This document shows, piece after piece, positions 1-64,000 of a stretch of 64,000 bases of DNA. The DNA lies in the NCBI RefSeq assembly GCF_021341785.1, contig NZ_JAJTTF010000008.1, positions 124,001 to 188,000 on the forward strand, read 5' to 3'. Below the pieces are notes generated by a model. It was given only the letters and a program-made list of their open reading frames with translations. It was not told the origin of the DNA and made no database searches. Origin of the DNA: Microbacterium sp. Au-Mic1. GTDB taxonomy: Bacteria > Actinomycetota > Actinomycetes > Actinomycetales > Microbacteriaceae. Position numbers and translations under genes: made by a program. The number at the start of each line of letters is the position of its first letter. Positions within the stretch are counted from its first letter, which is position 1.

Positions 1-503
1 TGTCCACCCTGTTCATCGCGGGCTTCATCGCCGGCAGCATCGGATCCGCCCTCACCTCGCAAGCCTCCGTGGCCCGGATCCTGTTCGCGATGGGACGGGA
101 CGGAGTGCTGCCCCGCGCCGTCTTCGGACACCTGAACAAGCGCTTCGGCACCCCGGTGATCCCGATCCTCATCGTCTCGGTCGTCTCGCTCTACGCACTG
201 TTCGCCGATCTGCTCACCGTGTCGAACATGATCAGCTTCGGCGCCCTCATCGCGTTCTCCTGCGTGAACCTGGCGACGATCAAGCACTACTTCGTCGATC
301 GCGGCGAGCGCAGCGGATGGAACGCGGTCCGCAACCTCGTCCTGCCCGGCATCGGCTTCGCGCTCACGGTCTGGCTGTGGACGAACCTCTCCGGCATGAC
401 CTTCGTCGTCGGCCTGTCCTGGCTGGCGATCGGCTTCGTGTTGCTCCTCATCGTCACGCGGTTCTTCCGCCGTCCCACCCCGACCCTCGATCTGAAGGAG
501 TGA
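1..503 (+). CDS. Amino acid permease, APC superfamily (C-terminal part, 5' end outside window)
   Basis: Cytoplasmic-membrane secondary transporter that would import amino acids or polyamines with protons. The open frame enters from the window edge in frame 3, so the start is not visible; about 166 residues remain. They begin near the conserved helix with the sequence GSALTSQASVARILFAMGRD, which matches the TM8-loop region of APC permeases (small residues, then ARxLFAMGRDG). Three further hydrophobic segments follow, ending with an Arg-rich cytosolic tail (RFFRRPTPTLDLKE). The stop lies two bases before the TTG start of the amidohydrolase, so both are surely co-transcribed. That suggests the permease delivers a substrate whose amide is then hydrolysed. 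The family is certain; the substrate is unknown. Confidence 0.85.
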   Translation, partial: STLFIAGFIAGSIGSALTSQASVARILFAMGRDGVLPRAVFGHLNKRFGTPVIPILIVSVVSLYALFADLLTVSNMISFGALIAFSCVNLATIKHYFVDRGERSGWNAVRNLVLPGIGFALTVWLWTNLSGMTFVVGLSWLAIGFVLLLIVTRFFRRPTPTLDLKE

Positions 504-505
504 CA

Positions 506-2107
506 TTGGTCGACACGATCGTCATCGCAGCGCGGGTGCACTCGCTCGCACCGGAGACCGCAGAGGGGGCGGACGCCGTCGCGATCACCGACGGACGCAT
601 CACCGCCGTCGGGCCCAGAGCCGAGATCCTCCCGCTCGCGGAAGCGGCCACGGAGCTCATCACCCACGCGAGCGCGACGATCGTCCCCGGCCTCGTCGAC
701 GCGCACAGCCACCCGATCTACAGCCTCGGGATCGTCCGCGGGCTGTCGTTGACGGGCGTGCACACCTATGCCGAGCTCGTCGCGGCCCTCGAGCGAGGGC
801 GCGACGAGCAGGCCGGCGACGAGTGGTTCCTCGCCTGGGGCCTCGATCCGACCGCGTTCGAAGGACGCCCGATCGGCAACGCCGCGCTGCACGAGGTGCT
901 CGGGAGCGACCGCCCCGCCTACATCAAGATGTTCGACGCGCATTCGGGCATCGCCTCGGCATCAGCCCTGGCCCGCGCGGGAATCGATGCTCCGGTGACG
1001 CATCCGGACGGATCCGGGGCGGTCGGCGACGAGGGCGGCCGCCTCACCGGGCACCTGATCGAGTTCCCGACCATGGAGATCGTCGAGCGGACCCTGCCCG
1101 TCCTGGGATTCGACGACCGGGTCGCACAGCTCCATCGCCTGCTGTCGGACATGGCCGCGGTCGGCATCACGGCGGCGCACGTCATGGACCTGCAGGACGA
1201 CGACGCGCTCGACCTGCTCGCCGCGATCGAGGCGTCCGGCGACCTGCCCGTGCGGCTGCGGATCTCTCCCTGGGTCACGCCCGAGACGACGGACGCAGAG
1301 GTCGCCGCGCTCGTCGGAATGCAGGGGCGCGGCGGCCGGCGGTACAGGGTCGAAGGCGTGAAGTTCTTCATCGACGGCACGGTGGAGGGCGGCACCGCCT
1401 GGCTTTCGCGTCCCGACGCCGAGGGCGAGGGTCTGTCCTCGACGTGGACGCCCGCCGAGGACTACGCGGAGCGGGTGCGACAGTTCGACGACGCCGGTGT
1501 GCCCACCGCGACACACGCGATCGGCGAGCAGGGGATCCGCTTCGTCGCGGAGACGCTCGCGGCTCTGCCGAAGGGCGGCGTGCCGCACCGCATCGAGCAC
1601 ATCGAATCCGTCGAAGACGACGTCATCGCGATGATCGGCGCGAACGGCATCGTTGCGAGCATGCAGCCGACGCACTGCACGCACCATGTGCGCAGGGACG
1701 GCTCCGACGACTGGTCGCGGCGTCTCGGCGCCGAGCGCGCGTCGCGCGCCTGGCGCACCGCCGACGTGCGCCGCAGCGGTGCGGTGCTCGCCCTCGGATC
1801 GGACTGGCCGGTCGCGGCGTTCGACCCGTGGGAGATCCTGGCGGACGCCCAGGGGCGTCGATCCGTCGCCATGGCCGGCTCCGCGCCCGTCGGCCCGGAA
1901 CAGGCGCTCACCGCCGTCGAGGCGCTCGAGGGGTACACGTCGCATGCGCATCGCGCGGTCGCGTCGGACGGAGGACGACTCGTCCCCGGTGCGCCCGCGG
2001 ATCTCGTCGTGGTCGATCGCGATCCGCTGGCGGCCTCGCCCGAAGAGCTCCTCGGGGCTCGCGTGCTGCTCACCCTCGTCGACGGGAAGCCCACCGTCGG
2101 GCCGTGA
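506..2107 (+). CDS. YtcJ-type amidohydrolase (metal-dependent, amidohydrolase_3 family)
   Basis: Cytosolic metal-dependent hydrolase of the N-substituted formamide deformylase/YtcJ group, 533 residues. I choose TTG at 506 because an AAGGAG Shine-Dalgarno lies at 495-500 and the protein then starts with the usual beta-rich cap (VDTIVIAARVHSL). Metal-binding motif DAHSHP is at residues 65-70 (H67, H69). Further family landmarks are KFFIDGTVEGGTAWL near 285, THAIGEQ near 335, HRIEHIE near 361 and LGSDWPV near 430. It overlaps nothing and follows the permease by 2 bp, so they form an operon. A paralogue lies at 46576-48297, also next to a transporter. The substrate is unknown; an N-acyl amino acid or similar amide is an inference from context. 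Confidence 0.88.
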   Translation: MVDTIVIAARVHSLAPETAEGADAVAITDGRITAVGPRAEILPLAEAATELITHASATIVPGLVDAHSHPIYSLGIVRGLSLTGVHTYAELVAALERGRDEQAGDEWFLAWGLDPTAFEGRPIGNAALHEVLGSDRPAYIKMFDAHSGIASASALARAGIDAPVTHPDGSGAVGDEGGRLTGHLIEFPTMEIVERTLPVLGFDDRVAQLHRLLSDMAAVGITAAHVMDLQDDDALDLLAAIEASGDLPVRLRISPWVTPETTDAEVAALVGMQGRGGRRYRVEGVKFFIDGTVEGGTAWLSRPDAEGEGLSSTWTPAEDYAERVRQFDDAGVPTATHAIGEQGIRFVAETLAALPKGGVPHRIEHIESVEDDVIAMIGANGIVASMQPTHCTHHVRRDGSDDWSRRLGAERASRAWRTADVRRSGAVLALGSDWPVAAFDPWEILADAQGRRSVAMAGSAPVGPEQALTAVEALEGYTSHAHRAVASDGGRLVPGAPADLVVVDRDPLAASPEELLGARVLLTLVDGKPTVGP

Positions 2108-2151
2108 GCACCGCCGGCCCGACCGAACACGGCGGGCCTAGAGTGAGCCGC

Positions 2152-2502
2152 ATGGCTCCCGATCCCCGCGCTCTGCTCGAGGAGCTCCGCGCCGCGGCAG
2201 CGACCCAGGTCGCTGAGACCGACGCCGCGCTCCGGGAACTCCTGCGCGACCGGGAGGGCTCGAACGACGACGACGAACACGACCCGGAAGGCGTGACGCT
2301 GTCGTCCGAGTGGTCCCGCCTCCACGGGCTCGCCGATGCCGCGGCCGCGAAGCTGCAGCAGGTCGACGATGCACTCGCCCGCCTGGACGCCGGCACCTAC
2401 GGCATCTGCGCCTCGTGCGGCCGGCCGATCCCCGCCAGTCGTCTCGAGGTGCGCCCGTTCGCCGAGCACTGCGTCGCCTGCGCCGAGCGTCTCGGACGCT
2501 GA
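2152..2502 (+). CDS. DksA/TraR-type C4 zinc-finger protein
   Basis: Small protein (116 residues) of the DksA/TraR family, which in proteobacteria bind the secondary channel of RNA polymerase. An N-terminal helical, acidic region (Asp/Glu run at 39-46) is followed by the C-terminal zinc finger with C86-x2-C89 and C107-x2-C110, all four cysteines present. The ATG at 2152 is the only start giving a sensible N-terminus. No strong Shine-Dalgarno is seen. Actinobacterial members are common but their role is poorly defined; they lack the long coiled-coil tip of true DksA. The gene is convergent with the LuxR-type regulator downstream. Confidence 0.85.
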   Translation: MAPDPRALLEELRAAAATQVAETDAALRELLRDREGSNDDDEHDPEGVTLSSEWSRLHGLADAAAAKLQQVDDALARLDAGTYGICASCGRPIPASRLEVRPFAEHCVACAERLGR

Positions 2503-2541
2503 TGGCTCGCACCGAACCGGCGACCGCCTCCATCGTCGGTT

Positions 2542-2632
2542 GAGGTCGCGATCCCGAGTGCTGATGCTCGCGCTATGACGGATCCAGCTCGTTCTGCCGC
2601 CCTGTGGGCTGAGTTGTCGGGATCGCGGTCTC
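2542..2632. terminator. Large imperfect inverted repeat between convergent genes
   Basis: Arms of 16 bp (2542-2557 and 2617-2632, 14 of 16 paired, core CGCGATCCCGA) flank 59 nt between the DksA-like gene and the end of the LuxR-type gene; the right arm overlaps the latter's stop codon. There is no T-tract, so termination is inferred from position only. Confidence 0.4.
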
Positions 2633-4256
2633 ACAGCAGGCCGCGACCTCGCGCGACGGCGATCGCATCCTCCCTGTTGGTCACTCCGAGCTTGCGGTAG
2701 ATGCTTCGGACCTGGGACTTGACGGTGTTCGACGAGACGAAGAGGGCCGACGCCACGGCTTTGATCGATGACGTGTGCACGAGCTCGCCGAGCACGACGG
2801 CTTCCCGCTCGGTCAGGCTCGCCTCGTCCTCCCAGTGGAGCAGGAGAGACCGCGCCGGAATGTTCTGAGCGATGTCGTCGCGACCGACGTCTGCGAGCGC
2901 CCGTCTGACCCGTTCCAGGTCGGAGGACGGGATCAGCACGAGTGCCAGACGTTGACCGCTGTGCTCCAGGACGGCGGCGAGCTGGCGCGCGAGCCCCGCG
3001 GTCCTGGTCGACGGCGCGGCGCGGAGAAGAGCAGCCAGTTCGATGGTCAGCCGCTCCGCTTCCGAGCGGGCGGAGAGCCCTGCGACGACGGCGCGCCGGG
3101 ATTCGCTGAGAACCGTGTCGATGCGCCCGAGGACCAGAGCCACACGCGCGCGCTGCACGTGCGCGTCGGCGCCGAGGCCCAGATCGCGGCGGAGCGCGAC
3201 CGAGGCGGCGTGGGGGTCGCCGAGGGCGAGATGGATCACGCCGCGGATACCGGCGAGCCGATGCCGCGCATCGACGGATCGTCCCTCGGCGCCGCGCCTC
3301 GCGACCAACGCGTCGAGTCGGGCGATCGCTTCCCCCGGTCGCCCGTCGACGAGCTCCGTCCAGGCCTCGACGATCGCGATCTCGACCCAGAACTCGATCG
3401 TGTCGCGGTCGTGGACCATGCTCGCCAGATGCTCGCGCGCCGTGGCGGTGTCGAATCGCTCGAGGGCGATCAACGCTTCGGCCAGGCGGTAGAAGGTGCC
3501 CGAGTACATCGATCTCTGGACATCCGTCCAGTGGTCGTCGCGCGCGAGCTCGGCGTATCGGGCGGCCGAGCCCATGTCGCCGCGTAGGGCGTGGATGCCG
3601 GCCAGCATCGAGATGTTCCCGAACCCGTTGTGCGGGTGTTCCGGCGCCGCTTCGGCGTAGCCCTTCGCCAGCGTTCCGAGCGCCTCCTCGACGTTTCCCG
3701 CGTAGTAGAACGACGTCCCGATCTGGCTGTAGATCCGTGGGATGTCGCCGACCTCCGCGCGCTGGTCGTCGCTCAGGCCATCGAGCGCGCGCACGGCCGC
3801 TCGCGCGGAGCGGATCCCGAGACGAGGACGGCCGAGGAGGCGATACGCAACCGCCTCGCTGGCTCGGATGAGAGCACGATCGATCGCGGGGAGTTCGTGC
3901 TTCCTGCCGTGCGCCACCCGCAGGACGGAGAGGAGGATGCGGGCGGAACGGAGACGGTGGTGCGGGAGGCCGAAGAACGACAGGCCGTAGACGAATCCGA
4001 GAAGCGGACGGCTCTGGAGATCGGCCGGCGGCAGATCACGGAGAAGTTCGCGGAGCTCGTCCGAATGGGCGGCGATCAGCGCGAACCACTCGGCGCGGAG
4101 CAGATCCATGACGACGTCGTAGTCCTCGATCGCGACGGCGTCCGAGATCTCCTGCACGGTCGCCGGAACAGCCAGCTCGGGAGGATTCCGGAAAGAGCCT
4201 TCTCTGCCGCGTGCGTCGCTCGTCTGTCCGTCTCCCAGAGCCGGCGTGCTCTCCAT
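2631..4256 (-). CDS. LuxR-family transcriptional regulator with helical-repeat N-terminus
   Basis: DNA-binding regulator of 541 residues. The C-terminal 65 residues form a LuxR/GerE helix-turn-helix, recognisable from LTEREAVVLGELVH and the recognition helix SSNTVKSQVRSIYRKLGV. The preceding 450 residues are alpha-helical with TPR-like periodicity and an Ala/Leu/Arg-rich composition, resembling the sensor half of MalT/LAL regulators but without a visible Walker A ATPase domain. The ATG at 4256 is chosen because it leaves a 124-bp divergent spacer to the MFS gene; the frame stays open further upstream but antisense to that gene. It probably controls the divergent transporter. Ligand unknown. 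Confidence 0.82.
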   Translation of the reverse strand: MESTPALGDGQTSDARGREGSFRNPPELAVPATVQEISDAVAIEDYDVVMDLLRAEWFALIAAHSDELRELLRDLPPADLQSRPLLGFVYGLSFFGLPHHRLRSARILLSVLRVAHGRKHELPAIDRALIRASEAVAYRLLGRPRLGIRSARAAVRALDGLSDDQRAEVGDIPRIYSQIGTSFYYAGNVEEALGTLAKGYAEAAPEHPHNGFGNISMLAGIHALRGDMGSAARYAELARDDHWTDVQRSMYSGTFYRLAEALIALERFDTATAREHLASMVHDRDTIEFWVEIAIVEAWTELVDGRPGEAIARLDALVARRGAEGRSVDARHRLAGIRGVIHLALGDPHAASVALRRDLGLGADAHVQRARVALVLGRIDTVLSESRRAVVAGLSARSEAERLTIELAALLRAAPSTRTAGLARQLAAVLEHSGQRLALVLIPSSDLERVRRALADVGRDDIAQNIPARSLLLHWEDEASLTEREAVVLGELVHTSSIKAVASALFVSSNTVKSQVRSIYRKLGVTNREDAIAVARGRGLL

Positions 4257-4380
4257 GTCCGATATTCTGCCGGAGTCGTCGCACCCCGATCGACCGCGGG
4301 TACGGCCTGCTCCGACGAGCCGATGCGCGGCCTGTTCATGCCGCCCGGACAGAGGGGGGCTCGCCGGACGAGAGGCCGTC

Positions 4381-5667
4381 ATGAAGCACGTCGTGGAAGA
4401 ACCGCTGCCCCGTGAACGCCAGGATCCGCCAGCCGAAGGCACGCGGCTGCTCGGCCTGAAGGCGAACCTCGCGAAGTTCTTCCTGCTCGCCGCTCTCGTT
4501 CCCCCGGCGACCGTGGCGATCGCCCGACGAGCGTCGGAGCTCGAGGGTGCCGACGCTGCGGCAGGCTGGACTGCAGCCATCATCGCGATCGGCTCCGGCA
4601 GCGCGATCGCGGGCGCGCTGATCGCAGGGTGGGCGGCCGACCTCGGAGCACGGACGCTGCGCAGCCGCTGGTGGGTGCTCTTCGGGGGCACCGCGCTGGG
4701 GGTTCTCGCGCTCGCCTGGATGAGCCTCTCCCGTTCCGGATGGGAGCTCGCCGCCGGCTGGGGTCTGGCGCAGGGGGGCCTGTCGGGAGCGATCGCCGTG
4801 TCCCGGGCTCTGCTGACGCATGTGTCGGCCGTGCATCGGGAGCGCAGCGCGGTGGTCATGATCGCGGTGTCCTCGGTGGGGCTGCTCGTCCCCATCGCGA
4901 TGTTGATGCTCTTTCCCGGATCCGCGTGGGGGACGACGATCTGCCTCGCGCTGTGCGCTGCGGCTGTGCCCGCGATCGCACTGACGCGCACTTCTCCGCG
5001 GACCGGGGACCGGGACCGCGCTCGGGCCTCCGTTCCCGCGCGCGAGGCGGACCGCACGGCGGCGCCGCGGATGTCGTGGGTCGCGGTTCTCGTGCTCGGC
5101 TTCAGCTCGCAGGTCGCCTTGTCGGCGTACCTGACGTACCACCCGCTGGACATCGTCGCGCGTCTCGGTCTCGACTGGGATCGGGCGACTCAGGCGGGAA
5201 CCCTCGTCCTCGCCGTAGCGCTCCTCGGTCTCGTCGGAGCGGCCACCGTCATGCTGATCCTCCCCCGCATGCTCAGATCCACACTTCCGCTTCTCTCCAT
5301 CGCGGGGGTGCTGCTGGTGACGGGATTGATCCTCCGGGCGATGACGGCCTCCCTCGTGCCGCTGGCGCTGGCCGGCCTTCTCAGCGGGATCGCGATCGGC
5401 ATCAGCACCACCTTGCTCTTCACCGCCGCATTGGCGCTCACGACGTCGGAACGAGCCGGCTGGAGGCTGGGCGTGTACAGCGCCGTCATCGGCATCGGCC
5501 AGCTCATCGGCCCGTCGCTCGTCCTCGGGGTCGTGATCGCGATCAGAGGCGTCCCGGACTATTCCACGCTCTTCCTGCTGCTCGCCGTCATCCCGTTCGG
5601 CTGGATCACCATCGCGATCGTGCTGATGCTCCGCCAGCGGCGCAGGGACGCGCTTCGGTCATGCTGA
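4381..5667 (+). CDS. MFS-type membrane transporter
   Basis: Polytopic cytoplasmic-membrane protein of 428 residues with about 12 hydrophobic segments in two halves separated by a charged loop (TSPRTGDRDRARASVPAREA, near 215-235). The layout and small-residue-rich helices (GSGSAIAGALIAGWAADLG) fit the major facilitator superfamily; the loop after TM2 (WAADLGARTLRSRWW) resembles the family's motif A position. The ATG at 4381 is preferred over upstream in-frame starts because it follows a GAGAGG purine stretch and gives a short hydrophilic N-terminus. It is divergent from the LuxR-type gene, its likely regulator. Drug efflux is possible but not shown. Confidence 0.8.
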   Translation: MKHVVEEPLPRERQDPPAEGTRLLGLKANLAKFFLLAALVPPATVAIARRASELEGADAAAGWTAAIIAIGSGSAIAGALIAGWAADLGARTLRSRWWVLFGGTALGVLALAWMSLSRSGWELAAGWGLAQGGLSGAIAVSRALLTHVSAVHRERSAVVMIAVSSVGLLVPIAMLMLFPGSAWGTTICLALCAAAVPAIALTRTSPRTGDRDRARASVPAREADRTAAPRMSWVAVLVLGFSSQVALSAYLTYHPLDIVARLGLDWDRATQAGTLVLAVALLGLVGAATVMLILPRMLRSTLPLLSIAGVLLVTGLILRAMTASLVPLALAGLLSGIAIGISTTLLFTAALALTTSERAGWRLGVYSAVIGIGQLIGPSLVLGVVIAIRGVPDYSTLFLLLAVIPFGWITIAIVLMLRQRRRDALRSC

Positions 5668-5774
5668 CGGGCCCGAGACTCCTGCGGCGCGCCTCAGCGG
5701 CGCGACGCCCCGTTTCACCCCCATTTCACCCCGGAATCGATCGCTTCCCCCGCACGGCTCGGACAGGCTGTTGA

Positions 5775-5785
5775 GTATCCGATAC
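5775..5785. promoter_or_regulatory. Perfect short palindrome upstream of the repeat-protein gene
   Basis: GTATC-C-GATAC lies 140 bp upstream of the Tat-exported repeat protein, in a 258-bp spacer with no gene. It is the only strongly symmetrical, A/T-containing element there, so it is a candidate operator. The cognate factor is unknown. The spacer also holds a doublet of the phrase TTTCACCCC at about 5713 and 5724. Confidence 0.3.
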
Positions 5786-5925
5786 CTGCCGCGCGTGGGG
5801 AGTGGAGCAGCGCTCCGTCGGCGTGGGCGCAAGACGTTCGCGCCTGATCGCGGCATGCGATCTCGCGCCCGCCACCCACGACGCGCACCTGATTCAGAGC
5901 GTGACGACGAAGGAGAGACATCACG

Positions 5926-7317
5926 ATGATGCAAGGACGTGCAGCGGGAAAGACTCAGGGGCCGAACACGCCAGAGGGCGGGCCGTCAGTCGCCACGACG
6001 GGACGGATCAGCCGGCGCACGATCGTCCGAGGTGCGGTGTGGAGCGTCCCCGTGATCGCGACCGCCGCCGCGATGCCGCTGGCTGCGGCGTCGGTGGGTT
6101 CCCCGACTCTGAAGTTCATCAACGGCCCCTACAGCGTGGGCGGCTGCAGCGATCTGACCAACGTGACTCTCGCGGCGACGACGAACGGCACGACGCCTGC
6201 GGCGAGCACGACGGTGACCGTCGTCCTGCCGAGTGGTCTCACCTGGGCGGACGGGTTCACCGGCCCCCGCAGCTTCACGACGGACCCAAACGGCAAGGTG
6301 GTCCTGCCCGCGATCACAGCGAAGCCAAACGCGGCCTCCACCCCGTCTCTGGGTGCGTCGATGACCGGCGCGAACGCAACGGCGCCGGTGGTCGTGACCG
6401 CTCAGGTCGGCGCGAAGATCTACGACGTCGTCTCGACCGGGAACCCTCCCGCGACCGGGATCCCGCTCGGATCGGTGGCCGTCGGCCACGGAACCTTCCT
6501 CAACCCGGACGGCAGCCTCGTCTACTTCAACACCGTCGCGGGAAAGGCGATGCCGCTCGCGACCAACGTCACCAGCGGCACCACCATCCTCATCGGAGGA
6601 ACCCAGTCCTACTCCACGTATGTGTCGGGCGGGGTCGCCACCGTGCAGGACGTGGCCACGGGAACCACGATCACGGCCGCCGGCGTGCCGAACGGATCCA
6701 CCGCGGTCGGTCATGCGACCTTCCTCGCACCCAACGGAGACCTGTACTACTTCAACTCGGCCACGAACACGTCCGTCCTCGTCGCCTCCGGGGTGTCGAG
6801 CGCGAAGGTGTCGCTCTTCAACGGAACACAGCCCGTTCTGACCTTCGTCGCGGGCGGCGTTGCGAGGGCGTACAACGCCACCACCGGGAGCTACGTCACC
6901 GCGACCGGCGTCCCCGCCGGAACCACCGCCGTCGGCCATTCCACGTACCTCGCCCCGGACGGGCTGCTCTACTACTACCGGGCAGCCACCGGCACCGCGG
7001 TCGTGGTCAGTTCTGGCGTGTCCAGCGCGACAACGACGCTCTATGGCGGCACCGATCCGTACGTGACGTATGTGACCACCGGCATCCCCGCGGTCTACGG
7101 CGTCACCAACGGGACCTATCAGACCGCGACGGGCGTTCCCGCGAACTCGGTCGTCGTCGGACACGCGACCTACCTCGCACCGGACGGACGGTTGGTCTAC
7201 TACAACGCCGGGGCCAACGCGCCGATCGTCCTCGACACAGGTGTGACGAGCGCCGTCGTGCACCTCTACGGCGGCACCGATCCGATCGCGACCTACACGC
7301 ACAACCTGGTCTGTTGA
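5926..7317 (+). CDS. Tat-exported protein with 75-residue tandem repeats
   Basis: Unrecognised secreted protein, 463 residues. ATG at 5926 follows an AAGGAGA Shine-Dalgarno at 5910-5916. The N-terminus has a twin-arginine signature SRRTIVRG (R30, R31), a hydrophobic stretch and an Ala-rich probable cleavage region near 50-56. Residues 57-160 look like an Ig-type beta domain (LPSGLTWADGF, Thr/Val-rich). From residue 186 three complete and one partial repeat of exactly 75 residues follow (186-260, 261-335, 336-410, 411-463). Consensus landmarks are VGHxTxLxPDGxLxYYN, then GVSSA, LYGGTxP, ATGVP. There is no LPxTG or transmembrane anchor. The repeats look all-beta, as in a propeller or solenoid. 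Function unknown. Confidence 0.85.
   Translation: MMQGRAAGKTQGPNTPEGGPSVATTGRISRRTIVRGAVWSVPVIATAAAMPLAAASVGSPTLKFINGPYSVGGCSDLTNVTLAATTNGTTPAASTTVTVVLPSGLTWADGFTGPRSFTTDPNGKVVLPAITAKPNAASTPSLGASMTGANATAPVVVTAQVGAKIYDVVSTGNPPATGIPLGSVAVGHGTFLNPDGSLVYFNTVAGKAMPLATNVTSGTTILIGGTQSYSTYVSGGVATVQDVATGTTITAAGVPNGSTAVGHATFLAPNGDLYYFNSATNTSVLVASGVSSAKVSLFNGTQPVLTFVAGGVARAYNATTGSYVTATGVPAGTTAVGHSTYLAPDGLLYYYRAATGTAVVVSSGVSSATTTLYGGTDPYVTYVTTGIPAVYGVTNGTYQTATGVPANSVVVGHATYLAPDGRLVYYNAGANAPIVLDTGVTSAVVHLYGGTDPIATYTHNLVC
6481..7315 (+). repeat. 225-bp in-frame tandem repeats (3.7 copies)
   Basis: Repeat units start at 6481, 6706, 6931 and 7156, each exactly 225 bp apart with no insertion or deletion. The protein level is better conserved than the DNA level, where third positions differ, so the repeats are old and under protein-level selection rather than recently amplified. 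The last unit is cut at 53 residues by the stop codon. Confidence 0.92.
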
Positions 7318-7328
7318 CCCGGTGATGG

Positions 7329-7358
7329 AATGGCGGCGCGTGCATGTGCGCCGCCATT
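7329..7358 (+). terminator. Hairpin terminator after the repeat-protein gene
   Basis: Perfect 11-bp stem (7329-7339 with 7348-7358, arm AATGGCGGCGC) and an 8-nt loop, followed by TTC. It starts 12 bp after the stop codon. Confidence 0.65.
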
Positions 7359-7388
7359 TCCGTCGGCATCGCCCACCAGAATGGATCC

Positions 7389-8084
7389 ATGACCGCCGAC
7401 GCCGACGTCCTCGCCCGTGCCCTCACCTCCGATGCCCCGCTCACCTGGGTGCTGACCGGCGATTCGATCACGCACGGCCTGGTCCACACGCAGGGCGGTC
7501 GCACGTACGCGGAGCACCTGCACGAGATCGTCCGCGGCGAGCTCGGCCGGGTGCACGACGCGGTCATCGACACCGCGATCAGCGGATGGAGGGTGGTGCA
7601 GCTCCTCGACGACTTCGACCGCCGGGTCGCCACCTGGCGTCCGCAGGTGGTCACGGTCATGATCGGCACGAACGACTGCTCCGACGAGGGCGTGTTCCCC
7701 GTGATCACGCCCTCCGAGTTCGCGGCTTCGCTCACCGCGTTCGTCCGGCGCGTGCGCGAGCTCGGAGCGATCCCGGTGCTGCAGACGCCTCCCGCCGTGG
7801 ACGTGCCGAACGCTCCCGAGCGCGGCCGCATCGCGGAGTTCGCGCAGGCGGTGCGCGATGTCGCAGCAGCCGAGGGCACGATCCTCGTGGATCAGTTCGC
7901 CCGGTTCGCCACACTCGGCAACGGCGGGGTGCCGTGGGGACTGATGAACGACCCGTTCCACCCCAACGCCACCGGGCACGAGGCCCTCGCGCTCGAACTC
8001 GCCGAGGTGCTGGGTCTGGACCCGGCCGAGTCCCGCGTGCTGCCGAAGCTTCGCGCCGACGTCGCCGCAGGAAGGCTGAACTGA
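7389..8084 (+). CDS. SGNH/GDSL-family hydrolase
   Basis: Cytosolic esterase/acylhydrolase of 231 residues. Block I is GDSITHG with nucleophile S26, block III is GTND near 91-96, and block V is DPFHPNATGH with D188 and H191 completing the Ser-Asp-His triad. There is no signal peptide. The ATG at 7389 is chosen because it directly precedes the first conserved block by a normal distance. The gene stands alone between a terminator and the first palindromic repeat element. Substrate unknown; members deacylate lipids, carbohydrates or nucleosides. Confidence 0.85.
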   Translation: MTADADVLARALTSDAPLTWVLTGDSITHGLVHTQGGRTYAEHLHEIVRGELGRVHDAVIDTAISGWRVVQLLDDFDRRVATWRPQVVTVMIGTNDCSDEGVFPVITPSEFAASLTAFVRRVRELGAIPVLQTPPAVDVPNAPERGRIAEFAQAVRDVAAAEGTILVDQFARFATLGNGGVPWGLMNDPFHPNATGHEALALELAEVLGLDPAESRVLPKLRADVAAGRLN

Positions 8085-8107
8085 CGCGGAGAGCGCACCT
8101 TCGCTCG

Positions 8108-8252
8108 CTGGCCGCATGGCACCCTTCCAGGTCACCCGCTGGTCGCAATCTGCCCCTCCAGACCGCTCACTGGTCCCATGCCGCCCCTTCACGGGCATGG
8201 AAGGGGCGGTATGGGACCAGAGAACAGAGGCCGGCAGGACGCGACCAGCGGG
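8108..8252. repeat. Intergenic palindromic element A with 31-nt half-arm array
   Basis: The core palindrome is at 8170-8220: two 21-nt arms (8170-8190 and 8200-8220), 20 of 21 positions Watson-Crick and the last a G-T wobble, with a 9-nt loop. Left-arm-like copies start at 8108, 8139 and 8170, exactly 31 nt apart. A degenerate right arm ends at 8248. A 12-bp outer pair (8135-8146 with 8241-8252) encloses the core. Core arm phrases are CTGGTCCCAT and GCCCCTTC. Related elements are at 24614-24714 and 25621-25703. It fills most of the 291-bp spacer after the SGNH gene and could act as a terminator. Confidence 0.8.
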
Positions 8253-8375
8253 CGGAACCGGGACGTCGGCGCCGGTCGCCACGGGGTGACACGGGGGCGG
8301 GTGCTGAAGAGACTGCTGTGACCCTGCGATCCACCGATGACGGGCGGATCCGTCCGGCATAGGCTGAGGGGCATC

Positions 8376-9305
8376 ATGCAGGAGTTCTTGAACGGTTTCT
8401 GGACGTTCGCGCAGCACTATTGGTGGCTCGTGTTCCCGCTCATGGGCGTGGCCGGGGGCATCGCGCGGCGGTGGCAGGTGCTGTCGCAACAACGTCATCG
8501 GCAACGGCTCGAGACGCTGCGGTTGAAGGGCGAGATCAAGGCCGCCCAGCTCGCCGCGAGGGGTCAGGTCGCGCCGACGATGTCACCGCGCGAGGTCGCG
8601 CAGCAGCAGGCGAACTCGTCGAAGGAGCTCCTCGGACGCCTGTTCACCGAGCACGACGAGATCACCGCCCGCTGGCTGGACTACGAGCTCGACGTCGCCA
8701 AGATGATCGCGTTTCCCGCCATGAGCGACGGACGCCAGCCGCTGACCGCGGCATTCCTGCGCGCGAAGAAGACCGCCGATGCGCTGCGGCCGAGCTCAGC
8801 CGACGCGAGGGTGACCGAGCAGCAGGTGTCGGAGTATCTCGACGCGGTCGGCAACTACGCGGTCGCCTTCGAGATCGCGGAGAAGGACGCCCGTCGCCTG
8901 CGCGATTCCACATTCACCGAGACGGAGCGCAAGCGCCTCGAGCGCGCGCAGCACATGCTGAAGGTCGCCGTGGATCAGTCCGCCACGGCCGCAGAACGCC
9001 AGACCGCGTACCGCCGCGTGCGCGAGGAGCTGGACGGCCTCATCGATCTCTCCGACGCCGCCGTCGAGAACCTCGAGAAGAAGGTCGCCCTCCAGCTGGA
9101 GCGGGGCCAGGCTTCCGAGGCCGCCGTCCCCTCTCGCGAAGGGGCCGAGGCGGATCCGGCCCTCGCGCCGGCATCGGTCCCGCAGCCGGATCCGGTCGCG
9201 CAGGGAGATCCCGACGCGCTCGCGGATCCGATCCCGGTCCGGGATCCGCTCGCAGCCGCGGATCCGCGGCGCCAGGCCGCGCCGCTGCGGAATCCGGAGC
9301 GCTGA
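8376..9305 (+). CDS. Membrane-anchored coiled-coil protein, unknown function
   Basis: Not recognised. 309 residues. One N-terminal hydrophobic segment (about residues 11-30, HYWWLVFPLMGVAGGIA) is followed by a basic stretch and a long, highly charged helical region to about 245 with heptad-like leucines, probably a coiled coil. The C-terminal 60 residues are Asp-Pro-Ala rich (QPDP, GDPDALADP, AADPRR); these Asp-Pro pairs are encoded by GATCCG inside five GGATCC hexamers between 9153 and 9265. The ATG at 8376 is chosen so that the hydrophobic anchor is near the N-terminus. The stop is 4 bp before the GTG of the oxidoreductase, suggesting co-transcription. Confidence 0.7.
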   Translation: MQEFLNGFWTFAQHYWWLVFPLMGVAGGIARRWQVLSQQRHRQRLETLRLKGEIKAAQLAARGQVAPTMSPREVAQQQANSSKELLGRLFTEHDEITARWLDYELDVAKMIAFPAMSDGRQPLTAAFLRAKKTADALRPSSADARVTEQQVSEYLDAVGNYAVAFEIAEKDARRLRDSTFTETERKRLERAQHMLKVAVDQSATAAERQTAYRRVREELDGLIDLSDAAVENLEKKVALQLERGQASEAAVPSREGAEADPALAPASVPQPDPVAQGDPDALADPIPVRDPLAAADPRRQAAPLRNPER

Positions 9306-9309
9306 GGTC

Positions 9310-10305
9310 GTGACCGGCCGGGACGCGCCGTTGCGCGTCGGACTCATCGGCGCGGGCGGGATCGCCGCGTCGCACCTGGACGCCTGGCAGGCGCTCGGCG
9401 CGGAGTGCGTGATCTCCTCGCGCACCCGCCCCGCAGCCCTCGCCGCGCAGTTCGACGTCGGGATCGCGGATGACGCCGACGCGCTCATCGAGCGGGTCGA
9501 CATCGTCGGGATCCTCGCCCCCACGCCCACGCACCCCGACCTGGCGCTGCGCGCGATCGCGCGAAAGCGGCACGTGGTGTGCGAGAAGCCGCTCGCGGTG
9601 AGCGCGGTCGAGGCACGGCGCATCGCCGACGCCGCCGACGCCGCGGGCGTGCGCCTGTTCCCCGCTCATGTCGTGCGGTACTTCGCGGCGTACCGGCGGA
9701 TCCAGCAGCAGGTCGCCGCCGGCGCGATCGGCGCGCTGCAGTCACTGCGGCTCAGCCGCTCGGGAGCGGGCCCCGCGACGGCGTGGTTCTACGACGAGGG
9801 CGCGGGCGGGGGGCTCATCCGCGACCTGCTCATCCACGACATCGACCAGGCGCTGTGGCTCGCCGGACCCGTGACGTCGGTCGCCGCGCGGCAGGATCCG
9901 CAGAGCGTCGACGGACGCTTCTCGCCACCGGTCTCCGCGATCGTCGAGCTCACCCACGCGAACGGCGCCACGACGCGGATCGACGGCGGCTGGCTGGGCG
10001 CGGGGACACCGTTCCGCACCACGATCGAGGTGTCGGGCACGGAGGGGACGCTCGCGCACGACAGCGCTGCCGGCGGCGGCGAGACCGCGGTCGCGGGGCC
10101 GGACCCGTCGGCCGAGCCCGACGCCGGCTACCTCCCGCCGCAGACCGAGGACCACCCCTACCGCACCCAGATCGCAGACTTCGCCGAGGCGATCCGCACC
10201 GGGCGACCCGCTCGGGTGACCCCGGCCGACGGCATCACCGCGGTCGCCGTCGTGGATGCGGCGTATGCCTCCATCGCCGCAGGCGGCGCCGCCGTGCCGG
10301 TCTAG
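9310..10305 (+). CDS. Gfo/Idh/MocA-family NAD(P)-dependent oxidoreductase
   Basis: Cytosolic dehydrogenase of 331 residues. The N-terminal Rossmann fold has GLIGAGGIAASHL (glycine motif near residues 11-17). The family's EKP motif is CEKPLAV near residue 95 with the catalytic lysine, followed by the C-terminal alpha/beta dimerisation domain with HDIDQALWL. Starts at GTG 9310, four bases after the upstream stop. Members oxidise sugars, inositols or biliverdin-like substrates; the substrate here cannot be read. The stop TAG (10303-10305) overlaps the reverse-strand stop of the acyltransferase-CapA gene (10302-10304), so the two genes converge without spacer. Confidence 0.87.
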   Translation: MTGRDAPLRVGLIGAGGIAASHLDAWQALGAECVISSRTRPAALAAQFDVGIADDADALIERVDIVGILAPTPTHPDLALRAIARKRHVVCEKPLAVSAVEARRIADAADAAGVRLFPAHVVRYFAAYRRIQQQVAAGAIGALQSLRLSRSGAGPATAWFYDEGAGGGLIRDLLIHDIDQALWLAGPVTSVAARQDPQSVDGRFSPPVSAIVELTHANGATTRIDGGWLGAGTPFRTTIEVSGTEGTLAHDSAAGGGETAVAGPDPSAEPDAGYLPPQTEDHPYRTQIADFAEAIRTGRPARVTPADGITAVAVVDAAYASIAAGGAAVPV

Positions 10306-12488
10306 CGCGGAGTGCGGCCGGATGAGGGCAGGGTGATCCGGCCGTCGGGAGCGAGCGTCACCGCGCTCCCGCCGAAGTCGCGGCGCCCGCGCTGATCCAT
10401 GAGCCGCGCCGCGCCCCCCGCGGTGTCAGCCAGCGGAGTGCCGTCCGGGTAGTCGAACCGGACCGACCGCACCCGGCCCGCGACCGCCGTCCCATCCGCG
10501 CGCAGCCGGATCGAGAGGTAGGCGCCGTAGCGCGTCGCCGGATCCTTGCCGAACACGCCCCCTCCGCCGAAGTTGCCGAGGCTGTAGGCGATGAGACGGC
10601 CGCGGTACCACTCCATGCCCCGGAGCACGTGGGGACCGTGTCCGAGGACGAGATCGGCCCCGGCGTCGATCGCCGCGTGGGAGAAGGCGACCGGATCCCC
10701 GCGGTCCTCGCCGTACATCGACTCCGTGCCGGGGGTGACCACGTCGGCACTCGGCCCCTCCGCCCCCATGTGCGCCTGCACGATCACGACATCGGCCCGT
10801 GCGGCGGCGGCACGCACGACGGCGCGCACGTGCCGGAGGTCGGTGACGCGGTTGAAGTCCGCATAGGGTGCGAAGCCGATCATCGCCACCGTGACGTCTC
10901 CGATCCGCATGTAGGCGATCTCGTCGCGACCGCCCACCGCCCGGATCCTTGCCCCGGCGAGCGTCGCTCTGGTGTCGTCGTAGCCCGCCTGCCCGAAGTC
11001 GCGGCTGTGGTTGTTCGCGAGGTTGAGGATGTCGAAACCCGCGAGGCCCGCGACCGAGGCGGGGTCGCTGCGGAAGGCGACGCAGTCCGGATCCTTCCCG
11101 CATTTGTCGTGCCCCGTGTCGGGCGCGATCGCCTGCTCGAGGTTGCCGGTGACGATGTCCTCCGCGAACCACGGGCGCACGCCGTCGAAGTGCCCGGCCC
11201 CGTGGTCCGCAGGCGTCGAGCGGCTCGCGTCGTAGAGCAGGATGTCCCCGGTCGCGCCGATGCTGACCTCACCGGCGCGCTGCGCGGACTGCTGCGGGAT
11301 CGTCGCGGGTGGGGCGGGCAGTGCCGCCGCCCCGGTCGCGACGATGCCGACGACCGCGAGCCCCAGCACCGCGGCGGGGGTGCGCCACGGGAGACGACGG
11401 CGGGAGGACGACTCCGCGGAGCGACGGCGAGAGCGCGACTCCGCCGGGCGGCGCCCCGCGGGCAGGTCGAACAACCAGGACAGCCTGTCCCGAGTGACCA
11501 GGGCGCCGATCCCGACGCTGACGGCGATGACCACGGCTGTGAGGACCACCGGCAGCAGGACAGCCGCGACCAGCTGCACCGGCCGCCCGGCGTCCGACAC
11601 CCGCTGCGCCACGAGGGCGTCGGCGAGCGCGAGCACCGGCATGTGGATCACGTAGATCTGCAGCGTGCGACTGCCGAGCCGGCCCAGGGCTCGACCGAGC
11701 CGGGGCACCCTCGCCAGCAGCGGCGCCACGGCGATCCCCGCGCCGACGCCGAGGAGGGCGACCGCCGGCCACACTCCCGGGATCTGCTCCGTCCCGGTGG
11801 CCCGCACCACGGCGAAGGCGCCGAGGTAGAGCGCCACGGACGAGGCCGCGAGCAGAGGGCGCGGGCGGGCCGCGAGACCGATGATCCGCCGCGAGAACGT
11901 CGTGCCGATGAGGAAGTAGAGCAGGCTGGCGAGCAGCGATCCGCGGTTGCTCACGATGTCGATGAGCCCCGCGCCCACGGCGGTCGTCAGCGCGGCGGCG
12001 GCAGCCAGGGGCATCCAGGCCGGCAGGCGGCGCAACGCCTTCGCGACGAGGAAGTAGAGCGCGAGTGCGTACAGGTACCAGGCATTCGGCGGGCTGATCG
12101 TGATCGCCTCGACGAACTCCGCGACGGACCTCGGGATCAGGGTGGGGAAGTCGGGGAACGCCCACATCGTCACCATGTGGATGAGCGTCCAGAGCAGGTA
12201 CAGGTACAGGAACCGCAGGACACGGCTGCGGAACACGGCGGCCCACGGCCGGGCGACCGCGTTCGCGGCGAAGCAGCCGGAGATGAGGAAGAACAGCGGC
12301 ATCCGCACCGGGTAGGCGAGATCGGAGATCAGGCCCCAGGCGCCGGGGATCGGCAGGCCGATGCGCCAGTCGATCGTGAGATAGCTCTTCATCACGACGT
12401 GCCAGAACACGACGAGGACGATCAGCAGCCCCTTGGCGGCGTCCGCCCACGCCAGCCGGTTCGTCGGGGCGGGCCCGGCGACCGTCAC
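10302..12488 (-). CDS. Membrane acyltransferase-3 / CapA-type metallophosphatase fusion
   Basis: Predicted 728-residue bifunctional envelope protein. Residues about 8-355 are an Acyl_transf_3 (OafA/NolL-like) domain with about ten membrane helices, starting NRLAWADAAKGLLIVLVVFW with the typical early H30. After an Arg/Ser-rich linker and another membrane helix (about 388-405), residues from about 408 form a CapA/PGA_cap domain of the calcineurin-like fold: GDILL near 413, NLANNHSRDF near 487, HMG, GHGPHV near 614 and SLGNF near 635. The GTG start at 12488 overlaps the ligase stop by 4 bp (GTGA), so it is the last gene of alr-ddl-this. I infer modification of a wall polymer. The fusion and its neighbours are unusual. 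Confidence 0.82.
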   Translation of the reverse strand: MTVAGPAPTNRLAWADAAKGLLIVLVVFWHVVMKSYLTIDWRIGLPIPGAWGLISDLAYPVRMPLFFLISGCFAANAVARPWAAVFRSRVLRFLYLYLLWTLIHMVTMWAFPDFPTLIPRSVAEFVEAITISPPNAWYLYALALYFLVAKALRRLPAWMPLAAAAALTTAVGAGLIDIVSNRGSLLASLLYFLIGTTFSRRIIGLAARPRPLLAASSVALYLGAFAVVRATGTEQIPGVWPAVALLGVGAGIAVAPLLARVPRLGRALGRLGSRTLQIYVIHMPVLALADALVAQRVSDAGRPVQLVAAVLLPVVLTAVVIAVSVGIGALVTRDRLSWLFDLPAGRRPAESRSRRRSAESSSRRRLPWRTPAAVLGLAVVGIVATGAAALPAPPATIPQQSAQRAGEVSIGATGDILLYDASRSTPADHGAGHFDGVRPWFAEDIVTGNLEQAIAPDTGHDKCGKDPDCVAFRSDPASVAGLAGFDILNLANNHSRDFGQAGYDDTRATLAGARIRAVGGRDEIAYMRIGDVTVAMIGFAPYADFNRVTDLRHVRAVVRAAAARADVVIVQAHMGAEGPSADVVTPGTESMYGEDRGDPVAFSHAAIDAGADLVLGHGPHVLRGMEWYRGRLIAYSLGNFGGGGVFGKDPATRYGAYLSIRLRADGTAVAGRVRSVRFDYPDGTPLADTAGGAARLMDQRGRRDFGGSAVTLAPDGRITLPSSGRTPR

Positions 12489-13516
12489 GCGGCGGATCCT
12501 GACGCGTGCGACGCCTCCCCCGCGTGCCGCGTCGCCCCCGCCGCCGGAATCGACGCGACCGCGGCATCCAGGAGCTCGGCGATCAAACCGGTGTAGTCGA
12601 GGCCCGTCGCCGCGTACATCAGCGGCACCTGGGACCGTTCGGTCATCCCCGGCGTCGTGTTCACCTCGTTGAGCACCGGGCCGTCGGCGGTGACGAAGAA
12701 GTCGAAGCGGGCCACGCCGGCGCACCCGAGTGCCTCGTACAGCCGCCTCGCCGCCGAGCGGACGGCAGCCTCTTCGGCGGGGTCGATCAGGGCCGGCACC
12801 GTGAAGCGGGCGGTGCCGTCGTACTTCTCCGTGGCGCCGAACACATCGCCGGGCGCCACCGCGATCTCGAGCGGGGCGCCGAGGCGCAGCGTGCCGTGCC
12901 GATCGCGGAAGACGGCGAGATCGACCTCGCGGCCGGTGACGTACTCCTCGATCAGCACCGGATCCCCGAACGTCCGCGCGCGATCGACGGCGTCCGGGAG
13001 ACCATCGAGGTCGGCGACCACGAAGACCCCGTTGCTGGATCCACCGGCGGCGGGCTTCACGACGAAGGGCGGGGTCAGACCGGCCACCGTGATCCCGACC
13101 TCGTCCCCGGACGCGACGACGCGCCCGCGCGCCGTCGCGATCCCCAGCGACGCGGCGACCAGCTTCGTGGCGTTCTTGTCCATCCCCAGGGCGCCGGCGC
13201 GGACCGGGGATCCGGCAGAGGGCACTCCGCACAGATCGAGCAGCCCCGCGATCGTGCCGTCCTCGCCCCGTTCGCCGTGCAGCACCGCGAACGCGACATC
13301 GCAGCCCGCGACGAGCTCGACCGCGCGGTGCAAGGGCAATGCGACGCCCTGCTCGTCCCGCCACGCACCGTCCTCACCGATGGTGAGCGGGACCGCGATG
13401 TGCGTCAGTGCACGGACAGCCCGTGTGACGCCGGCCGCGGACGCGAGCGAGACCGCGTGCTCGTGATTCGCGCCGCCTCCGATGACGGCGATCCGGCGGC
13501 GGGGGTGCTGAGACAT
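12485..13516 (-). CDS. D-alanine--D-alanine ligase family protein (possible D-Ala-D-X ligase)
   Basis: ATP-grasp ligase of 343 residues that joins two D-amino acids for the peptidoglycan stem. Motifs: GGGANHEHAVSLAS at 13-26, HGERGEDG at 80-87, MDKNATK at 112-118, KPAAGGSSNGV at 154-164, EKY at 230-232 in the omega-loop position, and NEVNTTPGMT at 283-292. All catalytic positions of Ddl enzymes are present. ATG at 13516 follows AAGGAG. The omega loop reads TEKY; both actinobacterial housekeeping Ddl and D-Ala-D-Ser ligases carry similar residues, so the second substrate is not decidable. It overlaps the racemase gene by 112 bp and the acyltransferase-CapA gene by 4 bp. Confidence 0.88.
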   Translation of the reverse strand: MSQHPRRRIAVIGGGANHEHAVSLASAAGVTRAVRALTHIAVPLTIGEDGAWRDEQGVALPLHRAVELVAGCDVAFAVLHGERGEDGTIAGLLDLCGVPSAGSPVRAGALGMDKNATKLVAASLGIATARGRVVASGDEVGITVAGLTPPFVVKPAAGGSSNGVFVVADLDGLPDAVDRARTFGDPVLIEEYVTGREVDLAVFRDRHGTLRLGAPLEIAVAPGDVFGATEKYDGTARFTVPALIDPAEEAAVRSAARRLYEALGCAGVARFDFFVTADGPVLNEVNTTPGMTERSQVPLMYAATGLDYTGLIAELLDAAVASIPAAGATRHAGEASHASGSAA

Positions 13517-14664
13517 GCGGTTTCTCCTTGGGACGGGTGCGGGGTTCGGGGTGACGCGTCGAGGGTTCGACGGATGCGGGAGGCCCGAGCGCCGACGCCC
13601 GTGACGATCTCGTGCTCGATCGTGCGCGCCCACGCCGCCCACTCGGCGACCGTCGGCGCGCCGTCCCGACCCGGGCCGAAGATCGTGACGCGCTCGCCCG
13701 GGCGCAGCAGTCTGTCGCCGGTGTCGACGACGACCATGTCCATCGAGAACCTGCCCACCAGCGGCCGCCTCTCACCGTGCACCAGCACCTCGGCCCGCCC
13801 CGATGCCGCGCGCGGGAGCCCGTCGGCGTAGCCGAGCGGCAGCAGCGCCAGACAGGTGCGGGACGAGGTGACGAAGTCGTGGCCGTATCCGACGCCGGTG
13901 CCCGCCGGAGCCTCGCGGGAGGACACGACGGTCGAGGTCAGCGTCAGGGCGGGCCGCAGATCGTCGGTCGTGCGGGACGGATCGATGCCGAAGAGCCCGG
14001 CGCCGATGCGGTGCAGGTCGTACCCGGCCGCGGTTCCGGTGAGCGTCGCCGCGGTGGCGGCGAGATGCAGGAGGTGCGGACGCAGACCGCGACGACGGGC
14101 GGTGCGGACCGCGTTCTCGAACACCAGGCGCTCGCGCACGTTCTGACCGTTCCCCGGGTCGTCGGCGCAGGACAGGTGCCCCATCACGCCCACCACGCGG
14201 ATCGCGCCCGCCGCCTCCTGCTCGCGCGCGAGCGCGCACAACGACGCCCAGTCCTTCGGCGGACAGCCGTCACGGCCCGTGCCGACATCGACGTGCAGGT
14301 GCACCCGAGCCGTGGTTCCCGTCGCCCGCGCGGATCCGGCGATCGCGAACAGCAGCTCGAGGTTCGGGGCGGCGAGGTCGACGTGCAGGTGCAGAGCCGT
14401 CTCGACGTCGGCGTCCGGCGTGTTGAGCCAGCTCAGGATCGGTGCGTCGATGCCCGCCTGCCGCAGCGCGAGCGCCTCGTCGATGCTGGTCACCCCGATC
14501 GAGCCGGCACCCGACTCGAGCACCGCAGCGGCGATGTCCCCGTGTCCGAACGCGTCCGCCTTGAGGACCGCCATCAGCCGCCCGCCGGTCAGCGCACGGA
14601 ATCGATCGGTGTTCTCGCGGAGCGCGTCCTCATGGACGACGAGTTCCGAAGCAGGCGATCGCAT
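13405..14664 (-). CDS. Atypical alanine racemase-like PLP enzyme with C-terminal extension
   Basis: Fold-type III PLP racemase, 419 residues. PLP lysine K35 in AVLKADAFGHG, catalytic tyrosine Y260 in GVGYG, R219 in LHRIGAGLFGI and SMDM at 307-310 are present. Three normally conserved positions differ: F39 replaces the tyrosine of KAxAYGHG, H124 (VHLHVD) replaces the lysine that is carbamylated in classical enzymes, and LAAT at 201-204 replaces the usual xANS. The family's usual C-terminus falls near residue 366; about 50 extra Ser/Arg-rich residues overlap the ligase gene. It heads the alr-ddl-acyltransferase operon downstream of a VanR-like box. Substrate could be alanine or another small amino acid. 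Confidence 0.85.
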   Translation of the reverse strand: MRSPASELVVHEDALRENTDRFRALTGGRLMAVLKADAFGHGDIAAAVLESGAGSIGVTSIDEALALRQAGIDAPILSWLNTPDADVETALHLHVDLAAPNLELLFAIAGSARATGTTARVHLHVDVGTGRDGCPPKDWASLCALAREQEAAGAIRVVGVMGHLSCADDPGNGQNVRERLVFENAVRTARRRGLRPHLLHLAATAATLTGTAAGYDLHRIGAGLFGIDPSRTTDDLRPALTLTSTVVSSREAPAGTGVGYGHDFVTSSRTCLALLPLGYADGLPRAASGRAEVLVHGERRPLVGRFSMDMVVVDTGDRLLRPGERVTIFGPGRDGAPTVAEWAAWARTIEHEIVTGVGARASRIRRTLDASPRTPHPSQGETACLSTPAAGSPSSEAARITSTRSRSRPRPASHGLSVH

Positions 14665-14711
14665 GGGTTCGAGTCAATCGACGGCCGGGTTGCCGGGGCG
14701 TATCCGGTTCT

Positions 14712-14736
14712 CGATATGCGGACGATATGCCGGTGT
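14712..14736 (-). promoter_or_regulatory. Candidate VanR-like binding site upstream of the racemase-ligase operon
   Basis: Two perfect CGATATGC octamers start at 14712 and 14723, 11 bp apart, about 50-75 bp upstream of the racemase ATG. The second extends to CGATATGCCGGTGT, which matches 13 of 14 bases at 26561-26574 between vanY and vanR. Direct repeats with 11-bp pitch are typical of OmpR-family response regulators. Regulation by the neighbouring two-component system is inference. Confidence 0.6.
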
Positions 14737-14767
14737 CCGCCGGGTCGCCGGCGTGGTTCGACGGCAG

Positions 14768-16273
14768 TCAGGTCGCGCCCTCGTCGTCACGCAGAGACAG
14801 CGGCCGCACCACCACGCGCCGGCGGTCGCGGATCCACACGCGTCCGCTCTCGCGGTGCTGGGCGCGGGTCGTGAACCGGTAACGGTAGGCGACGGCGCGC
14901 ACCTGCGCTGGACGCACCCCGCCGAACGGGTCGTCCCGCAGCAGCCGGAGCGTCGGCGGATCCGCCTCGAGCAGTCGCACCAGCAGCATCGCGAACCAGT
15001 CCTCGTACATCCGCCCCAGCGGCAGGAACCACATCAGCCAGTCCAGGCGCAGGTGGTACGGCGCGAACTGCCCGGGGATGCGCTGCCGATCGCCCGGCTT
15101 GCCCTTGAAGCCGTATTCGCGCCACTCACCCGCGAGCGGATCCGGATCCGCATCGGGCAGCAGCGTGCCCTCGACCACGATCTCGATCCGCTCCTTGGTC
15201 ACCGTGCCGAAGGCACCGTAGGCGTTCGCGAGCTGCCAGCGGTTGAACGACGCGTTCATGGCCTGGCTGCGCGAGAAGAGGTTCCGCACCGCCGGCACCG
15301 AGAGCCAGACGTAGAGCACGCCGACTGCGGAGGTGACCACGAGCCAGGGCGACGGCAGGCCGTCGATCGTCCAGGGCAGGGCCGTCGGCGGGTGATGCGG
15401 TGCGCCCGTCGGAATCCCGATCGCTGAGACGGCGAGCACCACGGTCGCCCAGTTCAGCCAGGCGAAGTTGCCCGTCACGACGAGCCAGAGCTGGGTCGCG
15501 ATGACCACGCCCGCGCCGACCGCGCCGACGATCGCCGGCACGGGGTCAGGAATCCACAGCCCCAGGATCGGGGCGAGCAGCAGCCAGGGCGCGCCGAGCT
15601 GGGCGACGTGGTTGCCCACCACCTCGAGCCGGTGGAACCAGGGCGGCAGCAGATGCGCCTGCCGGCTGAGCGGGCCTGGCATGGGCTGCGTCTCGTGGTG
15701 GTACATGAGCGCGGTGAGATCGCGCCATTCGCGACCGCCGCGGATCTTGATCATGCCCGCGCCGAACTCGAGCCGGATCACGAGCCACCAGAACAGCACG
15801 ATCACCACGGTCGGCGGCGGCTGCGACGCGGATCCGAGGAACGCGGCGAGGAACCCCGCCTCGAGCAGCAGCATCTCCCAGCCGAAGCCGTAGAAGGTCT
15901 GCCCGATCGACGAGATCGACATGTACCCGAGCCACAGCAGCAGGAAACACGCCATCGGCACCCACGGCGGTGCGAGCTGCGGCAGGCCGGCCACCAGAGC
16001 GGCCGACACGACGAACCCCGCGACGCACAGCGCCACGAGCCGCCGATCGGTGTAGCGCACCCGCAGGAACAGCGTCGGCCGCAGGAGCCGGCGGGCGTGG
16101 GAGGAGGATCCGGCCCAGGCGAGCAGCTCCGGCGCCGGGAGCAGGCCGTGCTCGCCCAGCAGCGCGCGGAACTGGTTCAGCGTGCTGACGAAGGCGACCA
16201 GGTAGAGCGCCGCGATGCCTCGCTGCAGCACCTCTCGCGCGAAGCCGAAGTCGACCGCCGCGAAGCCGTCCAT
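14768..16273 (-). CDS. Lipase maturation factor (LMF1)-like membrane protein
   Basis: Integral membrane protein of 501 residues homologous to the lipase maturation factor family. About eight hydrophobic segments occupy residues 15-320 (for example LVALCVAGFVVSAALVAGL and VVIATQLWLVV). A conserved soluble C-terminal part follows, with the family phrase LANAYGAFGTVTKERIEIVVEG and YGFKGKPGDRQRIPGQFAPYHLRLDWLMWF. In vertebrates the family assists lipase folding in the ER; the bacterial role is unknown. The ATG at 16273 is the only start before the first hydrophobic segment. The gene ends 103 bp upstream of the racemase start and may read into that operon. Confidence 0.85.
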   Translation of the reverse strand: MDGFAAVDFGFAREVLQRGIAALYLVAFVSTLNQFRALLGEHGLLPAPELLAWAGSSSHARRLLRPTLFLRVRYTDRRLVALCVAGFVVSAALVAGLPQLAPPWVPMACFLLLWLGYMSISSIGQTFYGFGWEMLLLEAGFLAAFLGSASQPPPTVVIVLFWWLVIRLEFGAGMIKIRGGREWRDLTALMYHHETQPMPGPLSRQAHLLPPWFHRLEVVGNHVAQLGAPWLLLAPILGLWIPDPVPAIVGAVGAGVVIATQLWLVVTGNFAWLNWATVVLAVSAIGIPTGAPHHPPTALPWTIDGLPSPWLVVTSAVGVLYVWLSVPAVRNLFSRSQAMNASFNRWQLANAYGAFGTVTKERIEIVVEGTLLPDADPDPLAGEWREYGFKGKPGDRQRIPGQFAPYHLRLDWLMWFLPLGRMYEDWFAMLLVRLLEADPPTLRLLRDDPFGGVRPAQVRAVAYRYRFTTRAQHRESGRVWIRDRRRVVVRPLSLRDDEGAT

Positions 16274-16338
16274 ACCGGAAGGCTACGCGCGGGGCCCGGA
16301 TCCGGACAGGTGGCCTCCCCTTGCCCTTCAGGTCTCCG

Positions 16339-16411
16339 CCACCCACTTCCGCGTCGTCCCCGTGAGCGCACCCAGGGGCTCCGCTGACGGGGACGACCCG
16401 AAGGTGGGTGG
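16339..16411. repeat. Large intergenic hairpin (30-nt arms)
   Basis: Arms 16339-16368 and 16382-16411 pair at about 25 of 30 positions around a 13-nt loop; arm cores are CCACCCAC and GTCGTCCCCGT. It lies between the DUF305 gene end and the LMF1-like gene start, with no gene in the 282-bp spacer. Confidence 0.6.
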
Positions 16412-16430
16412 CCTTCCCCTGCGCTCCGCA

Positions 16431-16517
16431 CGCGACACCTGCACGACGTCGCGACGCATGCACGATCCGATCGCGGATCCGGTCGTGCATCCGTGGCAGG
16501 GTCATGCAGGCGTCGCG
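16431..16517. terminator. Nested hairpin downstream of the DUF305 gene
   Basis: Outer arms 16431-16446 and 16502-16517 (13 of 16 paired, CGCGACACCTGC with GCAGGCGTCGCG) enclose an inner stem (16458-16465 with 16483-16490, arm ATGCACGA). It is 39 bp past the DUF305 stop on the minus strand and probably terminates that transcript; no T-tract. Confidence 0.45.
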
Positions 16518-16555
16518 CGTCGCGAACCGGCCCGCGAACCGGGCCGGGGCCCGGG

Positions 16556-17164
16556 TCAGAGCGCGGCGAGCAGGTCCTTCATCTCGGCGATCTCCGCCGT
16601 CTGCGCGTCGATGATCGCGGCCGCCAGGTCGACCGCGGCGGGAGCTGCGCCGTCGGCCTTCTCGGTGCGGGCCATGTCGACCGCGCCCTCGTGGTGCACG
16701 ATCATCTGCTGCAGGAACAGCTTCCCGGCCTCGGCACCCGGAGCGGCCTCGAGCGCCGCCATGTCGGCCTCGCTCATCATGCCGTCGCCGTGGCTCATGG
16801 ATCCGGGCGCCGCGGACGGCACGCCCCAGTCGGCGAGCCAGCCGCGCATGGTCGCGATCTCGGGCGCCTGCGCGGCCTTGATCCTCGTCGCGAGCTCCGT
16901 CACCCGCGCGTCGACGCCGGTCTTGGCGAGCAGCGTGTCGCTCATGTCGATCGCCTGCTGGTGGTGGCCGATCATCATGCTCGCGAACATCGCGTCGGCG
17001 TCGTTCGCGGTTCCCTGGACGGATCCGGTCGCCGGTGCGGACGCGCCATGCGTCATCCCGGGCATTCCGGAGTGGTCGGTCGTCGGCGCACAGGCGGTGA
17101 GGGCGGCCCCGGCGAGGGCGATCGCGCCGATCGCGAGGGCGCGGTGGAAGGTGCGGATGGTCAT
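16556..17164 (-). CDS. DUF305 lipoprotein (probable copper-linked)
   Basis: Exported lipoprotein of 202 residues. The signal peptide ends in the lipobox LTAC (lipidated cysteine near residue 24). The mature part is a ferritin-like DUF305 with two related halves, each with a His-His pair in a Met-rich helix: MMIGHHQQAIDMS and QQMIVHHEGAVDMA. Met/His/Gly-rich segments (HSGMPGMTHG, SMSHGDGMM) fit metal binding. DUF305 proteins are often found with copper-handling genes. ATG at 17164 is preferred because it gives a complete signal peptide. It follows the DUF6153 gene by 112 bp on the same strand and is likely co-regulated from the palindrome at 17698-17712. Confidence 0.88.
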   Translation of the reverse strand: MTIRTFHRALAIGAIALAGAALTACAPTTDHSGMPGMTHGASAPATGSVQGTANDADAMFASMMIGHHQQAIDMSDTLLAKTGVDARVTELATRIKAAQAPEIATMRGWLADWGVPSAAPGSMSHGDGMMSEADMAALEAAPGAEAGKLFLQQMIVHHEGAVDMARTEKADGAAPAAVDLAAAIIDAQTAEIAEMKDLLAAL

Positions 17165-17276
17165 GTCGTTCTCTGCTTTCGTCGTCGATGACGCGCGCCG
17201 CCGGACAGCGGTGCGCGAGGCCGTGCCCGGCGCGTCCGCCCGCGGAACGGGGAGTGCGGGACGCGCCGGATCCGGC

Positions 17277-17684
17277 TCATCTGCGACTGATGCAGAGGGC
17301 GGAGATGCTCGGAGGGCGCGGCGCGGCGGGAACGTTCGCCGCAGAACCGATGGCGGGTGCGACGATCGCGGGGCGCAGATCCTCTGCGGGCGGTCCGGGC
17401 AGCGCGGCGGGCGCCACCGGAGCGAGCACGCAGCCCTCCGCCATCGCGGCGTGCTCGGCGCAGTCCGCGCAGCCGTCACCGGCCACGGCATCCACGGCAT
17501 CCGCGATCTCGTGCGCCGCCGTGGTCGCCGGCATCGGCGACCCGGACATCGCGACGTGCGCGGACGGATCCGCTCCCGCCATCGGAGTGCCGTGCCCGTC
17601 GAGGACGTGCATCCCGAGCAGCCCCGCGATCACCGCGGCGACGAGGAGCGCGATCCGCAGCGACCACGTCGACGACGTGCCCAC
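17277..17684 (-). CDS. DUF6153-like His/Met/Cys-rich membrane protein
   Basis: Small exported or single-pass protein (about 135 residues). One N-terminal helix, SLRIALLVAAVIAGLLGMHV, matches the DUF6153 pattern ('...AGLLGMH'). A His/Met-rich segment follows (MHVLDGHGTPM, AHVAMSGSPMP), then a cysteine cluster GDGCADCAEHAAMAEGC, all good metal ligands. The start is uncertain: GTG at 17684 is chosen because an earlier in-frame GTG at 17705 lies inside the operator palindrome, and no clear Shine-Dalgarno helps. With DUF305 next to it, a copper role is the best inference. Confidence 0.68.
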   Translation of the reverse strand: MGTSSTWSLRIALLVAAVIAGLLGMHVLDGHGTPMAGADPSAHVAMSGSPMPATTAAHEIADAVDAVAGDGCADCAEHAAMAEGCVLAPVAPAALPGPPAEDLRPAIVAPAIGSAANVPAAPRPPSISALCISRR

Positions 17685-17697
17685 GACTCGGATCCGA

Positions 17698-17712
17698 TAC
17701 CCCACGGGGGTA
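17698..17712. promoter_or_regulatory. CsoR-type (copper) operator candidate
   Basis: Perfect palindrome TACCCC-ACG-GGGGTA immediately upstream of the DUF6153 gene. C/G-tract inverted repeats flanked by TA are the known operator type of the copper sensor CsoR. No csoR gene is in the window, so the assignment rests on the motif and on the metal-ligand-rich genes downstream. Confidence 0.55.
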
Positions 17713-17772
17713 CAGCATACCGGCCCCGGTCCGCGAAGGACCGAGGCCGGCACGGTGCGCGAATGCGCCCGG

Positions 17773-18702
17773 TTACTTCTGCAGCCAGTCGAACTCGCCG
17801 CCGTGCTCCTTGACCCATTCGTCGATCGCCTGGGGTTCCTTGCCCTCACCGAACTGGTTCACGACCATGTCCTCGAGCGAGCCGTACTGCGCGTCGTCCA
17901 GCTTGATCTTGCCGATCAGAGCGGCGGCGTCGGGGTGCTTCTCCGCGAAACCCTTCGCGCCGAGGAAGTGCAGCCCCTCGGGCTTGCCCATGGCGCCCTT
18001 CGGATCCTTGAGGTCCTTGACGGGGTAGGCGCTGTTGGCCCAGAACGGACGCCACAGGGTCACCGCGATGTCCTGCTTCTTGTCGGTCGCCGACTTCAGC
18101 TCGGTGAGCATCGCGGCGGTCGACGACGTGACCAGCTGGTACTCGCCGTCCAGACCGTACTCCGGCATCATCTTCTGCGTCTGCGCGGTGAGACCGGCGC
18201 CGGGCTCGATGCCGATGATCTTGCCGCCGAAGGTCGAGGCGCGGCCCTTGAGCTGATCGATCGAGTCGATGTCGGAGTAGGTGGGCACCGCGATCGTGAG
18301 GCGGGCGTTGCCGTAGTAGGTTCCGAGGTCGTCGATCGAGCCCTGGTACTTGTCCATGTACGCCTTCTGCGTGACCTCGGGCCACGCCGACGGGAAGATG
18401 TCCACGTCGCCCTGCGACAGCCCCGCGTAGAGCGGGCCCGCATCGGAGAGCGTCTGCATCTTCACGTCGTAGCCCATCTTGCCGAGCTGGTCCTGCAGCA
18501 GGTACGCGGTGCTCAACCCGTCCGTCCAGCTGGGCAGGAACCCGATCGTGATCGTGCCCTTGTCGCCCTTGCCGGCGCCGTTCGTGGGGGCCTTGCCCGC
18601 CATCTCGAGCGTGCCGCCGGCGCCGTCGCTCGCGCATCCGGCCAGGGCGAGCACGGCCGCGACTCCGAGCGCCGCGAGAGTGGTGATCCTGCTCTTACGC
18701 AT
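17773..18702 (-). CDS. proX: Glycine betaine/proline ABC transporter, substrate-binding lipoprotein
   Basis: Extracytoplasmic binding protein (OpuAC family), 309 residues. Signal peptide with lipobox LAGC (cysteine 23). The mature domain has the typical ITIGFLPSWTDGLSTAYLL start and the sequence DIFPSAWPEV, where aromatic residues form the quaternary-amine cage in this family. Last gene of the minus-strand operon proV-proW-proX; its start overlaps the permease stop by 8 bp. Substrates are probably glycine betaine, proline betaine or choline. Used for osmoprotection or as a nitrogen source. Confidence 0.9.
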   Translation of the reverse strand: MRKSRITTLAALGVAAVLALAGCASDGAGGTLEMAGKAPTNGAGKGDKGTITIGFLPSWTDGLSTAYLLQDQLGKMGYDVKMQTLSDAGPLYAGLSQGDVDIFPSAWPEVTQKAYMDKYQGSIDDLGTYYGNARLTIAVPTYSDIDSIDQLKGRASTFGGKIIGIEPGAGLTAQTQKMMPEYGLDGEYQLVTSSTAAMLTELKSATDKKQDIAVTLWRPFWANSAYPVKDLKDPKGAMGKPEGLHFLGAKGFAEKHPDAAALIGKIKLDDAQYGSLEDMVVNQFGEGKEPQAIDEWVKEHGGEFDWLQK

Positions 18703-19642
18703 GCTGCAGCTCCTTCTCCTCGGCGGATGCTTCCGGGGTCTGATCGACCACGGCGGATGCCGTGGCCAGGCGCCGGGCCGCGCGGCGACGCGAGAGCATC
18801 CCGAGCAGCGACGCGGGGTGCTGTCCGAGCGATCCCAGCGACGCGGTGACGCGGTCCAGGAAGACCGCGATCAGCACGACGCCGAGTCCGGCCTCGACGC
18901 CCTTGGCGATGTTGACGGTCGAGATCGCCTCGACCACGAGCTTGCCGAGCCCGTCGGCGCCGGCCATGCCGGCGATCACGGCCATGGACAGGGCGAGCAT
19001 GATCACCTGGTTGACGCCGGCGAGGATCGTGGGCATCGCCAGCGGCAGCTGGATCCCGCGCAGGATCTGACCCGGTGTCGCACCGAACGACTGTCCGGCC
19101 TCGACCGTCTCGGAGTCCACCCCGCGGATGCCGAGCTCGGTGAAGCGCACGCCCGGAGGCAGGGCGAAGATCACCGTGGCCACGAGGCCCGGCACGACGC
19201 CGATGCTGAAGAACACGATGGCGGGGATGAGGTAGACGAATGCGGGCATCGTCTGCATGAAGTCGAGCACGGGCTTGAGCACCGCGCGCACGGTGGCGTT
19301 GCGGGCCGACCAGATGCCGAGCGGGATCGCGATGACGACGGCGACCGCCCCGGCGACGAGCACCAGTGCGAGCGTCTGCATCGCGGGGACCCACAGGCCC
19401 ATCGCGACGATCAGCCCGAACGAGATCACGGTGCCGATCGCCAGGCGCCAGGAGCGCACGAGCCAGGCGATGAGCGCCGCGATGATGATCACGACATAGA
19501 ACCACGGCATCAGCAGCACGAAGCTCAGGCCGTCGACGAGGAACGAGACCACGGTCGAGATCACGTTCAGCAGGCCGTCGAGGTTGGCCTTGATCCAGTC
19601 GACCGCGACGGCGACCCAGGATCCGATGGGCAGGACGTTCAT
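18695..19642 (-). CDS. proW: Glycine betaine/proline ABC transporter permease
   Basis: Membrane permease of 315 residues with about six to seven helices. The binding-protein-dependent transport EAA loop follows the core (GVDSETVEAGQSFGATPGQILRGIQLPLAMPTILAGV; glycine of EAG...G conserved). N-terminus shows WIKANLDGLLNVISTVVSFLV, typical of ProW. Stop is TAA, unusual in this window. ATG at 19642 overlaps the ATPase stop by 4 bp. Confidence 0.92.
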   Translation of the reverse strand: MNVLPIGSWVAVAVDWIKANLDGLLNVISTVVSFLVDGLSFVLLMPWFYVVIIIAALIAWLVRSWRLAIGTVISFGLIVAMGLWVPAMQTLALVLVAGAVAVVIAIPLGIWSARNATVRAVLKPVLDFMQTMPAFVYLIPAIVFFSIGVVPGLVATVIFALPPGVRFTELGIRGVDSETVEAGQSFGATPGQILRGIQLPLAMPTILAGVNQVIMLALSMAVIAGMAGADGLGKLVVEAISTVNIAKGVEAGLGVVLIAVFLDRVTASLGSLGQHPASLLGMLSRRRAARRLATASAVVDQTPEASAEEKELQHA

Positions 19643-20970
19643 CGGGTGACCTCCTCGTTCGGCGCGTCCGGTGTGGTCGGCGTGCTCGGTGCGCTCTCGG
19701 ATGCGGGCGCGGTCCAGCCGTCGTCGAGGATGGCGTCGACCTCGGCCTGCGGCAGCGGCAGCACCGGCAGGTTGATCTCGCCCGTGGCACCCGGGCCGGG
19801 GCCGAGGGCGGCGAGCAGCGTGACGCGCGGGATGACGCCGACGAGCCGTCCCTCCGCGTCGGCCACGGCGAGCGGCACCGGGGACTCCACCGCGGGGATG
19901 AACAGATTCATCAGGATCTCGTCCTCGTCGACGACCTGCGTGGCGGGCTTGAGCACCGACGTGATGGTGCTCTCGCCGCGGCGGATCAGCTTGACGACGT
20001 CTCGGTCGGTGACGACGCCCTTGAGCGTGCGGTCCCGGCCGACGACGTACGTCGCCGACATGAACGCGTCGCGCATCTGCTTCAGCGCGGTACGCGGGCC
20101 GGCCGTCTCCGCGACGACCGGACGCGGACGCTCCATGACGTTCGCCGCGGTGAGCACCCGGGCGCGGTCGACGTCCTGCACGAACTGCTCGACATAGCTG
20201 TTGGCCGGGTCCGTGAGGATGTCCTCCGGCGTGCCGATCTGCACGATGCGGCCGTCGCGCATCACCGCGATGCGGTCGCCGAGGAACATGGCCTCGTTCA
20301 GGTCGTGGGTGATGAACACGATCGTCTTCTGCAGCTTCTGCTGCAGCTCGAGCAGCTGCTCCTGCATCTCACGGCGGATCAGCGGATCCAGCGCGCTGAA
20401 CGCCTCGTCCATGAGCAGGATGTCGGTGTCCGCCGCGAGTGCCCGGGCGATGCCGACGCGCTGCTGCATGCCGCCGGAGAGCTCGGACGGCAGCTTCTCG
20501 CCCTGGCCGTCCAGGCCGACGAGAGTGAGGATCTCCTCGGCCTTGGCCAGGCGCTCGGTCTTGCCGATTCCCTTGAGCTCGAGCGGATACGCCACATTCG
20601 CGGCCACGGTGCGGTGCGGCAGCAACGCGAAGTGCTGGAACACCATCGACACGCGATCACGGCGGATCTCGCGCAGACGGGAGGCGGGGATGCCGGTGAT
20701 CGGGTCGCCGGCGACCAGGACGGATCCGTCCGTCGCCTCGTGCAGCCCGTTGAGCATGCGGATGATGGTGGACTTGCCGGATCCGGACAGTCCCATGATG
20801 ACGAAGATCTCGCCGCGGTTGACGGTGAAGCTCGCGTCGATGACGGCGGCGGTGCCGGCATCGGCGACGGCGGATCGGGTCTCGCCGGCCTTCAGCCGGC
20901 GGACGGCCTGGTTCGGATTCCTCCCGAACACCTTGAACAGATGACGCGCTTCCAGAGCGGTTTCGGACAC
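19639..20970 (-). CDS. proV: Glycine betaine/proline ABC transporter ATPase with tandem CBS domains
   Basis: Cytoplasmic ATPase of 443 residues. Walker A GLSGSGKST near residue 58, signature LSGGMQQRVGIARALA near 165, Walker B DILLMDEAFSALDP near 185 and the switch histidine in FITHDLNEA are complete. The C-terminal part (about 285-410) carries two CBS motifs, which in OpuA-type transporters sense ionic strength. Starts at GTG 20970, preceded by a GGGGGAAA purine run. First gene of the proVWX operon. The 384-bp upstream region has no gene. Confidence 0.93.
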   Translation of the reverse strand: MSETALEARHLFKVFGRNPNQAVRRLKAGETRSAVADAGTAAVIDASFTVNRGEIFVIMGLSGSGKSTIIRMLNGLHEATDGSVLVAGDPITGIPASRLREIRRDRVSMVFQHFALLPHRTVAANVAYPLELKGIGKTERLAKAEEILTLVGLDGQGEKLPSELSGGMQQRVGIARALAADTDILLMDEAFSALDPLIRREMQEQLLELQQKLQKTIVFITHDLNEAMFLGDRIAVMRDGRIVQIGTPEDILTDPANSYVEQFVQDVDRARVLTAANVMERPRPVVAETAGPRTALKQMRDAFMSATYVVGRDRTLKGVVTDRDVVKLIRRGESTITSVLKPATQVVDEDEILMNLFIPAVESPVPLAVADAEGRLVGVIPRVTLLAALGPGPGATGEINLPVLPLPQAEVDAILDDGWTAPASESAPSTPTTPDAPNEEVTR

Positions 20971-21354
20971 GTTTCCCCCGCGGCCTCACCCATCGGGGAG
21001 GCCTGCATCGGTCTCGCCCGGGTGATGATCACAGGGCCGTTTCGAACCAAGCCATGCTGGCGGCGCAGGAGGAGGATTTCGGATCCTCAGCAGAGATCAT
21101 CGACCGTACGCCCACGCCTCTTCGTGCACAGCAGAATCGAAAGAAGGACGCGACCGCGGACTGGTCTTGGGGCCATCAGGCCCGCATTCCAACGTAACGA
21201 GAACCTGATCCCGTGGCAAATCCGAGGTCGATGGTCCACCCGACCGGATGCGGCGAGGACGGCGCTCGCGCGGCCGGCGTTCGCGCGTTCGGGGAGCAAT
21301 GTCCGTCCTCGATCGGGCTCGGTAGCAGCAGACATTGCGCCTCGAAGCCCGCGA
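20971..21354. other. 384-bp gene-free region upstream of proV
   Basis: No convincing coding region on either strand. It must hold the proV promoter (minus strand). The clearest structure is an 8-bp perfect inverted repeat (GCAATGTC at 21296-21303 with GACATTGC at 21331-21338, 27-nt loop) just after the end of the methyltransferase gene, which could be its terminator or an operator. I do not recognise a riboswitch. Confidence 0.5.
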
Positions 21355-22506
21355 TCAGCGCCGCACGGACCGGGTGACCGTGAACTTCGGAGTGCGCGCG
21401 AGCTGCTCCGTGACACCGACCGCTGCGGCGAGCGCGCGACGGTGATCGAGGTGCGAGTTGAAGACGGTCCAGACCTCGCCGCCCGCACGGAGCATCCGCG
21501 CAGCGGCGTCGATGAGCCGGCGTCCCGCTCCTTCGTGCACACTTGCGCCGAGGTGGAAGGGCGGGTTCAGCAGCACGAGGTCGACGGATCCGTCCGGGAT
21601 CTCGGATCCGGCATCGTCGAGCGTCACGGTCACCCGGTCGGCGACGCCGTTGGCCGCCATCGTGGCCCGCGCAGACTGCACCGCTGCCGCGGAGCGATCG
21701 GTGGCGACGACGCGCGCGCTCGGCACCGCGAGGGCCAGCGATGCGGCGAGCGCACCCGTGCCGCAGCCGAGGTCGACGGCGGTGGCCCCCTCCCGTCCGG
21801 CGAGGGCGGCGAGCTCCGGGGCGCGCTCGCGCATCACGTCGAGCAGCACCCGGGTGCCGATGTCGATGCGGTCGCCAGCGAACGCCCCGCCGTGCGCGCA
21901 CAGGGTGAGCCCGAACTCCGGGTGCATCGACGACACCGGGAACGGCGGGTCCGCACGCGCCGGCCGCGGATCGGTCGCGACGATCAGGCGCGACTTGCGC
22001 GCGGCGCGCTGCGGCTGGACATGGCCGAAGAAGCGGGCGAGCACCTCGTTCTGCGCCAGGGTCATGTGCTTCACGCGCCCCCCGGCGAGCAGCATGACGT
22101 CGGCCGCCGCCCAGCGCGCGACCGCATCCGCGATCTCCTCGAGTTCGGCGAGGCCCTTCGGCAACTGCAGCAGCACGAGCCGCGCGTCGCGCAGCAGCTC
22201 GGCATCGAGCTCGCGCGAGTCGAAGCCCCTCGCCCCGAGTTCGGCAGCGTTGCGGGCCAGTGCCCGGCGCCCCGACACCAGATCCTGGTGCACGCGCACG
22301 CCGTCCAGGCCCGCGGAAACGAGAGGCAGGGCGAGCGCGCCGTACCCGTCGCCGATCACGGCGATCGCGGATCTGTCGATCCCATGCTCGACGGCCGACG
22401 CTCGTGCGGCCTCGACGAGCAGCTCGTCCGTCGCGTCCCACGCCTGCAGATTCGGCGCCTCCACGTCGGGGAACCGGCGCAGGCGGGCGTAGGGGAACTC
22501 GGGCAC
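21355..22506 (-). CDS. RsmC/RlmG-type SAM-dependent methyltransferase
   Basis: Class I methyltransferase of 383 residues with the two-domain layout of the RsmC/RlmG 23S/16S rRNA guanine-N2 methyltransferases: a degenerate N-terminal Rossmann domain (IAVIGDGYGALALPL) and a catalytic C-terminal domain with the SAM motif VDLGCGTGALAASLA (about 246-260) and the NPPF motif near 317-320 (LVLLNPPFHLGA). Starts at GTG 22506. Divergent from the DUF5107 gene with a 99-bp spacer. Exact target nucleotide cannot be told. Confidence 0.85.
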   Translation of the reverse strand: MPEFPYARLRRFPDVEAPNLQAWDATDELLVEAARASAVEHGIDRSAIAVIGDGYGALALPLVSAGLDGVRVHQDLVSGRRALARNAAELGARGFDSRELDAELLRDARLVLLQLPKGLAELEEIADAVARWAAADVMLLAGGRVKHMTLAQNEVLARFFGHVQPQRAARKSRLIVATDPRPARADPPFPVSSMHPEFGLTLCAHGGAFAGDRIDIGTRVLLDVMRERAPELAALAGREGATAVDLGCGTGALAASLALAVPSARVVATDRSAAAVQSARATMAANGVADRVTVTLDDAGSEIPDGSVDLVLLNPPFHLGASVHEGAGRRLIDAAARMLRAGGEVWTVFNSHLDHRRALAAAVGVTEQLARTPKFTVTRSVRR

Positions 22507-22605
22507 CCGTTCAGCGTACGCGGACGCCGGTTTCGACCCGGAGGGCGGGAATCAGGATCCGTTTTCCTTCCCGTCGCACAGGCCGGGCGAGGATACTGGG
22601 GAACG

Positions 22606-24582
22606 ATGAGCGCAACGTTGACCGTCACCCAGGTCGTCCTCCCCACCGCCCCCGTCGGATCCCCGAACCCCCTCCCCGCGATCGCCGCCATGCCACAGGC
22701 GCCGTACGAGGCCACCACGGAGGGGCTGCCCGCCGAGATGGCGGCGAACATCCGGTACGGGCAGGTCACGTCGATCCATCCGTACCTGCTCCAGGACGGC
22801 TACGACCGCGAGCGCACACCGGCGCCGATGCGCCTCGCCGTGCTCGAGAACGAGCAGCTGCGCGCCGAGTTCGCCCTCGACCTGGGCGGCCGGCTGGTGC
22901 GACTGTTCGATAAGACCACCGGCCGCGACCTCGTGTACCGCAACGCCATGCTGCAGCCGGCGAACCTCGCCCTGCGCGACGCGTGGTTCTCCGGGGGCGC
23001 GGAATGGAACATCGGCATGCGCGGGCACTGGCCGCTGACCTCCGCCCCGCTGTACGCCGCCGCGATCACCGGCGACGACGGCGAGCCGATCCTGCGGATG
23101 TGGGAGTACGAGCGCGTGCGCGGCCTGATCCTGCAGATCGACGCGACGCTCGACGGCGCCGCCCTGCACGTGCGGGTGCGGGTGCGCAATCCGCGCGACC
23201 GCGAGACGGGGATGTACTGGTGGACGAACATCGCCGTCGCGCAGACCGAGGGAAGCCGCGTGCTCGCGCCGGCGACGCACGCCTACATGACCGGTTACGA
23301 CGGCACGCTCGGCCGGGTGGACCTGACCGAGACGGATCCGCGTCTGCCCGCGTCGGCACCCGCCGCCGCGGACTACTTCTTCGACCTGGCGCCGGGTCTC
23401 GCCGCGGACGCCGCTCCTGGCGCACCGGCACCGCGCCCCTGGATCGCCGCGGTCGACGCGGACGGATCCGGCCTCGCGCACGTCTCGACCGCAGGACTGG
23501 TCGGCCGCAAGCTCTTCGTCTGGGGCGACACCCCGGGCGGGCACCGCTGGTGCGACTGGCTCGGCGGCGAGACGGGCGCCTACTTCGAGATTCAGGCAGG
23601 GCTCGCCGCCACGCAGTACGAGCATCTGCGCATGCCGGGCGGGGCGACGTGGGAGTGGACCGAGACGTTCCTGCCGCTGACGCTTTCGGATCCGGCTCTC
23701 GATGGATCCTGGAACGAGGACGTCGCCGTCGTCGGCGCCCAGGTGCTCCACACGGCGGATGCGGCCGGATCCGCCGGCATCGCCCGGCTCGAGGCCGCTG
23801 CCGACGTCGCCCCGGACGCGCTGCTGTCGGCGGGCTCCCCCTGGGGCTCGCTCGAGCAGGAGCTCGCGGCCCGCGCCGGTTCGGCCTTCGCCTCGCTGCC
23901 CGGCGTGCGGTTCGCGCGCGAGGGCGAGGAGGGCGCCTACTGGGCGGGGCTGCTGGATCGCACGCCCGACGCGGCCGCGGACGCCGTGGAGCCGGATCCG
24001 CTCGACGCCCCTGCCTCCTACGTCACCGGCGAGGAGTGGGATCATCTGCTCGCCGAGGCTCCCTCCACGTGGCTGACCCACTATCACCGCGCCGTCGCCG
24101 CGCACGCCCGTGACGAGCACGGCACCGCGATCTCGCATTACGAGGCCTCGCTGCGCCACCGCCGCAGCCCTTGGGCGCTGCGCGGGCTCGGGCTCGCCCT
24201 GCGCCAGTCCGACGGAGGCACCGCCGCGCAGGCGCAGGGGATCAGCCGGCTCGCCGAGGCGCGCGAGCTCGCCCCCGACCTCGCACCACTCGCGCTCGAG
24301 CTGTCCGAGGCGCTGCTCGCCGACGGACGCGCCGACGAGGTGCGCACCCTGGTCGAGACCCTGCCGGCAGAGCTGCGCACGCTCGGGCGGTTCCGCGTCG
24401 TGGAGATCCGCGCCGCCCTCGCCACCGGAGACACGGAGGCGGCAGGCCGGGTCCTCGAGGAGCGCTTCGAGGTGCCGAACCTCCGCGAGGGCGAGCTGAG
24501 CATGTCGGCGCTGTGGCACGAGGCGTTCCCCGACCGCCCGGTGCCGGCCTGGTACGACTTCGAGATGGCGCCGGAGGGCTGA
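22606..24582 (+). CDS. DUF5107-domain protein with C-terminal tetratricopeptide-like repeats
   Basis: Cytosolic protein of 658 residues. The N-terminal two-thirds contain DUF5107, a beta-sandwich related to aldose-epimerase/glycosidase accessory folds: GGRLVRLFDKTTGRDLVYRN near 88, WFSGGAEWNIG near 127, YWWTNIAV near 205, and KLFVWGDTPGGHRWCDWL near 305. The C-terminal region (about 470-640) is helical with TPR-like units (HYHRAVAAHARDEHGTAISH, then ALRGLGLALRQ). The family is often found with glycoside catabolism. ATG at 22606 is chosen although the frame is open far upstream, because upstream sequence is antisense to real genes and has no family similarity. Confidence 0.82.
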   Translation: MSATLTVTQVVLPTAPVGSPNPLPAIAAMPQAPYEATTEGLPAEMAANIRYGQVTSIHPYLLQDGYDRERTPAPMRLAVLENEQLRAEFALDLGGRLVRLFDKTTGRDLVYRNAMLQPANLALRDAWFSGGAEWNIGMRGHWPLTSAPLYAAAITGDDGEPILRMWEYERVRGLILQIDATLDGAALHVRVRVRNPRDRETGMYWWTNIAVAQTEGSRVLAPATHAYMTGYDGTLGRVDLTETDPRLPASAPAAADYFFDLAPGLAADAAPGAPAPRPWIAAVDADGSGLAHVSTAGLVGRKLFVWGDTPGGHRWCDWLGGETGAYFEIQAGLAATQYEHLRMPGGATWEWTETFLPLTLSDPALDGSWNEDVAVVGAQVLHTADAAGSAGIARLEAAADVAPDALLSAGSPWGSLEQELAARAGSAFASLPGVRFAREGEEGAYWAGLLDRTPDAAADAVEPDPLDAPASYVTGEEWDHLLAEAPSTWLTHYHRAVAAHARDEHGTAISHYEASLRHRRSPWALRGLGLALRQSDGGTAAQAQGISRLAEARELAPDLAPLALELSEALLADGRADEVRTLVETLPAELRTLGRFRVVEIRAALATGDTEAAGRVLEERFEVPNLREGELSMSALWHEAFPDRPVPAWYDFEMAPEG

Positions 24583-24613
24583 GGCCCGGATCCCGCAATC
24601 CCGCGGTCGGGCC

Positions 24614-24714
24614 CTGGTCCGCTCCCGCGTCCTGGTCCCGCGGCTGCTCCCACTCCTGTTCCCTGGTCGCGTAGCGCCCCTTCCGCGCCTGCGAAGGGGC
24701 GCTACGCGACCAGG
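24614..24714. repeat. Intergenic palindromic element B (perfect 22-bp arms)
   Basis: Core 24662-24714: two 22-nt arms, all 22 complementary, around a 9-nt loop. The arm includes CTGGTCGCGTAGCGCC. Extra CTGGTC half-sites start at 24614 and 24632; the latter is 31 nt before the core copy at 24663. It fills the space between the convergent DUF5107 and ArsR-family genes and would terminate both transcripts. Same family as 8108-8252 and 25621-25703. Confidence 0.85.
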
Positions 24715-24726
24715 AAGCGACGGGAG

Positions 24727-25050
24727 TCAGCCTCGGTCGAGGTCGTCCAGGAGTTGGACGGCAGCTGCCGCGTAGGCGCCGATCCACCGATCGTGGATCC
24801 GCTTGATCGGAAGCGGGGCGAGCGTGAGGTGGCGTTCCCTGCCCTCGCGGCGACCGATCACGAGCTCGGCGCGTTCGAGCACCTTGAGGTGCTGCAGCAC
24901 CGTGGTGCGGTCGAGCTCGGGGAAGCACGCGCACAGCTCGCCCGTCGTCCGCGGCGCAGCGCGCAAGGCGTCGAGCATCCGGCGTCGGACGGGAGCGGCG
25001 AGCGCCTTGAAGACGAGATCGTCGTCCTCGGTTCCCTCCGCCGAATTCAT
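24727..25050 (-). CDS. ArsR/SmtB-family winged-helix repressor
   Basis: Small DNA-binding protein of 107 residues. The winged helix reads FKALAAPVRRRMLDALR, then TTGELCACFPELDRTTVLQHLKVLERAELV, typical of the ArsR subgroup paired with AHSA1/SRPBCC genes. No metal-binding cysteine motif of the CxC type is apparent (C40 and C42 lie in the turn, LCACF). The ATG (25048-25050) is at the edge of a 20-bp palindrome shared with the divergent SRPBCC gene, leaving no room for a Shine-Dalgarno, so translation may be leaderless. Probably autoregulatory. Confidence 0.87.
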   Translation of the reverse strand: MNSAEGTEDDDLVFKALAAPVRRRMLDALRAAPRTTGELCACFPELDRTTVLQHLKVLERAELVIGRREGRERHLTLAPLPIKRIHDRWIGAYAAAAVQLLDDLDRG

Positions 25051-25068
25051 GTTGTAATCTTACAACAT
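25049..25068. promoter_or_regulatory. Divergent operator overlapping two start codons
   Basis: Perfect palindrome ATGTTGTAA-TC-TTACAACAT. The left end supplies bases of the ArsR-family ATG on the minus strand and the right end holds the first two bases of the SRPBCC ATG on the plus strand. It is the obvious site for the ArsR-family repressor. Confidence 0.75.
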
Positions 25069-25561
25069 GTCTCAGATCGAAATCGCTGCGGACATGGCTC
25101 CGCTGACCGAGCTGTCCTTCTCCGTCTCCGGCCGCGTCTCCCGCCCGCCCGCGGAGGTCTTCGAGGCTGTCGCCGATCCTGCGCAGCTCTCCCGCTACTT
25201 CACGACGGGCGGAGCTCGGGGCCGCCTCGAACCCGGCGCCGAGGTCAGCTGGGACTTCGCCGACTTCCCCGGACGCTTCCCCGTCGTGGTCCTCGAGGCG
25301 AAGGCCCCTGAGCGCATCGTGATCGAGTGGGCGGCGGCCCCCGGCAGCAACGACACCGGCACCACGCGCACGGTGTTCGAGTTCGCCCCGATCGACGGGG
25401 GCGCGCGCACCCTCGTCACGATCACAGAGTCGACGTGGCGCGCCACCACGGGCGGCGCGAAGAGCGCCTTCGGCAACTGCGAGGGCTGGACCGGCATGCT
25501 CGCAGCACTCAAGGCCTGGCTCGAGCACGGCATCAACCTGCGCGACGGCTTCTACAAGTAG
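25067..25561 (+). CDS. SRPBCC/AHSA1-domain protein
   Basis: Cytosolic protein of 164 residues with an activator-of-Hsp90-like START fold: ELSFSVSGRVSRPPAEVFEAVADPAQLSRYF at the N-terminal beta1-alpha1 region, WDFADFPGRFPVVVLEAKAPERIVIEW in the sheet, and the C-terminal helix GWTGMLAALKAWLEHGI. Such proteins bind small hydrophobic ligands and are commonly encoded with an ArsR-family regulator, as here. The ATG at 25067 sits in the operator; an alternative ATG at 25094 would allow a short leader. Ligand unknown. Confidence 0.85.
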   Translation: MSQIEIAADMAPLTELSFSVSGRVSRPPAEVFEAVADPAQLSRYFTTGGARGRLEPGAEVSWDFADFPGRFPVVVLEAKAPERIVIEWAAAPGSNDTGTTRTVFEFAPIDGGARTLVTITESTWRATTGGAKSAFGNCEGWTGMLAALKAWLEHGINLRDGFYK

Positions 25562-25620
25562 CTCTCCCCCGAGGCAGGCAGTCCTCTCCAACGCCTCCGG
25601 GGCGGATCCACCTCCGCTCG

Positions 25621-25703
25621 CTGGTCGCATAGCGCCCTTTACACCGCCGCGAAAGGGCACTACGAGACCAGTGAACGAGTTGGAAGGGGCAACACGAGAC
25701 CAG
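25621..25703. repeat. Intergenic palindromic element C with extra right arm
   Basis: Core 25621-25671: 20-nt arms with 17 Watson-Crick pairs, two wobble pairs and one mismatch, around 11 nt. An extra right half-arm (GAAGGGGCAACACGAGACC...) ends at 25703, 32 nt after the core arm. Located between the convergent SRPBCC and VanY-like genes. The left flank, CGCTCGCTGGTCGCAT, is also nearly shared with element A (8104-8117). Confidence 0.8.
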
Positions 25704-25738
25704 CGAACGACCTGCCAAGCCGCATCGGATCCGGCCCG

Positions 25739-26503
25739 TCAGCCCCGCATCCGCGGATCCTCGGTCGGGTCGCGGTACATCGCCGGGCATCCCTGGTCCT
25801 TCGCGGAGGGGCTCAGCTCGAAGTGCCAGGCCTCGTTGTCGTACGTGCGGCACAGTCCGAACTGCGCGCCGTGGCGGTTCAGCCAGTCCGCAGCGTCGTA
25901 GGGGGCGATGTCGACCGCCTGGCCCTTGACGTGCAGCGACGTCTCGGGCGTGCCCACCCAGCGCGACGCCTCGGCCTCGGATCCATAGGTGCGCACGGCG
26001 TCGCGCAGCAGCCAGGCCTGGTACGCCTTCGAACGCCATCCGCTCGCCACCCGCAGCTCGAGCCCGTCCTCCTCAGCCGCGGCGAGCGCCTGCTCGAGCG
26101 CCTCGCGCAGGCCGGGTTCCAGCTTCGACACCGCGGGGGCCGAGTCCTGCAGCGACACCGAGTCGCCGTCCGCGATGTAGCCGTCCTCGGCGGTCGGCAT
26201 GCCGCCGCCGCGTGCGGACGCGGATCCGCCGTCGCCCGCCGCCACGGGGCCCGGATAGTCGGGGCGCGCCGTGACGGCGGCCGTGATCACCGCGGCGGCG
26301 GTGCCGGCGCCCAGCAGCGCGAGCACCGTCAGCGTCGCGAAGAACCGGAACAGCCGCCGACGCCGCCGGGGAGCCTGTGACGCCCGGTGCCGCGGGGCCG
26401 GGATCCGCGTCGCCGCGCGCATCCCCTCGACGTCGGGCTCCCGGGGCAGGATCCATTCCGGTGCGGATCCGGGTCGCAGCGGAGCAGAGGTGTTCGTGTC
26501 CAT
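25739..26503 (-). CDS. vanY: VanY-like D-Ala-D-Ala carboxypeptidase (peptidase M15)
   Basis: Membrane-anchored zinc D,D-carboxypeptidase that removes the terminal D-residue of peptidoglycan stem peptides; 254 residues. An Arg-rich stretch (46-50) precedes one transmembrane helix (about 51-76), so the catalytic domain is extracytoplasmic (type II). The M15B signature SLHVKGQAVD at 189-198 supplies H191 and D198; AWHFEL supplies H227. The substrate-contact region RVASGWRSKAYQ is at 151-162. It is divergent from a VanR/VanS-like pair with 86 bp between, containing a site shared with the racemase-ligase operon. I use the symbol for the family; a role in glycopeptide response is inferred. Confidence 0.88.
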   Translation of the reverse strand: MDTNTSAPLRPGSAPEWILPREPDVEGMRAATRIPAPRHRASQAPRRRRRLFRFFATLTVLALLGAGTAAAVITAAVTARPDYPGPVAAGDGGSASARGGGMPTAEDGYIADGDSVSLQDSAPAVSKLEPGLREALEQALAAAEEDGLELRVASGWRSKAYQAWLLRDAVRTYGSEAEASRWVGTPETSLHVKGQAVDIAPYDAADWLNRHGAQFGLCRTYDNEAWHFELSPSAKDQGCPAMYRDPTEDPRMRG

Positions 26504-26549
26504 GCCTCCACCCCATCGAGGCGGACGTTGCCCGGCCGTTCGTGTTTTC

Positions 26550-26574
26550 GCATACGCCCGCGATATGCCGCTGT
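26550..26574. promoter_or_regulatory. Candidate VanR-like site in the vanY-vanR divergent spacer
   Basis: GCATACGC at 26550 and CGATATGC at 26561 lie 11 bp apart; the second continues CGATATGCCGCTGT, matching the site upstream of the racemase gene (14723-14736) at 13 of 14 bases. Both copies read on the plus strand, with the co-regulated minus-strand gene to the left, so orientation relative to vanY and to the racemase gene is identical. Confidence 0.6.
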
Positions 26575-26589
26575 GCTTAGGCTTCTGGC

Positions 26590-27330
26590 ATGCGCGTGCT
26601 GATCGTGGAGGACGAACCCGCCCTGGCCGGAGCGGTCCGTGACGGGCTGCGTCTCGCGGCGATCGCCGCGGACACCGCCGGGGACGGGCACCTCGCCCTG
26701 GAGCTGCTGGACATCAACACCTACGATGTGGCGGTGCTCGACCGGGACATCCCCGGTCCGAGCGGCGACGACATCGCCCAGGCGATCGTCGCCTCCGGAT
26801 CCGGTCTACCGATCCTCATGCTCACCGCCGCCGATCGCCTCGACGACAAGGCGACCGGTTTCGAGCTCGGCGCCGACGACTACCTGACCAAGCCGTTCGA
26901 GATGCGCGAGCTGGTCCTGCGGATCAGGGCGCTGGCGCGCCGCGCCCCGCGGTCGACACCGCCGGTGCACGAGCTGGCCGGAATCAGGCTCGACCCGTTC
27001 CGCCGCGAGGTGTACCGCGACGGACGCTACGTCGCCCTCACCCGCAAGCAGTTCGCGGTGCTGCAGGTGCTCGTCGAGGCCGGCGGCGGCGTGATCAGCG
27101 CCGAGGAGCTGCTCGAGCGCGCCTGGGACGAGAACGCGGATCCGTTCACGAACGCCGTGCGCATCACGGTCTCGGCGCTGCGCAAGCGGCTCGGCGAGCC
27201 CTGGGCGATCCTCACCGTGCCGGGGGTCGGCTACCGGATCGACGTCGACGGCAGCGCGCGCGATGGCGATTCGGGCGACGAGGCGACGGACGAGGATGCG
27301 ACGATGCCGGGGCGCACGAGGAATGCCTGA
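26590..27330 (+). CDS. vanR: OmpR-family response regulator, VanR-like
   Basis: Two-component response regulator of 246 residues. The receiver domain has the acidic pocket (E7-D8), phospho-acceptor D51 in VLDRDIPG, T79 and K101. The C-terminal winged helix includes LTRKQFAVLQVLVEAGGGVISAEELLERAW and RITVSALRKRLG, ending in GVGYRI. The tail after 235 is hydrophilic. VLDRDIPGPSGDDIA matches the VanR/CseB-like actinobacterial group. Its stop overlaps the kinase start by 8 bp. VanR-type function is inferred from divergence from vanY. Confidence 0.87.
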   Translation: MRVLIVEDEPALAGAVRDGLRLAAIAADTAGDGHLALELLDINTYDVAVLDRDIPGPSGDDIAQAIVASGSGLPILMLTAADRLDDKATGFELGADDYLTKPFEMRELVLRIRALARRAPRSTPPVHELAGIRLDPFRREVYRDGRYVALTRKQFAVLQVLVEAGGGVISAEELLERAWDENADPFTNAVRITVSALRKRLGEPWAILTVPGVGYRIDVDGSARDGDSGDEATDEDATMPGRTRNA

Positions 27331-28492
27331 CGCGTCATCGACCCCCGCAGAGCCGCCGAGGCCGGCACTCCCCTCGACGCCGGCCCTCCCACCCCGCCCG
27401 GTCCGCGCTGCCGGCCTGTCGGTGCGCTGGCGACTCACGCTCAGCTACGTCGCGCTCGTCGCGGTGGCGGGCGCCGTGCTGCTCGGCGTCGTCGCGCTGT
27501 GGCTGCTGCGCTACGTGCCCGACGGCACGGTCTACAACACCGACCCGATCGCCGGCACGAGCTGGGCGCCGAATCGCACCGACATCATCCGCGCGTTCGT
27601 TCCGCCCGCCACGTGGGCGCTGCTCGGGCTCATCGCGGTCGGCGTGCTCGGAGGCTGGCTGCTGGCCGGTCGGGTGCTGCGCCCGCTCACCGCGATCGGC
27701 GAGACAGCGCAGGCCGTGAGCGACGGCGACCTGGACGCGCGGATCGCGCTGCCGGGCCGCGACGACGAGTTCCGGCGCCTCGCCGACGTCTTCGACGGCA
27801 TGCTGGACCGCATCCAGGGCGACCTGCAGCGCGAGCGCCGCTTCGCCGCGAACGCGTCTCACGAGCTGCGCACCCCGCTCGCGATCACCCGCGCGGTGCT
27901 CGACGTGGCCGAAGCGGATCCGGATCCCGACATCCCTCAGTTGCTCGTGCGCCTGCGCACCGCGAACGAGCGCGCGATCGCCCTGACCGAGGCGCTGCTG
28001 CTGCTCGCGCGGCTCGACGCCCGCCCGCCCGCACGCGTCCCCGTCGACCTGTCCCTGGCCGCGGAGGGCGCCGTCGAGCTGCTGCACGAGGTGGCCGCGG
28101 CTCGTGACGTGCGGCTCGACGCGGTCGGCGACCCGGTCATGGTCCGCGGGGACGCGGCGCTGCTCGACCAGCTCGCCCTGAACCTCGTACAGAACGCCCT
28201 CGTGCACAATCTGCCCTCCGGCGGATCCGCCACGGTGCGCACGCTCCGTCTCGGCGGGCAGGGTGCGCTGGTCGTCGAGAACACCGGAGACCGGCTCGAC
28301 CCGGCCGTGGTCGCCACGCTGGTCGAGCCGTTCCAGCGCGGCGCCGGCCGCACCCGCGACGGGGCGCACGGCGGATCCGGCCTGGGCCTGGCGATCGCCG
28401 GTTCGATCGTCGACGTGCTGGGTGGGGCGCTCGAGCTGACCGCCCTGCCCGCGGGCGGCCTGCGCGTCGAGGCGACCTTCCCGCTGGAGTGA
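27323..28492 (+). CDS. vanS: Sensor histidine kinase, VanS-like
   Basis: Membrane sensor kinase of 389 residues. Pro-rich N-terminus, TM1 about 38-63, a short external loop (64-91, 28 residues), TM2 about 92-116, HAMP linker (GRVLRPLTAIGETAQAVSDG), H-box ASHELRTPLA with H180, N-box LNLVQNALVHN near 290, and G-boxes GGSGLGLAIA. The small sensor loop resembles VanS of S. coelicolor type, which senses glycopeptides or wall damage at the membrane. Starts at ATG 27323 after an ACGAGG purine run, overlapping the regulator stop. Confidence 0.87.
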   Translation: MPDASSTPAEPPRPALPSTPALPPRPVRAAGLSVRWRLTLSYVALVAVAGAVLLGVVALWLLRYVPDGTVYNTDPIAGTSWAPNRTDIIRAFVPPATWALLGLIAVGVLGGWLLAGRVLRPLTAIGETAQAVSDGDLDARIALPGRDDEFRRLADVFDGMLDRIQGDLQRERRFAANASHELRTPLAITRAVLDVAEADPDPDIPQLLVRLRTANERAIALTEALLLLARLDARPPARVPVDLSLAAEGAVELLHEVAAARDVRLDAVGDPVMVRGDAALLDQLALNLVQNALVHNLPSGGSATVRTLRLGGQGALVVENTGDRLDPAVVATLVEPFQRGAGRTRDGAHGGSGLGLAIAGSIVDVLGGALELTALPAGGLRVEATFPLE

Positions 28493-28517
28493 CGCGGGTC
28501 GGCGCGGCGCGTCGACC

Positions 28518-29006
28518 TCAGCTCGGCGGGATCCAGATCGGGTCGGGGGCGATGGCCGCCGAGATCCGCCGGCTGGCGATGCCGAGCTGTCGCGCCTGGG
28601 CGGCGGTGAGGACGTCGAAGACGAGCGTGTCGACGAGCGCCTCGTGACCCGGGGTCGCCTGCTGGACCTTCGCGTGGCCGTCCTCCGACAGCACGGCGAG
28701 GGTGAACCGTCCATCCGTCTGGTCGATCACACGCCGGACCCAGCCGCGCTGCTCGAGGCGTGAGACCGCACGCGAGAGCCGCGAGAGCGTGCAGCTCGCG
28801 AACCCGGCGAGCACGCTCAAGCGCAAAGATCGCCCCTCGGCGGCGTCGAGCGCGTAGAGGATCCCGAACTCGAAGTGCGTCAGGCCGCTGTCCCGCTGCA
28901 GCTGGGCGTCGAGTGCGGCAGGAAGGCGCTCCAGGAGCGTCGCGACGGACGCCCAGATCTCCGCTCTGGGCAGCGGCGTCGTGGCGGATCTCGTGGGCTC
29001 GGGCAC
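28518..29006 (-). CDS. MarR-family transcriptional regulator
   Basis: DNA-binding regulator of 162 residues with a MarR winged helix: SGLTHFEFGILYALDAAEG, LRLSVLAGFASCTLSRLSRAVSRLEQRGWVRR and the wing DQTDGRFTLAVLSEDG. The GTG at 29006 is used because no ATG exists in the frame before the domain and upstream frame is antisense to the SDR gene. Divergent from the SDR gene with a 117-bp spacer holding two direct repeats. Likely represses the SDR and itself. Confidence 0.83.
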   Translation of the reverse strand: MPEPTRSATTPLPRAEIWASVATLLERLPAALDAQLQRDSGLTHFEFGILYALDAAEGRSLRLSVLAGFASCTLSRLSRAVSRLEQRGWVRRVIDQTDGRFTLAVLSEDGHAKVQQATPGHEALVDTLVFDVLTAAQARQLGIASRRISAAIAPDPIWIPPS

Positions 29007-29037
29007 GAGGTCAGGATACCTCGAAATCGAAGAGCGT

Positions 29038-29090
29038 GACTTGCTCAAGCAACTGAATACGCGTAGGTTGACTTTCCCAAGCAAGTGAAA
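29038..29090. promoter_or_regulatory. Direct-repeat operator between marR-type and SDR genes
   Basis: Two 20-nt direct repeats begin at 29038 and 29070 (GACTTGCTCAAGCAACTGAA and GACTTTCCCAAGCAAGTGAA, 16 of 20 identical), 32 bp apart, about three helical turns. The first contains the palindrome TTGCT-CA-AGCAA. Suitable for two MarR dimers. Confidence 0.6.
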
Positions 29091-29123
29091 CGGCGACACA
29101 GACGCCGTCCGGAACGGAGCGAT

Positions 29124-29915
29124 ATGAACCTGGAACTGCACGGCAGGACGGCTTTCGTGAGCGGATCCACCCAGGGCATCGGCTATGCCATCGCCTCCGC
29201 ACTCACCGCCGAGGGGGCGGAGGTCATCATCAACGGGCGCGCCCCTGCCGCCGTCGACGCCGCCGTGTCCCGACTGCGCTCGGAGCATCCGGGAGCACTG
29301 CCGCGCGGAGTCGCCGCCGACCTCGCCGACACCGGGGAGACCTCCCGTCTGCTGCAGGACATCGGCGAGGTCGACGTCCTGGTGAACAACGTCGGCCTGT
29401 TCGGGGTCGCGCCGTTCAGCGACATCGCCGACGAGGACTGGCAGCGTTACTTCGACGTCAACGTGATGAGCGGCGTCCGGCTCTCGCGAGCACTCCTGCC
29501 GGGCATGCTGCGCCGCGGGTGGGGGCGGGTCGTGTTCATCGCCAGCGAGTCCGGTGTCGACGTGCCCGCCGACATGATCCACTACGGCGCCACCAAGGCC
29601 GCGATGCTCGCCCTCGCCAACGGCCTTTCCAAGCTCACCCGCGGGACGGGTGTCACCGTCAACAGCATCCTCGGCGGCCCGACCTATTCCGACGGAGTGG
29701 AGGCGGTCGTCACCCAGCTCGCCGCCGCCCAGGGCGTGGACGTCGGGACGGTCAAGGCCGCGATCATCGGCCAGAACCGCACGACCCTGCTCGAGCGGTT
29801 CATCGACCCTGCGGAGATCGCGAACCTCGTCGCCTACCTGGCCAGCCCCCGCTCCTCGGCCACCAACGGATCCGCCGTGCGCGCCGATGGCGGCGTGCTC
29901 ACCACGATGCTCTGA
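29124..29915 (+). CDS. Short-chain dehydrogenase/reductase
   Basis: NAD(P)-dependent oxidoreductase of 263 residues. Cofactor motif GSTQGIG (14-20, the usual TGxxxGIG with S at the first position), NNVG motif, catalytic S141, Y154 and K158. The tail SSATNGSAVRADGG matches the conserved end of SDR enzymes. ATG at 29124 follows a GGAACGGAGCG purine stretch. Substrate unknown; MarR-type control suggests response to an aromatic or toxic compound. Confidence 0.9.
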   Translation: MNLELHGRTAFVSGSTQGIGYAIASALTAEGAEVIINGRAPAAVDAAVSRLRSEHPGALPRGVAADLADTGETSRLLQDIGEVDVLVNNVGLFGVAPFSDIADEDWQRYFDVNVMSGVRLSRALLPGMLRRGWGRVVFIASESGVDVPADMIHYGATKAAMLALANGLSKLTRGTGVTVNSILGGPTYSDGVEAVVTQLAAAQGVDVGTVKAAIIGQNRTTLLERFIDPAEIANLVAYLASPRSSATNGSAVRADGGVLTTML

Positions 29916-30028
29916 CCCGCGTCATCTGCGCCGGAGCGCAAGGCGCCTGAGGCACTGCAGCGACATACACGCGGGTGACCGACCGCCTCGGCGGGAACCT
30001 GCGCTCGGCGTCGGTATCGGATCCGCAC

Positions 30029-30073
30029 TTGACACCCCTCAGGTTCGATGGTTAGTTAGTCGAGTAACTAACC
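30029..30073 (+). promoter_or_regulatory. Promoter with GntR-type operator
   Basis: TTGACA (-35) at 30029-30034 is followed after 17 bp by TTAGTT (-10-like) inside a perfect palindrome GGTTAGTTA-GTCGAG-TAACTAACC (30050-30073). The operator covers the -10 region, so the GntR-family protein encoded 24 bp downstream would repress its own operon. Confidence 0.75.
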
Positions 30074-30096
30074 GACTGACCGCAACGAGGACATCC

Positions 30097-30495
30097 GTGA
30101 TCGACGAAGGCCGACCGCTCTTCCTTCAGATCGCCGAGGCGATCGAGGACTCCATCGTCGACGGCACGCTCGCCGAAGACGCGCAGGCCCCGTCCACGAA
30201 CGAACTCGCCGCGTTCTACCGGATCAACCCCGCAACCGCCGCGAAGGGAGTGGCCATGCTCACCGACAAGAGAGTGCTCGTCAAGCGCCGCGGCATCGGC
30301 ATGTTCGTCGCCGTCGGCGCTCGCGACATCCTGCTCCGCGAGCGCCGCACCGCGTTCGCGGACCGCTTCATCGATCCGCTCCTCGCCGAGGCCCGCACGC
30401 TCGGGCTCGGTGAAGACGATCTGGCCGCCCTGCTGCGCGAACGCGCCGCACTCGCTGCCCCGACCACCGCACGCACCGAAGGGAACCGCGCATGA
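30097..30495 (+). CDS. GntR-family regulator, YtrA type
   Basis: Short GntR regulator of 132 residues: an N-terminal winged helix (PLFLQIAEAIEDSIVDGTLAEDAQ, PSTNELAAFYRINPATAAKGVAML) and a helical C-terminus without a large effector domain, the YtrA subfamily layout. YtrA-type repressors control ABC transporters and, in Bacillus, are induced by wall-active antibiotics. GTG at 30097 follows ACGAGGA. Its stop overlaps the ATPase start (ATGA). Binds the palindrome at 30050-30073 by inference. Confidence 0.87.
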   Translation: MIDEGRPLFLQIAEAIEDSIVDGTLAEDAQAPSTNELAAFYRINPATAAKGVAMLTDKRVLVKRRGIGMFVAVGARDILLRERRTAFADRFIDPLLAEARTLGLGEDDLAALLRERAALAAPTTARTEGNRA

Positions 30496-31436
30496 CCGCC
30501 GTCATCGAGGTGTCGAACCTCGCGAAGCGCTACCGCGAGAAGCTCGCACTCGACAATGTCTCACTGTCCATCGAACCCGACACGATCTACGGCCTGCTCG
30601 GCCGCAACGGCGCCGGCAAGACCACGCTCATGTCGATCCTCACGGCGCAGAACTTCGCCACCTCGGGCGACGTCCGGGTGTTCGGCGAGAATCCCTACGA
30701 GAATGCGCACGTGCTGAGCCGGGTGTGCTTCGTGCGCGAGAGCCAGAAGTACCCGGACGACGCGGCGCCGATCCACGCGCTGCGCGCCGCACGGCTGTTC
30801 TTCCCGAACTGGGACCAGCAGCTCGCCGATCGGCTCGCCGACGAGTTCCAGCTGCCGATGAAGCGCCGCATCAAGAAGCTCTCCCGCGGCCAGCTCTCCG
30901 CGGTCGGCGTGATCATCGGACTCGCCTCACGCGCCGAGGTCACCTTCTTCGACGAGCCGTACCTCGGCCTCGACGCCGTGGCCCGGCAGATCTTCTACGA
31001 CCGCCTGCTCGAGGACTACGTCGAGCACCCGCGCACGATCATCCTGTCCTCGCACCTGATCGACGAGGTCGCGAACCTGATCGAGCGGGTCATCGTGATC
31101 GACGACGGGCGGATCCTGCTCGACGAGGACACGGACGCGGTGCGCGGTCGCGCCTCGACGGTGGTCGGGGATGCGGCGGCGGTCGACGCCTGGACCGCGG
31201 GACGGGAGATCCTGCATCGCGAGGCGCTCGGCCGGGTGGCCTCGGCCACGGTGCTGGGCCGGCTCACTCCGGAGGACCGCGCCGGCATCGTCGACGCCGG
31301 CCTCGACCTCGCCCCGGTGTCGCTGCAGCAGCTCATCGTGCGCCTCACACAGCGCTCCGGCGATGACGCACCGACTGCTTCCCCTCTCGCCGAATCGCAC
31401 GGAGAACCGCTGTCGCTCACGAAGGAGGTGCGCTGA
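30492..31436 (+). CDS. ABC transporter ATPase, YtrB-like
   Basis: Cytoplasmic ATPase of 314 residues. Walker A GRNGAGKTT (37-45), signature LSRGQ near 137 (canonical LSGGQ with R), Walker B VTFFDEPYLGLD near 157-168, switch HL in LSSHLIDE. The C-terminal 90 residues are the variable extension seen in exporter ATPases. The gene overlaps gntR by 4 bp and the permease by 1 bp, a tight three-gene operon. Probably an exporter; substrate unknown. Confidence 0.9.
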   Translation: MTAVIEVSNLAKRYREKLALDNVSLSIEPDTIYGLLGRNGAGKTTLMSILTAQNFATSGDVRVFGENPYENAHVLSRVCFVRESQKYPDDAAPIHALRAARLFFPNWDQQLADRLADEFQLPMKRRIKKLSRGQLSAVGVIIGLASRAEVTFFDEPYLGLDAVARQIFYDRLLEDYVEHPRTIILSSHLIDEVANLIERVIVIDDGRILLDEDTDAVRGRASTVVGDAAAVDAWTAGREILHREALGRVASATVLGRLTPEDRAGIVDAGLDLAPVSLQQLIVRLTQRSGDDAPTASPLAESHGEPLSLTKEVR

Positions 31437-32122
31437 TGTCCCGGATCCTGAACGTCGTCCGCCTTCAGCTCGTCAACAAGCAGACCTGGGTGTGGATCCC
31501 GCTGATCGTCCTCGGCTCCGCACTGGCGCTGTCGATCGTCATCTACGCGATGATCCCGTCCGACGGACCGAAGTACGGCGGCGCGGGCCAGGCGCCGCTC
31601 TGGTACTTCTTCGCGCTCGGCCTGCAGGCTCTGACGCTGACCTTCCCTTTCTCCCAGGCGCTGAGCGTCACACGTCGCGAGTTCTTCCTCGGCACTCTGC
31701 TCACCGCGATCGGCGGCGCGCTGCTTCTCACCGCCGTGTTCCTGCTGGGTGGCTGGATCGAGGATGTGACGCACGGCTGGGGCGTGAACGGCTACGTGTT
31801 CCGACTGCCTTGGGTCTGGGAAGGCGGTCCGCTCGCAGCGGCACTGACGTACTTCACCCTCGCCCTGTTCCTCTTCCTGGTCGGCTTCACCGGCGCCACG
31901 ATCTTCAAGCGTGCCGGGGCGCTCGCGATCGCCGTCGTCGGCGTGGGAGTCGGCGCGGCGCTGGTCGGCGTCGTGTTCGTGATCACCAGGTTCGAGCTCT
32001 GGGGACAGGTGGGCGCAGGCCTCGCCGGGCTCGGCGCGCTCGGCCTGGCGCTCTGGGGCCTGGTCGCGATCGCGGTGCTCGCCGGGATCTCGTACCTGGT
32101 TCTGCGCCGCGCGATCCCCTGA
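31436..32122 (+). CDS. ABC transporter membrane subunit
   Basis: Integral membrane protein of 228 residues with six hydrophobic segments (for example WIPLIVLGSALALSIVIYAMI and LAIAVVGVGVGAALVGVVFVI). No recognised motif beyond topology, but position (TGATG overlap with the ATPase, GAAGGAGGTG Shine-Dalgarno) makes it the permease of the exporter. Followed by a strong hairpin terminator. Confidence 0.82.
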   Translation: MSRILNVVRLQLVNKQTWVWIPLIVLGSALALSIVIYAMIPSDGPKYGGAGQAPLWYFFALGLQALTLTFPFSQALSVTRREFFLGTLLTAIGGALLLTAVFLLGGWIEDVTHGWGVNGYVFRLPWVWEGGPLAAALTYFTLALFLFLVGFTGATIFKRAGALAIAVVGVGVGAALVGVVFVITRFELWGQVGAGLAGLGALGLALWGLVAIAVLAGISYLVLRRAIP

Positions 32123-32133
32123 TCGGCGGCATG

Positions 32134-32174
32134 CAGGAGAAGGGCCCGGCCATGGCGGCCGGGCCCTTCTCCTG
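32134..32174. terminator. Strong bidirectional hairpin terminator
   Basis: Perfect 18-bp stem (32134-32151 with 32157-32174, arm core GGAGAAGGGCCCGGCC) and 5-nt loop between the convergent ABC permease and TetR-family genes. The arms end in CAGGAG/CTCCTG rather than a T-tract. Confidence 0.8.
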
Positions 32175-32183
32175 TCGCCGGGT

Positions 32184-32798
32184 TCACACGCCGTATGCGG
32201 CGAAGAACATGTCGAGCGCGGTGTCGACGTGTGCGGGGATCTGCGCCGCGGGCAGAGCGGCGTCATCCCCGAGCAGCATCGCACGGTTGATCGGCTCGCC
32301 CATCACCAGCCAGTTCAGCTGCGTCGCCGCCAGCTCGGCGTCGACCGCGCGGACGAGCCCTGCCGCCTGGAGGTCTTCGACGAAGGCCGTGAGCGCGATG
32401 ATCGCCCGGCGGGGACCCCGCTCGTAGAGGGCCTCGGCGAGCTCCGGCGAACGTCGCAGCTCGCCGATCACGAGGCGGCGCAGCGCCAGGATCCGCGGCG
32501 CGAGCACGGCGCTCAGCTGCGCCACGAGCAGGTCGCGCAGGTCGCCGCGCGCGCGGGATGCGTCGGCGAATCGTGGCGCGGGTTCCAGCACCGAGGCGCT
32601 GGCCCCCTCGGTCTGCGCGGTCACGATCTCCAGGAACAGGTCGCGCTTGCTGCCGAAATGGCTGTACAACGTCTGCTTCGCGACGCCGGACTCCTGCGCG
32701 ATCGAGTCCATCGTGACCGACTCGTATCCGGTCGCGAGGAACTGCCGCTCGGCCGCGGCGAGGGCCGCGGCGCGCTTGGGCTGCGAGCTCGGGCGCAT
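32184..32798 (-). CDS. TetR/AcrR-family repressor
   Basis: DNA-binding repressor of 204 residues. N-terminal HTH: ALAAAERQFLATGYESVTMDSIAQESGVAKQTLYSHFGSK, then a helical ligand-binding domain with the AcrR C-terminal type pattern. ATG at 32798 follows AAGGAGGTGA. Divergent from the DUF1905 gene with an 82-bp A/T-richer spacer holding inverted repeats. Likely represses the DUF1905-hydrolase pair and itself. Confidence 0.9.
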   Translation of the reverse strand: MRPSSQPKRAAALAAAERQFLATGYESVTMDSIAQESGVAKQTLYSHFGSKRDLFLEIVTAQTEGASASVLEPAPRFADASRARGDLRDLLVAQLSAVLAPRILALRRLVIGELRRSPELAEALYERGPRRAIIALTAFVEDLQAAGLVRAVDAELAATQLNWLVMGEPINRAMLLGDDAALPAAQIPAHVDTALDMFFAAYGV

Positions 32799-32823
32799 CC
32801 GATCACCTCCTTGCCTAAATCAT

Positions 32824-32855
32824 ACTCGTGAGTCTAGTATCCAAAACAAGACTCA
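32824..32855. promoter_or_regulatory. TetR-family operator candidate
   Basis: TGAGTC (32829-32834) and GACTCA (32850-32855) form an inverted repeat; ACTCGTGAGT (32824-32833) is itself nearly palindromic, and TCTAG recurs at 32832 and 32859. This lies in the A/T-rich divergent spacer. Confidence 0.5.
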
Positions 32856-32880
32856 TTGGTCTAGAAAATGGAGGTGTCCC

Positions 32881-33159
32881 ATGGCAGAGAAGTCCGCCCT
32901 TCAGTTCGACGCCCGGCTCCGCGTCGCGCCCGAGGCCGCATCATGGACGGTGTTCGACGTCCCCGACTCCCGCGCGTTCTTCGGCACCGGCCGACCGGTG
33001 CGCGTGACGGGAACCGTCGACGACCACCCCGTCGCCACCACGCTCATGCCCGTCGGCAACGGCGCCCACGTCGGCCCGGTCAAGGCCGCCACCCGCGCGG
33101 CGATCGGCAAGGCCGCCGGCGACCTCGTGCACGTGCGCCTGGACGGACCGCAGGCATGA
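32881..33159 (+). CDS. DUF1905 domain protein
   Basis: Small beta-barrel protein of 92 residues; DUF1905 pattern ALQFDARLRVAPEAASWTVFDVPDSRAFFGTG and PVKAATRAAIGKAAGDLVHVRL. Function of the family unknown. ATG at 32881 after GGAGGTG. Its stop overlaps the hydrolase start (ATGA). Confidence 0.88.
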   Translation: MAEKSALQFDARLRVAPEAASWTVFDVPDSRAFFGTGRPVRVTGTVDDHPVATTLMPVGNGAHVGPVKAATRAAIGKAAGDLVHVRLDGPQA

Positions 33160-33941
33160 TGCGGGTGCGCACGGCCCTCGGCGACACGGTGGGCGTCGAG
33201 GTGCGCGGCCCCGAGGGAGGCCCCGCCGCGCTCTTCGTCCAGGGCGCCGGGCTCGAGCGCGCGGCGAACCCGACCCCGTCCGAGACGGCGCGCCTGCTCG
33301 CCGAGCGCGGCTTCAGGGCCGCCGTGCCCGATCGCGTCGGACGGGGCGACTCGTCCGCGTCCGGCCCGATCGAACTCGAGCGCGAGCTCGCCGCGATCGC
33401 CGCGGTCGCCGACGCGCTCGGCGGACCCGTCGCACTGGTCGGGCACTCCTCGGGGTGCGCGCTGGCGATGCTCGGCGCCGACCGGATCCCCGCTCTCGCC
33501 GGACTCGTGCTCTGGGAGGCACCGCTCTGGCAGTTCCCCGAGGGAGCGCCGGCGTGGTGGGCGGACGTGCGCCGGCACATCGACGCGGGCGATCTCGAGG
33601 GCGCGATCGTGAGCTACATGGTGGGCATGCCGCCCGAGTGGATCGACGAGCTGCGCACGTCACCGCAGTTCCCGGCGCTCGTGCACAGCTGGATCCCGGA
33701 CGGCACCGCCCTCGCCATCGTGGAGGAGCAGTCGCCGGGCGCCTTCCTCGCCGGGCTCGCGGCCCCCGTGCTCGCGGTCGTCGGTGCGGAGACCTTCCCC
33801 GGCATGGCCGAGGCGGCCGCCGCCATCGCCGCATCGGCGGCGCACGGAACCGCGGAGGAGCTTCCCGGCGCCTGGCACGAGTGGGAGCCGAACGCGATGG
33901 CGGACCGCCTCGCCCGCCTGCTCGCCGGAGCCGTGCGCTGA
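33156..33941 (+). CDS. Alpha/beta-hydrolase
   Basis: Cytosolic hydrolase of 261 residues. Nucleophile elbow GHSSG with S98, oxyanion region FVQGAG near 28, Asp-containing GRGDSSASG near 63, and a late histidine in AWHEW near the C-terminus (GAWHEWEP). Cap region is short. Co-transcribed with DUF1905 and divergent from the TetR gene. Substrate unknown, perhaps an ester or lactone that induces the TetR protein. Confidence 0.87.
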   Translation: MMRVRTALGDTVGVEVRGPEGGPAALFVQGAGLERAANPTPSETARLLAERGFRAAVPDRVGRGDSSASGPIELERELAAIAAVADALGGPVALVGHSSGCALAMLGADRIPALAGLVLWEAPLWQFPEGAPAWWADVRRHIDAGDLEGAIVSYMVGMPPEWIDELRTSPQFPALVHSWIPDGTALAIVEEQSPGAFLAGLAAPVLAVVGAETFPGMAEAAAAIAASAAHGTAEELPGAWHEWEPNAMADRLARLLAGAVR

Positions 33942-33993
33942 GGCGGGCGCGGTACGTCCTAGCGCGGCGTCACGGAACGGCGAGAACCACGGC

Positions 33994-34770
33994 TCAGGGC
34001 ACCAGGACCACGTCGTAGCCGGCCTCACGCAGGGCGCTCCGATCGCCCGGCGCGATGCCGTCGTCGGTGAGCAGCGTCGGGAACAGGTCGGATCCGCCGA
34101 CCGTGGCGAACGCCGAGGCGCCGATCTTCGACGAGTCGGCGACGATCACCGCGCGCCGGGCACGGCTCGCCATCATGCGGTTCACGGCCGCCTCGCGCTC
34201 ATCGTGCGTGCTCGCCATCCCCTCGGCCGACACGGCGTTCACGCCGATGAAGGCGATGTCCAGTGCGATCCCCGCGAGCAGCTGCTCCACGAACGGCCCG
34301 ACGAGCTCGTAGCTGCGGGAGTGGATCACTCCGCCCGTGACCACAACCTTGATGTCGGGGCGCGTCGCGAGCTGCGCGGCGATGTTCACGGCGTTCGTGA
34401 CCACCGTGAGCCCCTGATCCGCGAGGTCCTCCCTCGCGGCGAGCGCCGTCGCGATCGCGGTGGTCGTGGTGCCCCCGGAGAGTCCGACCACGGATCCGGG
34501 CGCCACGAGCGCGGACGCGGCCTGCGCGATGCGCTCCTTCTGCGAGGTGCGCTGGTGGCTCTTGTACCGGATCGGCAGCTCGTAGGCGACGGACTGCGCC
34601 ACCGCCCCGCCGTGGGTGCGGGTCAACAGGCGCCGCTCGGACAGACTGTCCAGATCCCGACGGATCGTGGCGGCCGAGGCGTCGAGGCGCTCGGCGAGCT
34701 CCTCCACGGACACGTCGCCGCGGGCGGCGAGCAGGTCGAGGATCGCCGTGAGACGGTTTGCCCGGTTCAT
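33994..34770 (-). CDS. DeoR/GlpR-family sugar-metabolism repressor
   Basis: Repressor of 258 residues. N-terminal DeoR HTH NRLTAILDLLAARGDVSVEELAERLDASAATIRRDLDSL, then the sugar-phosphate-binding domain (GLSGGTTTTAIATAL, VTNAVNIAAQL, VVVTGGVIHSRSYELVGP, GVNAVSAEGM). AgaR/GlpR-like. ATG at 34770 is chosen over an upstream Met because the operator palindrome overlaps the upstream segment. It heads the minus strand 3' of the aldolase gene with a 109-bp spacer and likely controls the amino-sugar cluster. Confidence 0.9.
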   Translation of the reverse strand: MNRANRLTAILDLLAARGDVSVEELAERLDASAATIRRDLDSLSERRLLTRTHGGAVAQSVAYELPIRYKSHQRTSQKERIAQAASALVAPGSVVGLSGGTTTTAIATALAAREDLADQGLTVVTNAVNIAAQLATRPDIKVVVTGGVIHSRSYELVGPFVEQLLAGIALDIAFIGVNAVSAEGMASTHDEREAAVNRMMASRARRAVIVADSSKIGASAFATVGGSDLFPTLLTDDGIAPGDRSALREAGYDVVLVP

Positions 34771-34791
34771 GCGCGGACTCCGGATCCGGTG

Positions 34792-34850
34792 TTCGAAGCG
34801 CGCAAATGGCTGCATCTCAGGCGAAGATCCGGCCATGTGCGCGCTTCGAA
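34792..34850. promoter_or_regulatory. Perfect inverted repeat upstream of the DeoR-type gene
   Basis: TTCGAAGCGCGCA at 34792-34804 and its exact complement at 34838-34850, 33 nt between. Each half also contains the palindromes TTCGAA and GCGCGC. Likely autoregulatory operator pair. The aldolase gene ends at 34880, just beyond. Confidence 0.7.
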
Positions 34851-34879
34851 ACGGGAATCCGGCCCGAGGCGGAACGGCG

Positions 34880-35749
34880 TCACGACGCGTCCTGAAGGGC
34901 GAACAGCCTCAGCAGCCGTGCGGCCTCCCCGGCGACCGCGTCGCGGGCGGGCGCGAGGTACTTCCGGGAGTCGACGAGACGCGGATCCGCCTCCAGCCTC
35001 TCCCGGATCGCCCGCGTGAAGAAGCCGTTCAGGTGCGTGGAGACGTTGATCTTCGTCATGCCCGCGCGGACCGCGGCGGAGATCGCGTCATCCGGCACAC
35101 CGCTGGATCCGTGCAGCACGAGCGGCACGTCGACGCCGTCCTCCCCCGCGCCGCGCAGGGCCTCGCGCAGACGTGCGATGAGGTCGAGGTCGAGCGCCGC
35201 GGTGCGGTCGGTCATCGCGTGCGAGGAGCCGACGGCCACGGCGAGGGCGTCGACCCCGGTCTCCGCGACGAAGGCCCGAGCCTCTTGCGGATCCGTGCGC
35301 ACCCCGGGGGCGTGCGCTCCGTCCTTGCCGCCCACCTCGCCGAGCTCGCCCTCGACGTACACCTCGGCGGCGTGGGCGCGTTCGACGACCTGGGCCGTGA
35401 GGGCGACGTTCTCGGCGTAGTCGAGCTTGCCGCCGTCGAACATCACGGATCCGAACCCGAGCGCGAGGGCCTCGTCCACGAGCTCGGGACGCTCGGCGTG
35501 GTCGAGGTGCACCGCGACCGGCGTCGCCGCGCGCCGGGCGACCGCCAGCGTGGCCAGCGCGATGGGCTCGAGCCCGCCGTGGTAGTCGGCGCAGTTCTGC
35601 GAGATCTGCAGGATCACGGGCAGTTCGGCCTGTGCGGATGCGGCGACCAGCGCCTCGGCCGTCTCCAGGTGGATGACGTTGAACGCGCCGACGCCGGTGC
35701 CACGGCGGGCCGCGTCGTGCACGAGGTCGCGGGCGGAGACGAGGGTCAT
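34880..35749 (-). CDS. Class II fructose/tagatose-bisphosphate aldolase family protein
   Basis: Zinc aldolase of 289 residues that would cleave a ketose (bis)phosphate. Motifs: GAFNVIHLETAEALVAAS at the N-terminus, zinc-site HLDHAERPELVDEALALGFGSVMFDG near 82-107, EGELGEVGGKDG near 134-145, and LHGSSGVPDD near 212 with GMTKINVSTHL. Fits the KbaY/GatY/FbaA group. Overlaps the kinase stop by 4 bp. With kinase, ROK and SIS proteins it fits tagatose/amino-sugar catabolism. Confidence 0.88.
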   Translation of the reverse strand: MTLVSARDLVHDAARRGTGVGAFNVIHLETAEALVAASAQAELPVILQISQNCADYHGGLEPIALATLAVARRAATPVAVHLDHAERPELVDEALALGFGSVMFDGGKLDYAENVALTAQVVERAHAAEVYVEGELGEVGGKDGAHAPGVRTDPQEARAFVAETGVDALAVAVGSSHAMTDRTAALDLDLIARLREALRGAGEDGVDVPLVLHGSSGVPDDAISAAVRAGMTKINVSTHLNGFFTRAIRERLEADPRLVDSRKYLAPARDAVAGEAARLLRLFALQDAS

Positions 35750-36774
35750 CGGGGGGTCCTTTCGGTGGACGGTCTGCTCAGCGCCGTCAGCGGCGGGCTG
35801 TCGACGATCAGGGCGGATTCGAGGTCGGGCCACGACGGGTGGATCTCGCCGGCGAGCGGCATCAGCACGGCGGCGGCCGACCACGCCGTCGCGCGTCGCA
35901 GCAGCACCGTCGGCTTCTTCTCACCCTGCGCCATCAGCACGGCGCACGCGGCGACGGCCGCATCGCCCGCACCGGTCGGGTTGCCGGCGAGGGGCTCGGC
36001 GAGCCGGGCGCGGACGATCTCGTCGGAGGTGACGGCCAGCATCCCGTCCGCCCCGCGGGAGAGCAGCACCAGCGACGCGCCGCGGTGCAGCAGCTCGCAC
36101 GCCCCGGCGATGGGATCGGCGATGCCGGTCGCCTCGGCGAGCTCGGCCGCGTTGGGCTTGAGCACGGTCGCGCCGGCATCGGCGGCGGCGAGAAGCGCCG
36201 GCCCTGACGTGTCGGCGATCACGATCGCGCCGGCGTCGCGGCCGATCCGGATGAGCGACGGCAGCAGATCGTCGGGGGTTCCGGGAGGGAGCGATCCGGA
36301 GAGGACGAGGACGGGCTTGATCTTCTTCACCGCAGCACGTCCGGATGCGGATCCGGATGCGTCGACGACGTCTCGGACGGGACTCCCCGTCGCCAGCGCC
36401 CGGGCGACAGCGGCGCGGAGCGCGTCCCACTCCCGCGCGGTCGGGGCGACGCCGCGCTCGTTCACGACCGTGGTGTCGCCGAGATGCTCGTCGACGAGGG
36501 CGACGCTGCGGCGGGTCGCCCCCTGGACCGGAGTGAGTTCGTGGGGCACCCCGGACGAGGCGAGCTCCGCGGCGAACTCGTCGCCGGTCGGTCCGCCCGC
36601 GGTGGCGAGCGCGAGCACGGGGGCGCCCTGCGCGTGCGCCACCCGGGCGACGTTCAGGCCCTTGCCGCCCGCGCGGGCGACCCCGGTGTCGGCGCGATGG
36701 GTGCCGCCGGGCACGATCCGCTCGACGTGCCAGGTGAGATCCAGCGCCGGATTCGGAGTGACGGTGACGATCAT
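35746..36774 (-). CDS. PfkB-family 1-phosphofructokinase/tagatose-6-phosphate kinase
   Basis: Ribokinase-fold sugar-phosphate kinase of 342 residues. TPNPALDLTW and GGKGLNVARV at the N-terminus are the FruK/LacC substrate signature; the ATP/anion-hole motif GNPTGAGDAAVA with catalytic Asp is near 263-274. A 25-residue insert near 115-140 (SPVRDVVDASGSASGRAAVKK) is longer than usual. It would make the bisphosphate cleaved by the neighbouring aldolase. Overlaps both neighbours by 4 bp. Confidence 0.88.
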   Translation of the reverse strand: MIVTVTPNPALDLTWHVERIVPGGTHRADTGVARAGGKGLNVARVAHAQGAPVLALATAGGPTGDEFAAELASSGVPHELTPVQGATRRSVALVDEHLGDTTVVNERGVAPTAREWDALRAAVARALATGSPVRDVVDASGSASGRAAVKKIKPVLVLSGSLPPGTPDDLLPSLIRIGRDAGAIVIADTSGPALLAAADAGATVLKPNAAELAEATGIADPIAGACELLHRGASLVLLSRGADGMLAVTSDEIVRARLAEPLAGNPTGAGDAAVAACAVLMAQGEKKPTVLLRRATAWSAAAVLMPLAGEIHPSWPDLESALIVDSPPLTALSRPSTERTPR

Positions 36775-37805
36775 GCGAGGCTCCTCGCGCGCAGCGCCGC
36801 GCCCAGGATGCCGGCATTGCCGAGCAGCTGCGCGGGGACCAGATCCGGGATGCGGTGGAAGCTGAGGCGCGCCTTCAGGCGCGCGCGCAGCTCGTCGAAC
36901 AGGGCGCCGCCTGCCCGGGAGAGCCCGCCGCCGATGATGACGGCCTGCGGCGCGACGACCGCGGTGAGCTGCGCGAGGGACAGGGCGAGCGCGTCGAGTG
37001 CGTCGTTCCAGACGGCCGCGGCGACCTCATCGCCGGTACCGGCGAGCGCGATGACCTCCTTCGCACCGTCCACCGCGATGCCGGTGCGGTCGGTGTAGCG
37101 CCGGGCGATCGCTCCCGCCGAGGCGATGGCCTCAAGGCAGCCCCGCGCACCGCACGGGCAGAGCGGCTCGTCTGCGACCGGCGAGTGGCCGACCTCACCG
37201 GCGTAGCCGCCCGACGTGAAGGGCACTCCGCCCAGCAGCAGCGCCCCGGCGATCCCGGTGCCGATGATCAGCACGATCGAGTCCGGATAGGGGCGCGCGC
37301 CGCCGAGCACGTGCTCGGCCCAGCCGCCGGTGCGCACGTCGTGGTCGAAGGCGACGGGCAGGCCGAACGCCTCCTCCGCGAGGGCGCGGATCGGGGCGTC
37401 CCGCCAGCCCATGTTGCTGGCGAACACGCCGATCCCGGCCACCTCGTCGACGATGCCCGGCACGACCAGCCCCACCGCGACCGGATCCACCTCGGGATGC
37501 TCCTCGCGCAGCTGCGCCCCGAGCTCGACCAGGCGTTCGATGAGCCGCTCCGGCAGGTCGGCCCCGGGGTCGGGCGTCGGCGTGCGGCGCAGCCCGAGCA
37601 TGGCGCCGTCGGCGTCGAACAGAGCCGACTTGATGTCGGTGCCGCCCACGTCGAACGCGAGCACGGGTGCGCCGGCACTGAGCTCCGCGGCCTCTGCAAG
37701 GAGGTCTCCGGAGGCATCGGCGATCACGTCGGGCACGGCGCGGGCAGCCTCGGCCGCTTCATGCGCGCGGATGTTCACCGCGACACCGTCGTCAGGGGTG
37801 GTCAT
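36771..37805 (-). CDS. ROK-family sugar kinase
   Basis: Cytosolic sugar kinase of 344 residues. Residues 1-45 are an unusual acidic N-terminal extension before the phosphate-binding loop FDVGGTDIKSALFD. The ROK zinc motif CPCGARGCLE (about 208-217) and the second ATP motif IGTGIAGALLLGG are present; catalytic Asp is in FDHDVR. Substrate is probably glucose or an N-acetyl-hexosamine. Part of the tight minus-strand cluster SIS-ROK-PfkB-aldolase. Confidence 0.9.
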   Translation of the reverse strand: MTTPDDGVAVNIRAHEAAEAARAVPDVIADASGDLLAEAAELSAGAPVLAFDVGGTDIKSALFDADGAMLGLRRTPTPDPGADLPERLIERLVELGAQLREEHPEVDPVAVGLVVPGIVDEVAGIGVFASNMGWRDAPIRALAEEAFGLPVAFDHDVRTGGWAEHVLGGARPYPDSIVLIIGTGIAGALLLGGVPFTSGGYAGEVGHSPVADEPLCPCGARGCLEAIASAGAIARRYTDRTGIAVDGAKEVIALAGTGDEVAAAVWNDALDALALSLAQLTAVVAPQAVIIGGGLSRAGGALFDELRARLKARLSFHRIPDLVPAQLLGNAGILGAALRARSLA

Positions 37806-37814
37806 CGCCGGCGC

Positions 37815-38729
37815 TCAGTCCTCGAGGATGACCGAACGGGTGAGGTTGCGCGGCTCGTCGGGGTTGAGCCCCTTGGCGAGCGCGCGGTCGAGGGCGACGC
37901 GGTGCAGGCGTGCGAGGTCGGCCATCGGGTCGATCGGGTGCTGCACCCAGCGTCCGCCGGTTGCGGCGACCTGCGCATCCAGCCCCTCGGGCGCGGCACC
38001 GAACTGCCACGTGATGCGACCGGGCGCGGCGATGGCGATCGGGCCGTGACGGTAGTCCATAGACGGGTACGACTCGGTCCACGACTGCGACGACTCGCGC
38101 ATCTTCAGTGCAGCCTCGTGTGCGAGGCCGATCGTCCAGCCGCGCCCGAGGAAGGTGTGCTGCTCGGCGCCCGCGAGGGTCGGATCCACATCGGCGAGCG
38201 CGGTGCGGGCATCGGCGACGGCACCGGTGAGGTCCTCACCGAGCGAGGCGCGGAAGAGCGCGAGCGCGGTGGTCGCGAATCGGGTCTGCACGACGGACTG
38301 CTCGTCGGCGAACGGCAGCAGGATCGCGTCATCGACCATGCTCACCAACGGCGAGGTCTCGTCGCCGATCACGCCGATGATGCGCGGGGCGGATCCGGAA
38401 CCAGTGAGCTCGTCGACGAGCTCGAGCACCTCGGTGGTCGTGCCGGAGCGGGTCAGGGCGACGACGGCGTCATAGCCGCGGTCCATGAACGCCTCGCTCG
38501 CCGCGTAGGCGTCGGTGATGCCGAAGCCCGCACGCTCGCGCAGGGCGGCGTAGGACTGGGCCATGAACCAGGAGGTGCCGCAGCCGATCACGGCGACGCG
38601 CTGCCCCTTCGCCGGCAGCAGGGCCTGCTCGGCCGTCATGCCGGCCGCGCGCTCCCACATCTCGGGCTGCGAGTCGAGCTCGGCGCGCATGTGGGCGCCG
38701 GGGGCGAGATTCTCGTTCGGGTCGGTCAT
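37815..38729 (-). CDS. SIS-domain sugar isomerase/deaminase (AgaS-like)
   Basis: Cytosolic protein of 304 residues with tandem SIS domains: VAVIGCGTSWFMAQSYAALRE, ALTRSGTTTEVLELVDEL, and TFLGRGWTIGLAHEAALKMRESSQSWTESYPSMDYRHGP, the latter typical of GlmS-isomerase/AgaS proteins. It may deaminate/isomerise galactosamine-6-phosphate. ATG at 38729 follows GAGGAGG. First gene of the operon; 9 bp before the ROK gene. Confidence 0.88.
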   Translation of the reverse strand: MTDPNENLAPGAHMRAELDSQPEMWERAAGMTAEQALLPAKGQRVAVIGCGTSWFMAQSYAALRERAGFGITDAYAASEAFMDRGYDAVVALTRSGTTTEVLELVDELTGSGSAPRIIGVIGDETSPLVSMVDDAILLPFADEQSVVQTRFATTALALFRASLGEDLTGAVADARTALADVDPTLAGAEQHTFLGRGWTIGLAHEAALKMRESSQSWTESYPSMDYRHGPIAIAAPGRITWQFGAAPEGLDAQVAATGGRWVQHPIDPMADLARLHRVALDRALAKGLNPDEPRNLTRSVILED

Positions 38730-38775
38730 GCGTCCTCCTCGGCGGGCTCCGGTCGCATTGAATGCGCGACCTTGC

Positions 38776-38839
38776 TCGATCTTACGACAAAACACGCACT
38801 TTCCATCACCTCTTCAGGAAATCGATCCTCCGACAAAAC
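38776..38839 (-). promoter_or_regulatory. Direct-repeat operator upstream of the SIS gene
   Basis: Two 18-nt direct repeats, at 38776-38793 and 38822-38839 (minus-strand reading GTTTTGTCGTAAGATCGA and GTTTTGTCGGAGGATCGA, 16 of 18 identical), 46 bp apart in the 188-bp divergent spacer. TTTTGTC-type repeats fit DeoR-family proteins, here probably the regulator at 33994-34770, though they do not resemble that gene's own palindrome. Confidence 0.6.
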
Positions 38840-38917
38840 CTGAATGACACTAGGCTTTCCTCACTCGAAACCTTAACGTCGTACGGCTTTCGATGCCCAT
38901 CCATCAAAGGAGATGAC

Positions 38918-39682
38918 ATGCCCGATCTTTCCCGTCGCACCGCCCTGCTCTCGCTCGGAGGCGCCGCTCTCGCCGGCACGCTCGCCGTCACGGGTGCTGC
39001 CCCTGCGAACGCCGTCGCCCAGGGTGCGCAGCCCAACCGCACCGTCACGGTCTACCTGGTCCGCCACGGCAAGACGTGGCTGAACCAGGCCGGCCGGATC
39101 CAGGGCTGGTCCGACTCCCCGCTCACGGACGCGGGCGTCGCGACGGCGGCGAACGTCGGCCGCAACCTGGCGGCTGAGATCGGCGGGTTCGACGCCGCCT
39201 ACTCCGCCGACATGATCCGCCACTTCCAGACCGCGAGCGGCATCCTCGCCGCCGCGGGTTCGTCACTCACGCCCACGCGGGTCGCCGGCCTGCGCGAGGT
39301 CTCATACGGAGGCTGGGAGGGGGAGAAGCAGTCCACCGCGTTCCCGCAGCTCGCCGCCGCAGGGCCGCTGGACACGCTCACGCACATCATCGATGCCTTC
39401 GTCGCGAGCAACCCCGACAAGACGCTGCCCACCGAGACCTGGGCGCAGGTCGCCGCTCGCATGAACGACGCGCTCACCGCCGCGGCCACCGACCGAACGA
39501 TGCCGATGCGCCATGGGGGGAAGATCCTCGCCGTCTCCAGCGGCATGTCGATCACCTGCCTGCTCGAGTCGCTCGGCGCCACCGTGCCCGCGCCGCTGGA
39601 GAACGGCGCGGTCAACGTCCTCAGCTACGCGAAGGGCGCCTGGACCGTGCAGTCGGTGAACGACACGAGCTACGCGGGCTGA
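38918..39682 (+). CDS. Tat-exported histidine phosphatase
   Basis: Secreted phosphohydrolase of the histidine phosphatase (phosphoglycerate mutase-like) superfamily, 254 residues. Twin-arginine signal SRRTALLSLGG (R6, R7) with cleavage probably after APANA (about 32). Catalytic RHG is at 49-51 (LVRHGKTWLNQAGRIQGWSD), followed by the usual second His region (SSGMSITCLL lacks a histidine; it occupies the position of the common GHG/SHG motif). ATG at 38918 after AAAGGAG. A cytosolic paralogue is at 54990-55610. Substrate unknown. Confidence 0.88.
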   Translation: MPDLSRRTALLSLGGAALAGTLAVTGAAPANAVAQGAQPNRTVTVYLVRHGKTWLNQAGRIQGWSDSPLTDAGVATAANVGRNLAAEIGGFDAAYSADMIRHFQTASGILAAAGSSLTPTRVAGLREVSYGGWEGEKQSTAFPQLAAAGPLDTLTHIIDAFVASNPDKTLPTETWAQVAARMNDALTAAATDRTMPMRHGGKILAVSSGMSITCLLESLGATVPAPLENGAVNVLSYAKGAWTVQSVNDTSYAG

Positions 39683-39743
39683 GCTCCGCGCACCGAGGCC
39701 GTCGACTGCGGCGCGTCCTGCATGCCGTGCGATGCGATCGCGT

Positions 39744-40040
39744 TCAGCGGGATCCGGCGGCCTCGGTGTGATGGCGGATGACCTCCGCGACCACGAAGTT
39801 GAACCACTTCTCGGCGAATTCCGGATCCAGATGCGCCTCCTCGGCGAGCGCGCGCAGGCGGGCGACCTGCTGCTCCTCGCGGCCCGGATCCGATGCCGGC
39901 ATCTCGTGCTCGGCCTTGAGTACGCCCACCTGCTGCGTGCAGCGGAACCGCTCCGCGAGCATGAAGATGAGGGCGGCGTCGATGTTGTCGATACTGGCGC
40001 GCAGTCGCAGCAGTTCGGTGCGGGGATCGGCAGCGGACAT
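39744..40040 (-). CDS. Chorismate mutase type II (AroQ)
   Basis: All-helical single-domain chorismate mutase, 98 residues, converting chorismate to prephenate for Phe/Tyr synthesis. Helix 1 LLRLRASIDNIDAALIFMLAERFRCTQQVGVLK carries the conserved Arg/Asp/Lys pattern, and helix 3 contains FAEKWFNFVVAEVIRHHTEA. Monofunctional and cytosolic (no signal). Convergent with the secreted phosphatase and divergent from the AI-2E transporter. Confidence 0.88.
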   Translation of the reverse strand: MSAADPRTELLRLRASIDNIDAALIFMLAERFRCTQQVGVLKAEHEMPASDPGREEQQVARLRALAEEAHLDPEFAEKWFNFVVAEVIRHHTEAAGSR

Positions 40041-40113
40041 GGGGGCTCCTCACCGGACGGCGGACGGGCGGACCCTCCGACGATAACGCGTCCCCGCCCT
40101 CTACAGTGAAGCC

Positions 40114-41349
40114 ATGAGCCGCGAAGACCGCACCCCCGAGGAGGCGGCGGACGACACCGCCGCGATGCCCGCCGGCACGGCGGAGACCGGGGGCACCGCG
40201 ACCGCGACCGTCGCCCCGGCCGACGACACCGCCGCAGAGGACGTCGCCCCCTCCAAGTACATCGAGGCGGCGCCTCCGCGCGCATCGTTCTGGACGCGCA
40301 TCGACAAGCCGTTCCGTTTCGGTTTCCTCGCCACGGTCGGCGGTCTGCTGGCGATCCTCCTCGGCCTGTCGCTCGGCAGCCTGTCGACCGTCCTGATCTA
40401 CATCGCCTTCGCCCTGTTCGCCGCACTCGGCCTCGACCCGGCGGTGCGCTGGCTCGAGCGGCACGGGCTGAGCCGCGCCTGGTCGGTGGTCACGGTCATC
40501 GTGGCGCTTGCACTCGTCCTGGTCGTCATCGTGCTGGCGATCCTGCCGACCGTCATCGACCAGATCGCGACGTTCATCTCGGGGATCCCCGGAACGATCC
40601 GCAACTTCACGCACACGCAGTTCTATGCGTGGCTCGAGGGTCAGTTCGGCGTGGGCCTGACAGACCTCGTCACCGAGGTGCAGAAGTTCCTCAGTGACCC
40701 CAGCCGGATCGCGCAGATCGGCGGGGGCGCGCTGCAGATCGGGACCGGCATCGCGACGGGCATCGCCACGGGCATCTCCGGCGGACTGATCGTGCTCGTG
40801 CTGACGCTGTACTTCCTCGCGACGCTCCCCTCGATCAAGTCGGGGCTGCTGCGGCTCGCGCCGGCCCGCGACCGCAAGGCCATCGACCGCATCAGCGAGC
40901 AGATCATCGAATCGGTGGGCGGCTATGTGATGGGCATGGTGGGCCTCGCCTTCATCAACGCGGTGATCGTCTTCCTCCTCTATCTGGTGCTCGGGCTGCC
41001 GTTCCCCCCGCTCATGGCGACGGTGGCATTCCTCATCACGCTGATCCCGCTCGTCGGATCCGTTCTGTTCTGGATCATCGGCACCGGCATCGCACTGTTC
41101 AGCTCGCCACTCATGGCGCTGATCTTCGCTGCGGTCTACGTCGTGTACATGCAGATCGAGGCTTATGTCATCACCCCTCGCGTGATGAGCAAGGCGATCT
41201 CCATCCCCGGCTCGCTCGTCGTGATCGGCGCTCTCGTCGGCGGCACGCTCCTCGGCCTGCTCGGAGCCCTCATCGCCGTGCCGGTGACCGCCTCGATCCT
41301 GATCATCATCAAGCAGGTGTGGATCCCCCGTCAGGACGGTCGGGTCTAG
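40114..41349 (+). CDS. AI-2E family transporter (PerM/TqsA-like)
   Basis: Membrane protein of 411 residues. A 60-residue Ala/Thr/Asp-rich cytosolic N-terminus precedes about eight helices in the AI-2E pattern: FRFGFLATVGGLLAILLGLSL, then the amphipathic extracytosolic region with QIATFISGIPG and the terminal helices containing PFPPLMATVAFLITLIPLVGS and LGLLGALIAVPVTASILI. Family members export autoinducers or exchange ions; the substrate is not assignable. ATG at 40114. Confidence 0.87.
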   Translation: MSREDRTPEEAADDTAAMPAGTAETGGTATATVAPADDTAAEDVAPSKYIEAAPPRASFWTRIDKPFRFGFLATVGGLLAILLGLSLGSLSTVLIYIAFALFAALGLDPAVRWLERHGLSRAWSVVTVIVALALVLVVIVLAILPTVIDQIATFISGIPGTIRNFTHTQFYAWLEGQFGVGLTDLVTEVQKFLSDPSRIAQIGGGALQIGTGIATGIATGISGGLIVLVLTLYFLATLPSIKSGLLRLAPARDRKAIDRISEQIIESVGGYVMGMVGLAFINAVIVFLLYLVLGLPFPPLMATVAFLITLIPLVGSVLFWIIGTGIALFSSPLMALIFAAVYVVYMQIEAYVITPRVMSKAISIPGSLVVIGALVGGTLLGLLGALIAVPVTASILIIIKQVWIPRQDGRV

Positions 41350-41671
41350 CGGTCCGGCATCGACGGGGCGCGGCCTTCGCGGGCGCGGCTTCCGCGGGGG
41401 CGCCTTCCGCGGGGGCGGCCTTGCCTGGCACCGCATCGGCCCAGCTCGGCTCGGCATCGTCCGAGTGGTTGCTTGCGCGAATGGGTTCGCCGGTGACGAG
41501 TCGGAACCGGGCGCTCGTCATCTGGTTGTGTCCGGGTTCGCTCACCTCGGCCACGAGGCTCGACGGGGTGCGTTTGACCGACTCCGAGTCGTGACGTATT
41601 TGTGATCTTTTCCGGCCCGATCTGGTTCTTTCGGGGTCGGGAATGTCGGTGACCCCGGGTTGAATGGGGGT
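41350..41671. other. 322-bp spacer between AI-2E and HNH genes
   Basis: Holds the 15-bp tandem repeat and an A/T-richer stretch (GACGTATTTGTGATCTTTTCC, about 41591-41611) that probably contains the HNH-gene promoter. A minus-strand open frame runs through it (about 41309-41521) but shows no family similarity; see rejected items. Confidence 0.45.
41372..41431. repeat. 15-bp tandem repeat, four units
   Basis: Units at 41372, 41387, 41402 and 41417 (GGCTTCCGCGGGGGC type), exactly 15 bp each. On the minus strand they would read Ala-Pro-Ala-Glu-Ala pentapeptides. It lies 23 bp after the AI-2E stop. Confidence 0.65.
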
Positions 41672-43054
41672 ATGACGAGCTCGACCGGCACAGCGATCGA
41701 TCCCGGGGTGGACCCGGTGGATCCAGTCGTCGTGCTCGCCGCGCTGACGTCCATGGTGCAGGACACGGAAGCGACGATCATCCGCCTGCAAGCGGTACGG
41801 GAGGCGCAGCTCGCGGTCGCGCAGCGCCTCGCCGAACACCTCGCCGCTGAGGCCGGCCCGGCCGGGCGGGGTGATGCGGTGGAGCTCGCATCACGATCCG
41901 TCGCGGCGGAGTTGGCGGGGGTGCTGCACATGTCCGACCGGGTCGTGCAGGCCCGGATGGCCCGCGCCGCAGAACTCGTCACCCGGTTCCCGGTGACGAT
42001 GCAGGCGTTCACGGAGGCGCGGATCGGCCCGGCGCATGTGCGGCAGATCCAAGACGCCGGAGCCCGCCTGGACGACACTGCGCGGGTGGAGTTCGAGCAG
42101 GTCGCGGTCGCCGCATCCGTCGGGGAGACCCCGCATAGGGCGAAGCGGGTCGTGGAACGGATCGCCGAGCGGCTCGCGCCGCGGTCGCTCACGGACCGGC
42201 ACCGGGAAGCGCAAGAACAGCGTCGGGTGTGGCGGGAAGAGCTCGAGGATGGGCAGAAGATGCTCGGCCTCATCCATGCCGCCGCGGTGATCGACGGGAT
42301 CTACGACCGGCTCACCCAGCAAGCCCGGACAGTGCAGGTCGCCAACACTCAGGCGGGGAAGAACGCCGCCGAATGCGCAGCAGACGTGCTCGGCGATCCG
42401 ACGGATGCCCGTGCGATTGACCAGCTGCGCGCGGACGTATGCGCAGACACCCTGCTCACCGGCACCCCATCCGGACACGACACAGCGGACGGGATGCTCG
42501 GCGCGATCCAGGCGCGGGTCGAGATCACGGTCCCCGTGCTCACGATGATCGCGACCAGCACCGGCAGCCCCGCATTCGGCATCCGCGCCGAACAGCCCGG
42601 GGAACTCGCCGGCGGGCAGCCCATCGACACCGACACCGCCCGGACCCTCGCCGGAGGTGCCTCCGCGTGGGAACGGGTACTCACCCACCCCATCACGGGC
42701 GCGATCCTCGCCGTCGACCACTACCGACCCAACACAGACCTCCGCCGACTCCTGCACGCCCGCGACTCCCACTGCCGGTTCCCCACCTGCGGACTCCCAC
42801 CCGCCGCACACGACCTCGACCACACGGTTGACGCCGCATACGGAGGCCCAACCGAGGAAGGCAACCTCGGCGGGCTCTGCCGCCGACACCACGTGTTGAA
42901 GCATCACACCGCCTGGAAGGTGAAACAACGCGGCGCCGGGATCCTCGAATGGACGAGCCCCACCGGATCCACCTACATCGACCGGCCGCCCGCGCCCGTG
43001 ACCTTCACCATCGACGAACCTGATCCACCACCCGCCGCCGCGGCACCCTTCTAG
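41672..43054 (+). CDS. DUF222 / HNH endonuclease domain protein (13E12-type)
   Basis: Protein of 460 residues. The helical DUF222 domain spans about 20-310 (AEHLAAEAGPAGRGDAVELA, SDRVVQARMARAAELVTRFP, EARIGPAHVRQIQDAGARL). The C-terminal HNH motif, about 362-410, has CRFPTCGLPP, DLDHTVDAAYGGPTEEGNLGGLCRRHHVLKHH, with the paired cysteines, Asp-His and His-His needed for metal binding. Tail is Pro/Ala rich. Such genes occur in many copies in Actinobacteria and are associated with the REP13E12 family; biological role unclear. ATG at 41672 is used; a TTG four codons upstream is possible. Confidence 0.88.
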   Translation: MTSSTGTAIDPGVDPVDPVVVLAALTSMVQDTEATIIRLQAVREAQLAVAQRLAEHLAAEAGPAGRGDAVELASRSVAAELAGVLHMSDRVVQARMARAAELVTRFPVTMQAFTEARIGPAHVRQIQDAGARLDDTARVEFEQVAVAASVGETPHRAKRVVERIAERLAPRSLTDRHREAQEQRRVWREELEDGQKMLGLIHAAAVIDGIYDRLTQQARTVQVANTQAGKNAAECAADVLGDPTDARAIDQLRADVCADTLLTGTPSGHDTADGMLGAIQARVEITVPVLTMIATSTGSPAFGIRAEQPGELAGGQPIDTDTARTLAGGASAWERVLTHPITGAILAVDHYRPNTDLRRLLHARDSHCRFPTCGLPPAAHDLDHTVDAAYGGPTEEGNLGGLCRRHHVLKHHTAWKVKQRGAGILEWTSPTGSTYIDRPPAPVTFTIDEPDPPPAAAAPF

Positions 43055-43233
43055 CGGTCACCCGGCCCGGATACTCGAGTCCGGATCCCGAACCGCCACA
43101 GTTCCGACACCGGAATCCGGATCCCCCGAAAGTCGCCGTTCTGAGGTCAGGGCTCCCACGCAGGACGAATCGGCTCACCACCGGATCCACTCATCACCCG
43201 ATCCGGTCCCGCGCCAGTCCTGGAGAATCCGCC

Positions 43234-43578
43234 TCAGATCGTCCGCAGCGACGCCGCCGCCTGATCCAGTGCGCCCTCGTCGATCGCGAAGTACGCCCAC
43301 TTACCCCGCTGCTCGCGGGTGACGAGGCCGGCCTCGGTGAGGAGCTTCATGTGGTGCGAGACTGTGCCCTGCGACAGCCCGACCGGCTCGGTGAGATCGC
43401 AGATGCACGCCTCGCCGCCCTCGCCGGCGCCGATGAGCGAGAGCAGCTTCACGCGCGTCGGATCGCCCAGCGCCTTGAACACCCGCGCGATGCTCTCCGC
43501 CTCATCGGCAGCGATCCGAGGCTCCCGCGCGGTCGCGCAGCAGGAGGCGTCGACGACGATGGTCACGGGGAGCGTCAT
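43234..43578 (-). CDS. arsR: ArsR-family metalloid-responsive repressor
   Basis: Winged-helix repressor of 114 residues. Two candidate metalloid-thiol sites: C13-C14 at the N-terminus (DASCCATA) and C58-x-C60 in EACICDLTE, at the start of the DNA-recognition region as in As(III) sensors (ELCVCDL). HTH: LSQGTVSHHMKLLTEAGLVTREQRGKW. Divergent from the flavoprotein gene, with a palindromic operator between. Confidence 0.9.
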   Translation of the reverse strand: MTLPVTIVVDASCCATAREPRIAADEAESIARVFKALGDPTRVKLLSLIGAGEGGEACICDLTEPVGLSQGTVSHHMKLLTEAGLVTREQRGKWAYFAIDEGALDQAAASLRTI

Positions 43579-43591
43579 GACGACATCCTCT

Positions 43592-43617
43592 CACGTATTG
43601 ACATTCGTCGATACGTG
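43592..43617. promoter_or_regulatory. ArsR operator and promoter region
   Basis: Palindrome CACGTATTGAC-ATTC-GTCGATACGTG with 11-bp arms and one mismatch, overlapping a TTGACA hexamer (43598-43603), between arsR and the flavoprotein gene. Confidence 0.7.
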
Positions 43618-43680
43618 TTGGACCGTAGTCATATTCACATCTTTCAATCTGAGACTGTTCCCGACCCCTGAGGAGTGCGG

Positions 43681-44979
43681 ATGTCAGAGCTGCCTGTCGT
43701 CGTCGTGGGCGCGGGCCCCCAGGGGCTCGCCGCCGCTGCACATCTCCTCGAGCGCGGGCAGGAGGTCGTCGTGTTCGAGGCGGGCGCGACCCCAGCAGCC
43801 GCCGTCTCGGAGTGGGGGCACGTGCGGCTGTTCTCCGGGTGGCCGGAGCTCATCGACACCGCGGCGCATCGCCTGCTCGAAGAGACCGGATGGGTCGCGC
43901 CGGCCGAGGGCTACCCGACGGGTCGCGAGTGGGTAGACCGCTATCTCGCGCCCCTCGCGGCGGCGCTGGGAGACCGCGTCCGCACCGGCATCACGGTGAC
44001 AGGCATCACCCGGGCGGGTCGCGACCGGGTCGTGGACTCCGGCCGCCGCGACGCTCCCTTCCTCGTGCACACAGTCGATACCGACGGCCATGAGAGCCGC
44101 ATCCGCGCGCGGGCCGTTCTCGACGCCTCCGGCACTTGGTCGACGCCCAACCCGGCCGGCGCGAGCGGCCTGCCCGCACTCGGCGAGCATGTCGCCGGTG
44201 GGCGCGTCTCGTACCGGATCCCGGACGACGTCTCGCATCTGGCCGGGCAGCACCTGCTCGTCGTCGGAGCGGGCAACTCCGCCGCGCACGCCGTGCTGCG
44301 TCTCACCGATCTGGCACGCACGGAGCCGGGGACCCGGGTCACCTGGGTTCTCCGTCGCGGCGGCGTGGGGTCGGTCTTCGGCGGTGGTGCCGGCGACGGC
44401 CTGCCGGAACGCGCCGCGCTCGGCATCCGGGCTCGCCGCGCCATGGAGAAGGGTCTCGTCGATGTGATCACCGGGTTCCGTGTCGACGAGCTCCGCGCGC
44501 ACCCGGACGGCATCACCGTCGTGGCCGACGATGGACGCGAGGTCACTGACGTCGCCCACGTCTTCGCGCTCACCGGATTCCGGCCGGACACCTCCTTCCT
44601 GACCGAGCTGAGGATCGCCCTCGATCCCGCCCTGGAGGCGGTCGCGGGAATCGCAGCCGAGATCGACCCCAACGTCCATTCGTGTGGATCCGTCGGCGCG
44701 ACCGGAGCACGGGAGCTCGCGCAGCCGGAACCCGGGTTCTTCATCGTCGGGGCGAAGAGCTACGGCCGCGCACCGACCTTCCTCGCCCTCACCGGCTACG
44801 AACAGGTCCGCAGCGTCGCGGCGCACCTCGCGGGAGATGACGAGGCTGCGGACCGCAACGAGCTGGCACTCCCGAGCACCGGGGTGTGCGGTGGATCCGG
44901 AGACTTCGACACCGCGGGCGAAAGCTGCTGCGCCGTCCCGGTCCTGCAGATCGGCGTCCGTCCGGTCGCCGTAGGCTGA
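43681..44979 (+). CDS. ArsO-like flavin-dependent oxidoreductase with Cys-rich tail
   Basis: FAD/NAD(P)-dependent monooxygenase-like flavoprotein of 432 residues. FAD motif VVGAGPQGLAAAAHLLERG at the N-terminus and a second dinucleotide motif LVVGAGNSAAHAVL near 198. The C-terminus carries C403 and the pair C416-C417 (STGVCGGSG, GESCC), a good trivalent-metalloid thiol site. Such proteins occur next to arsR and are sometimes called ArsO; their reaction is not settled. ATG at 43681 follows AGGAG by five bases. No arsenite pump is adjacent. Confidence 0.82.
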   Translation: MSELPVVVVGAGPQGLAAAAHLLERGQEVVVFEAGATPAAAVSEWGHVRLFSGWPELIDTAAHRLLEETGWVAPAEGYPTGREWVDRYLAPLAAALGDRVRTGITVTGITRAGRDRVVDSGRRDAPFLVHTVDTDGHESRIRARAVLDASGTWSTPNPAGASGLPALGEHVAGGRVSYRIPDDVSHLAGQHLLVVGAGNSAAHAVLRLTDLARTEPGTRVTWVLRRGGVGSVFGGGAGDGLPERAALGIRARRAMEKGLVDVITGFRVDELRAHPDGITVVADDGREVTDVAHVFALTGFRPDTSFLTELRIALDPALEAVAGIAAEIDPNVHSCGSVGATGARELAQPEPGFFIVGAKSYGRAPTFLALTGYEQVRSVAAHLAGDDEAADRNELALPSTGVCGGSGDFDTAGESCCAVPVLQIGVRPVAVG

Positions 44980-45000
44980 ACCCGAAACGAGGAGAGAAGC

Positions 45001-45411
45001 ATGACCACCGACGCCACCCCCGCCGTGCTCTTCGTCTGCGTGCACAACGCCGGCCGATCGCAGATGGCCGCGGGGTTCCTGCGCGAGATCGCGGGCGACC
45101 GCATCGAGGTGCGCTCCGCCGGGTCGCTGCCGGCCGACCAGATCAACCCCGTCGCCGTGGCGGCGATGGCCGAGCTCGGCATCGACATCGCCGCGGAGCA
45201 GCCCAAGGTGCTCACCACGGAGGCCGTGCAGGACTCCGACGTCGTCATCACGATGGGCTGCGGCGACGCCTGCCCGTTCTTCCCCGGCAAGCGCTACGAG
45301 GACTGGACGCTCGACGACCCCGCGGGGCAGGGCATCGAGGCGGTCCGCCCCATCCGCGACGAGATCCGCCGCCGCATCAAGGAGCTCGTCGGCGAGCTCC
45401 TGCCGGCCTGA
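45001..45411 (+). CDS. arsC: Arsenate reductase, LMW-phosphatase fold
   Basis: Small cytosolic enzyme of 136 residues that reduces arsenate to arsenite. P-loop CVHNAGRS starts with nucleophile C13 (CX5R). The shuttle cysteines lie in MGCGDACPFFPG (C87, C91), the layout of thioredoxin- or mycothiol-coupled arsenate reductases, and EDWTLDDPAGQ supplies the general-acid Asp. ATG after GAGGAGAG, 21 bp beyond the flavoprotein stop. Confidence 0.92.
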   Translation: MTTDATPAVLFVCVHNAGRSQMAAGFLREIAGDRIEVRSAGSLPADQINPVAVAAMAELGIDIAAEQPKVLTTEAVQDSDVVITMGCGDACPFFPGKRYEDWTLDDPAGQGIEAVRPIRDEIRRRIKELVGELLPA

Positions 45412-45462
45412 GCCGGACGCCGCGGACGAGCGGTCGACGGCTCACTGGTTCGGATCCGACTC

Positions 45463-45548
45463 GTCACGATCAGCACACGAGGTGACGATCGGCACACGGA
45501 TCCACGTCAACACGCGTGCGCATCGTGGCAGGGTGTGCTGATCGTCAC
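45463..45548. repeat. Three-copy 16-bp motif forming an inverted repeat
   Basis: GTCACGATCAGCACAC (45463-45478), GTGACGATCGGCACAC (45482-45497) and the inverted copy GTGTGCTGATCGTCAC (45533-45548). The second and third pair at 15 of 16 positions. Lies in the 313-bp gene-free spacer after arsC, so terminator or operator. The rest of that spacer holds the tandem repeat at 45651-45740. Confidence 0.6.
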
Positions 45549-45650
45549 AGCCGAAGGCCTTCAGGTCGCACTTTCGGCGCTTCCCCCGACCAGGTGCAGC
45601 AGAACCTGCGACGTGAACGCGAGGATCCGGCGGACCGCCACTGCCGCCGG

Positions 45651-45740
45651 TGCCCCCGGCGCTCTCAGCGTGCGGCCGGCGCTCTCAGCGTGCCCCCGAC
45701 GCTCTCAGCGTGCCACCGGCGCTCTCAACCTGCGGCGCGT
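45651..45740. repeat. 20-bp tandem repeat running into the tetR 3' end
   Basis: A 20-bp unit (GCTCTCAGCGTGCGGCCGGC type) starts at 45661, 45681, 45701 and 45721, preceded by a half unit at 45651. The stop codon of the TetR-family gene (45725-45727) and its last residues are made from the fourth unit. Confidence 0.85.
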
Positions 45741-46429
45741 GCGGCGGAGTCGAGGATCTGGTCCACGCCGAGGAAGAACAGCTCACGGTCGCGCAGCGAG
45801 GCCAGCGCCACCGTGTGCTCCGCGATGCGGGGGTAGACCCGCGGATCCGCCAGCGGCGGCTCGTCGAACCAGGGTCCGTCGACCTCGCCGTCGGCGCGCT
45901 CCGCCCGCGCTCGCGCGATGCCCGCCGCGGTCGACAGCACGTGCGACGCGAGCAGCGCGTAGTGCCGCACCACGTCGGCCCCGCTCAACCCCGCGGTGGT
46001 GAACGCCTGCAGCATGAGCTCGATGGCGCCGAGTTCGCCCGGACCGTGCGTGGTGAGGATCGTCGCCTCCGCCCCGACGGCCGGATACTCGGAATACAGG
46101 TCGAGCGTCGCGCCGGCCATGGCGCGCAGCCGCCCTCGCCAGTCCTCGGCCGGGATATCCACACTCTGCACGGCGCGCAGCGTGACCTCGTCGAGCAGGG
46201 CGCGCATGAGGTCGTCCTTGCTGCGGAAGTGGCGGTAGATCGCTGTCGGGTCTGCCCCGAGCCTGGCGCCCAGCTCGCGCACGGAGATCGTCGTCGCCCC
46301 GGTCGCGGCGAGTTCCAGCCCCGTGGCCACGATGAGCTCGGGATCCAGGCGAGGCCGGGTCGGCCCGGCCTTCTCCGTCGATGCGGACACGTCGTCGAGT
46401 GCGGTCCGGCTGCTCCTCTTCACGGGCAT
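45725..46429 (-). CDS. TetR-family regulator
   Basis: Repressor of 234 residues. HTH: LIVATGLELAATGATTISVRELGARLGADPTAIYRHFRSKDDLMRAL, followed by a TetR C-terminal ligand domain. The last residues (ILDSAARAAG) come from the 20-bp tandem repeat. ATG at 46429 follows AGGAGG. Divergent from the amidohydrolase-peptide transporter operon; the GTCAAC-GTTGAC palindrome between them is its likely site. Confidence 0.88.
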   Translation of the reverse strand: MPVKRSSRTALDDVSASTEKAGPTRPRLDPELIVATGLELAATGATTISVRELGARLGADPTAIYRHFRSKDDLMRALLDEVTLRAVQSVDIPAEDWRGRLRAMAGATLDLYSEYPAVGAEATILTTHGPGELGAIELMLQAFTTAGLSGADVVRHYALLASHVLSTAAGIARARAERADGEVDGPWFDEPPLADPRVYPRIAEHTVALASLRDRELFFLGVDQILDSAARAAG

Positions 46430-46483
46430 GCCCCCTCCTGGTTCCTATCGTCCCACGTACACAACCACTCCGTCACCAGTTTA

Positions 46484-46522
46484 GTCAACACCGTTGACAT
46501 CGCCGCGGACTCTGGTTAGCGT
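46484..46522 (+). promoter_or_regulatory. Promoter and TetR operator of the amidohydrolase-Dpp operon
   Basis: TTGACA (46494-46499), 17-bp spacer, TAGCGT (46517-46522). The -35 box lies within the perfect palindrome GTCAAC-ACC-GTTGAC (46484-46498), so TetR binding would block the promoter. Confidence 0.75.
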
Positions 46523-46575
46523 TATCGCGACCCGCAGCCCGGCGGGCCCTCTGCTTCAACGGCGAAAGGCGGATG

Positions 46576-48297
46576 ATGACGACGCGCGTCTTCCACGGCG
46601 GATCGGTGTTCACCGGTACCGGAACCCCCCTCAGCGGCCAGGCCGTCATCGTGCGCGACGAGCGCATCGACCGGATCGTGCCCGAGTCCGAGCTGGCCGC
46701 ACTGCTCGGCGCCGAGCCCGAGGGGTCGGTCGAGCTGATCGACCTCCACGGCGCGCTGCTCAGCCCCGGCTTCCAGGACGCGCACATCCACGCCGTCGGC
46801 GGCGGGGTGGAACTGCTGCAGTGCGACCTCAGCGGCACCGAATCCGCGCAGGAGGCCGTCGCGGCCGTGCGCGCCTACGCCGAGGCGAACCCCGACGAGG
46901 AGTGGATCCTGGGCGGAGGCTGGTCGATGGACAGCTTCCCCGGCGGCAACCCGACGCGCGACCTGCTCGACGCCGCCGCACCGGGCCGTCCCGTGCTGCT
47001 GTCCAGCCGCGACCACCACAGCGTCTGGGCCTCGACGACCGCGATCGAACGCGCCGGCGTCACCGCCGACACCCCGGATCCCTCCGACGGCGTCGTCATC
47101 CGCGAGGGCGACGGCCACCCGGCGGGGACGTTCCACGAGGGCGCCGGCGACCTCTTCGGCGCCGTCCGTCCGGTGACCAGCGAAGAACTGCGATACCGCG
47201 GCCTGCTCCGCGCCCAGGAGGAGCTCATCGCCCTCGGCATCACGGGCTGGCAGGACGCGATGGTCGGCGGCGGCGGCGCAGGCATCGCAGACCCGCTCCC
47301 GGCCTATGAGCACGCCCTCGCGGAGGGCACGCTGCGCGTGCACGTCACCGGCGCGCAGTGGTGGGAGCGCGACGGCGGCATCGAGCAGGTCGCGCACATG
47401 GTCGCCGAGCGGCAGCGCGTCACAGCCCTCGGATCGCCCGAGCGGCTCGAGATCGGCACGACCAAGATCATGGTCGACGGCGTCGCCGAGAACCACACGG
47501 CCGCGATGCTCACGCCCTACCGCGATGCCCACGGCCACGACACGCACAACCACGGGCTGAGCTTCATCGACCCGGAGCGCCTGCGCGCGTACGTGACGGC
47601 GCTCGACGCGGCGGGGCAGCAGGTGCACATGCACGCGCTCGGCGATCGCGCCGTGCGCGAGGCCCTCGACGCCCTGCGGGACGCCCGCGACGCGAACGGC
47701 CCGACCGACAACCGCCACCACCTCGCGCACCTGCAGATCGTGGCAGAGGAGGACGTGCCGCGCTTCGCCCCGCTCGACGCCGTCGCGAACCTGCAGGCGC
47801 TGTGGGCGACGCACGAGGATCAGCTCGACGAACTCACCCTGCCCTTCCTGCAGGAAGGGCAGGAGGCGCGACAGTACCCGTTCGGCGACCTCGTGCGGGC
47901 CGGGGTCCGCCTCGCGGCGGGCAGCGACTGGCCCGTCTCCAGCGCGGCGCCGATCGACGCGATCCACATCGCCGTCAACCGCACCGTGCCGGGGTCCGAC
48001 CGGGAGCCCCTCGGCGGCGCGCACCAGCGCCTGGACCTGGCCACGGCCATGGCCGCGTACACCTCCGGCAGCGCCTACGTGAACCACCGCGAACACGACA
48101 CCGGAAGCATCAAGCCCGGCTACCGCGCCGACCTCGTCGTTCTCGATCCGTCGCCGTTCGAGGTCGCGGCCTCGGAGATCCACACCAGCCGCGTCACCCA
48201 GACCTGGATCGACGGCGTGCTGCTGCACAGCGTCGAGACCGCCGATTCCGCCGCCACCCGCACCACCTCCATCGATGAAGAAGGGGAGCTGTCATGA
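46576..48297 (+). CDS. YtcJ-type amidohydrolase (second paralogue)
   Basis: Metal-dependent amidohydrolase of 573 residues. HxH at H70/H72 (FQDAHIHAVGGG), MVDGVAENHTAAM near 300, MHALGDRAVREAL near 355, NRHHLAHLQ near 377 and AAGSDWPVSS near 455. ATG at 46576 is preferred over 46573 because AAAGG sits six bases upstream. First gene of an operon with a peptide ABC importer and amidase; its stop overlaps the binding-protein start (ATGA). Likely acts on an imported N-acyl or peptide-like amide. Confidence 0.88.
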   Translation: MTTRVFHGGSVFTGTGTPLSGQAVIVRDERIDRIVPESELAALLGAEPEGSVELIDLHGALLSPGFQDAHIHAVGGGVELLQCDLSGTESAQEAVAAVRAYAEANPDEEWILGGGWSMDSFPGGNPTRDLLDAAAPGRPVLLSSRDHHSVWASTTAIERAGVTADTPDPSDGVVIREGDGHPAGTFHEGAGDLFGAVRPVTSEELRYRGLLRAQEELIALGITGWQDAMVGGGGAGIADPLPAYEHALAEGTLRVHVTGAQWWERDGGIEQVAHMVAERQRVTALGSPERLEIGTTKIMVDGVAENHTAAMLTPYRDAHGHDTHNHGLSFIDPERLRAYVTALDAAGQQVHMHALGDRAVREALDALRDARDANGPTDNRHHLAHLQIVAEEDVPRFAPLDAVANLQALWATHEDQLDELTLPFLQEGQEARQYPFGDLVRAGVRLAAGSDWPVSSAAPIDAIHIAVNRTVPGSDREPLGGAHQRLDLATAMAAYTSGSAYVNHREHDTGSIKPGYRADLVVLDPSPFEVAASEIHTSRVTQTWIDGVLLHSVETADSAATRTTSIDEEGELS

Positions 48298-49958
48298 CCC
48301 GCACCCGCCCGAACCGCGGCGCCTCGCGCCGCCTGATCCGCGCCGCGGCGTTCGGCGCCGCCGCGCTCGTCACCGCGACCGCGCTCACCGCATGCTCCGG
48401 CGGCGCGACCGGCGGCGACTCCGCCACCGCCGACTGGAAACTCACCACCACGACCGCGAAGCCGAGCGGCGACATCGACTCGTTCTCGTTCGCGCTGTAC
48501 GCCGAGCCGGCCACGCTCGACTACGCCTACGCGTTCGACTACCCGGACAACCAGGTGCTCGCGAACGTGTGCGAGTCGTTGCTGCGCCTGAACCCCGACT
48601 ACTCGCTGAGCCCGGGCCTCGCGAAGAGCTTCTCCAACCCCGACCCGCTCACCTGGGTCTACGAGCTGCGCGACGGCGTGACCTTCCACGACGGCACCGC
48701 GCTCACGGCGGCGGACGCCGTGGCCTCGATGCAGCGGATCATGGACCCGCAGGTCGGATCCAGCTGGTTCTCCGTGTATCAGAACGTCGATTCGATCACC
48801 CAGACCGGGCCGATGGAGGTCACGGTCAAGACCAAGATCCCCGACTCCCAGTTCAACCAGGGCATGGGCGGATCCGCCGGTGTCATCGAGTCGGCTGCCA
48901 CCCTCGCGGCCAAGGGCAAGGACTACGGCAACTCCACCGGCGGCGTCAACTGCACCGGCCCCTTCTCGCTGAAGCAGTGGAAGTCGGGCGAATCGCTCAC
49001 CCTCGAGCGCTACGACGGCTACTGGGACACCGATCTGCGTGCGAAGTCGAAGGAGATGACCTTCTCGATCATCCCCGACGCCACCGCCCGTGTGAACGCC
49101 ATGAAGTCGGGCAGCGTCGACGGATCCTGGATGATCCCGCTCGAGTCCGCCGCGCAGCTGCAGGCCTCGGGCAAGGGCGACGTGCTGTACGCCCCGTCCA
49201 CGGCCACGAGCGACCTCGTGATCAGCAACATGAAGGGCGTGCTCGGCGACAAGCGCGTGCGCCAGGCGCTCATGCTGGCGCTCGACCGCCCCGGCATCCT
49301 GAAGGGCGCCTCGCAGAACATCGGCGAGGTCACCGATGTGCTGACGACGAAGCTGGTCTGGGGATCCGCCTCCGACGCGGCGAAGAAGGCCGCCTTCGAC
49401 GACATCACGCACTACGAGCAGGATGTCGCGAAGGCCAAGAAGCTCGTCGAGGAGGCCGGCGCGACCGGCAAGGAGCTGGTCTACGTGACCGCCCCGATCG
49501 GCAACGACTTCTCCGTGGTCTCGCAGGCGACCATGGCCGCCGCTCAGTCGATCGGGCTGAAGCTGACCATCACGACCGTGAGCCCCGCGCAGTACACGGC
49601 GCTGTTCAGCGACCCGAGCGCTCGCGAAGGGGTCGACCTGTTCTACACCGTCTGGTACCTGTCCAGCCCCGACGCCCTGGAGATGTACGGCGTGCTGCGC
49701 ACGGGCGACTTCAGCAACTACGGCGGCTGGAGCGACGAGGAGTTCGACAAGACCGTGAACGAGGCCGTGGGCACGATGGATCCGGCCGCGCGCAGCGCGC
49801 TGACCGCCAAGGCGCAGCAGATCGCGAACGAGGAGCTGCCCTGGATCCCGCTGGCCTCCGGCCCGCTGCCGCTGTTCCTGGGCAAGCGCATCACCGGCCT
49901 CGACCCCTCGATGGCGTTCCTCTACTACCCGTGGGCGGCCCAAATCGGCAAGCGCTGA
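48294..49958 (+). CDS. Peptide/nickel-type ABC transporter substrate-binding lipoprotein
   Basis: Family-5 extracellular binding protein, 554 residues. Signal peptide with twin arginine SRRLIRAAAFG (R12, R13) and lipobox LTAC (C34), so possibly a Tat-exported lipoprotein. Conserved DppA/OppA region: EPATLDYAYAFDY, LRLNPDYSLSPGLAKSF, WVYELRDGVTFHDGTALTAADAV. C-terminal LPWIPL typical of the family. Partner of the permeases and ATPase downstream. Confidence 0.92.
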   Translation: MTRTRPNRGASRRLIRAAAFGAAALVTATALTACSGGATGGDSATADWKLTTTTAKPSGDIDSFSFALYAEPATLDYAYAFDYPDNQVLANVCESLLRLNPDYSLSPGLAKSFSNPDPLTWVYELRDGVTFHDGTALTAADAVASMQRIMDPQVGSSWFSVYQNVDSITQTGPMEVTVKTKIPDSQFNQGMGGSAGVIESAATLAAKGKDYGNSTGGVNCTGPFSLKQWKSGESLTLERYDGYWDTDLRAKSKEMTFSIIPDATARVNAMKSGSVDGSWMIPLESAAQLQASGKGDVLYAPSTATSDLVISNMKGVLGDKRVRQALMLALDRPGILKGASQNIGEVTDVLTTKLVWGSASDAAKKAAFDDITHYEQDVAKAKKLVEEAGATGKELVYVTAPIGNDFSVVSQATMAAAQSIGLKLTITTVSPAQYTALFSDPSAREGVDLFYTVWYLSSPDALEMYGVLRTGDFSNYGGWSDEEFDKTVNEAVGTMDPAARSALTAKAQQIANEELPWIPLASGPLPLFLGKRITGLDPSMAFLYYPWAAQIGKR

Positions 49959-50046
49959 TCCGCCCGACCCCACCCGATGAGCCGAACCCCCGGAGCGACA
50001 CGCACGCCGCGCCGCTCCGGGGCCGGCCGAGACCACAGGTGACGCC

Positions 50047-51003
50047 ATGAGCACTCTCCGCCGCGTCGCGGGAAAGCTGGGCGGGCTGCTGCTCACCCTC
50101 TTCCTCGCTTCGCTCCTCGTCTTCTTCTCCCGGTTCCTCGTGCCGGGCGACCCGATCCGATTCCTGCTGCGCGGCCGCAAGCCCTCTCCCGAGGCGATCG
50201 CCGACGTCACCGCGCAGTACGGGCTGGACCTGCCCCCGTGGGAGCAGTACCTGCGCTGGATCGCCGGCGTGCTGCACGGCGACTTCGGCCGCTCCCTGCA
50301 GTTCCGCCAGGACGTCACGGTCGTGCTCGGCGACCGCCTCCCGGTCACCCTGATGCTCGTCGTGATGGCCGGCGCGATCATCGCCGTCGTCGGCCTCATC
50401 GGTGGCGCGATCGCCGCCCTGAACAAGGGCCGTGCCGCCGACCGCGGGATCCTCATCTCCCTCACGGTGCTCGGAGCGATCCCCTCATTCGTCGGATCCA
50501 TCGTGCTCATCGCGATCTTCTCGGTGCAGCTGGGCTGGTTCCCGTCGTTCGGGTCCGGATCCGGATTCTGGGACATGGCGTACCACCTGGTGCTGCCGTC
50601 CATCGCCCTGGCGATCGTGTTCATCGTGCTCGTGGGCAAGGTCACCCGCTCGGCCATGGTCGAGCAGCTGAACCGCGAGCACGTCGAGGTCGCCACTTCC
50701 CGCGGCATCACCCGGCTGGCCGTGGTCCGCCGGCACGTGCTGCGCAACGCGCTCGGCCCGATCCTGACCGTGTCCGGCGTGCTCGTCGCCGGCCTCATCG
50801 TGGCGAGCTCGATCGTCGAGCAGGCTTTCGGCCTCGCCGGCATCGGCTCGCTCCTGGTCGGCTCCGTCGACCGCCTCGACTTCCCCGTCGTGCAGGCGAT
50901 CGTCCTGCTCGTGGTCACCGCCTTCGTCGTCGTGAACGCGATCATCGACATCCTCGAACCCTGGATCGACCCGCGATCCGCCGCAGGAGCTGGTGCACGA
51001 TGA
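50047..51003 (+). CDS. Dpp/Opp-type ABC permease (DppB-like)
   Basis: Membrane permease of 318 residues with six helices. N-terminal arrangement (VFFSRFLVPGDPIRFLLRGRKPSPEAIADVTAQYGLD) and the GDFGRSL phrase are typical of DppB/OppB; EAA loop ATSRGITRLAVVRRHVLRNALGPIL. ATG at 50047; 88 bp after the binding-protein stop. Its stop overlaps DppC by 4 bp. Confidence 0.92.
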   Translation: MSTLRRVAGKLGGLLLTLFLASLLVFFSRFLVPGDPIRFLLRGRKPSPEAIADVTAQYGLDLPPWEQYLRWIAGVLHGDFGRSLQFRQDVTVVLGDRLPVTLMLVVMAGAIIAVVGLIGGAIAALNKGRAADRGILISLTVLGAIPSFVGSIVLIAIFSVQLGWFPSFGSGSGFWDMAYHLVLPSIALAIVFIVLVGKVTRSAMVEQLNREHVEVATSRGITRLAVVRRHVLRNALGPILTVSGVLVAGLIVASSIVEQAFGLAGIGSLLVGSVDRLDFPVVQAIVLLVVTAFVVVNAIIDILEPWIDPRSAAGAGAR

Positions 51004-51866
51004 CCGTCCCCACCCCCACCCTGGCCGTGCGCGTGCTGCGCATGCCCAAGAAGCTGCGAGGGCGCGGCATCGTGATCACCAGCATGGTGGTCCTCGCCGT
51101 GGTCACTCTGGCCGCGATCCTCGCCCCGTGGGTCGCCCCGTACGACCCCGACGCCGTCGATTTCACCGCGTTCTACGCGGCCCCGTCGCCGGCGCACTGG
51201 CTCGGCACGGACAGTCTCGGTCGCGACCTGCTCAGCCGCATCATCTGGGGCGGCCGCACGGCGCTGCTCGGCCCGTTGCTCGTCGTCGTGTTCTCCACCG
51301 TGCTGGGCATCCTGCTCGGCCTGCTCGCCGGCTGGCGGGGCGGCTGGATCGACGCCGTGCTGGGGCGGGTCTTCGACGTGCTGTTCGCGTTCCCGTCGCT
51401 GCTGATCGCGATGATGGCCGTCGCCCTGTTCGGCAAGGGCCTGGTCGCCCCGGTCATCGCGATGAGCATCTCCTACGCGCCGTTCGTGGCGCGGCTGACC
51501 CGCTCGCTGGTGGCCGCCGAGCGCACCCGCCCGTACGTCGCGGCCTACCGCGTGCAGGGCTTCGGCGGCTCCTGGATCGCGCTGCGTCGCGTGCTGCCGA
51601 ACATCGCCCCGATCGTGGGGGCGCAGTCGACGCTGAACTTCGGCTACGTGCTCGCAGAACTCGCCGGGCTGTCGTTCCTCGGCCTCGGCGTGCAGGCGCC
51701 GACGGCCGACTGGGGTGCCATGATCAACGAGGCCCAGTCCGGCATCGCCGCAGGCCAGTTCCTGCCCGCCATCGCGCCCGCCATCGTGGTGGTGCTCGTG
51801 GTCGTGGCCGTCAACATCGTCGGCGAGGATCTCTCCGACCGCATCGGAGGGGAGATCCCCGCATGA
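51000..51866 (+). CDS. Dpp/Opp-type ABC permease (DppC-like)
   Basis: Membrane permease of 288 residues. N-terminal cytosolic stretch, TM1 near 25-48, then the hallmark HWLGTDSLGRDLLSRIIWGGRTAL (about 66-90) of DppC/OppC. EAA loop AAYRVQGFGGSWIALRRVLPNI; FLGLGVQAPTADWGAMI near the end. Start ATG overlaps the preceding stop and its stop overlaps the ATPase gene by 4 bp. Confidence 0.92.
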   Translation: MTVPTPTLAVRVLRMPKKLRGRGIVITSMVVLAVVTLAAILAPWVAPYDPDAVDFTAFYAAPSPAHWLGTDSLGRDLLSRIIWGGRTALLGPLLVVVFSTVLGILLGLLAGWRGGWIDAVLGRVFDVLFAFPSLLIAMMAVALFGKGLVAPVIAMSISYAPFVARLTRSLVAAERTRPYVAAYRVQGFGGSWIALRRVLPNIAPIVGAQSTLNFGYVLAELAGLSFLGLGVQAPTADWGAMINEAQSGIAAGQFLPAIAPAIVVVLVVVAVNIVGEDLSDRIGGEIPA

Positions 51867-53482
51867 CCGCCGCACTTCTCGACACGGCTGCGGCGCACTC
51901 CGCGTCCGCTCTGCTCGACATCCGCGAGCTCACGCTGGATCTGCCGAACGGCACGCGCCTGCTGCACGGCATCACCCTGTCCGTCGCCCCCGGCGAGACG
52001 GTGGGCCTGGTCGGCGAGTCCGGATCCGGGAAATCGCTCACCGCGCGCACGGTGCTCGGGCTCACGCCCGAGCGGGCGGAGATCGGCGGATCCGTGTCGG
52101 TGGACGGCCGCTCCCCGCTCGCGCCGGCGTCGCTGCGCGCGATCCGTCGCGCCGACGCGGCGATGGTGTTCCAGGATCCGCGCGCGGGCATCAACCCGAT
52201 GCGCACGATCGGGGACCATCTCACGGAAGCGCTGCGACTGAATGAGGGTTGGTCACGGGGTCGTGCGCGTGCGCGTGCCGCCGAGCTGCTCGCCGACGTG
52301 CGACTGCCGTCCCCCGCCGAGCACCTGGATCAGCACCCGCATGAGCTGAGCGGCGGCATGCTGCAGCGCGTCATGATCGCGGGCGCCCTGACCACTGCGC
52401 CACGCCTGCTGGTGTGCGACGAGCCCACCACGGCGCTCGATGTGACCACGCAGGCCGAGATCGTGCAGGTGCTGCGCGAGCTCTGCGCCGAACGCGGCAT
52501 GGGCATGCTCTTCATCACGCACGACCTCAACCTCGCCGGGTCCCTGTGCGACCGGCTGGTCGTCATGAAGGACGGCGCCGTGGTGGAGGAGGGGCCCGCG
52601 CTCGACGTGCTGCGCGCTCCGCAGGCCGAGTACACCCGCCGCCTGGTCGCGGCGACACCGCGGCTGAGCGGATCGGACAGCGCCGTGGGCTCGGCCTCCG
52701 GTCCGGGCTCCGCCATGGTCGAGGTCGCCGGCGTCTCGAAGACGTACCGGGTGCGCGGACGCGGCGAGGTCCGCGCCGTCGCCGACGCCACCCTCGAGAT
52801 CCCGGTGGGCGGCGCCCTCGCCGTCGTCGGCGAATCCGGATCCGGCAAGTCGACCCTCGCGCGCATGATCGTGGGCCTGGAGCAGGCCAATGCGGGCACG
52901 ATCCGGATCGGCGGGCGCGACATCGCGGGGCACGCGACGGGTCGCGAGGCACGGGTCGCGCGGGCGAAGAGCGTGCAGATGGTGTTCCAGGATCCGTACC
53001 TGTCGCTAGATCCGCGCATCCCCGCAGGTCAGGCCGTCGGCGATGTGCTGAGGCTGCACGCGGGTCTCGACAAGGCGGCCGCGGCCGATCGCGCCCTGGA
53101 GCTGCTCACCGCGGTCGGCCTGGGCGAGGAGCACGCGCTCGCCCGCCCGAAGACCCTGTCCGGAGGGCAGCGCCAGCGCGTCGCGATCGCCCGCGCCCTC
53201 GCGATCGAGCCCGACCTGCTCGTGATGGACGAGGCCACCAGCGCGCTGGACGTCTCCGTGCAGGCGCAGGTGCTCGACATGGTCGCCGACATCCGGCGCC
53301 GCCAGGGTCTGACCCTGCTGTTCATCAGCCACGACCTGGCCGTCGTGCGCCGGGTGTGCGAGCAGACCCTGGTGATGCGCCGCGGCGAGATCGTGGAGCG
53401 CGGCGCGACGACCGAAATCCTCACGAACCCGCAGCACGAGTACACCCGGCTGCTGCTGGACTCGGTTCCCGTCCCGGCCTGA
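51863..53482 (+). CDS. Fused peptide ABC transporter ATPase (DppD-DppF type)
   Basis: Two ATPase modules in one chain, 539 residues. Module 1: Walker A GESGSGKS (51-58), signature LSGGMLQRVMIAGAL, Walker B LLVCDEPTTALD. Module 2: Walker A GESGSGKST (about 322-330), signature LSGGQRQRVAIARAL, Walker B LLVMDEATSALD. Linker of about 20 Ser/Gly-rich residues near 275-290. Both modules are complete, so no second ATPase gene is needed. Fused forms of this kind are common in Actinobacteria. Confidence 0.93.
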   Translation: MTAALLDTAAAHSASALLDIRELTLDLPNGTRLLHGITLSVAPGETVGLVGESGSGKSLTARTVLGLTPERAEIGGSVSVDGRSPLAPASLRAIRRADAAMVFQDPRAGINPMRTIGDHLTEALRLNEGWSRGRARARAAELLADVRLPSPAEHLDQHPHELSGGMLQRVMIAGALTTAPRLLVCDEPTTALDVTTQAEIVQVLRELCAERGMGMLFITHDLNLAGSLCDRLVVMKDGAVVEEGPALDVLRAPQAEYTRRLVAATPRLSGSDSAVGSASGPGSAMVEVAGVSKTYRVRGRGEVRAVADATLEIPVGGALAVVGESGSGKSTLARMIVGLEQANAGTIRIGGRDIAGHATGREARVARAKSVQMVFQDPYLSLDPRIPAGQAVGDVLRLHAGLDKAAAADRALELLTAVGLGEEHALARPKTLSGGQRQRVAIARALAIEPDLLVMDEATSALDVSVQAQVLDMVADIRRRQGLTLLFISHDLAVVRRVCEQTLVMRRGEIVERGATTEILTNPQHEYTRLLLDSVPVPA

Positions 53483-53545
53483 CCGGATCCACCCCGCGCC
53501 AGAAGCGTTCTCGCTCAACGACCCCATCTCGGAAAAGGATTCCCC

Positions 53546-54940
53546 ATGGAGCTGCACCACCTCACTGCGACCGAGGCCGCCGCGCGATTCCGCCGTCGCG
53601 AGCTCTCCCCCGTCGAGCTGCTCGATGCGGTGATCGCACGCACGGCGGCGACCGAGCCCGCCATCAACGCCGTCACCGAGCAGTGGCTCGACGAGGCTCG
53701 CCTCGCCGCCGCTGCGTCCGAACGGCGGTTCGCCGACGGCGGACCCACGGGGGCGCTCGAGGGCATCCCGCTCATGCTCAAGGAGGAGCAGCCGATCGCC
53801 GGCCGCACCGCCGAGGAGGGCAGCCTGCTCGAGCGCGGGCACGTCGCCACCGAGACCCACCCGATCGTGGATCGCATCTTCGCGGCCGGCGCCGTGGTGC
53901 ACGGGCGCACCACCACGCCGGAGTACTGCTGCGCCCCGGTCACCCACACCGCGCTCTGGGGCGTGACCCGCAACCCGTGGAACACCGACTTCACCCCGGG
54001 CGGGTCCTCCGGCGGCTCCGGCGCCGTGCTCGCGAGCGGTTCCACGATCCTCGCGACCGGATCCGACATCGGCGGATCGATCCGGATCCCCTCGTCGTTC
54101 TGCGGCGTGGTCGGGTTCAAGCCCCCGTTCGCGCGCGTGCCGGGGATGGCCCCGTTCAACTCCGACACCTACTGCGCGGACGGGCCGATGGGACGCAGCG
54201 TCGCCGACGTGGCGCTGCTGCAGAACGTGATCTCCGGCCCGTGGGCGGGGGACGCCGCGTCGCTGCGCGAGGTCGTCACCGTGTCGGGCGAGGTCTCGTC
54301 GCTCGACGGTATGCGGATCGCGGTCTGCCTCGACCTCGGCGGATACGCGGTGGATCCGGCGGTCGTCGCGAACACCATGGCCGTCGTCGCGGCGCTTCGC
54401 GCGGCAGGCGCCGCGGTGGAGCAGGTCGAGCTGCCGTGGGGACCGGAGCGGGTTCTCCAGACGAGCTGGCCGCACTTCGGCGCGGTCATGGGACCGTTCA
54501 TCGAGTCCATCGCCGACGGCGATCCCGAGCGCACCGCCCAGCTCATGCCGTATACGCGGGCGTTCGCCGAGTCCGCCGCGAACGGCGGCGACTTCGTGAC
54601 CGGGCTCGAGGCGGAGTCGGCGTTCTACCGACCGTTCGGCGAGCTCATGCAGGAGTTCGACGTGCTCCTCTGCCCGACCGTCGCATCGACCGGCCTGGCC
54701 GCCGACGAGCCCTGCACCGACAGCAGGGCGATCTTCTCCCAGCTCATGACCCTGCCGTTCAACGTGATCGGGCGGGTGCCGGTACTGGCCGTGCCGTCGG
54801 GGATCGCGCCGAACGGCGTACCCACGGGGGTGCAGATCGTCGGACGCACCTTCGACGACGCCACGGTGTTCCGAGTCGGCGCTGCACTCGAGCAGGAGCT
54901 CGGGCTGTGGACGGATCCGGCGTGGTGGCCGTCGCTCTGA
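53546..54940 (+). CDS. Amidase signature family hydrolase
   Basis: Amidase of 464 residues with the Ser-cisSer-Lys triad: K79 in LMLKE, cis-Ser in GGSSGGS (152-158) and nucleophile S178 in GSDIGGSIR. Related to GatA/indole-acetamide and peptide amidases. ATG at 53546 after AAAAGGA, 63 bp beyond the ATPase. As last gene of the amidohydrolase-Dpp operon it probably deamidates an imported substrate. Confidence 0.9.
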   Translation: MELHHLTATEAAARFRRRELSPVELLDAVIARTAATEPAINAVTEQWLDEARLAAAASERRFADGGPTGALEGIPLMLKEEQPIAGRTAEEGSLLERGHVATETHPIVDRIFAAGAVVHGRTTTPEYCCAPVTHTALWGVTRNPWNTDFTPGGSSGGSGAVLASGSTILATGSDIGGSIRIPSSFCGVVGFKPPFARVPGMAPFNSDTYCADGPMGRSVADVALLQNVISGPWAGDAASLREVVTVSGEVSSLDGMRIAVCLDLGGYAVDPAVVANTMAVVAALRAAGAAVEQVELPWGPERVLQTSWPHFGAVMGPFIESIADGDPERTAQLMPYTRAFAESAANGGDFVTGLEAESAFYRPFGELMQEFDVLLCPTVASTGLAADEPCTDSRAIFSQLMTLPFNVIGRVPVLAVPSGIAPNGVPTGVQIVGRTFDDATVFRVGAALEQELGLWTDPAWWPSL

Positions 54941-54989
54941 GCCCCAGCGACCCCACCCCCGGGGGTCGCCCTCGACCTAGGCTGGATCC

Positions 54990-55610
54990 ATGACGCGGAT
55001 CTGGGTGGTGCGGCACGGGCAGAGCATGCTGAACGCGGCGGAGCGGATCCAGGGCTGGTCCGACGCGCCGCTCACTCCGACCGGACGCGAGCAGGCCGCC
55101 ACCCGCGGGCTCGACTTCGCCGCGGCGGGCATCCGCTTCGACGCCGCGTTCTCGGGCGACGGGATGCGGCACCGCGAGACCGCCGCAGGTCTCCTCGCGG
55201 CCGCCGGTTCGGAGCTCGCCGCCGTGCCCGACCCGCGCTGGCGCGAGCTGAGCTTCGGGGCGCTGGAAGGCATGCACATCCGCCGCTTCTCCCGGCTCAT
55301 GGAGGACCACGCCGACGCGGAGATGCCGTTCATCGCGACGCTGGATGCCCTCGCCGCCACGGATCCGTTCGCCGAGGCGCCTGCCGCCGTGGCCGTGCGG
55401 GCGATCGAGGCCCTGCACGATGCGGCGGAGGCCGGATCCGAGGTGCTCGTCGTGACGAGCGGCATCACGATCATGTCGCTGCTGCACACCCTCGGCGGCG
55501 CGCCCGACACCCGATCCGGTCCCGCCAACCTGTCGGTCTCCACGATCCGCCGCCATGAGAACGCCTGGATCGTCGACCGCGCGGCGGATCCGGATCCGAT
55601 CGCGGTCTGA
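54990..55610 (+). CDS. Cytosolic histidine phosphatase
   Basis: 206 residues. RHG at 8-10 (VVRHGQSMLNAAERIQGWSD), E in RELSFGALEG near 85, and VVTSGITIMSLL in place of the usual GHG motif, as in the secreted paralogue at 38918. Both share RIQGWSD[SA]PLT. No signal peptide. Stands alone after the amidase by 49 bp. Substrate unknown. Confidence 0.87.
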   Translation: MTRIWVVRHGQSMLNAAERIQGWSDAPLTPTGREQAATRGLDFAAAGIRFDAAFSGDGMRHRETAAGLLAAAGSELAAVPDPRWRELSFGALEGMHIRRFSRLMEDHADAEMPFIATLDALAATDPFAEAPAAVAVRAIEALHDAAEAGSEVLVVTSGITIMSLLHTLGGAPDTRSGPANLSVSTIRRHENAWIVDRAADPDPIAV

Positions 55611-55713
55611 CGGCAAGTCCCGTCCGGACGGCAGCGGCCTGTTTCGGGGCGCATCCCCGCGTTCCGGGGCGCGCCACGTCTCCGAAACCCGGCGGCACGC
55701 GCCCCAGACGCGA

Positions 55714-55745
55714 CGGATCCCGCCCCACCGAGGGGACGGGATCCG
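55714..55745. terminator. Hairpin between convergent genes
   Basis: CGGATCCCGCCCC (55714-55726) pairs with GGGGACGGGATCCG (55732-55745) with one bulged base and a 5-nt loop, between the histidine phosphatase and the aminotransferase. Confidence 0.65.
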
Positions 55746-55763
55746 GGCGTAGCGACCGCCGAC

Positions 55764-57167
55764 TCAGACGGTGTAGCCGTCCGCGACGTCGAGCGCCTCG
55801 TCGAGCGCCGCGAGCCCGCGCACGAGCTCGTCCTCGGTGATCACGAGCGGCGGGGCGATGTGCGTGCGGTTGAAATGCACGAACGGCCAGACGCCGCCCT
55901 TCTTCGCCGCGGCGACGAACGCGCCCATCGGGGCCGCGTCGGCGCCCGCCGCGTTGAACGGCACGAGCGGTTCGCGGGTCTCCTTCGAGCGCACCAGCTC
56001 GACGGCCCAGAACAGACCCTGGCCGCGCACCTCTCCGACGCTCGGGTGTTTCTCCAGCCAGCCCTGCAGCGTGGGCTCCACGATGCGGGATCCGAGGTCG
56101 CGCACGCGCTCCAGGATCCCGTCACGCCGGAACACCTCGAACGTCGCGACGCCCGCGGCGCACGCCAGCGGATGGCCCGAGTAGGTCAGCCCGCCCGCGA
56201 ACGGCACGGTGTCGAACGCGCTCGCGATCCGGTCGGAGATCACGACGCCGCCGAGCGGCACGTAGCCCGAGTTCACACCCTTCGCGAAGGTGATCAGATC
56301 CGGCTTCGCGTCGAACGCGTCGATGCCGAACCACTCGCCGAGGCGGCCGAAGCCGACCATGACCTCGTCGGCGATGTAGACGATGCCGTAGCGGTCGCAC
56401 AGCTCGCGCACGCCCTGCAGGTACCCGGGCGGCGGGACCAGCACCCCGTTGGTGCCGACGACGGTCTCGATGATGATCGCCGCGATCGTGTTCGGGCCCT
56501 CGAGCTGGATGGTCTGCTCGAGGTGCGCGAGCGCGCGCTGCGACTCCTCGGCGAGCGTCGACGAGTGGAACGCCGAGCGGTACAGATACGGGCCGAAGAA
56601 GCGCACGGTGCCGTTGTCGACGGTGTCGTTCGCCCAGCGCCGCGGGTCGCCGGTCATCGAGATCGCCGTCGCGGTGGAGCCGTGGTAACTGCGGTACATC
56701 GACAGCACCTTGCGGCGTCCGGTCACGGTGCGCGCCATGCGCACCGCGTACTCGTTCGCGTCGGCGCCGCCGTTGGTGAAGAACACCTTCTCCATGCCCT
56801 CGGGCGCCACCTCGGCGATGAGCCGCGCCAGCTCGCCGCGCACGTCGTTCGCGAGCGACGGCTGGATCGTCGCGAGACGACCGGCCTGGTGCTGGATCGC
56901 GGCGACCAGATCCGGCTGCTGGTGGCCGAGGTTGAGGTTCACCAGCTGGCTGGAGAAGTCGAGGTAGGCGTTGCCCTGATAGTCCCAGAACGTGGATCCC
57001 TCGCCCGCGGCGACGGGCAGCGGGTCGATCGCGGCCTGCGCGCTCCAGGAGTGGAACACGTGCGCGCGGTCGTCGGCGCGCACCTGCGCCTCGGCCTCCA
57101 CGGCGGGCAGGGCGTGCGCCTCGCCGTGGCGGTCGGTGAGCACGGCGGCTTCGGTGGTGACGGTCAT
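55764..57167 (-). CDS. Class III PLP aminotransferase (beta-alanine/omega-amino acid:pyruvate type)
   Basis: PLP enzyme of 467 residues. HVFHSWSAQA near 35, FFTNGGADANEYAVRMAR near 127, YRSYHGST near 153, DEVMVGFGRLGEWF near 258 and the PLP-lysine region DLITFAKGVNSGYVPLGG near 283-300. Fits taurine/beta-alanine-pyruvate aminotransferases. 19 bp downstream of the mmsA-like gene, so a malonate-semialdehyde route from beta-alanine (or a similar omega-amino acid) is a coherent pair. ATG at 57167. Confidence 0.87.
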   Translation of the reverse strand: MTVTTEAAVLTDRHGEAHALPAVEAEAQVRADDRAHVFHSWSAQAAIDPLPVAAGEGSTFWDYQGNAYLDFSSQLVNLNLGHQQPDLVAAIQHQAGRLATIQPSLANDVRGELARLIAEVAPEGMEKVFFTNGGADANEYAVRMARTVTGRRKVLSMYRSYHGSTATAISMTGDPRRWANDTVDNGTVRFFGPYLYRSAFHSSTLAEESQRALAHLEQTIQLEGPNTIAAIIIETVVGTNGVLVPPPGYLQGVRELCDRYGIVYIADEVMVGFGRLGEWFGIDAFDAKPDLITFAKGVNSGYVPLGGVVISDRIASAFDTVPFAGGLTYSGHPLACAAGVATFEVFRRDGILERVRDLGSRIVEPTLQGWLEKHPSVGEVRGQGLFWAVELVRSKETREPLVPFNAAGADAAPMGAFVAAAKKGGVWPFVHFNRTHIAPPLVITEDELVRGLAALDEALDVADGYTV

Positions 57168-57186
57168 GATCCGGATCCTCTCGGCG

Positions 57187-58686
57187 TCAGTGGTTGCTCG
57201 GGAAGCCGAGGTCGACCTGCGCGGGGGTGTGGTCGGGCCAGCGGGTGGTGACGACCTTGGAGCGCGTGTAGAAGTGGATCGACTCGGGGCCGTAGATGTG
57301 CGAGTCGCCGAAGAGCGAGGCCTTCCAGCCGCCGAACGAGAACGCGCCGATCGGCACGGGGATCGGCACGTTGACGCCGACCATGCCGACCTCGATGTCG
57401 AACTCGAACTCGCGGGCGGTGCCGCCGTCGCGGGTGAAGATCGCCGTGCCGTTGCCGAACTGGTGCGCGTTGATGAGCTCGACGGCCTCGGCGTAGCTGC
57501 CCACGCGGACCACCGAGAGCACCGGGCCGAAGATCTCGTCCTCGTACAGCTTCATGCCGGGCTTCACGTGGTCGATGAGGCTGATCCCGGTGAAGAAGCC
57601 GTTCTCGTCGAGACGCTCGCCGGCGGCGATCCGCTGCGTGCCGTCGATGAGCACGGTGGCGCCTTCGGCGGCGGCTCCCGTGACATAGGACTCGACGCGG
57701 TCGCGATGCTCGCGGGTGACCAGCGGGCCCATCTCGCTCGCCGCGTCGGTGCCGTCGCCGATGCGCAGGTTCTGCACCTTCTCGGTGATCGAGGCGATGA
57801 GCGGATCCGCGACCTCGCCCACGGCGACCAGCACCGAGACGGCCATGCAGCGCTCGCCCGCCGAGCCGTAGGCGGCGGAGACCGCCGCGGCCGCAGCGCC
57901 GTCGATGTCGGCGTCGGGCATCACGACCATGTGGTTCTTGGCGCCGCCGAGGGCCTGCACGCGCTTGCCGTTGGCGGAGGCACGCTCGTAGATCGACTTC
58001 GCGATCGGGGTGGATCCGACGAAGCTCACGGCCTTGACGTCCGGCGAGTCGAGCAGGGTGTCGACCGCGACCTTGTCGCCGTTGACGACGTTGAGCACGC
58101 CGTCGGGAAGCCCCGCCTCCTGGAACGCCTTGGCGAGCCAGATCGCCGCGGACGGATCCTTCTCGCTCGGCTTGAGCACGACGGTGTTGCCGCACGCGAT
58201 CGCAGAGGCGACCATCCACAGCGGCACCATCACCGGGAAGTTGAACGGAGTGATGCAGGCGACCACGCCGACCGGCTGCTTGACCGAATGCACATCCACG
58301 CCGCGAGCGACCTGCTCCGCGTGCTCGCCCTTCAGCAGGTGCACGAGACCGGCGGCGAACTCGACGTTCTCGATGCCGCGCGAGACCTCACCCGCGGCAT
58401 CGGAGAGGACCTTGCCGTGCTCGCTCGTGACGATGGCGGCGAGCTCGGGCGTGCGCTCGGCGAGGATCTGGCGCAGGCGGAAGAACACGTCGGCGCGCTT
58501 GATGAGGCTGGTCGCACGCCAGGCGGGACCGGCGGCCTTCGCCGCGGCGATCGCCTGCTCGACCTCGGCGGCGCTCGCGAACGCGACGGTGCGGTGGGCC
58601 TCGCCGGTGGCGGGGTTGTACACCGGGCCGGTGCGCTCGGTCTCGCCGGTGTCGGCTCCGTCGATGAAGTGGCGGATCACGGTCAC
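57187..58686 (-). CDS. mmsA: CoA-acylating methylmalonate/malonate-semialdehyde dehydrogenase
   Basis: Aldehyde dehydrogenase of 499 residues. HFIDGADTGETERTGPVYNPATGE at the start, NFPVMVPLWM, KPSEKDPSAA, FVGSTPIAKSIYERA and the catalytic cysteine in GSAGERCMAVS identify the MmsA/IolA subgroup, which oxidises malonate or methylmalonate semialdehyde to acetyl- or propionyl-CoA. GTG at 58686 is used with GAGGAG six bases upstream. Operon with the aminotransferase; divergent from the PucR-type regulator. Confidence 0.92.
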   Translation of the reverse strand: MTVIRHFIDGADTGETERTGPVYNPATGEAHRTVAFASAAEVEQAIAAAKAAGPAWRATSLIKRADVFFRLRQILAERTPELAAIVTSEHGKVLSDAAGEVSRGIENVEFAAGLVHLLKGEHAEQVARGVDVHSVKQPVGVVACITPFNFPVMVPLWMVASAIACGNTVVLKPSEKDPSAAIWLAKAFQEAGLPDGVLNVVNGDKVAVDTLLDSPDVKAVSFVGSTPIAKSIYERASANGKRVQALGGAKNHMVVMPDADIDGAAAAAVSAAYGSAGERCMAVSVLVAVGEVADPLIASITEKVQNLRIGDGTDAASEMGPLVTREHRDRVESYVTGAAAEGATVLIDGTQRIAAGERLDENGFFTGISLIDHVKPGMKLYEDEIFGPVLSVVRVGSYAEAVELINAHQFGNGTAIFTRDGGTAREFEFDIEVGMVGVNVPIPVPIGAFSFGGWKASLFGDSHIYGPESIHFYTRSKVVTTRWPDHTPAQVDLGFPSNH

Positions 58687-58744
58687 GCGATGCTCCTCGG
58701 GTCGTGGGTTCGAATGCTGCGGACGCGGATCCGGACACTCTGAT

Positions 58745-58848
58745 CGGACACGTCCGCGGGCTTGCTCTCCCATGCTGACAAAGGGGAGGATGGATCCGTG
58801 CCCGCAGATCGTCTGGACTTTGCCGCCGATCGGACAGATCGTCCGGAC
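58745..58848. promoter_or_regulatory. Repeated GGAC/GTCC elements at the mmsA-pucR divergent promoter
   Basis: Palindromes CGGAC-AC-GTCCG (58745-58756) and CGGAC-AGATC-GTCCG (58831-58845), plus a direct repeat CAGATCGT[CT]... at 58805 and 58835 (CAGATCGTCTGGAC and CAGATCGTCCGGAC, 13 of 14). The last elements lie in the first codons of the regulator gene as annotated. Probable PucR-family binding sites. Confidence 0.5.
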
Positions 58849-60390
58849 GCACGGCAGGACGCGCCTGCACGGTCCCCGAGCGAGCGCAGCGAGTCGAGGG
58901 GCGATCCGGGTCTTCCGACCGTCGCCGACGCCCTCGAGGTCGCCTCGCTGCAGGCGGGGATCCCCGAGCTGCTGGCCGGGTCCGTCGACGTGCCGGTGCG
59001 CTGGGTGCACGTGTCCGACAGCGAGCGGGTCGCCGCGCTGCTGGACGGCGGAGAGCTGCTGCTCACCACGGGCGCCGGCTGGCCCGGCGATGCCGCGGCG
59101 CTCGGCCGCCTCGTCGACGAACTGTCCGATGCGGGCCTGGCCGGGATCGTGCTGGAGCTGGGCACCCGGTTCGCGGTGGTGCCGCCGGCGCTCGTGGCGG
59201 CGTGCCGCGCGCGCGACCTCGCGCTCGTGACCCTGGACCGCGAGGTGAAGTTCGTCGCCGTCACCGAGGAGGTGCACCGCCGGATCATCGCGGGCCAGGT
59301 CGAGGCGCTGCAGGAGCGGCAGCGGCTGCACGAACTGTTCACCGGGTTGAGCCTGCGTGGCGCGCCGGTCGAGATCGTCGTACGCGAGACGGCGCGAGCC
59401 CTGCGTGCGCCGGTGGTGCTGGAGGACCTCGCGCACGAGGTCGTCGTCGCCGACTCGTTCGACCTGGCCGAGGCGGAGCTGCTCGCGGACTGGGCGGGTC
59501 GATCGCGCCGCCTGCCGCCGGAGTGGACGCGCGTGCCGGTCGCCGCCCGCGGCACGCGATGGGGCGAGCTGATCGCCCTGCCCGGCCCGGCGCACCCCGC
59601 GGGGCCGGCGACCGTGCTCGAGCAGGCCGCGACGGCGCTCGCGCTGTCACGCCTCGCCGACGGGGAGGACGCCTGGGCCCGGCTGCGCGCGGAGGGGCTG
59701 ATCGCGGCGCTGCTGAGCGAGCGGTACGTCACGGTCGCCGATATCGAGGCGCGTCTCGAGTCCTCCGGGTTCCCCGTCCGGGGCCGGACACTGTACGTCG
59801 CCGCGTCGACTGCGGCCGGAACCGGAGCGCCTGGATCCGCGGGGTCCGGCAGCGGCCCAACCGGATCCGCCGGGGACGCGCGCGTCCTGAGCGCGGTCGT
59901 CGGCGCGGAGCGGATCCTGCTCCTCTCCCTGCCGGCAGGATCGCGCGTGCCCGAGTCGGTCCTCGAGTCGATCGGATCCGGCGCCGTCAGCGACCCCGCA
60001 TCGTCGGCGGCGGAGCTGCTCGCGGCGATCCCGGTCGTGCGGCGGTTGGCGCGCCAGGCGGAGCCCGGTGCCGTGCTGCGCGTCGCCGAACGACCTCTCG
60101 CCCGCCTGGCCGCCGAGCTCAGCGGGGACCACCGACTCCAGGAGCACAGCGCGCGTCTGCTCGCCCCGCTGATCCGCCACGACGACGCGACGCAGGGCGA
60201 CCTGCTCCGCGTGCTGCGCGCCGTGGTCGCGCACCCCGGCAACCGCACCGCGGCGGCGGCCGCTTCGCACCTGTCCCGCTCGGTCTTCTACCAGCGCCTC
60301 ACCCTCATCGCGGACCTGCTCGGCGCCGATCTCGACGACGGTGAGACGCTGTCGGCGCTGCACCTGGCGCTGCTCGCGCACGGACGCTGA
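58798..60390 (+). CDS. PucR-family (CdaR-like) transcriptional regulator
   Basis: Regulator of 530 residues. PucR N-terminal domain (about 42-165; TVADALEVASLQAGIPELLAGS), a central sensor region (EEVHRRIIAGQVEALQERQRLHELFTGLS), and the C-terminal PucR HTH near 475-520 (HPGNRTAAAAASHLSRSVFYQRLTLI). GTG at 58798 has GGGGAGG eight bases upstream, but the first 40 residues are low-complexity and a later start is possible. Divergent from mmsA, which it likely controls; such regulators respond to amino acids or purine intermediates. Confidence 0.87.
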   Translation: MPADRLDFAADRTDRPDARQDAPARSPSERSESRGDPGLPTVADALEVASLQAGIPELLAGSVDVPVRWVHVSDSERVAALLDGGELLLTTGAGWPGDAAALGRLVDELSDAGLAGIVLELGTRFAVVPPALVAACRARDLALVTLDREVKFVAVTEEVHRRIIAGQVEALQERQRLHELFTGLSLRGAPVEIVVRETARALRAPVVLEDLAHEVVVADSFDLAEAELLADWAGRSRRLPPEWTRVPVAARGTRWGELIALPGPAHPAGPATVLEQAATALALSRLADGEDAWARLRAEGLIAALLSERYVTVADIEARLESSGFPVRGRTLYVAASTAAGTGAPGSAGSGSGPTGSAGDARVLSAVVGAERILLLSLPAGSRVPESVLESIGSGAVSDPASSAAELLAAIPVVRRLARQAEPGAVLRVAERPLARLAAELSGDHRLQEHSARLLAPLIRHDDATQGDLLRVLRAVVAHPGNRTAAAAASHLSRSVFYQRLTLIADLLGADLDDGETLSALHLALLAHGR

Positions 60391-60393
60391 CGA

Positions 60394-60412
60394 GCCTCGC
60401 CAGGTGCGAGGC
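60394..60412. terminator. Small hairpin between convergent genes
   Basis: GCCTCG and CGAGGC form a 6-bp stem with 7-nt loop, four bases after the regulator stop and before the VOC gene end. Confidence 0.45.
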
Positions 60413-60444
60413 CGGCCCCAGCGACCGCGGCCCCGACTCGGGTC

Positions 60445-60870
60445 TCACCCGGCGGCGGGCGCCCCGCCCATCACGCGCGCCACCATCTCCGGCGACGGCT
60501 GGCCGAGCGCGATGATGTTGTCCTCACTGTCACTGAACCACGCGGCCCGTTCCTCCCCCAGCTCCGCGATGCCGTCGACGGTCTTGAGCCCGGGGAAGTC
60601 GTACTCGTGGAAGGCGATCCCGCGGGCGCGCAGCGCCGCCACGTCGCGGTCGATGTCGTCGGTCAGGAGGTTCAGCGCCGTGTTCTTCGCCGTGCCCGCG
60701 AAGCTGGTGAGGTACACCAGCACCACGGTGCCGCCGACGTCGTAGAACACGTTCCCGGACTCGGCGTCGACCTCGACCGGATCCCGGTCGAGCACGTCGT
60801 GCCACCAGCGCTTGGCGCGCTCGAGGTCCGCAGCAGGGAGAACGGCCGTCGCCATGAATTTCTCGAACAT
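60445..60870 (-). CDS. VOC-superfamily (glyoxalase/bleomycin-resistance fold) protein
   Basis: Small metalloprotein-like fold of 141 residues. TAVLPAADLERAKRWWHDVLDRDPV is the first betaalphabetabetabeta unit, and WFSDSEDNIIALGQ the end of the second. Could be a dioxygenase/glyoxalase or an antibiotic-binding protein. ATG at 60870 is chosen for domain length; upstream in-frame sequence adds only an unrelated tail. Single gene; no partner apparent. Confidence 0.85.
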   Translation of the reverse strand: MFEKFMATAVLPAADLERAKRWWHDVLDRDPVEVDAESGNVFYDVGGTVVLVYLTSFAGTAKNTALNLLTDDIDRDVAALRARGIAFHEYDFPGLKTVDGIAELGEERAAWFSDSEDNIIALGQPSPEMVARVMGGAPAAG

Positions 60871-61005
60871 GATGAGCCCCAGCTCCGGGGTGTTGTCATC
60901 CTCGCGTCGGCCCAGCACAACGCCGCGCCGCTCGGGCGCGCGAATGAGTTCCCCGCGCTGATTGTATTCCCGGATCCGACGCCCCGAAAGGCCTCGATGA
61001 TGGGG

Positions 61006-61356
61006 TCAGGCGATGTAGACCTTGCGCAGCGTCTCGGTGACGATCCAGGTCGTGCGCATGCCCTCGGCGAGGCGGACGACGGATCCGGGGCCGACCTCGA
61101 GATCCGGCAGCGACGGGTCCTCGAACACGATCGTCGCCCGGCCCCAGAGCACGACGAAGAGCTCGTCGACCTCGGTGTCGCATGCGGTGCCGGGCGTCAT
61201 CTCCCAGATGCCGATCTCGCGGTCGCCGGTGTCGTCGAGCACGGCGATCGCGGTGGTGGGCGAGCCCGATACGACCTCGTCCGTCGGCAGGGGCGTGTGC
61301 GCGAGCACGAGGTCCACGTCGGTCACCGCGCGCCCCGCCGCGGGCAGCGCGGTCAC
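61006..61356 (-). CDS. Cupin (DUF861/cupin_3) protein
   Basis: 116 residues. The C-terminal half matches cupin_3: EVDELFVVLWGRATIVFED, GPGSVVRLAEGMRTTWIVTETLRKVYIA. Starts at GTG 61356, overlapping the oxidase stop (GTGA), so it is translationally coupled to it. Members bind small amines or act as ureidoglycolate/ectoine-type enzymes; here it may act on the oxidase product. Function unknown. Confidence 0.87.
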   Translation of the reverse strand: MTALPAAGRAVTDVDLVLAHTPLPTDEVVSGSPTTAIAVLDDTGDREIGIWEMTPGTACDTEVDELFVVLWGRATIVFEDPSLPDLEVGPGSVVRLAEGMRTTWIVTETLRKVYIA

Positions 61357-62747
61357 GAGTCGAACCCCATGCCGACGGCGTCGAGCGTCTTCAGGAACAG
61401 GTTGCGCCTGCCCTGGTTGTGGTCGGCCTGGTTCATCGCGGCACGCACGAGGTTCACGCCGATCGAGGCCGCCGGCTCCGGCGGGAACGGGATCGGCTTC
61501 TCCCGCACCATCTTCAGGCGAGTGCGCTCGGTGTCGAGCCCGGCGAGCTGGTCGAGCATCACATCGGCCGCGAAGCGCGTCGCACCGACCCCCAGCCCGG
61601 TGAACCCGGTCGCGTAAGCGACGCGGCCGCCACGGGCAGTGCCGAAGAACGCGCAGAACCGACTGCACGAGTCGATCGCGCCGGCCCAGCGGTGCGTGAA
61701 ACGGAGCCCCTCGAGCTGCGGGAACGTGGTGAAGAAGTGCGAGGCCAGCCTGCGGAAGCTCTCCGGCCGCTCCTCGTACTCCTCGCGCACCTTGCCGCCG
61801 AAGTGGTAGACGGCGTCGTAGCCGCCGAACAGGATCCGGTTGTCGGCGCTCAGACGGTAGTAGTGGAACTGGTTCGCGCTGTCGGCGAGGCCCTGGCGGT
61901 TCTTCCAGCCGATCGCGTCGTACTGCTCGGCGGTCAGCGGCTCGGTCATGAGCGCGTAGTCGTAGACGGGCACCGTCATCAGCCTGTTGCGCTTGAGCAG
62001 CGACGGGAACACGTTCGTGGCGAGAGCGACCTGGTCGGCGATGACGGATCCCGTCTCGGCGGCGATCGTCTGCGCGCCTCTGCCGCTGAGACCGGTGACG
62101 CGGGTGCGCTCGAAGATCTGCACGCCGAGCCCGGTGGCCACGCGGGCGAGCTCGAAGGCGAGCTTCGCCGGGTGCACCATCGCGCAGCCCTGGCGATCCC
62201 AGGATCCGGCGAGGTAGGTGGGTGAAGCGACCTGCGCCTGCACGGCGGCCCGATCGAGGAAGTCGTCGCCCTCCATCCACTCGACCTGGTGCGGTTCGAC
62301 GGCCACGGCCATCTGCCCCGTGCGCTCCCAGTCGACGTCCATGCCGTAGCGCTCCACCGCCTCCTGGATGCCGTCGAGGTTCTCCAGCCCGAGGCGCTCG
62401 AGCTGCTCCATCTCGTCGGGCCAGCGGTTCAGCCCGTTCTCCTCGCCGTGCGTGAGGCTCGCCTCGCAGAACCCTCCGTTGCGACCGGACGCGGCCCAGC
62501 CCACCCTGTTCGCCTCGAGCAGGACGACCGTGCGCTGCGGGTCGCGCTCCTTGGCGCGGATCGCCGTCCACAGGCCGGCATAGCCGCCGCCGACGATCGC
62601 CAGGTCGGCGCGGACCTCGCCCGTGAGCTGCGGGTACCCGGCGCGCTCGACGTCGTCGAGCCAGAACGCGGCGTGCGCGGTGTTCTCGAGTGAGCGCTCG
62701 ATGACCGACGCGCTCGGCTGCCGTCGTTCGAAGACGGTCGTTCCCAT
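61353..62747 (-). CDS. FAD-dependent amine oxidase, PuuB/DAO family
   Basis: 464 residues. FAD dinucleotide motif AIVGGGYAGLWTAIRAKERDP near 50, EANRVGWAASGRNGGFCEASL (about 78-98), the DAO C-terminal motif RVAYATGFTGLGVGATRFAADVMLDQL. Closest known group is gamma-glutamylputrescine oxidase and related FAD amine oxidases. With a downstream cupin, an Lrp regulator and an aldehyde dehydrogenase divergent, it fits polyamine or omega-amino acid oxidation. ATG at 62747. Confidence 0.88.
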   Translation of the reverse strand: MGTTVFERRQPSASVIERSLENTAHAAFWLDDVERAGYPQLTGEVRADLAIVGGGYAGLWTAIRAKERDPQRTVVLLEANRVGWAASGRNGGFCEASLTHGEENGLNRWPDEMEQLERLGLENLDGIQEAVERYGMDVDWERTGQMAVAVEPHQVEWMEGDDFLDRAAVQAQVASPTYLAGSWDRQGCAMVHPAKLAFELARVATGLGVQIFERTRVTGLSGRGAQTIAAETGSVIADQVALATNVFPSLLKRNRLMTVPVYDYALMTEPLTAEQYDAIGWKNRQGLADSANQFHYYRLSADNRILFGGYDAVYHFGGKVREEYEERPESFRRLASHFFTTFPQLEGLRFTHRWAGAIDSCSRFCAFFGTARGGRVAYATGFTGLGVGATRFAADVMLDQLAGLDTERTRLKMVREKPIPFPPEPAASIGVNLVRAAMNQADHNQGRRNLFLKTLDAVGMGFDS

Positions 62748-62858
62748 GAGTGATTCCTTGTCCGGGAGGTGGTGTGGGCGGGGTTCTTCCGCAGGGCGCG
62801 ACAGGGCGCCCCGGTGCCGCGATGCGGCCGGGTTCAGGTGAGCGACGGGTTCAGCGGA

Positions 62859-63326
62859 TCAGCGCGTGCCCCAGTTGTAGAGGTCCTTGTGGAGCCCCGC
62901 GTAGAGGAAGCACTCGGTGTGCGAGACGCCCTCGATGGTGCGGATACGGGTCGCGATCAGCTCGAGCAGATCCTCGTCGCTCTCGCAGATCGCCTCCGCG
63001 AGGATGTCGAAGGATCCGAGCGTCACATTGACATATGCGATCTCGGGAATATTCGCGATCGCCTCGGCGGCGACCCGCGGATCCCCGTCGACGCGGATGC
63101 CCAGCATCGCCATACGGGAGAATCCGAGTTGACGAGGATCGGTCACCGCCACGATCTGCACCACGCCGCTGTCGGTGAGGCGCTGCACGCGCTGGCGGAC
63201 GGCGGCCTCGCTGAGACCCACGGCACGGCCGATCTCGGCGTACGGCCGACGACCGTCCTCTTGCAGCAGTTCGATGATCCGCTTCGAGACGTCGTCGAGA
63301 ACCGGCACCTTCGGCTTGTCGCTCAT
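62859..63326 (-). CDS. Lrp/AsnC-family regulator
   Basis: 155 residues. N-terminal HTH: ISLQED-type VSKRIIELLQEDGRRPYAEIGRAVGLSEAAVRQRVQRL, followed by the RAM ligand domain (MAMLGIRVDGDPRVAAEAIANIPEIAYVNVTLGSFDILAEAICESDEDL). Divergent from the aldehyde dehydrogenase gene and 111 bp upstream of the oxidase; probable controller of both. Effector likely an amino acid. Confidence 0.9.
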   Translation of the reverse strand: MSDKPKVPVLDDVSKRIIELLQEDGRRPYAEIGRAVGLSEAAVRQRVQRLTDSGVVQIVAVTDPRQLGFSRMAMLGIRVDGDPRVAAEAIANIPEIAYVNVTLGSFDILAEAICESDEDLLELIATRIRTIEGVSHTECFLYAGLHKDLYNWGTR

Positions 63327-63363
63327 GTGACGATCTTGACATCCTCAGCAGGCCTCTGCAACT

Positions 63364-63408
63364 GATTTCGCAGAATCTGATCCTGATTTCTTCCGATTTC
63401 GTCGATTC
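63364..63408. promoter_or_regulatory. Phased GATTTC repeats, Lrp-site candidate
   Basis: GATTTC at 63364, 63385 and 63395, and GATTC at 63404, spaced 21, 10 and 9 bp, on one face of the helix, in the A/T-rich 99-bp divergent spacer. Lrp-family proteins bind several phased sites, so this is a plausible operator. Confidence 0.5.
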
Positions 63409-63425
63409 TCTCCTATCCTTTCAGC

Positions 63426-64000
63426 ATGCGGAGCACCCTGTCTGAATCAGCACTGTTGCAGAACTTCATCGGCGGCCGTTCGGTCGCCGCGCACGGCGAG
63501 GGCCGCATGGACCTCATCGACCCCGTCACCGAGCAGGTCTACGGCCAGGCGCCGATCTCGGACCAGAGCGACGTCGACGCCGCCTATGCCGCCGCATCGG
63601 CCGCCTTCCCGCTCTGGCGCGACACCACTCCGGCCGCACGCCAGCTCGCGCTGTTCCGGATCGCGGATGCGATGGCGGCCCGCGCGGAGGAGTTCGCCGA
63701 CCTGGAGTCCCAGGACACCGGCAAGCCCCGCGCCAATCTCGTGGCCGACGAGATCGACCAGTCCGTCGACCAGCTGCGCTTCTTCGCGGGCGCCGCACGC
63801 AGCCTCGAAGGGCGCGCCGCCGCGGAGTACATGGCGGGGCACACCTCCTATGTGCGACGTGAGCCGATCGGCGTGATCGGACAGGTCACCCCGTGGAACT
63901 ACCCGCTGAACATGGCCGTGTGGAAGATCGCGCCGGCTCTGGCCGCGGGCAACACCGTGGTGCTGAAGCCCGCGGAGTCCACGCCGCTCACGACGCTGCT
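63426..64000 (+). CDS. Aldehyde dehydrogenase (aminobutyraldehyde type), N-terminal part
   Basis: NAD-dependent aldehyde dehydrogenase; about 191 residues are visible before the window ends, so catalytic Cys and Glu are not seen. N-terminus LLQNFIGGRSVAAHGEGRMDLIDPVTEQVYGQ and, later, YVRREPIGVIGQVTPWNYPLNMAVWKIAPALAAGNTVVLKPAEST are typical of PuuC/PatD/BetB enzymes (GQVTPWNYP; KPAE). ATG at 63426. With the PuuB-like oxidase it suggests conversion of an amine to its acid (for example putrescine or GABA pathway). Confidence 0.9.
   Translation, partial: MRSTLSESALLQNFIGGRSVAAHGEGRMDLIDPVTEQVYGQAPISDQSDVDAAYAAASAAFPLWRDTTPAARQLALFRIADAMAARAEEFADLESQDTGKPRANLVADEIDQSVDQLRFFAGAARSLEGRAAAEYMAGHTSYVRREPIGVIGQVTPWNYPLNMAVWKIAPALAAGNTVVLKPAESTPLTTL

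Follow-up and report, generated by a model that had tools for sequence, protein, structure and literature searches.

The four 75-residue repeats encoded by a gene of Microbacterium sp. Au-Mic1 most likely close, on the evidence of predicted structures, into an eight-bladed beta-propeller ring. This gene was identified in a 64,000-nucleotide stretch of DNA (hereafter referred to as the window, meaning the whole stretch that was analysed), part of a 4,011,690-base genome assembled in 20 contigs. Its product may be an exported and soluble propeller, with a probable Ig-like N-terminal domain, a split eighth blade, a probable disulfide latch and a role as multivalent binder, and I give this composite description an even chance of holding. 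In the arrangement proposed here, each 75-residue unit would form two blades, and four units one ring, with the eighth blade split between two strands at the C-terminus and two strands from the segment preceding unit 1. A disulfide between Cys74 and Cys463 would latch this joint after export, and the near-symmetric ring would then act as a multivalent extracellular binder with several equivalent sites. How propeller rings gain, lose and fix their number of blades is a standing question in propeller evolution. The features of the gene are collected in Table 1, where the units follow the frame of the repeat profile, beginning 7 residues before that of the original prediction.

Table 1. Features of the propeller gene and its product (window coordinates).
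Feature	Position	Strand	Details
Propeller protein gene	5926..7317	+	463 residues + stop
Plausible ribosome site, AAGGAG	5910-5915		identified by eye
Leader, residues 1-56, twin arginines R30-R31 at 6013-6018	5926..6093	+	RR invariant in six orthologs
N-terminal domain, residues 58-157, probably Ig-like	6097..6396	+	strands in the paralog model; Big_1 in some relatives
Cys74 codon, proposed partner of the C-terminal cysteine	6145..6147	+	invariant in 22 aligned N-terminal domains
N-side closing segment, residues 158-178, two putative last-blade strands	6397..6459	+	resembles unit tails; paralog model
Unit 1, residues 179-253	6460..6684	+	
Unit 2, residues 254-328	6685..6909	+	
Unit 3, residues 329-403	6910..7134	+	
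Unit 4, truncated, residues 404-462	7135..7311	+	
Cys463 codon, final residue	7312..7314	+	cysteine within 5 residues of the C-terminus in 59/61 entries

The original prediction placed the repeat starts at 6481, 6706, 6931 and 7156, and this exact 225-bp register, free of indels, was confirmed, as was the partial last unit, with the fourth copy ending at 7314 and the stop codon at 7315–7317. The repeats had also been called exact, which is true of their 75-residue length and not of their sequence, the units of the window gene being 45–53% identical in protein and 56–61% in DNA. In an autocorrelation over residues 151–463, identity is highest at lag 75 (47%), followed by lag 150 (42%), while the other eight lags among the top ten reach at most 18%; the lag-75 score is 2.4, and the best of 500 shuffles is below zero. 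The array is missing from the output of Tandem Repeats Finder on the window DNA, probably because the DNA copies are too diverged. Identity between units is lowest at third codon positions (43–57%), compared to 55–67% at first and 60–70% at second positions. The dN/dS ratio between the three full units is 0.36–0.58, and against four orthologs it is 0.04–0.09 for the repeat region and 0.09–0.33 for the N-terminal domain; together with the third-position divergence, these values therefore support selection on the protein sequence, as had been proposed. All five named ortholog records are from Microbacterium, two of them from M. azadirachtae, with 79–95% identity in the best segment.

The repeat was originally thought to be a new beta-propeller or a solenoid, and structure prediction was suggested as a check. 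Two AlphaFold2 models were generated, for the window protein and for a paralog, and both match beta-propellers, which together with structure comparison favours the first of these proposals and leaves the solenoid unsupported. The model of the window protein, obtained from a shallow alignment of six orthologs, has block pLDDT values of 71–93 across residues 181–460, with a poor leader and N-terminal domain, and 60–61 for residues 161–180, where the closing segment lies; the lower-ranked models drop to a mean pLDDT of 41. The paralog is 39–41% identical to the window protein, and was modeled from an alignment of 7 sequences, with a top model of mean pLDDT 81 and pTM 0.76, and the other four ranging from 75 down to 40. 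Every full unit of either model contains eight strands, interpreted here as two predicted blades. A Foldseek search of the PDB with the window model retrieved 285 chains at E ≤ 0.001; among the best 50 of these 285, the titles that name a fold are mainly those of WD40, Kelch or propeller proteins, many others name a complex only, and one names superoxide dismutase.

In VIA-align comparisons, the window model aligns to ODA16 (Z 18.0, 285 residues aligned, 3.8 Å), Rsa4 (17.4) and Fbw7 (17.2), all of which I take to be eight-bladed rings, to the designed protein Tako8 (Z 15.8, 276 aligned), eight-bladed according to its title, and to RCC1 (Z 15.4, 253 aligned), presumably a seven-bladed ring. The paralog matches RCC1 best (Z 14.1, 245 aligned) and not an eight-bladed ring, with ODA16 at 13.2 (268 aligned), a gap near one, and Photorhabdus lectins (PLL/PHL) at about 12. 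The structure scores are therefore split on the number of blades, the WD40 rings leading for the window protein and RCC1 for the paralog. Eight is preferred because four units of two blades each amount to eight, and the Tako8 alignment supports this. The fold itself, a beta-propeller with radial four-stranded blades in a ring, is fairly secure as predicted structures go.

I searched genomes with a profile of the unit, as had been suggested for detecting variation in repeat number. Relatives were found in at least 26 of 295 genomes of the genus, in 7 of 398 drawn from the family and in 3 of 396 drawn from the order; the source genome was alone among the 345 of the class draw, and the family of the single outlier gave 1 of 47 genomes. 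These relatives are almost all Microbacteriaceae, and none was found in the viral contigs, phages and plasmids searched. From 65 ORFs with units, four fragments (L084, 199 residues; L103, 370; L156, 137; L158, 180) were dropped, leaving 61 entries, among which four genes are doubled (L037/L105, L039/L100, L040/L099 and L041/L096); no doubled gene is included in the 45 clusters or in the 54 proteins compared by assembly below. Several genomes have two or three such genes side by side (L046, L051, L091, L158, L159), and several copies sit at contig ends, a hint that these are multi-copy, repeat-rich genes that break assemblies.

Within one protein, the mean identity of the unit cores ranges from 23% to 98% over the relatives. 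The highest value is that of L150, from a one-contig genome, in which the first 165 bases are 96–98% identical among the three full units, and 86–87% in the last. In L085, unit pairs are duplicated. Judging from these sequences, the rings are being rebuilt from one or two units. Re-amplification of rings from within, with single blades as the source, is described as frequent in Actinobacteria in an excerpt of an earlier study (PMC9218822). The present family shares such re-amplification with those propellers, but its unit is a pair of unequal blades, whereas the title of that study refers to single blades (PMC9218822); it also differs in that most members keep to multiples of four units.

The two ends of the repeat array are complementary. 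This was analysed in 51 entries, excluding nine orthologs of the window gene and L103. Residues −1 to −16 before unit 1 share 0.30–0.59 identity with the unit tails and positions −17 to −20 share 0.18–0.32, after which identity is 0.04–0.14, except for 0.22 at −36 and 0.18 at −42. For the last 16 residues, identity to the unit tails is 0.37, compared to 0.10 when shuffled, and the resemblance is significant singly at 0.05 in 36 of the 51 entries. On average the last unit lacks 16.6 residues. The few residues at its very end look like a terminal extension, and the N-side and C-side pieces thus sum to roughly one unit. The last blade of the paralog model consists of C-terminal strands 382–391 and 394–403, and N-side strands 104–111 and 116–120. 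What the truncated last unit lacks is similar in sequence to the ∼20 residues ahead of unit 1, so the N- and C-terminal sides would contribute two strands apiece to close the ring; as predicted from sequences and models, this is a 2-2 Velcro closure, and the truncation of the last unit is not accidental. According to a study on ring closure, natural propellers hardly ever use this type, RCC1-like domains being an exception, and it was the least stable in designed rings (PMC8458387).

A cysteine before unit 1 is accompanied by another within 5 residues of the C-terminus in 59 of the 61 entries (55 of 57 without doubled genes), and in 48 of the 61 these are the only two cysteines of the protein. 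The position of Cys74 is invariant among 22 aligned N-terminal domains. One entry of L046 (742) has neither cysteine, and its N-terminal domain is absent; L050, whose 5′ end is cut, has the upstream cysteine and not the terminal one, and the other ORF of L103 holds the in-frame N-terminal part and its cysteine. The N-terminal-domain cysteine is also present in a non-ring thioester protein of the source genome. The co-occurrence in 59 of 61 entries suggests a disulfide latch between Cys74 and Cys463 across the ring joint, which I consider likely from the sequences. If so, it would be a covalent seal on the closure type that was the least stable in designed rings (PMC8458387).

No convincing match to the window protein or its units was found in Pfam, NCBIfam or PHROGs, and single units gave scattered weak matches to these libraries, each confined to one member. 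A match to a known repeat family with assigned function had been named as grounds for refuting the original prediction; one model, Pfam WW_2, touches on this by passing its cut-off on the whole window protein (29.7 bits, cut-off 27), without being accepted as an assignment. The WW domain has two conserved tryptophans. The best stretch of this match spans 13 residues (194–206) of the 36-position model, tryptophan is absent from residues 158–463, and only one of 23 single units reached E 0.013; I read this match as the resemblance of a short hairpin and did not retain it. The Pfam WD40 and RCC1 repeat models gave no match in the window protein at E up to 10. A profile comparison of the family with RCC1 (2.5%), WD40 (1.4%), actinobacterial tachylectin-like proteins (0.8%) and FG-GAP gave 0.3–2.5%, against 99.9% between two halves of the family itself, from small alignments and in an insensitive test. 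Known propeller families mostly score 0.8–7.3% against each other (WD40 and RCC1, 3.0%), with 48.7% for tachylectin and FG-GAP, and since the comparison fails between most of them it excludes little. A search of the PDB by sequence found nothing significant, the insignificant profile matches including a 5-bladed lectin (E 0.39) and tachylectin-2 (E 1.4).

Compared with the named propellers, RCC1 differs in its presumed seven blades and in its sequence profile, with the caveat on sensitivity given above, and the N-terminal domain and terminal cysteine are, I assume, not part of it. RCC1-like propellers share with the present family the structural match to both models and, according to an excerpt, the 2-2 closure (PMC8458387). 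The WD40 rings ODA16, Rsa4 and Fbw7, together with Tako8, provide the best matches of the window protein (Z 15.8–18.0 over 276–285 residues); they differ in their Pfam and profile results, and in that the window repeat corresponds to a blade pair. Propeller lectins (Photorhabdus PLL/PHL, tachylectin-2) match the paralog and gave the insignificant profile matches, but presumably have other blade numbers, and the low tachylectin-like score is subject to the same insensitivity. I therefore describe the protein as a beta-propeller by prediction, assigned to no named propeller family. The literature searched on Microbacteriaceae propellers, ring closure, amplification and actinobacterial tachylectins contained no description of this family, and in the accessible part of one Microbacteriaceae paper, propellers are mentioned as phytases only. 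This exported family is without a name in any profile library searched, and the present work delimits it.

Export through the Tat pathway had been proposed from the leader. The motif is consistent with this, R30-R31 being invariant in six orthologs, and RR leaders being detected by regular expression in 56 of 61 relatives. Among the Pfam and NCBIfam models, however, none for a Tat or other signal sequence matched the window protein at E up to 10, and Tat export is thus suggested by the motif. The pattern misses at least one leader in which S-R-R can be seen by eye, that of L046 (742); of the five non-matches, two are cut at a contig end. The claimed lack of an anchor motif agrees with inspection of the C-terminus, which ends in NLVC and displays neither an LPXTG-type motif nor a membrane tail. 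The leader around SRRTIVKGAAWSVPVIA, with a tryptophan and a proline within its hydrophobic stretch, is nearly identical in ∼25 unrelated exported-looking proteins of the genus (L002–L036).

The N-terminal domain is predicted to form strands in the paralog model (block pLDDT 77–90), and Pfam Big_1 is identified in 2 of 22 relatives (best E 0.0013), without a match in the window protein; the model and these matches indicate that it is probably Ig-like. A related domain is present in L002 (G000:C7:92363–92776), 42% identical over residues 27–157, where it sits between a leader of the same type and a thioester domain (Pfam TED, E 1.6e-17). Thioester domains occur in adhesins. The sequences thereby suggest that this N-terminal module may serve adhesins.

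For the ring itself, near-identical units in some relatives (L150, mean 98%) imply equal sites, and the multivalent extracellular binder may be adhesin- or lectin-like, a suggestion that I would put a little short of even. The main functional rival is that the same ring binds and inhibits another secreted protein, in the manner of BLIP-II, which acts on beta-lactamase. In its favour, no structure matches the paralog better than RCC1-like domains, yet several equal sites are not what is expected of one tailored interface, the RCC1 repeat model did not match the window protein, and the profile comparison, in itself insensitive, gave 2.5%; I consider this inhibitor role unlikely. According to PMC9218822, BLIP-II is a secreted RCC1-like binder of soil bacteria.

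After clustering at 60% identity, 36 of 45 clusters hold four units, three hold 8, two hold 12 and one, that of L043, holds 16, so that 42 are multiples of four; the exceptions are two clusters with 3 units and one with 5. Some counts were set by hand, namely 4 for L046 (3301), including a weak unit, 3 for L093, after removal of a spurious weak match, and 12 for L103, summed over two ORFs (10 + 2); proteins of the matched genomes G242 and G272 are left out, and L157 gave no countable frame. The 12-unit gene of L103 (G319:C35) lies in two overlapping frames of 2 and 10 units, through a frameshift or sequencing error. Every one of the 22 proteins whose assemblies have 10 contigs or fewer has a multiple of four, as do 29 of the 32 from assemblies broken into more pieces. 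The exceptions, L044, L093 and L102, are in assemblies of 90–180 contigs and have a mean unit identity of 74–93%, and collapse or expansion of units during assembly is possible in these, although other drafts with equally similar units keep four (L092, L047).

Given unit identities from 23% to 98% and yet multiples of four in 42 of 45 clusters, a closure constraint could be tested with unit-number variants. It may be that two-blade units are re-amplified, while selection keeps their number at multiples of four, since every four would have to close an eight-bladed ring by the weak 2-2 closure, sealed by a disulfide between the N-terminal domain and the last residue; ring size in this family would then be quantised, a reading that I hold tentatively, giving it about one chance in three. 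If it is true, 8, 12 and 16 units would correspond to two, three and four rings in a chain, with the strands left by one ring closing the next. Alternatively, the count of four could reflect descent from a four-unit ancestor combined with gene conversion, without any structural need. The 36 clusters with four units agree with this, as gene conversion can equalise units while their number is unchanged, and the excess of multiples of four among the non-four clusters is modest (six of nine, binomial 0.010 vs 1/4). However, identical direct repeats should readily change in number through unequal crossing-over, and all 22 proteins from the less fragmented assemblies keep multiples of four, including those with near-identical units (L150, L098); I regard descent alone as improbable, at perhaps one chance in five. 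An open solenoid or elongated beta structure, which would tolerate any number of units, could accommodate the 8-, 12- and 16-unit members as well as the 3- and 5-unit clusters, but the models match closed propellers, the chain ends are complementary and 42 of 45 clusters are multiples of four, making it very unlikely.

The propeller gene is flanked by an MFS-like transporter frame upstream, named from its sequence, and a GDSL-type hydrolase gene downstream (7344–8084). Of five ortholog loci, three have the transporter and the hydrolase on either side, one of these with the paralog intervening; in L039 the transporter alone adjoins the ortholog, and in L040 neither was found within 13 kb. These neighbours give no clear functional hint. 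Many bacterial propellers are enzymes, and the adjacent hydrolase gene would suit a secreted enzyme on a propeller scaffold, but this is highly improbable, as no enzyme model matched the window protein, none convincingly matched its units, the near-identical units of relatives offer no place for a unique active site, and the hydrolase does not adjoin the ortholog in L039 and was not found in L040. In M. azadirachtae ARN176, the paralog gene lies directly upstream of the ortholog (L038:4532–5953), and in the window only 258 bases separate the transporter frame from the propeller gene. The strand opposite the propeller gene holds an open frame of 438 residues (5986–7302, minus strand), probably a by-product of GC-rich codon usage. 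Elsewhere in the window, a short array of 20-bp units is found at 45650–45727, with 3.9 copies and ∼87% matches.
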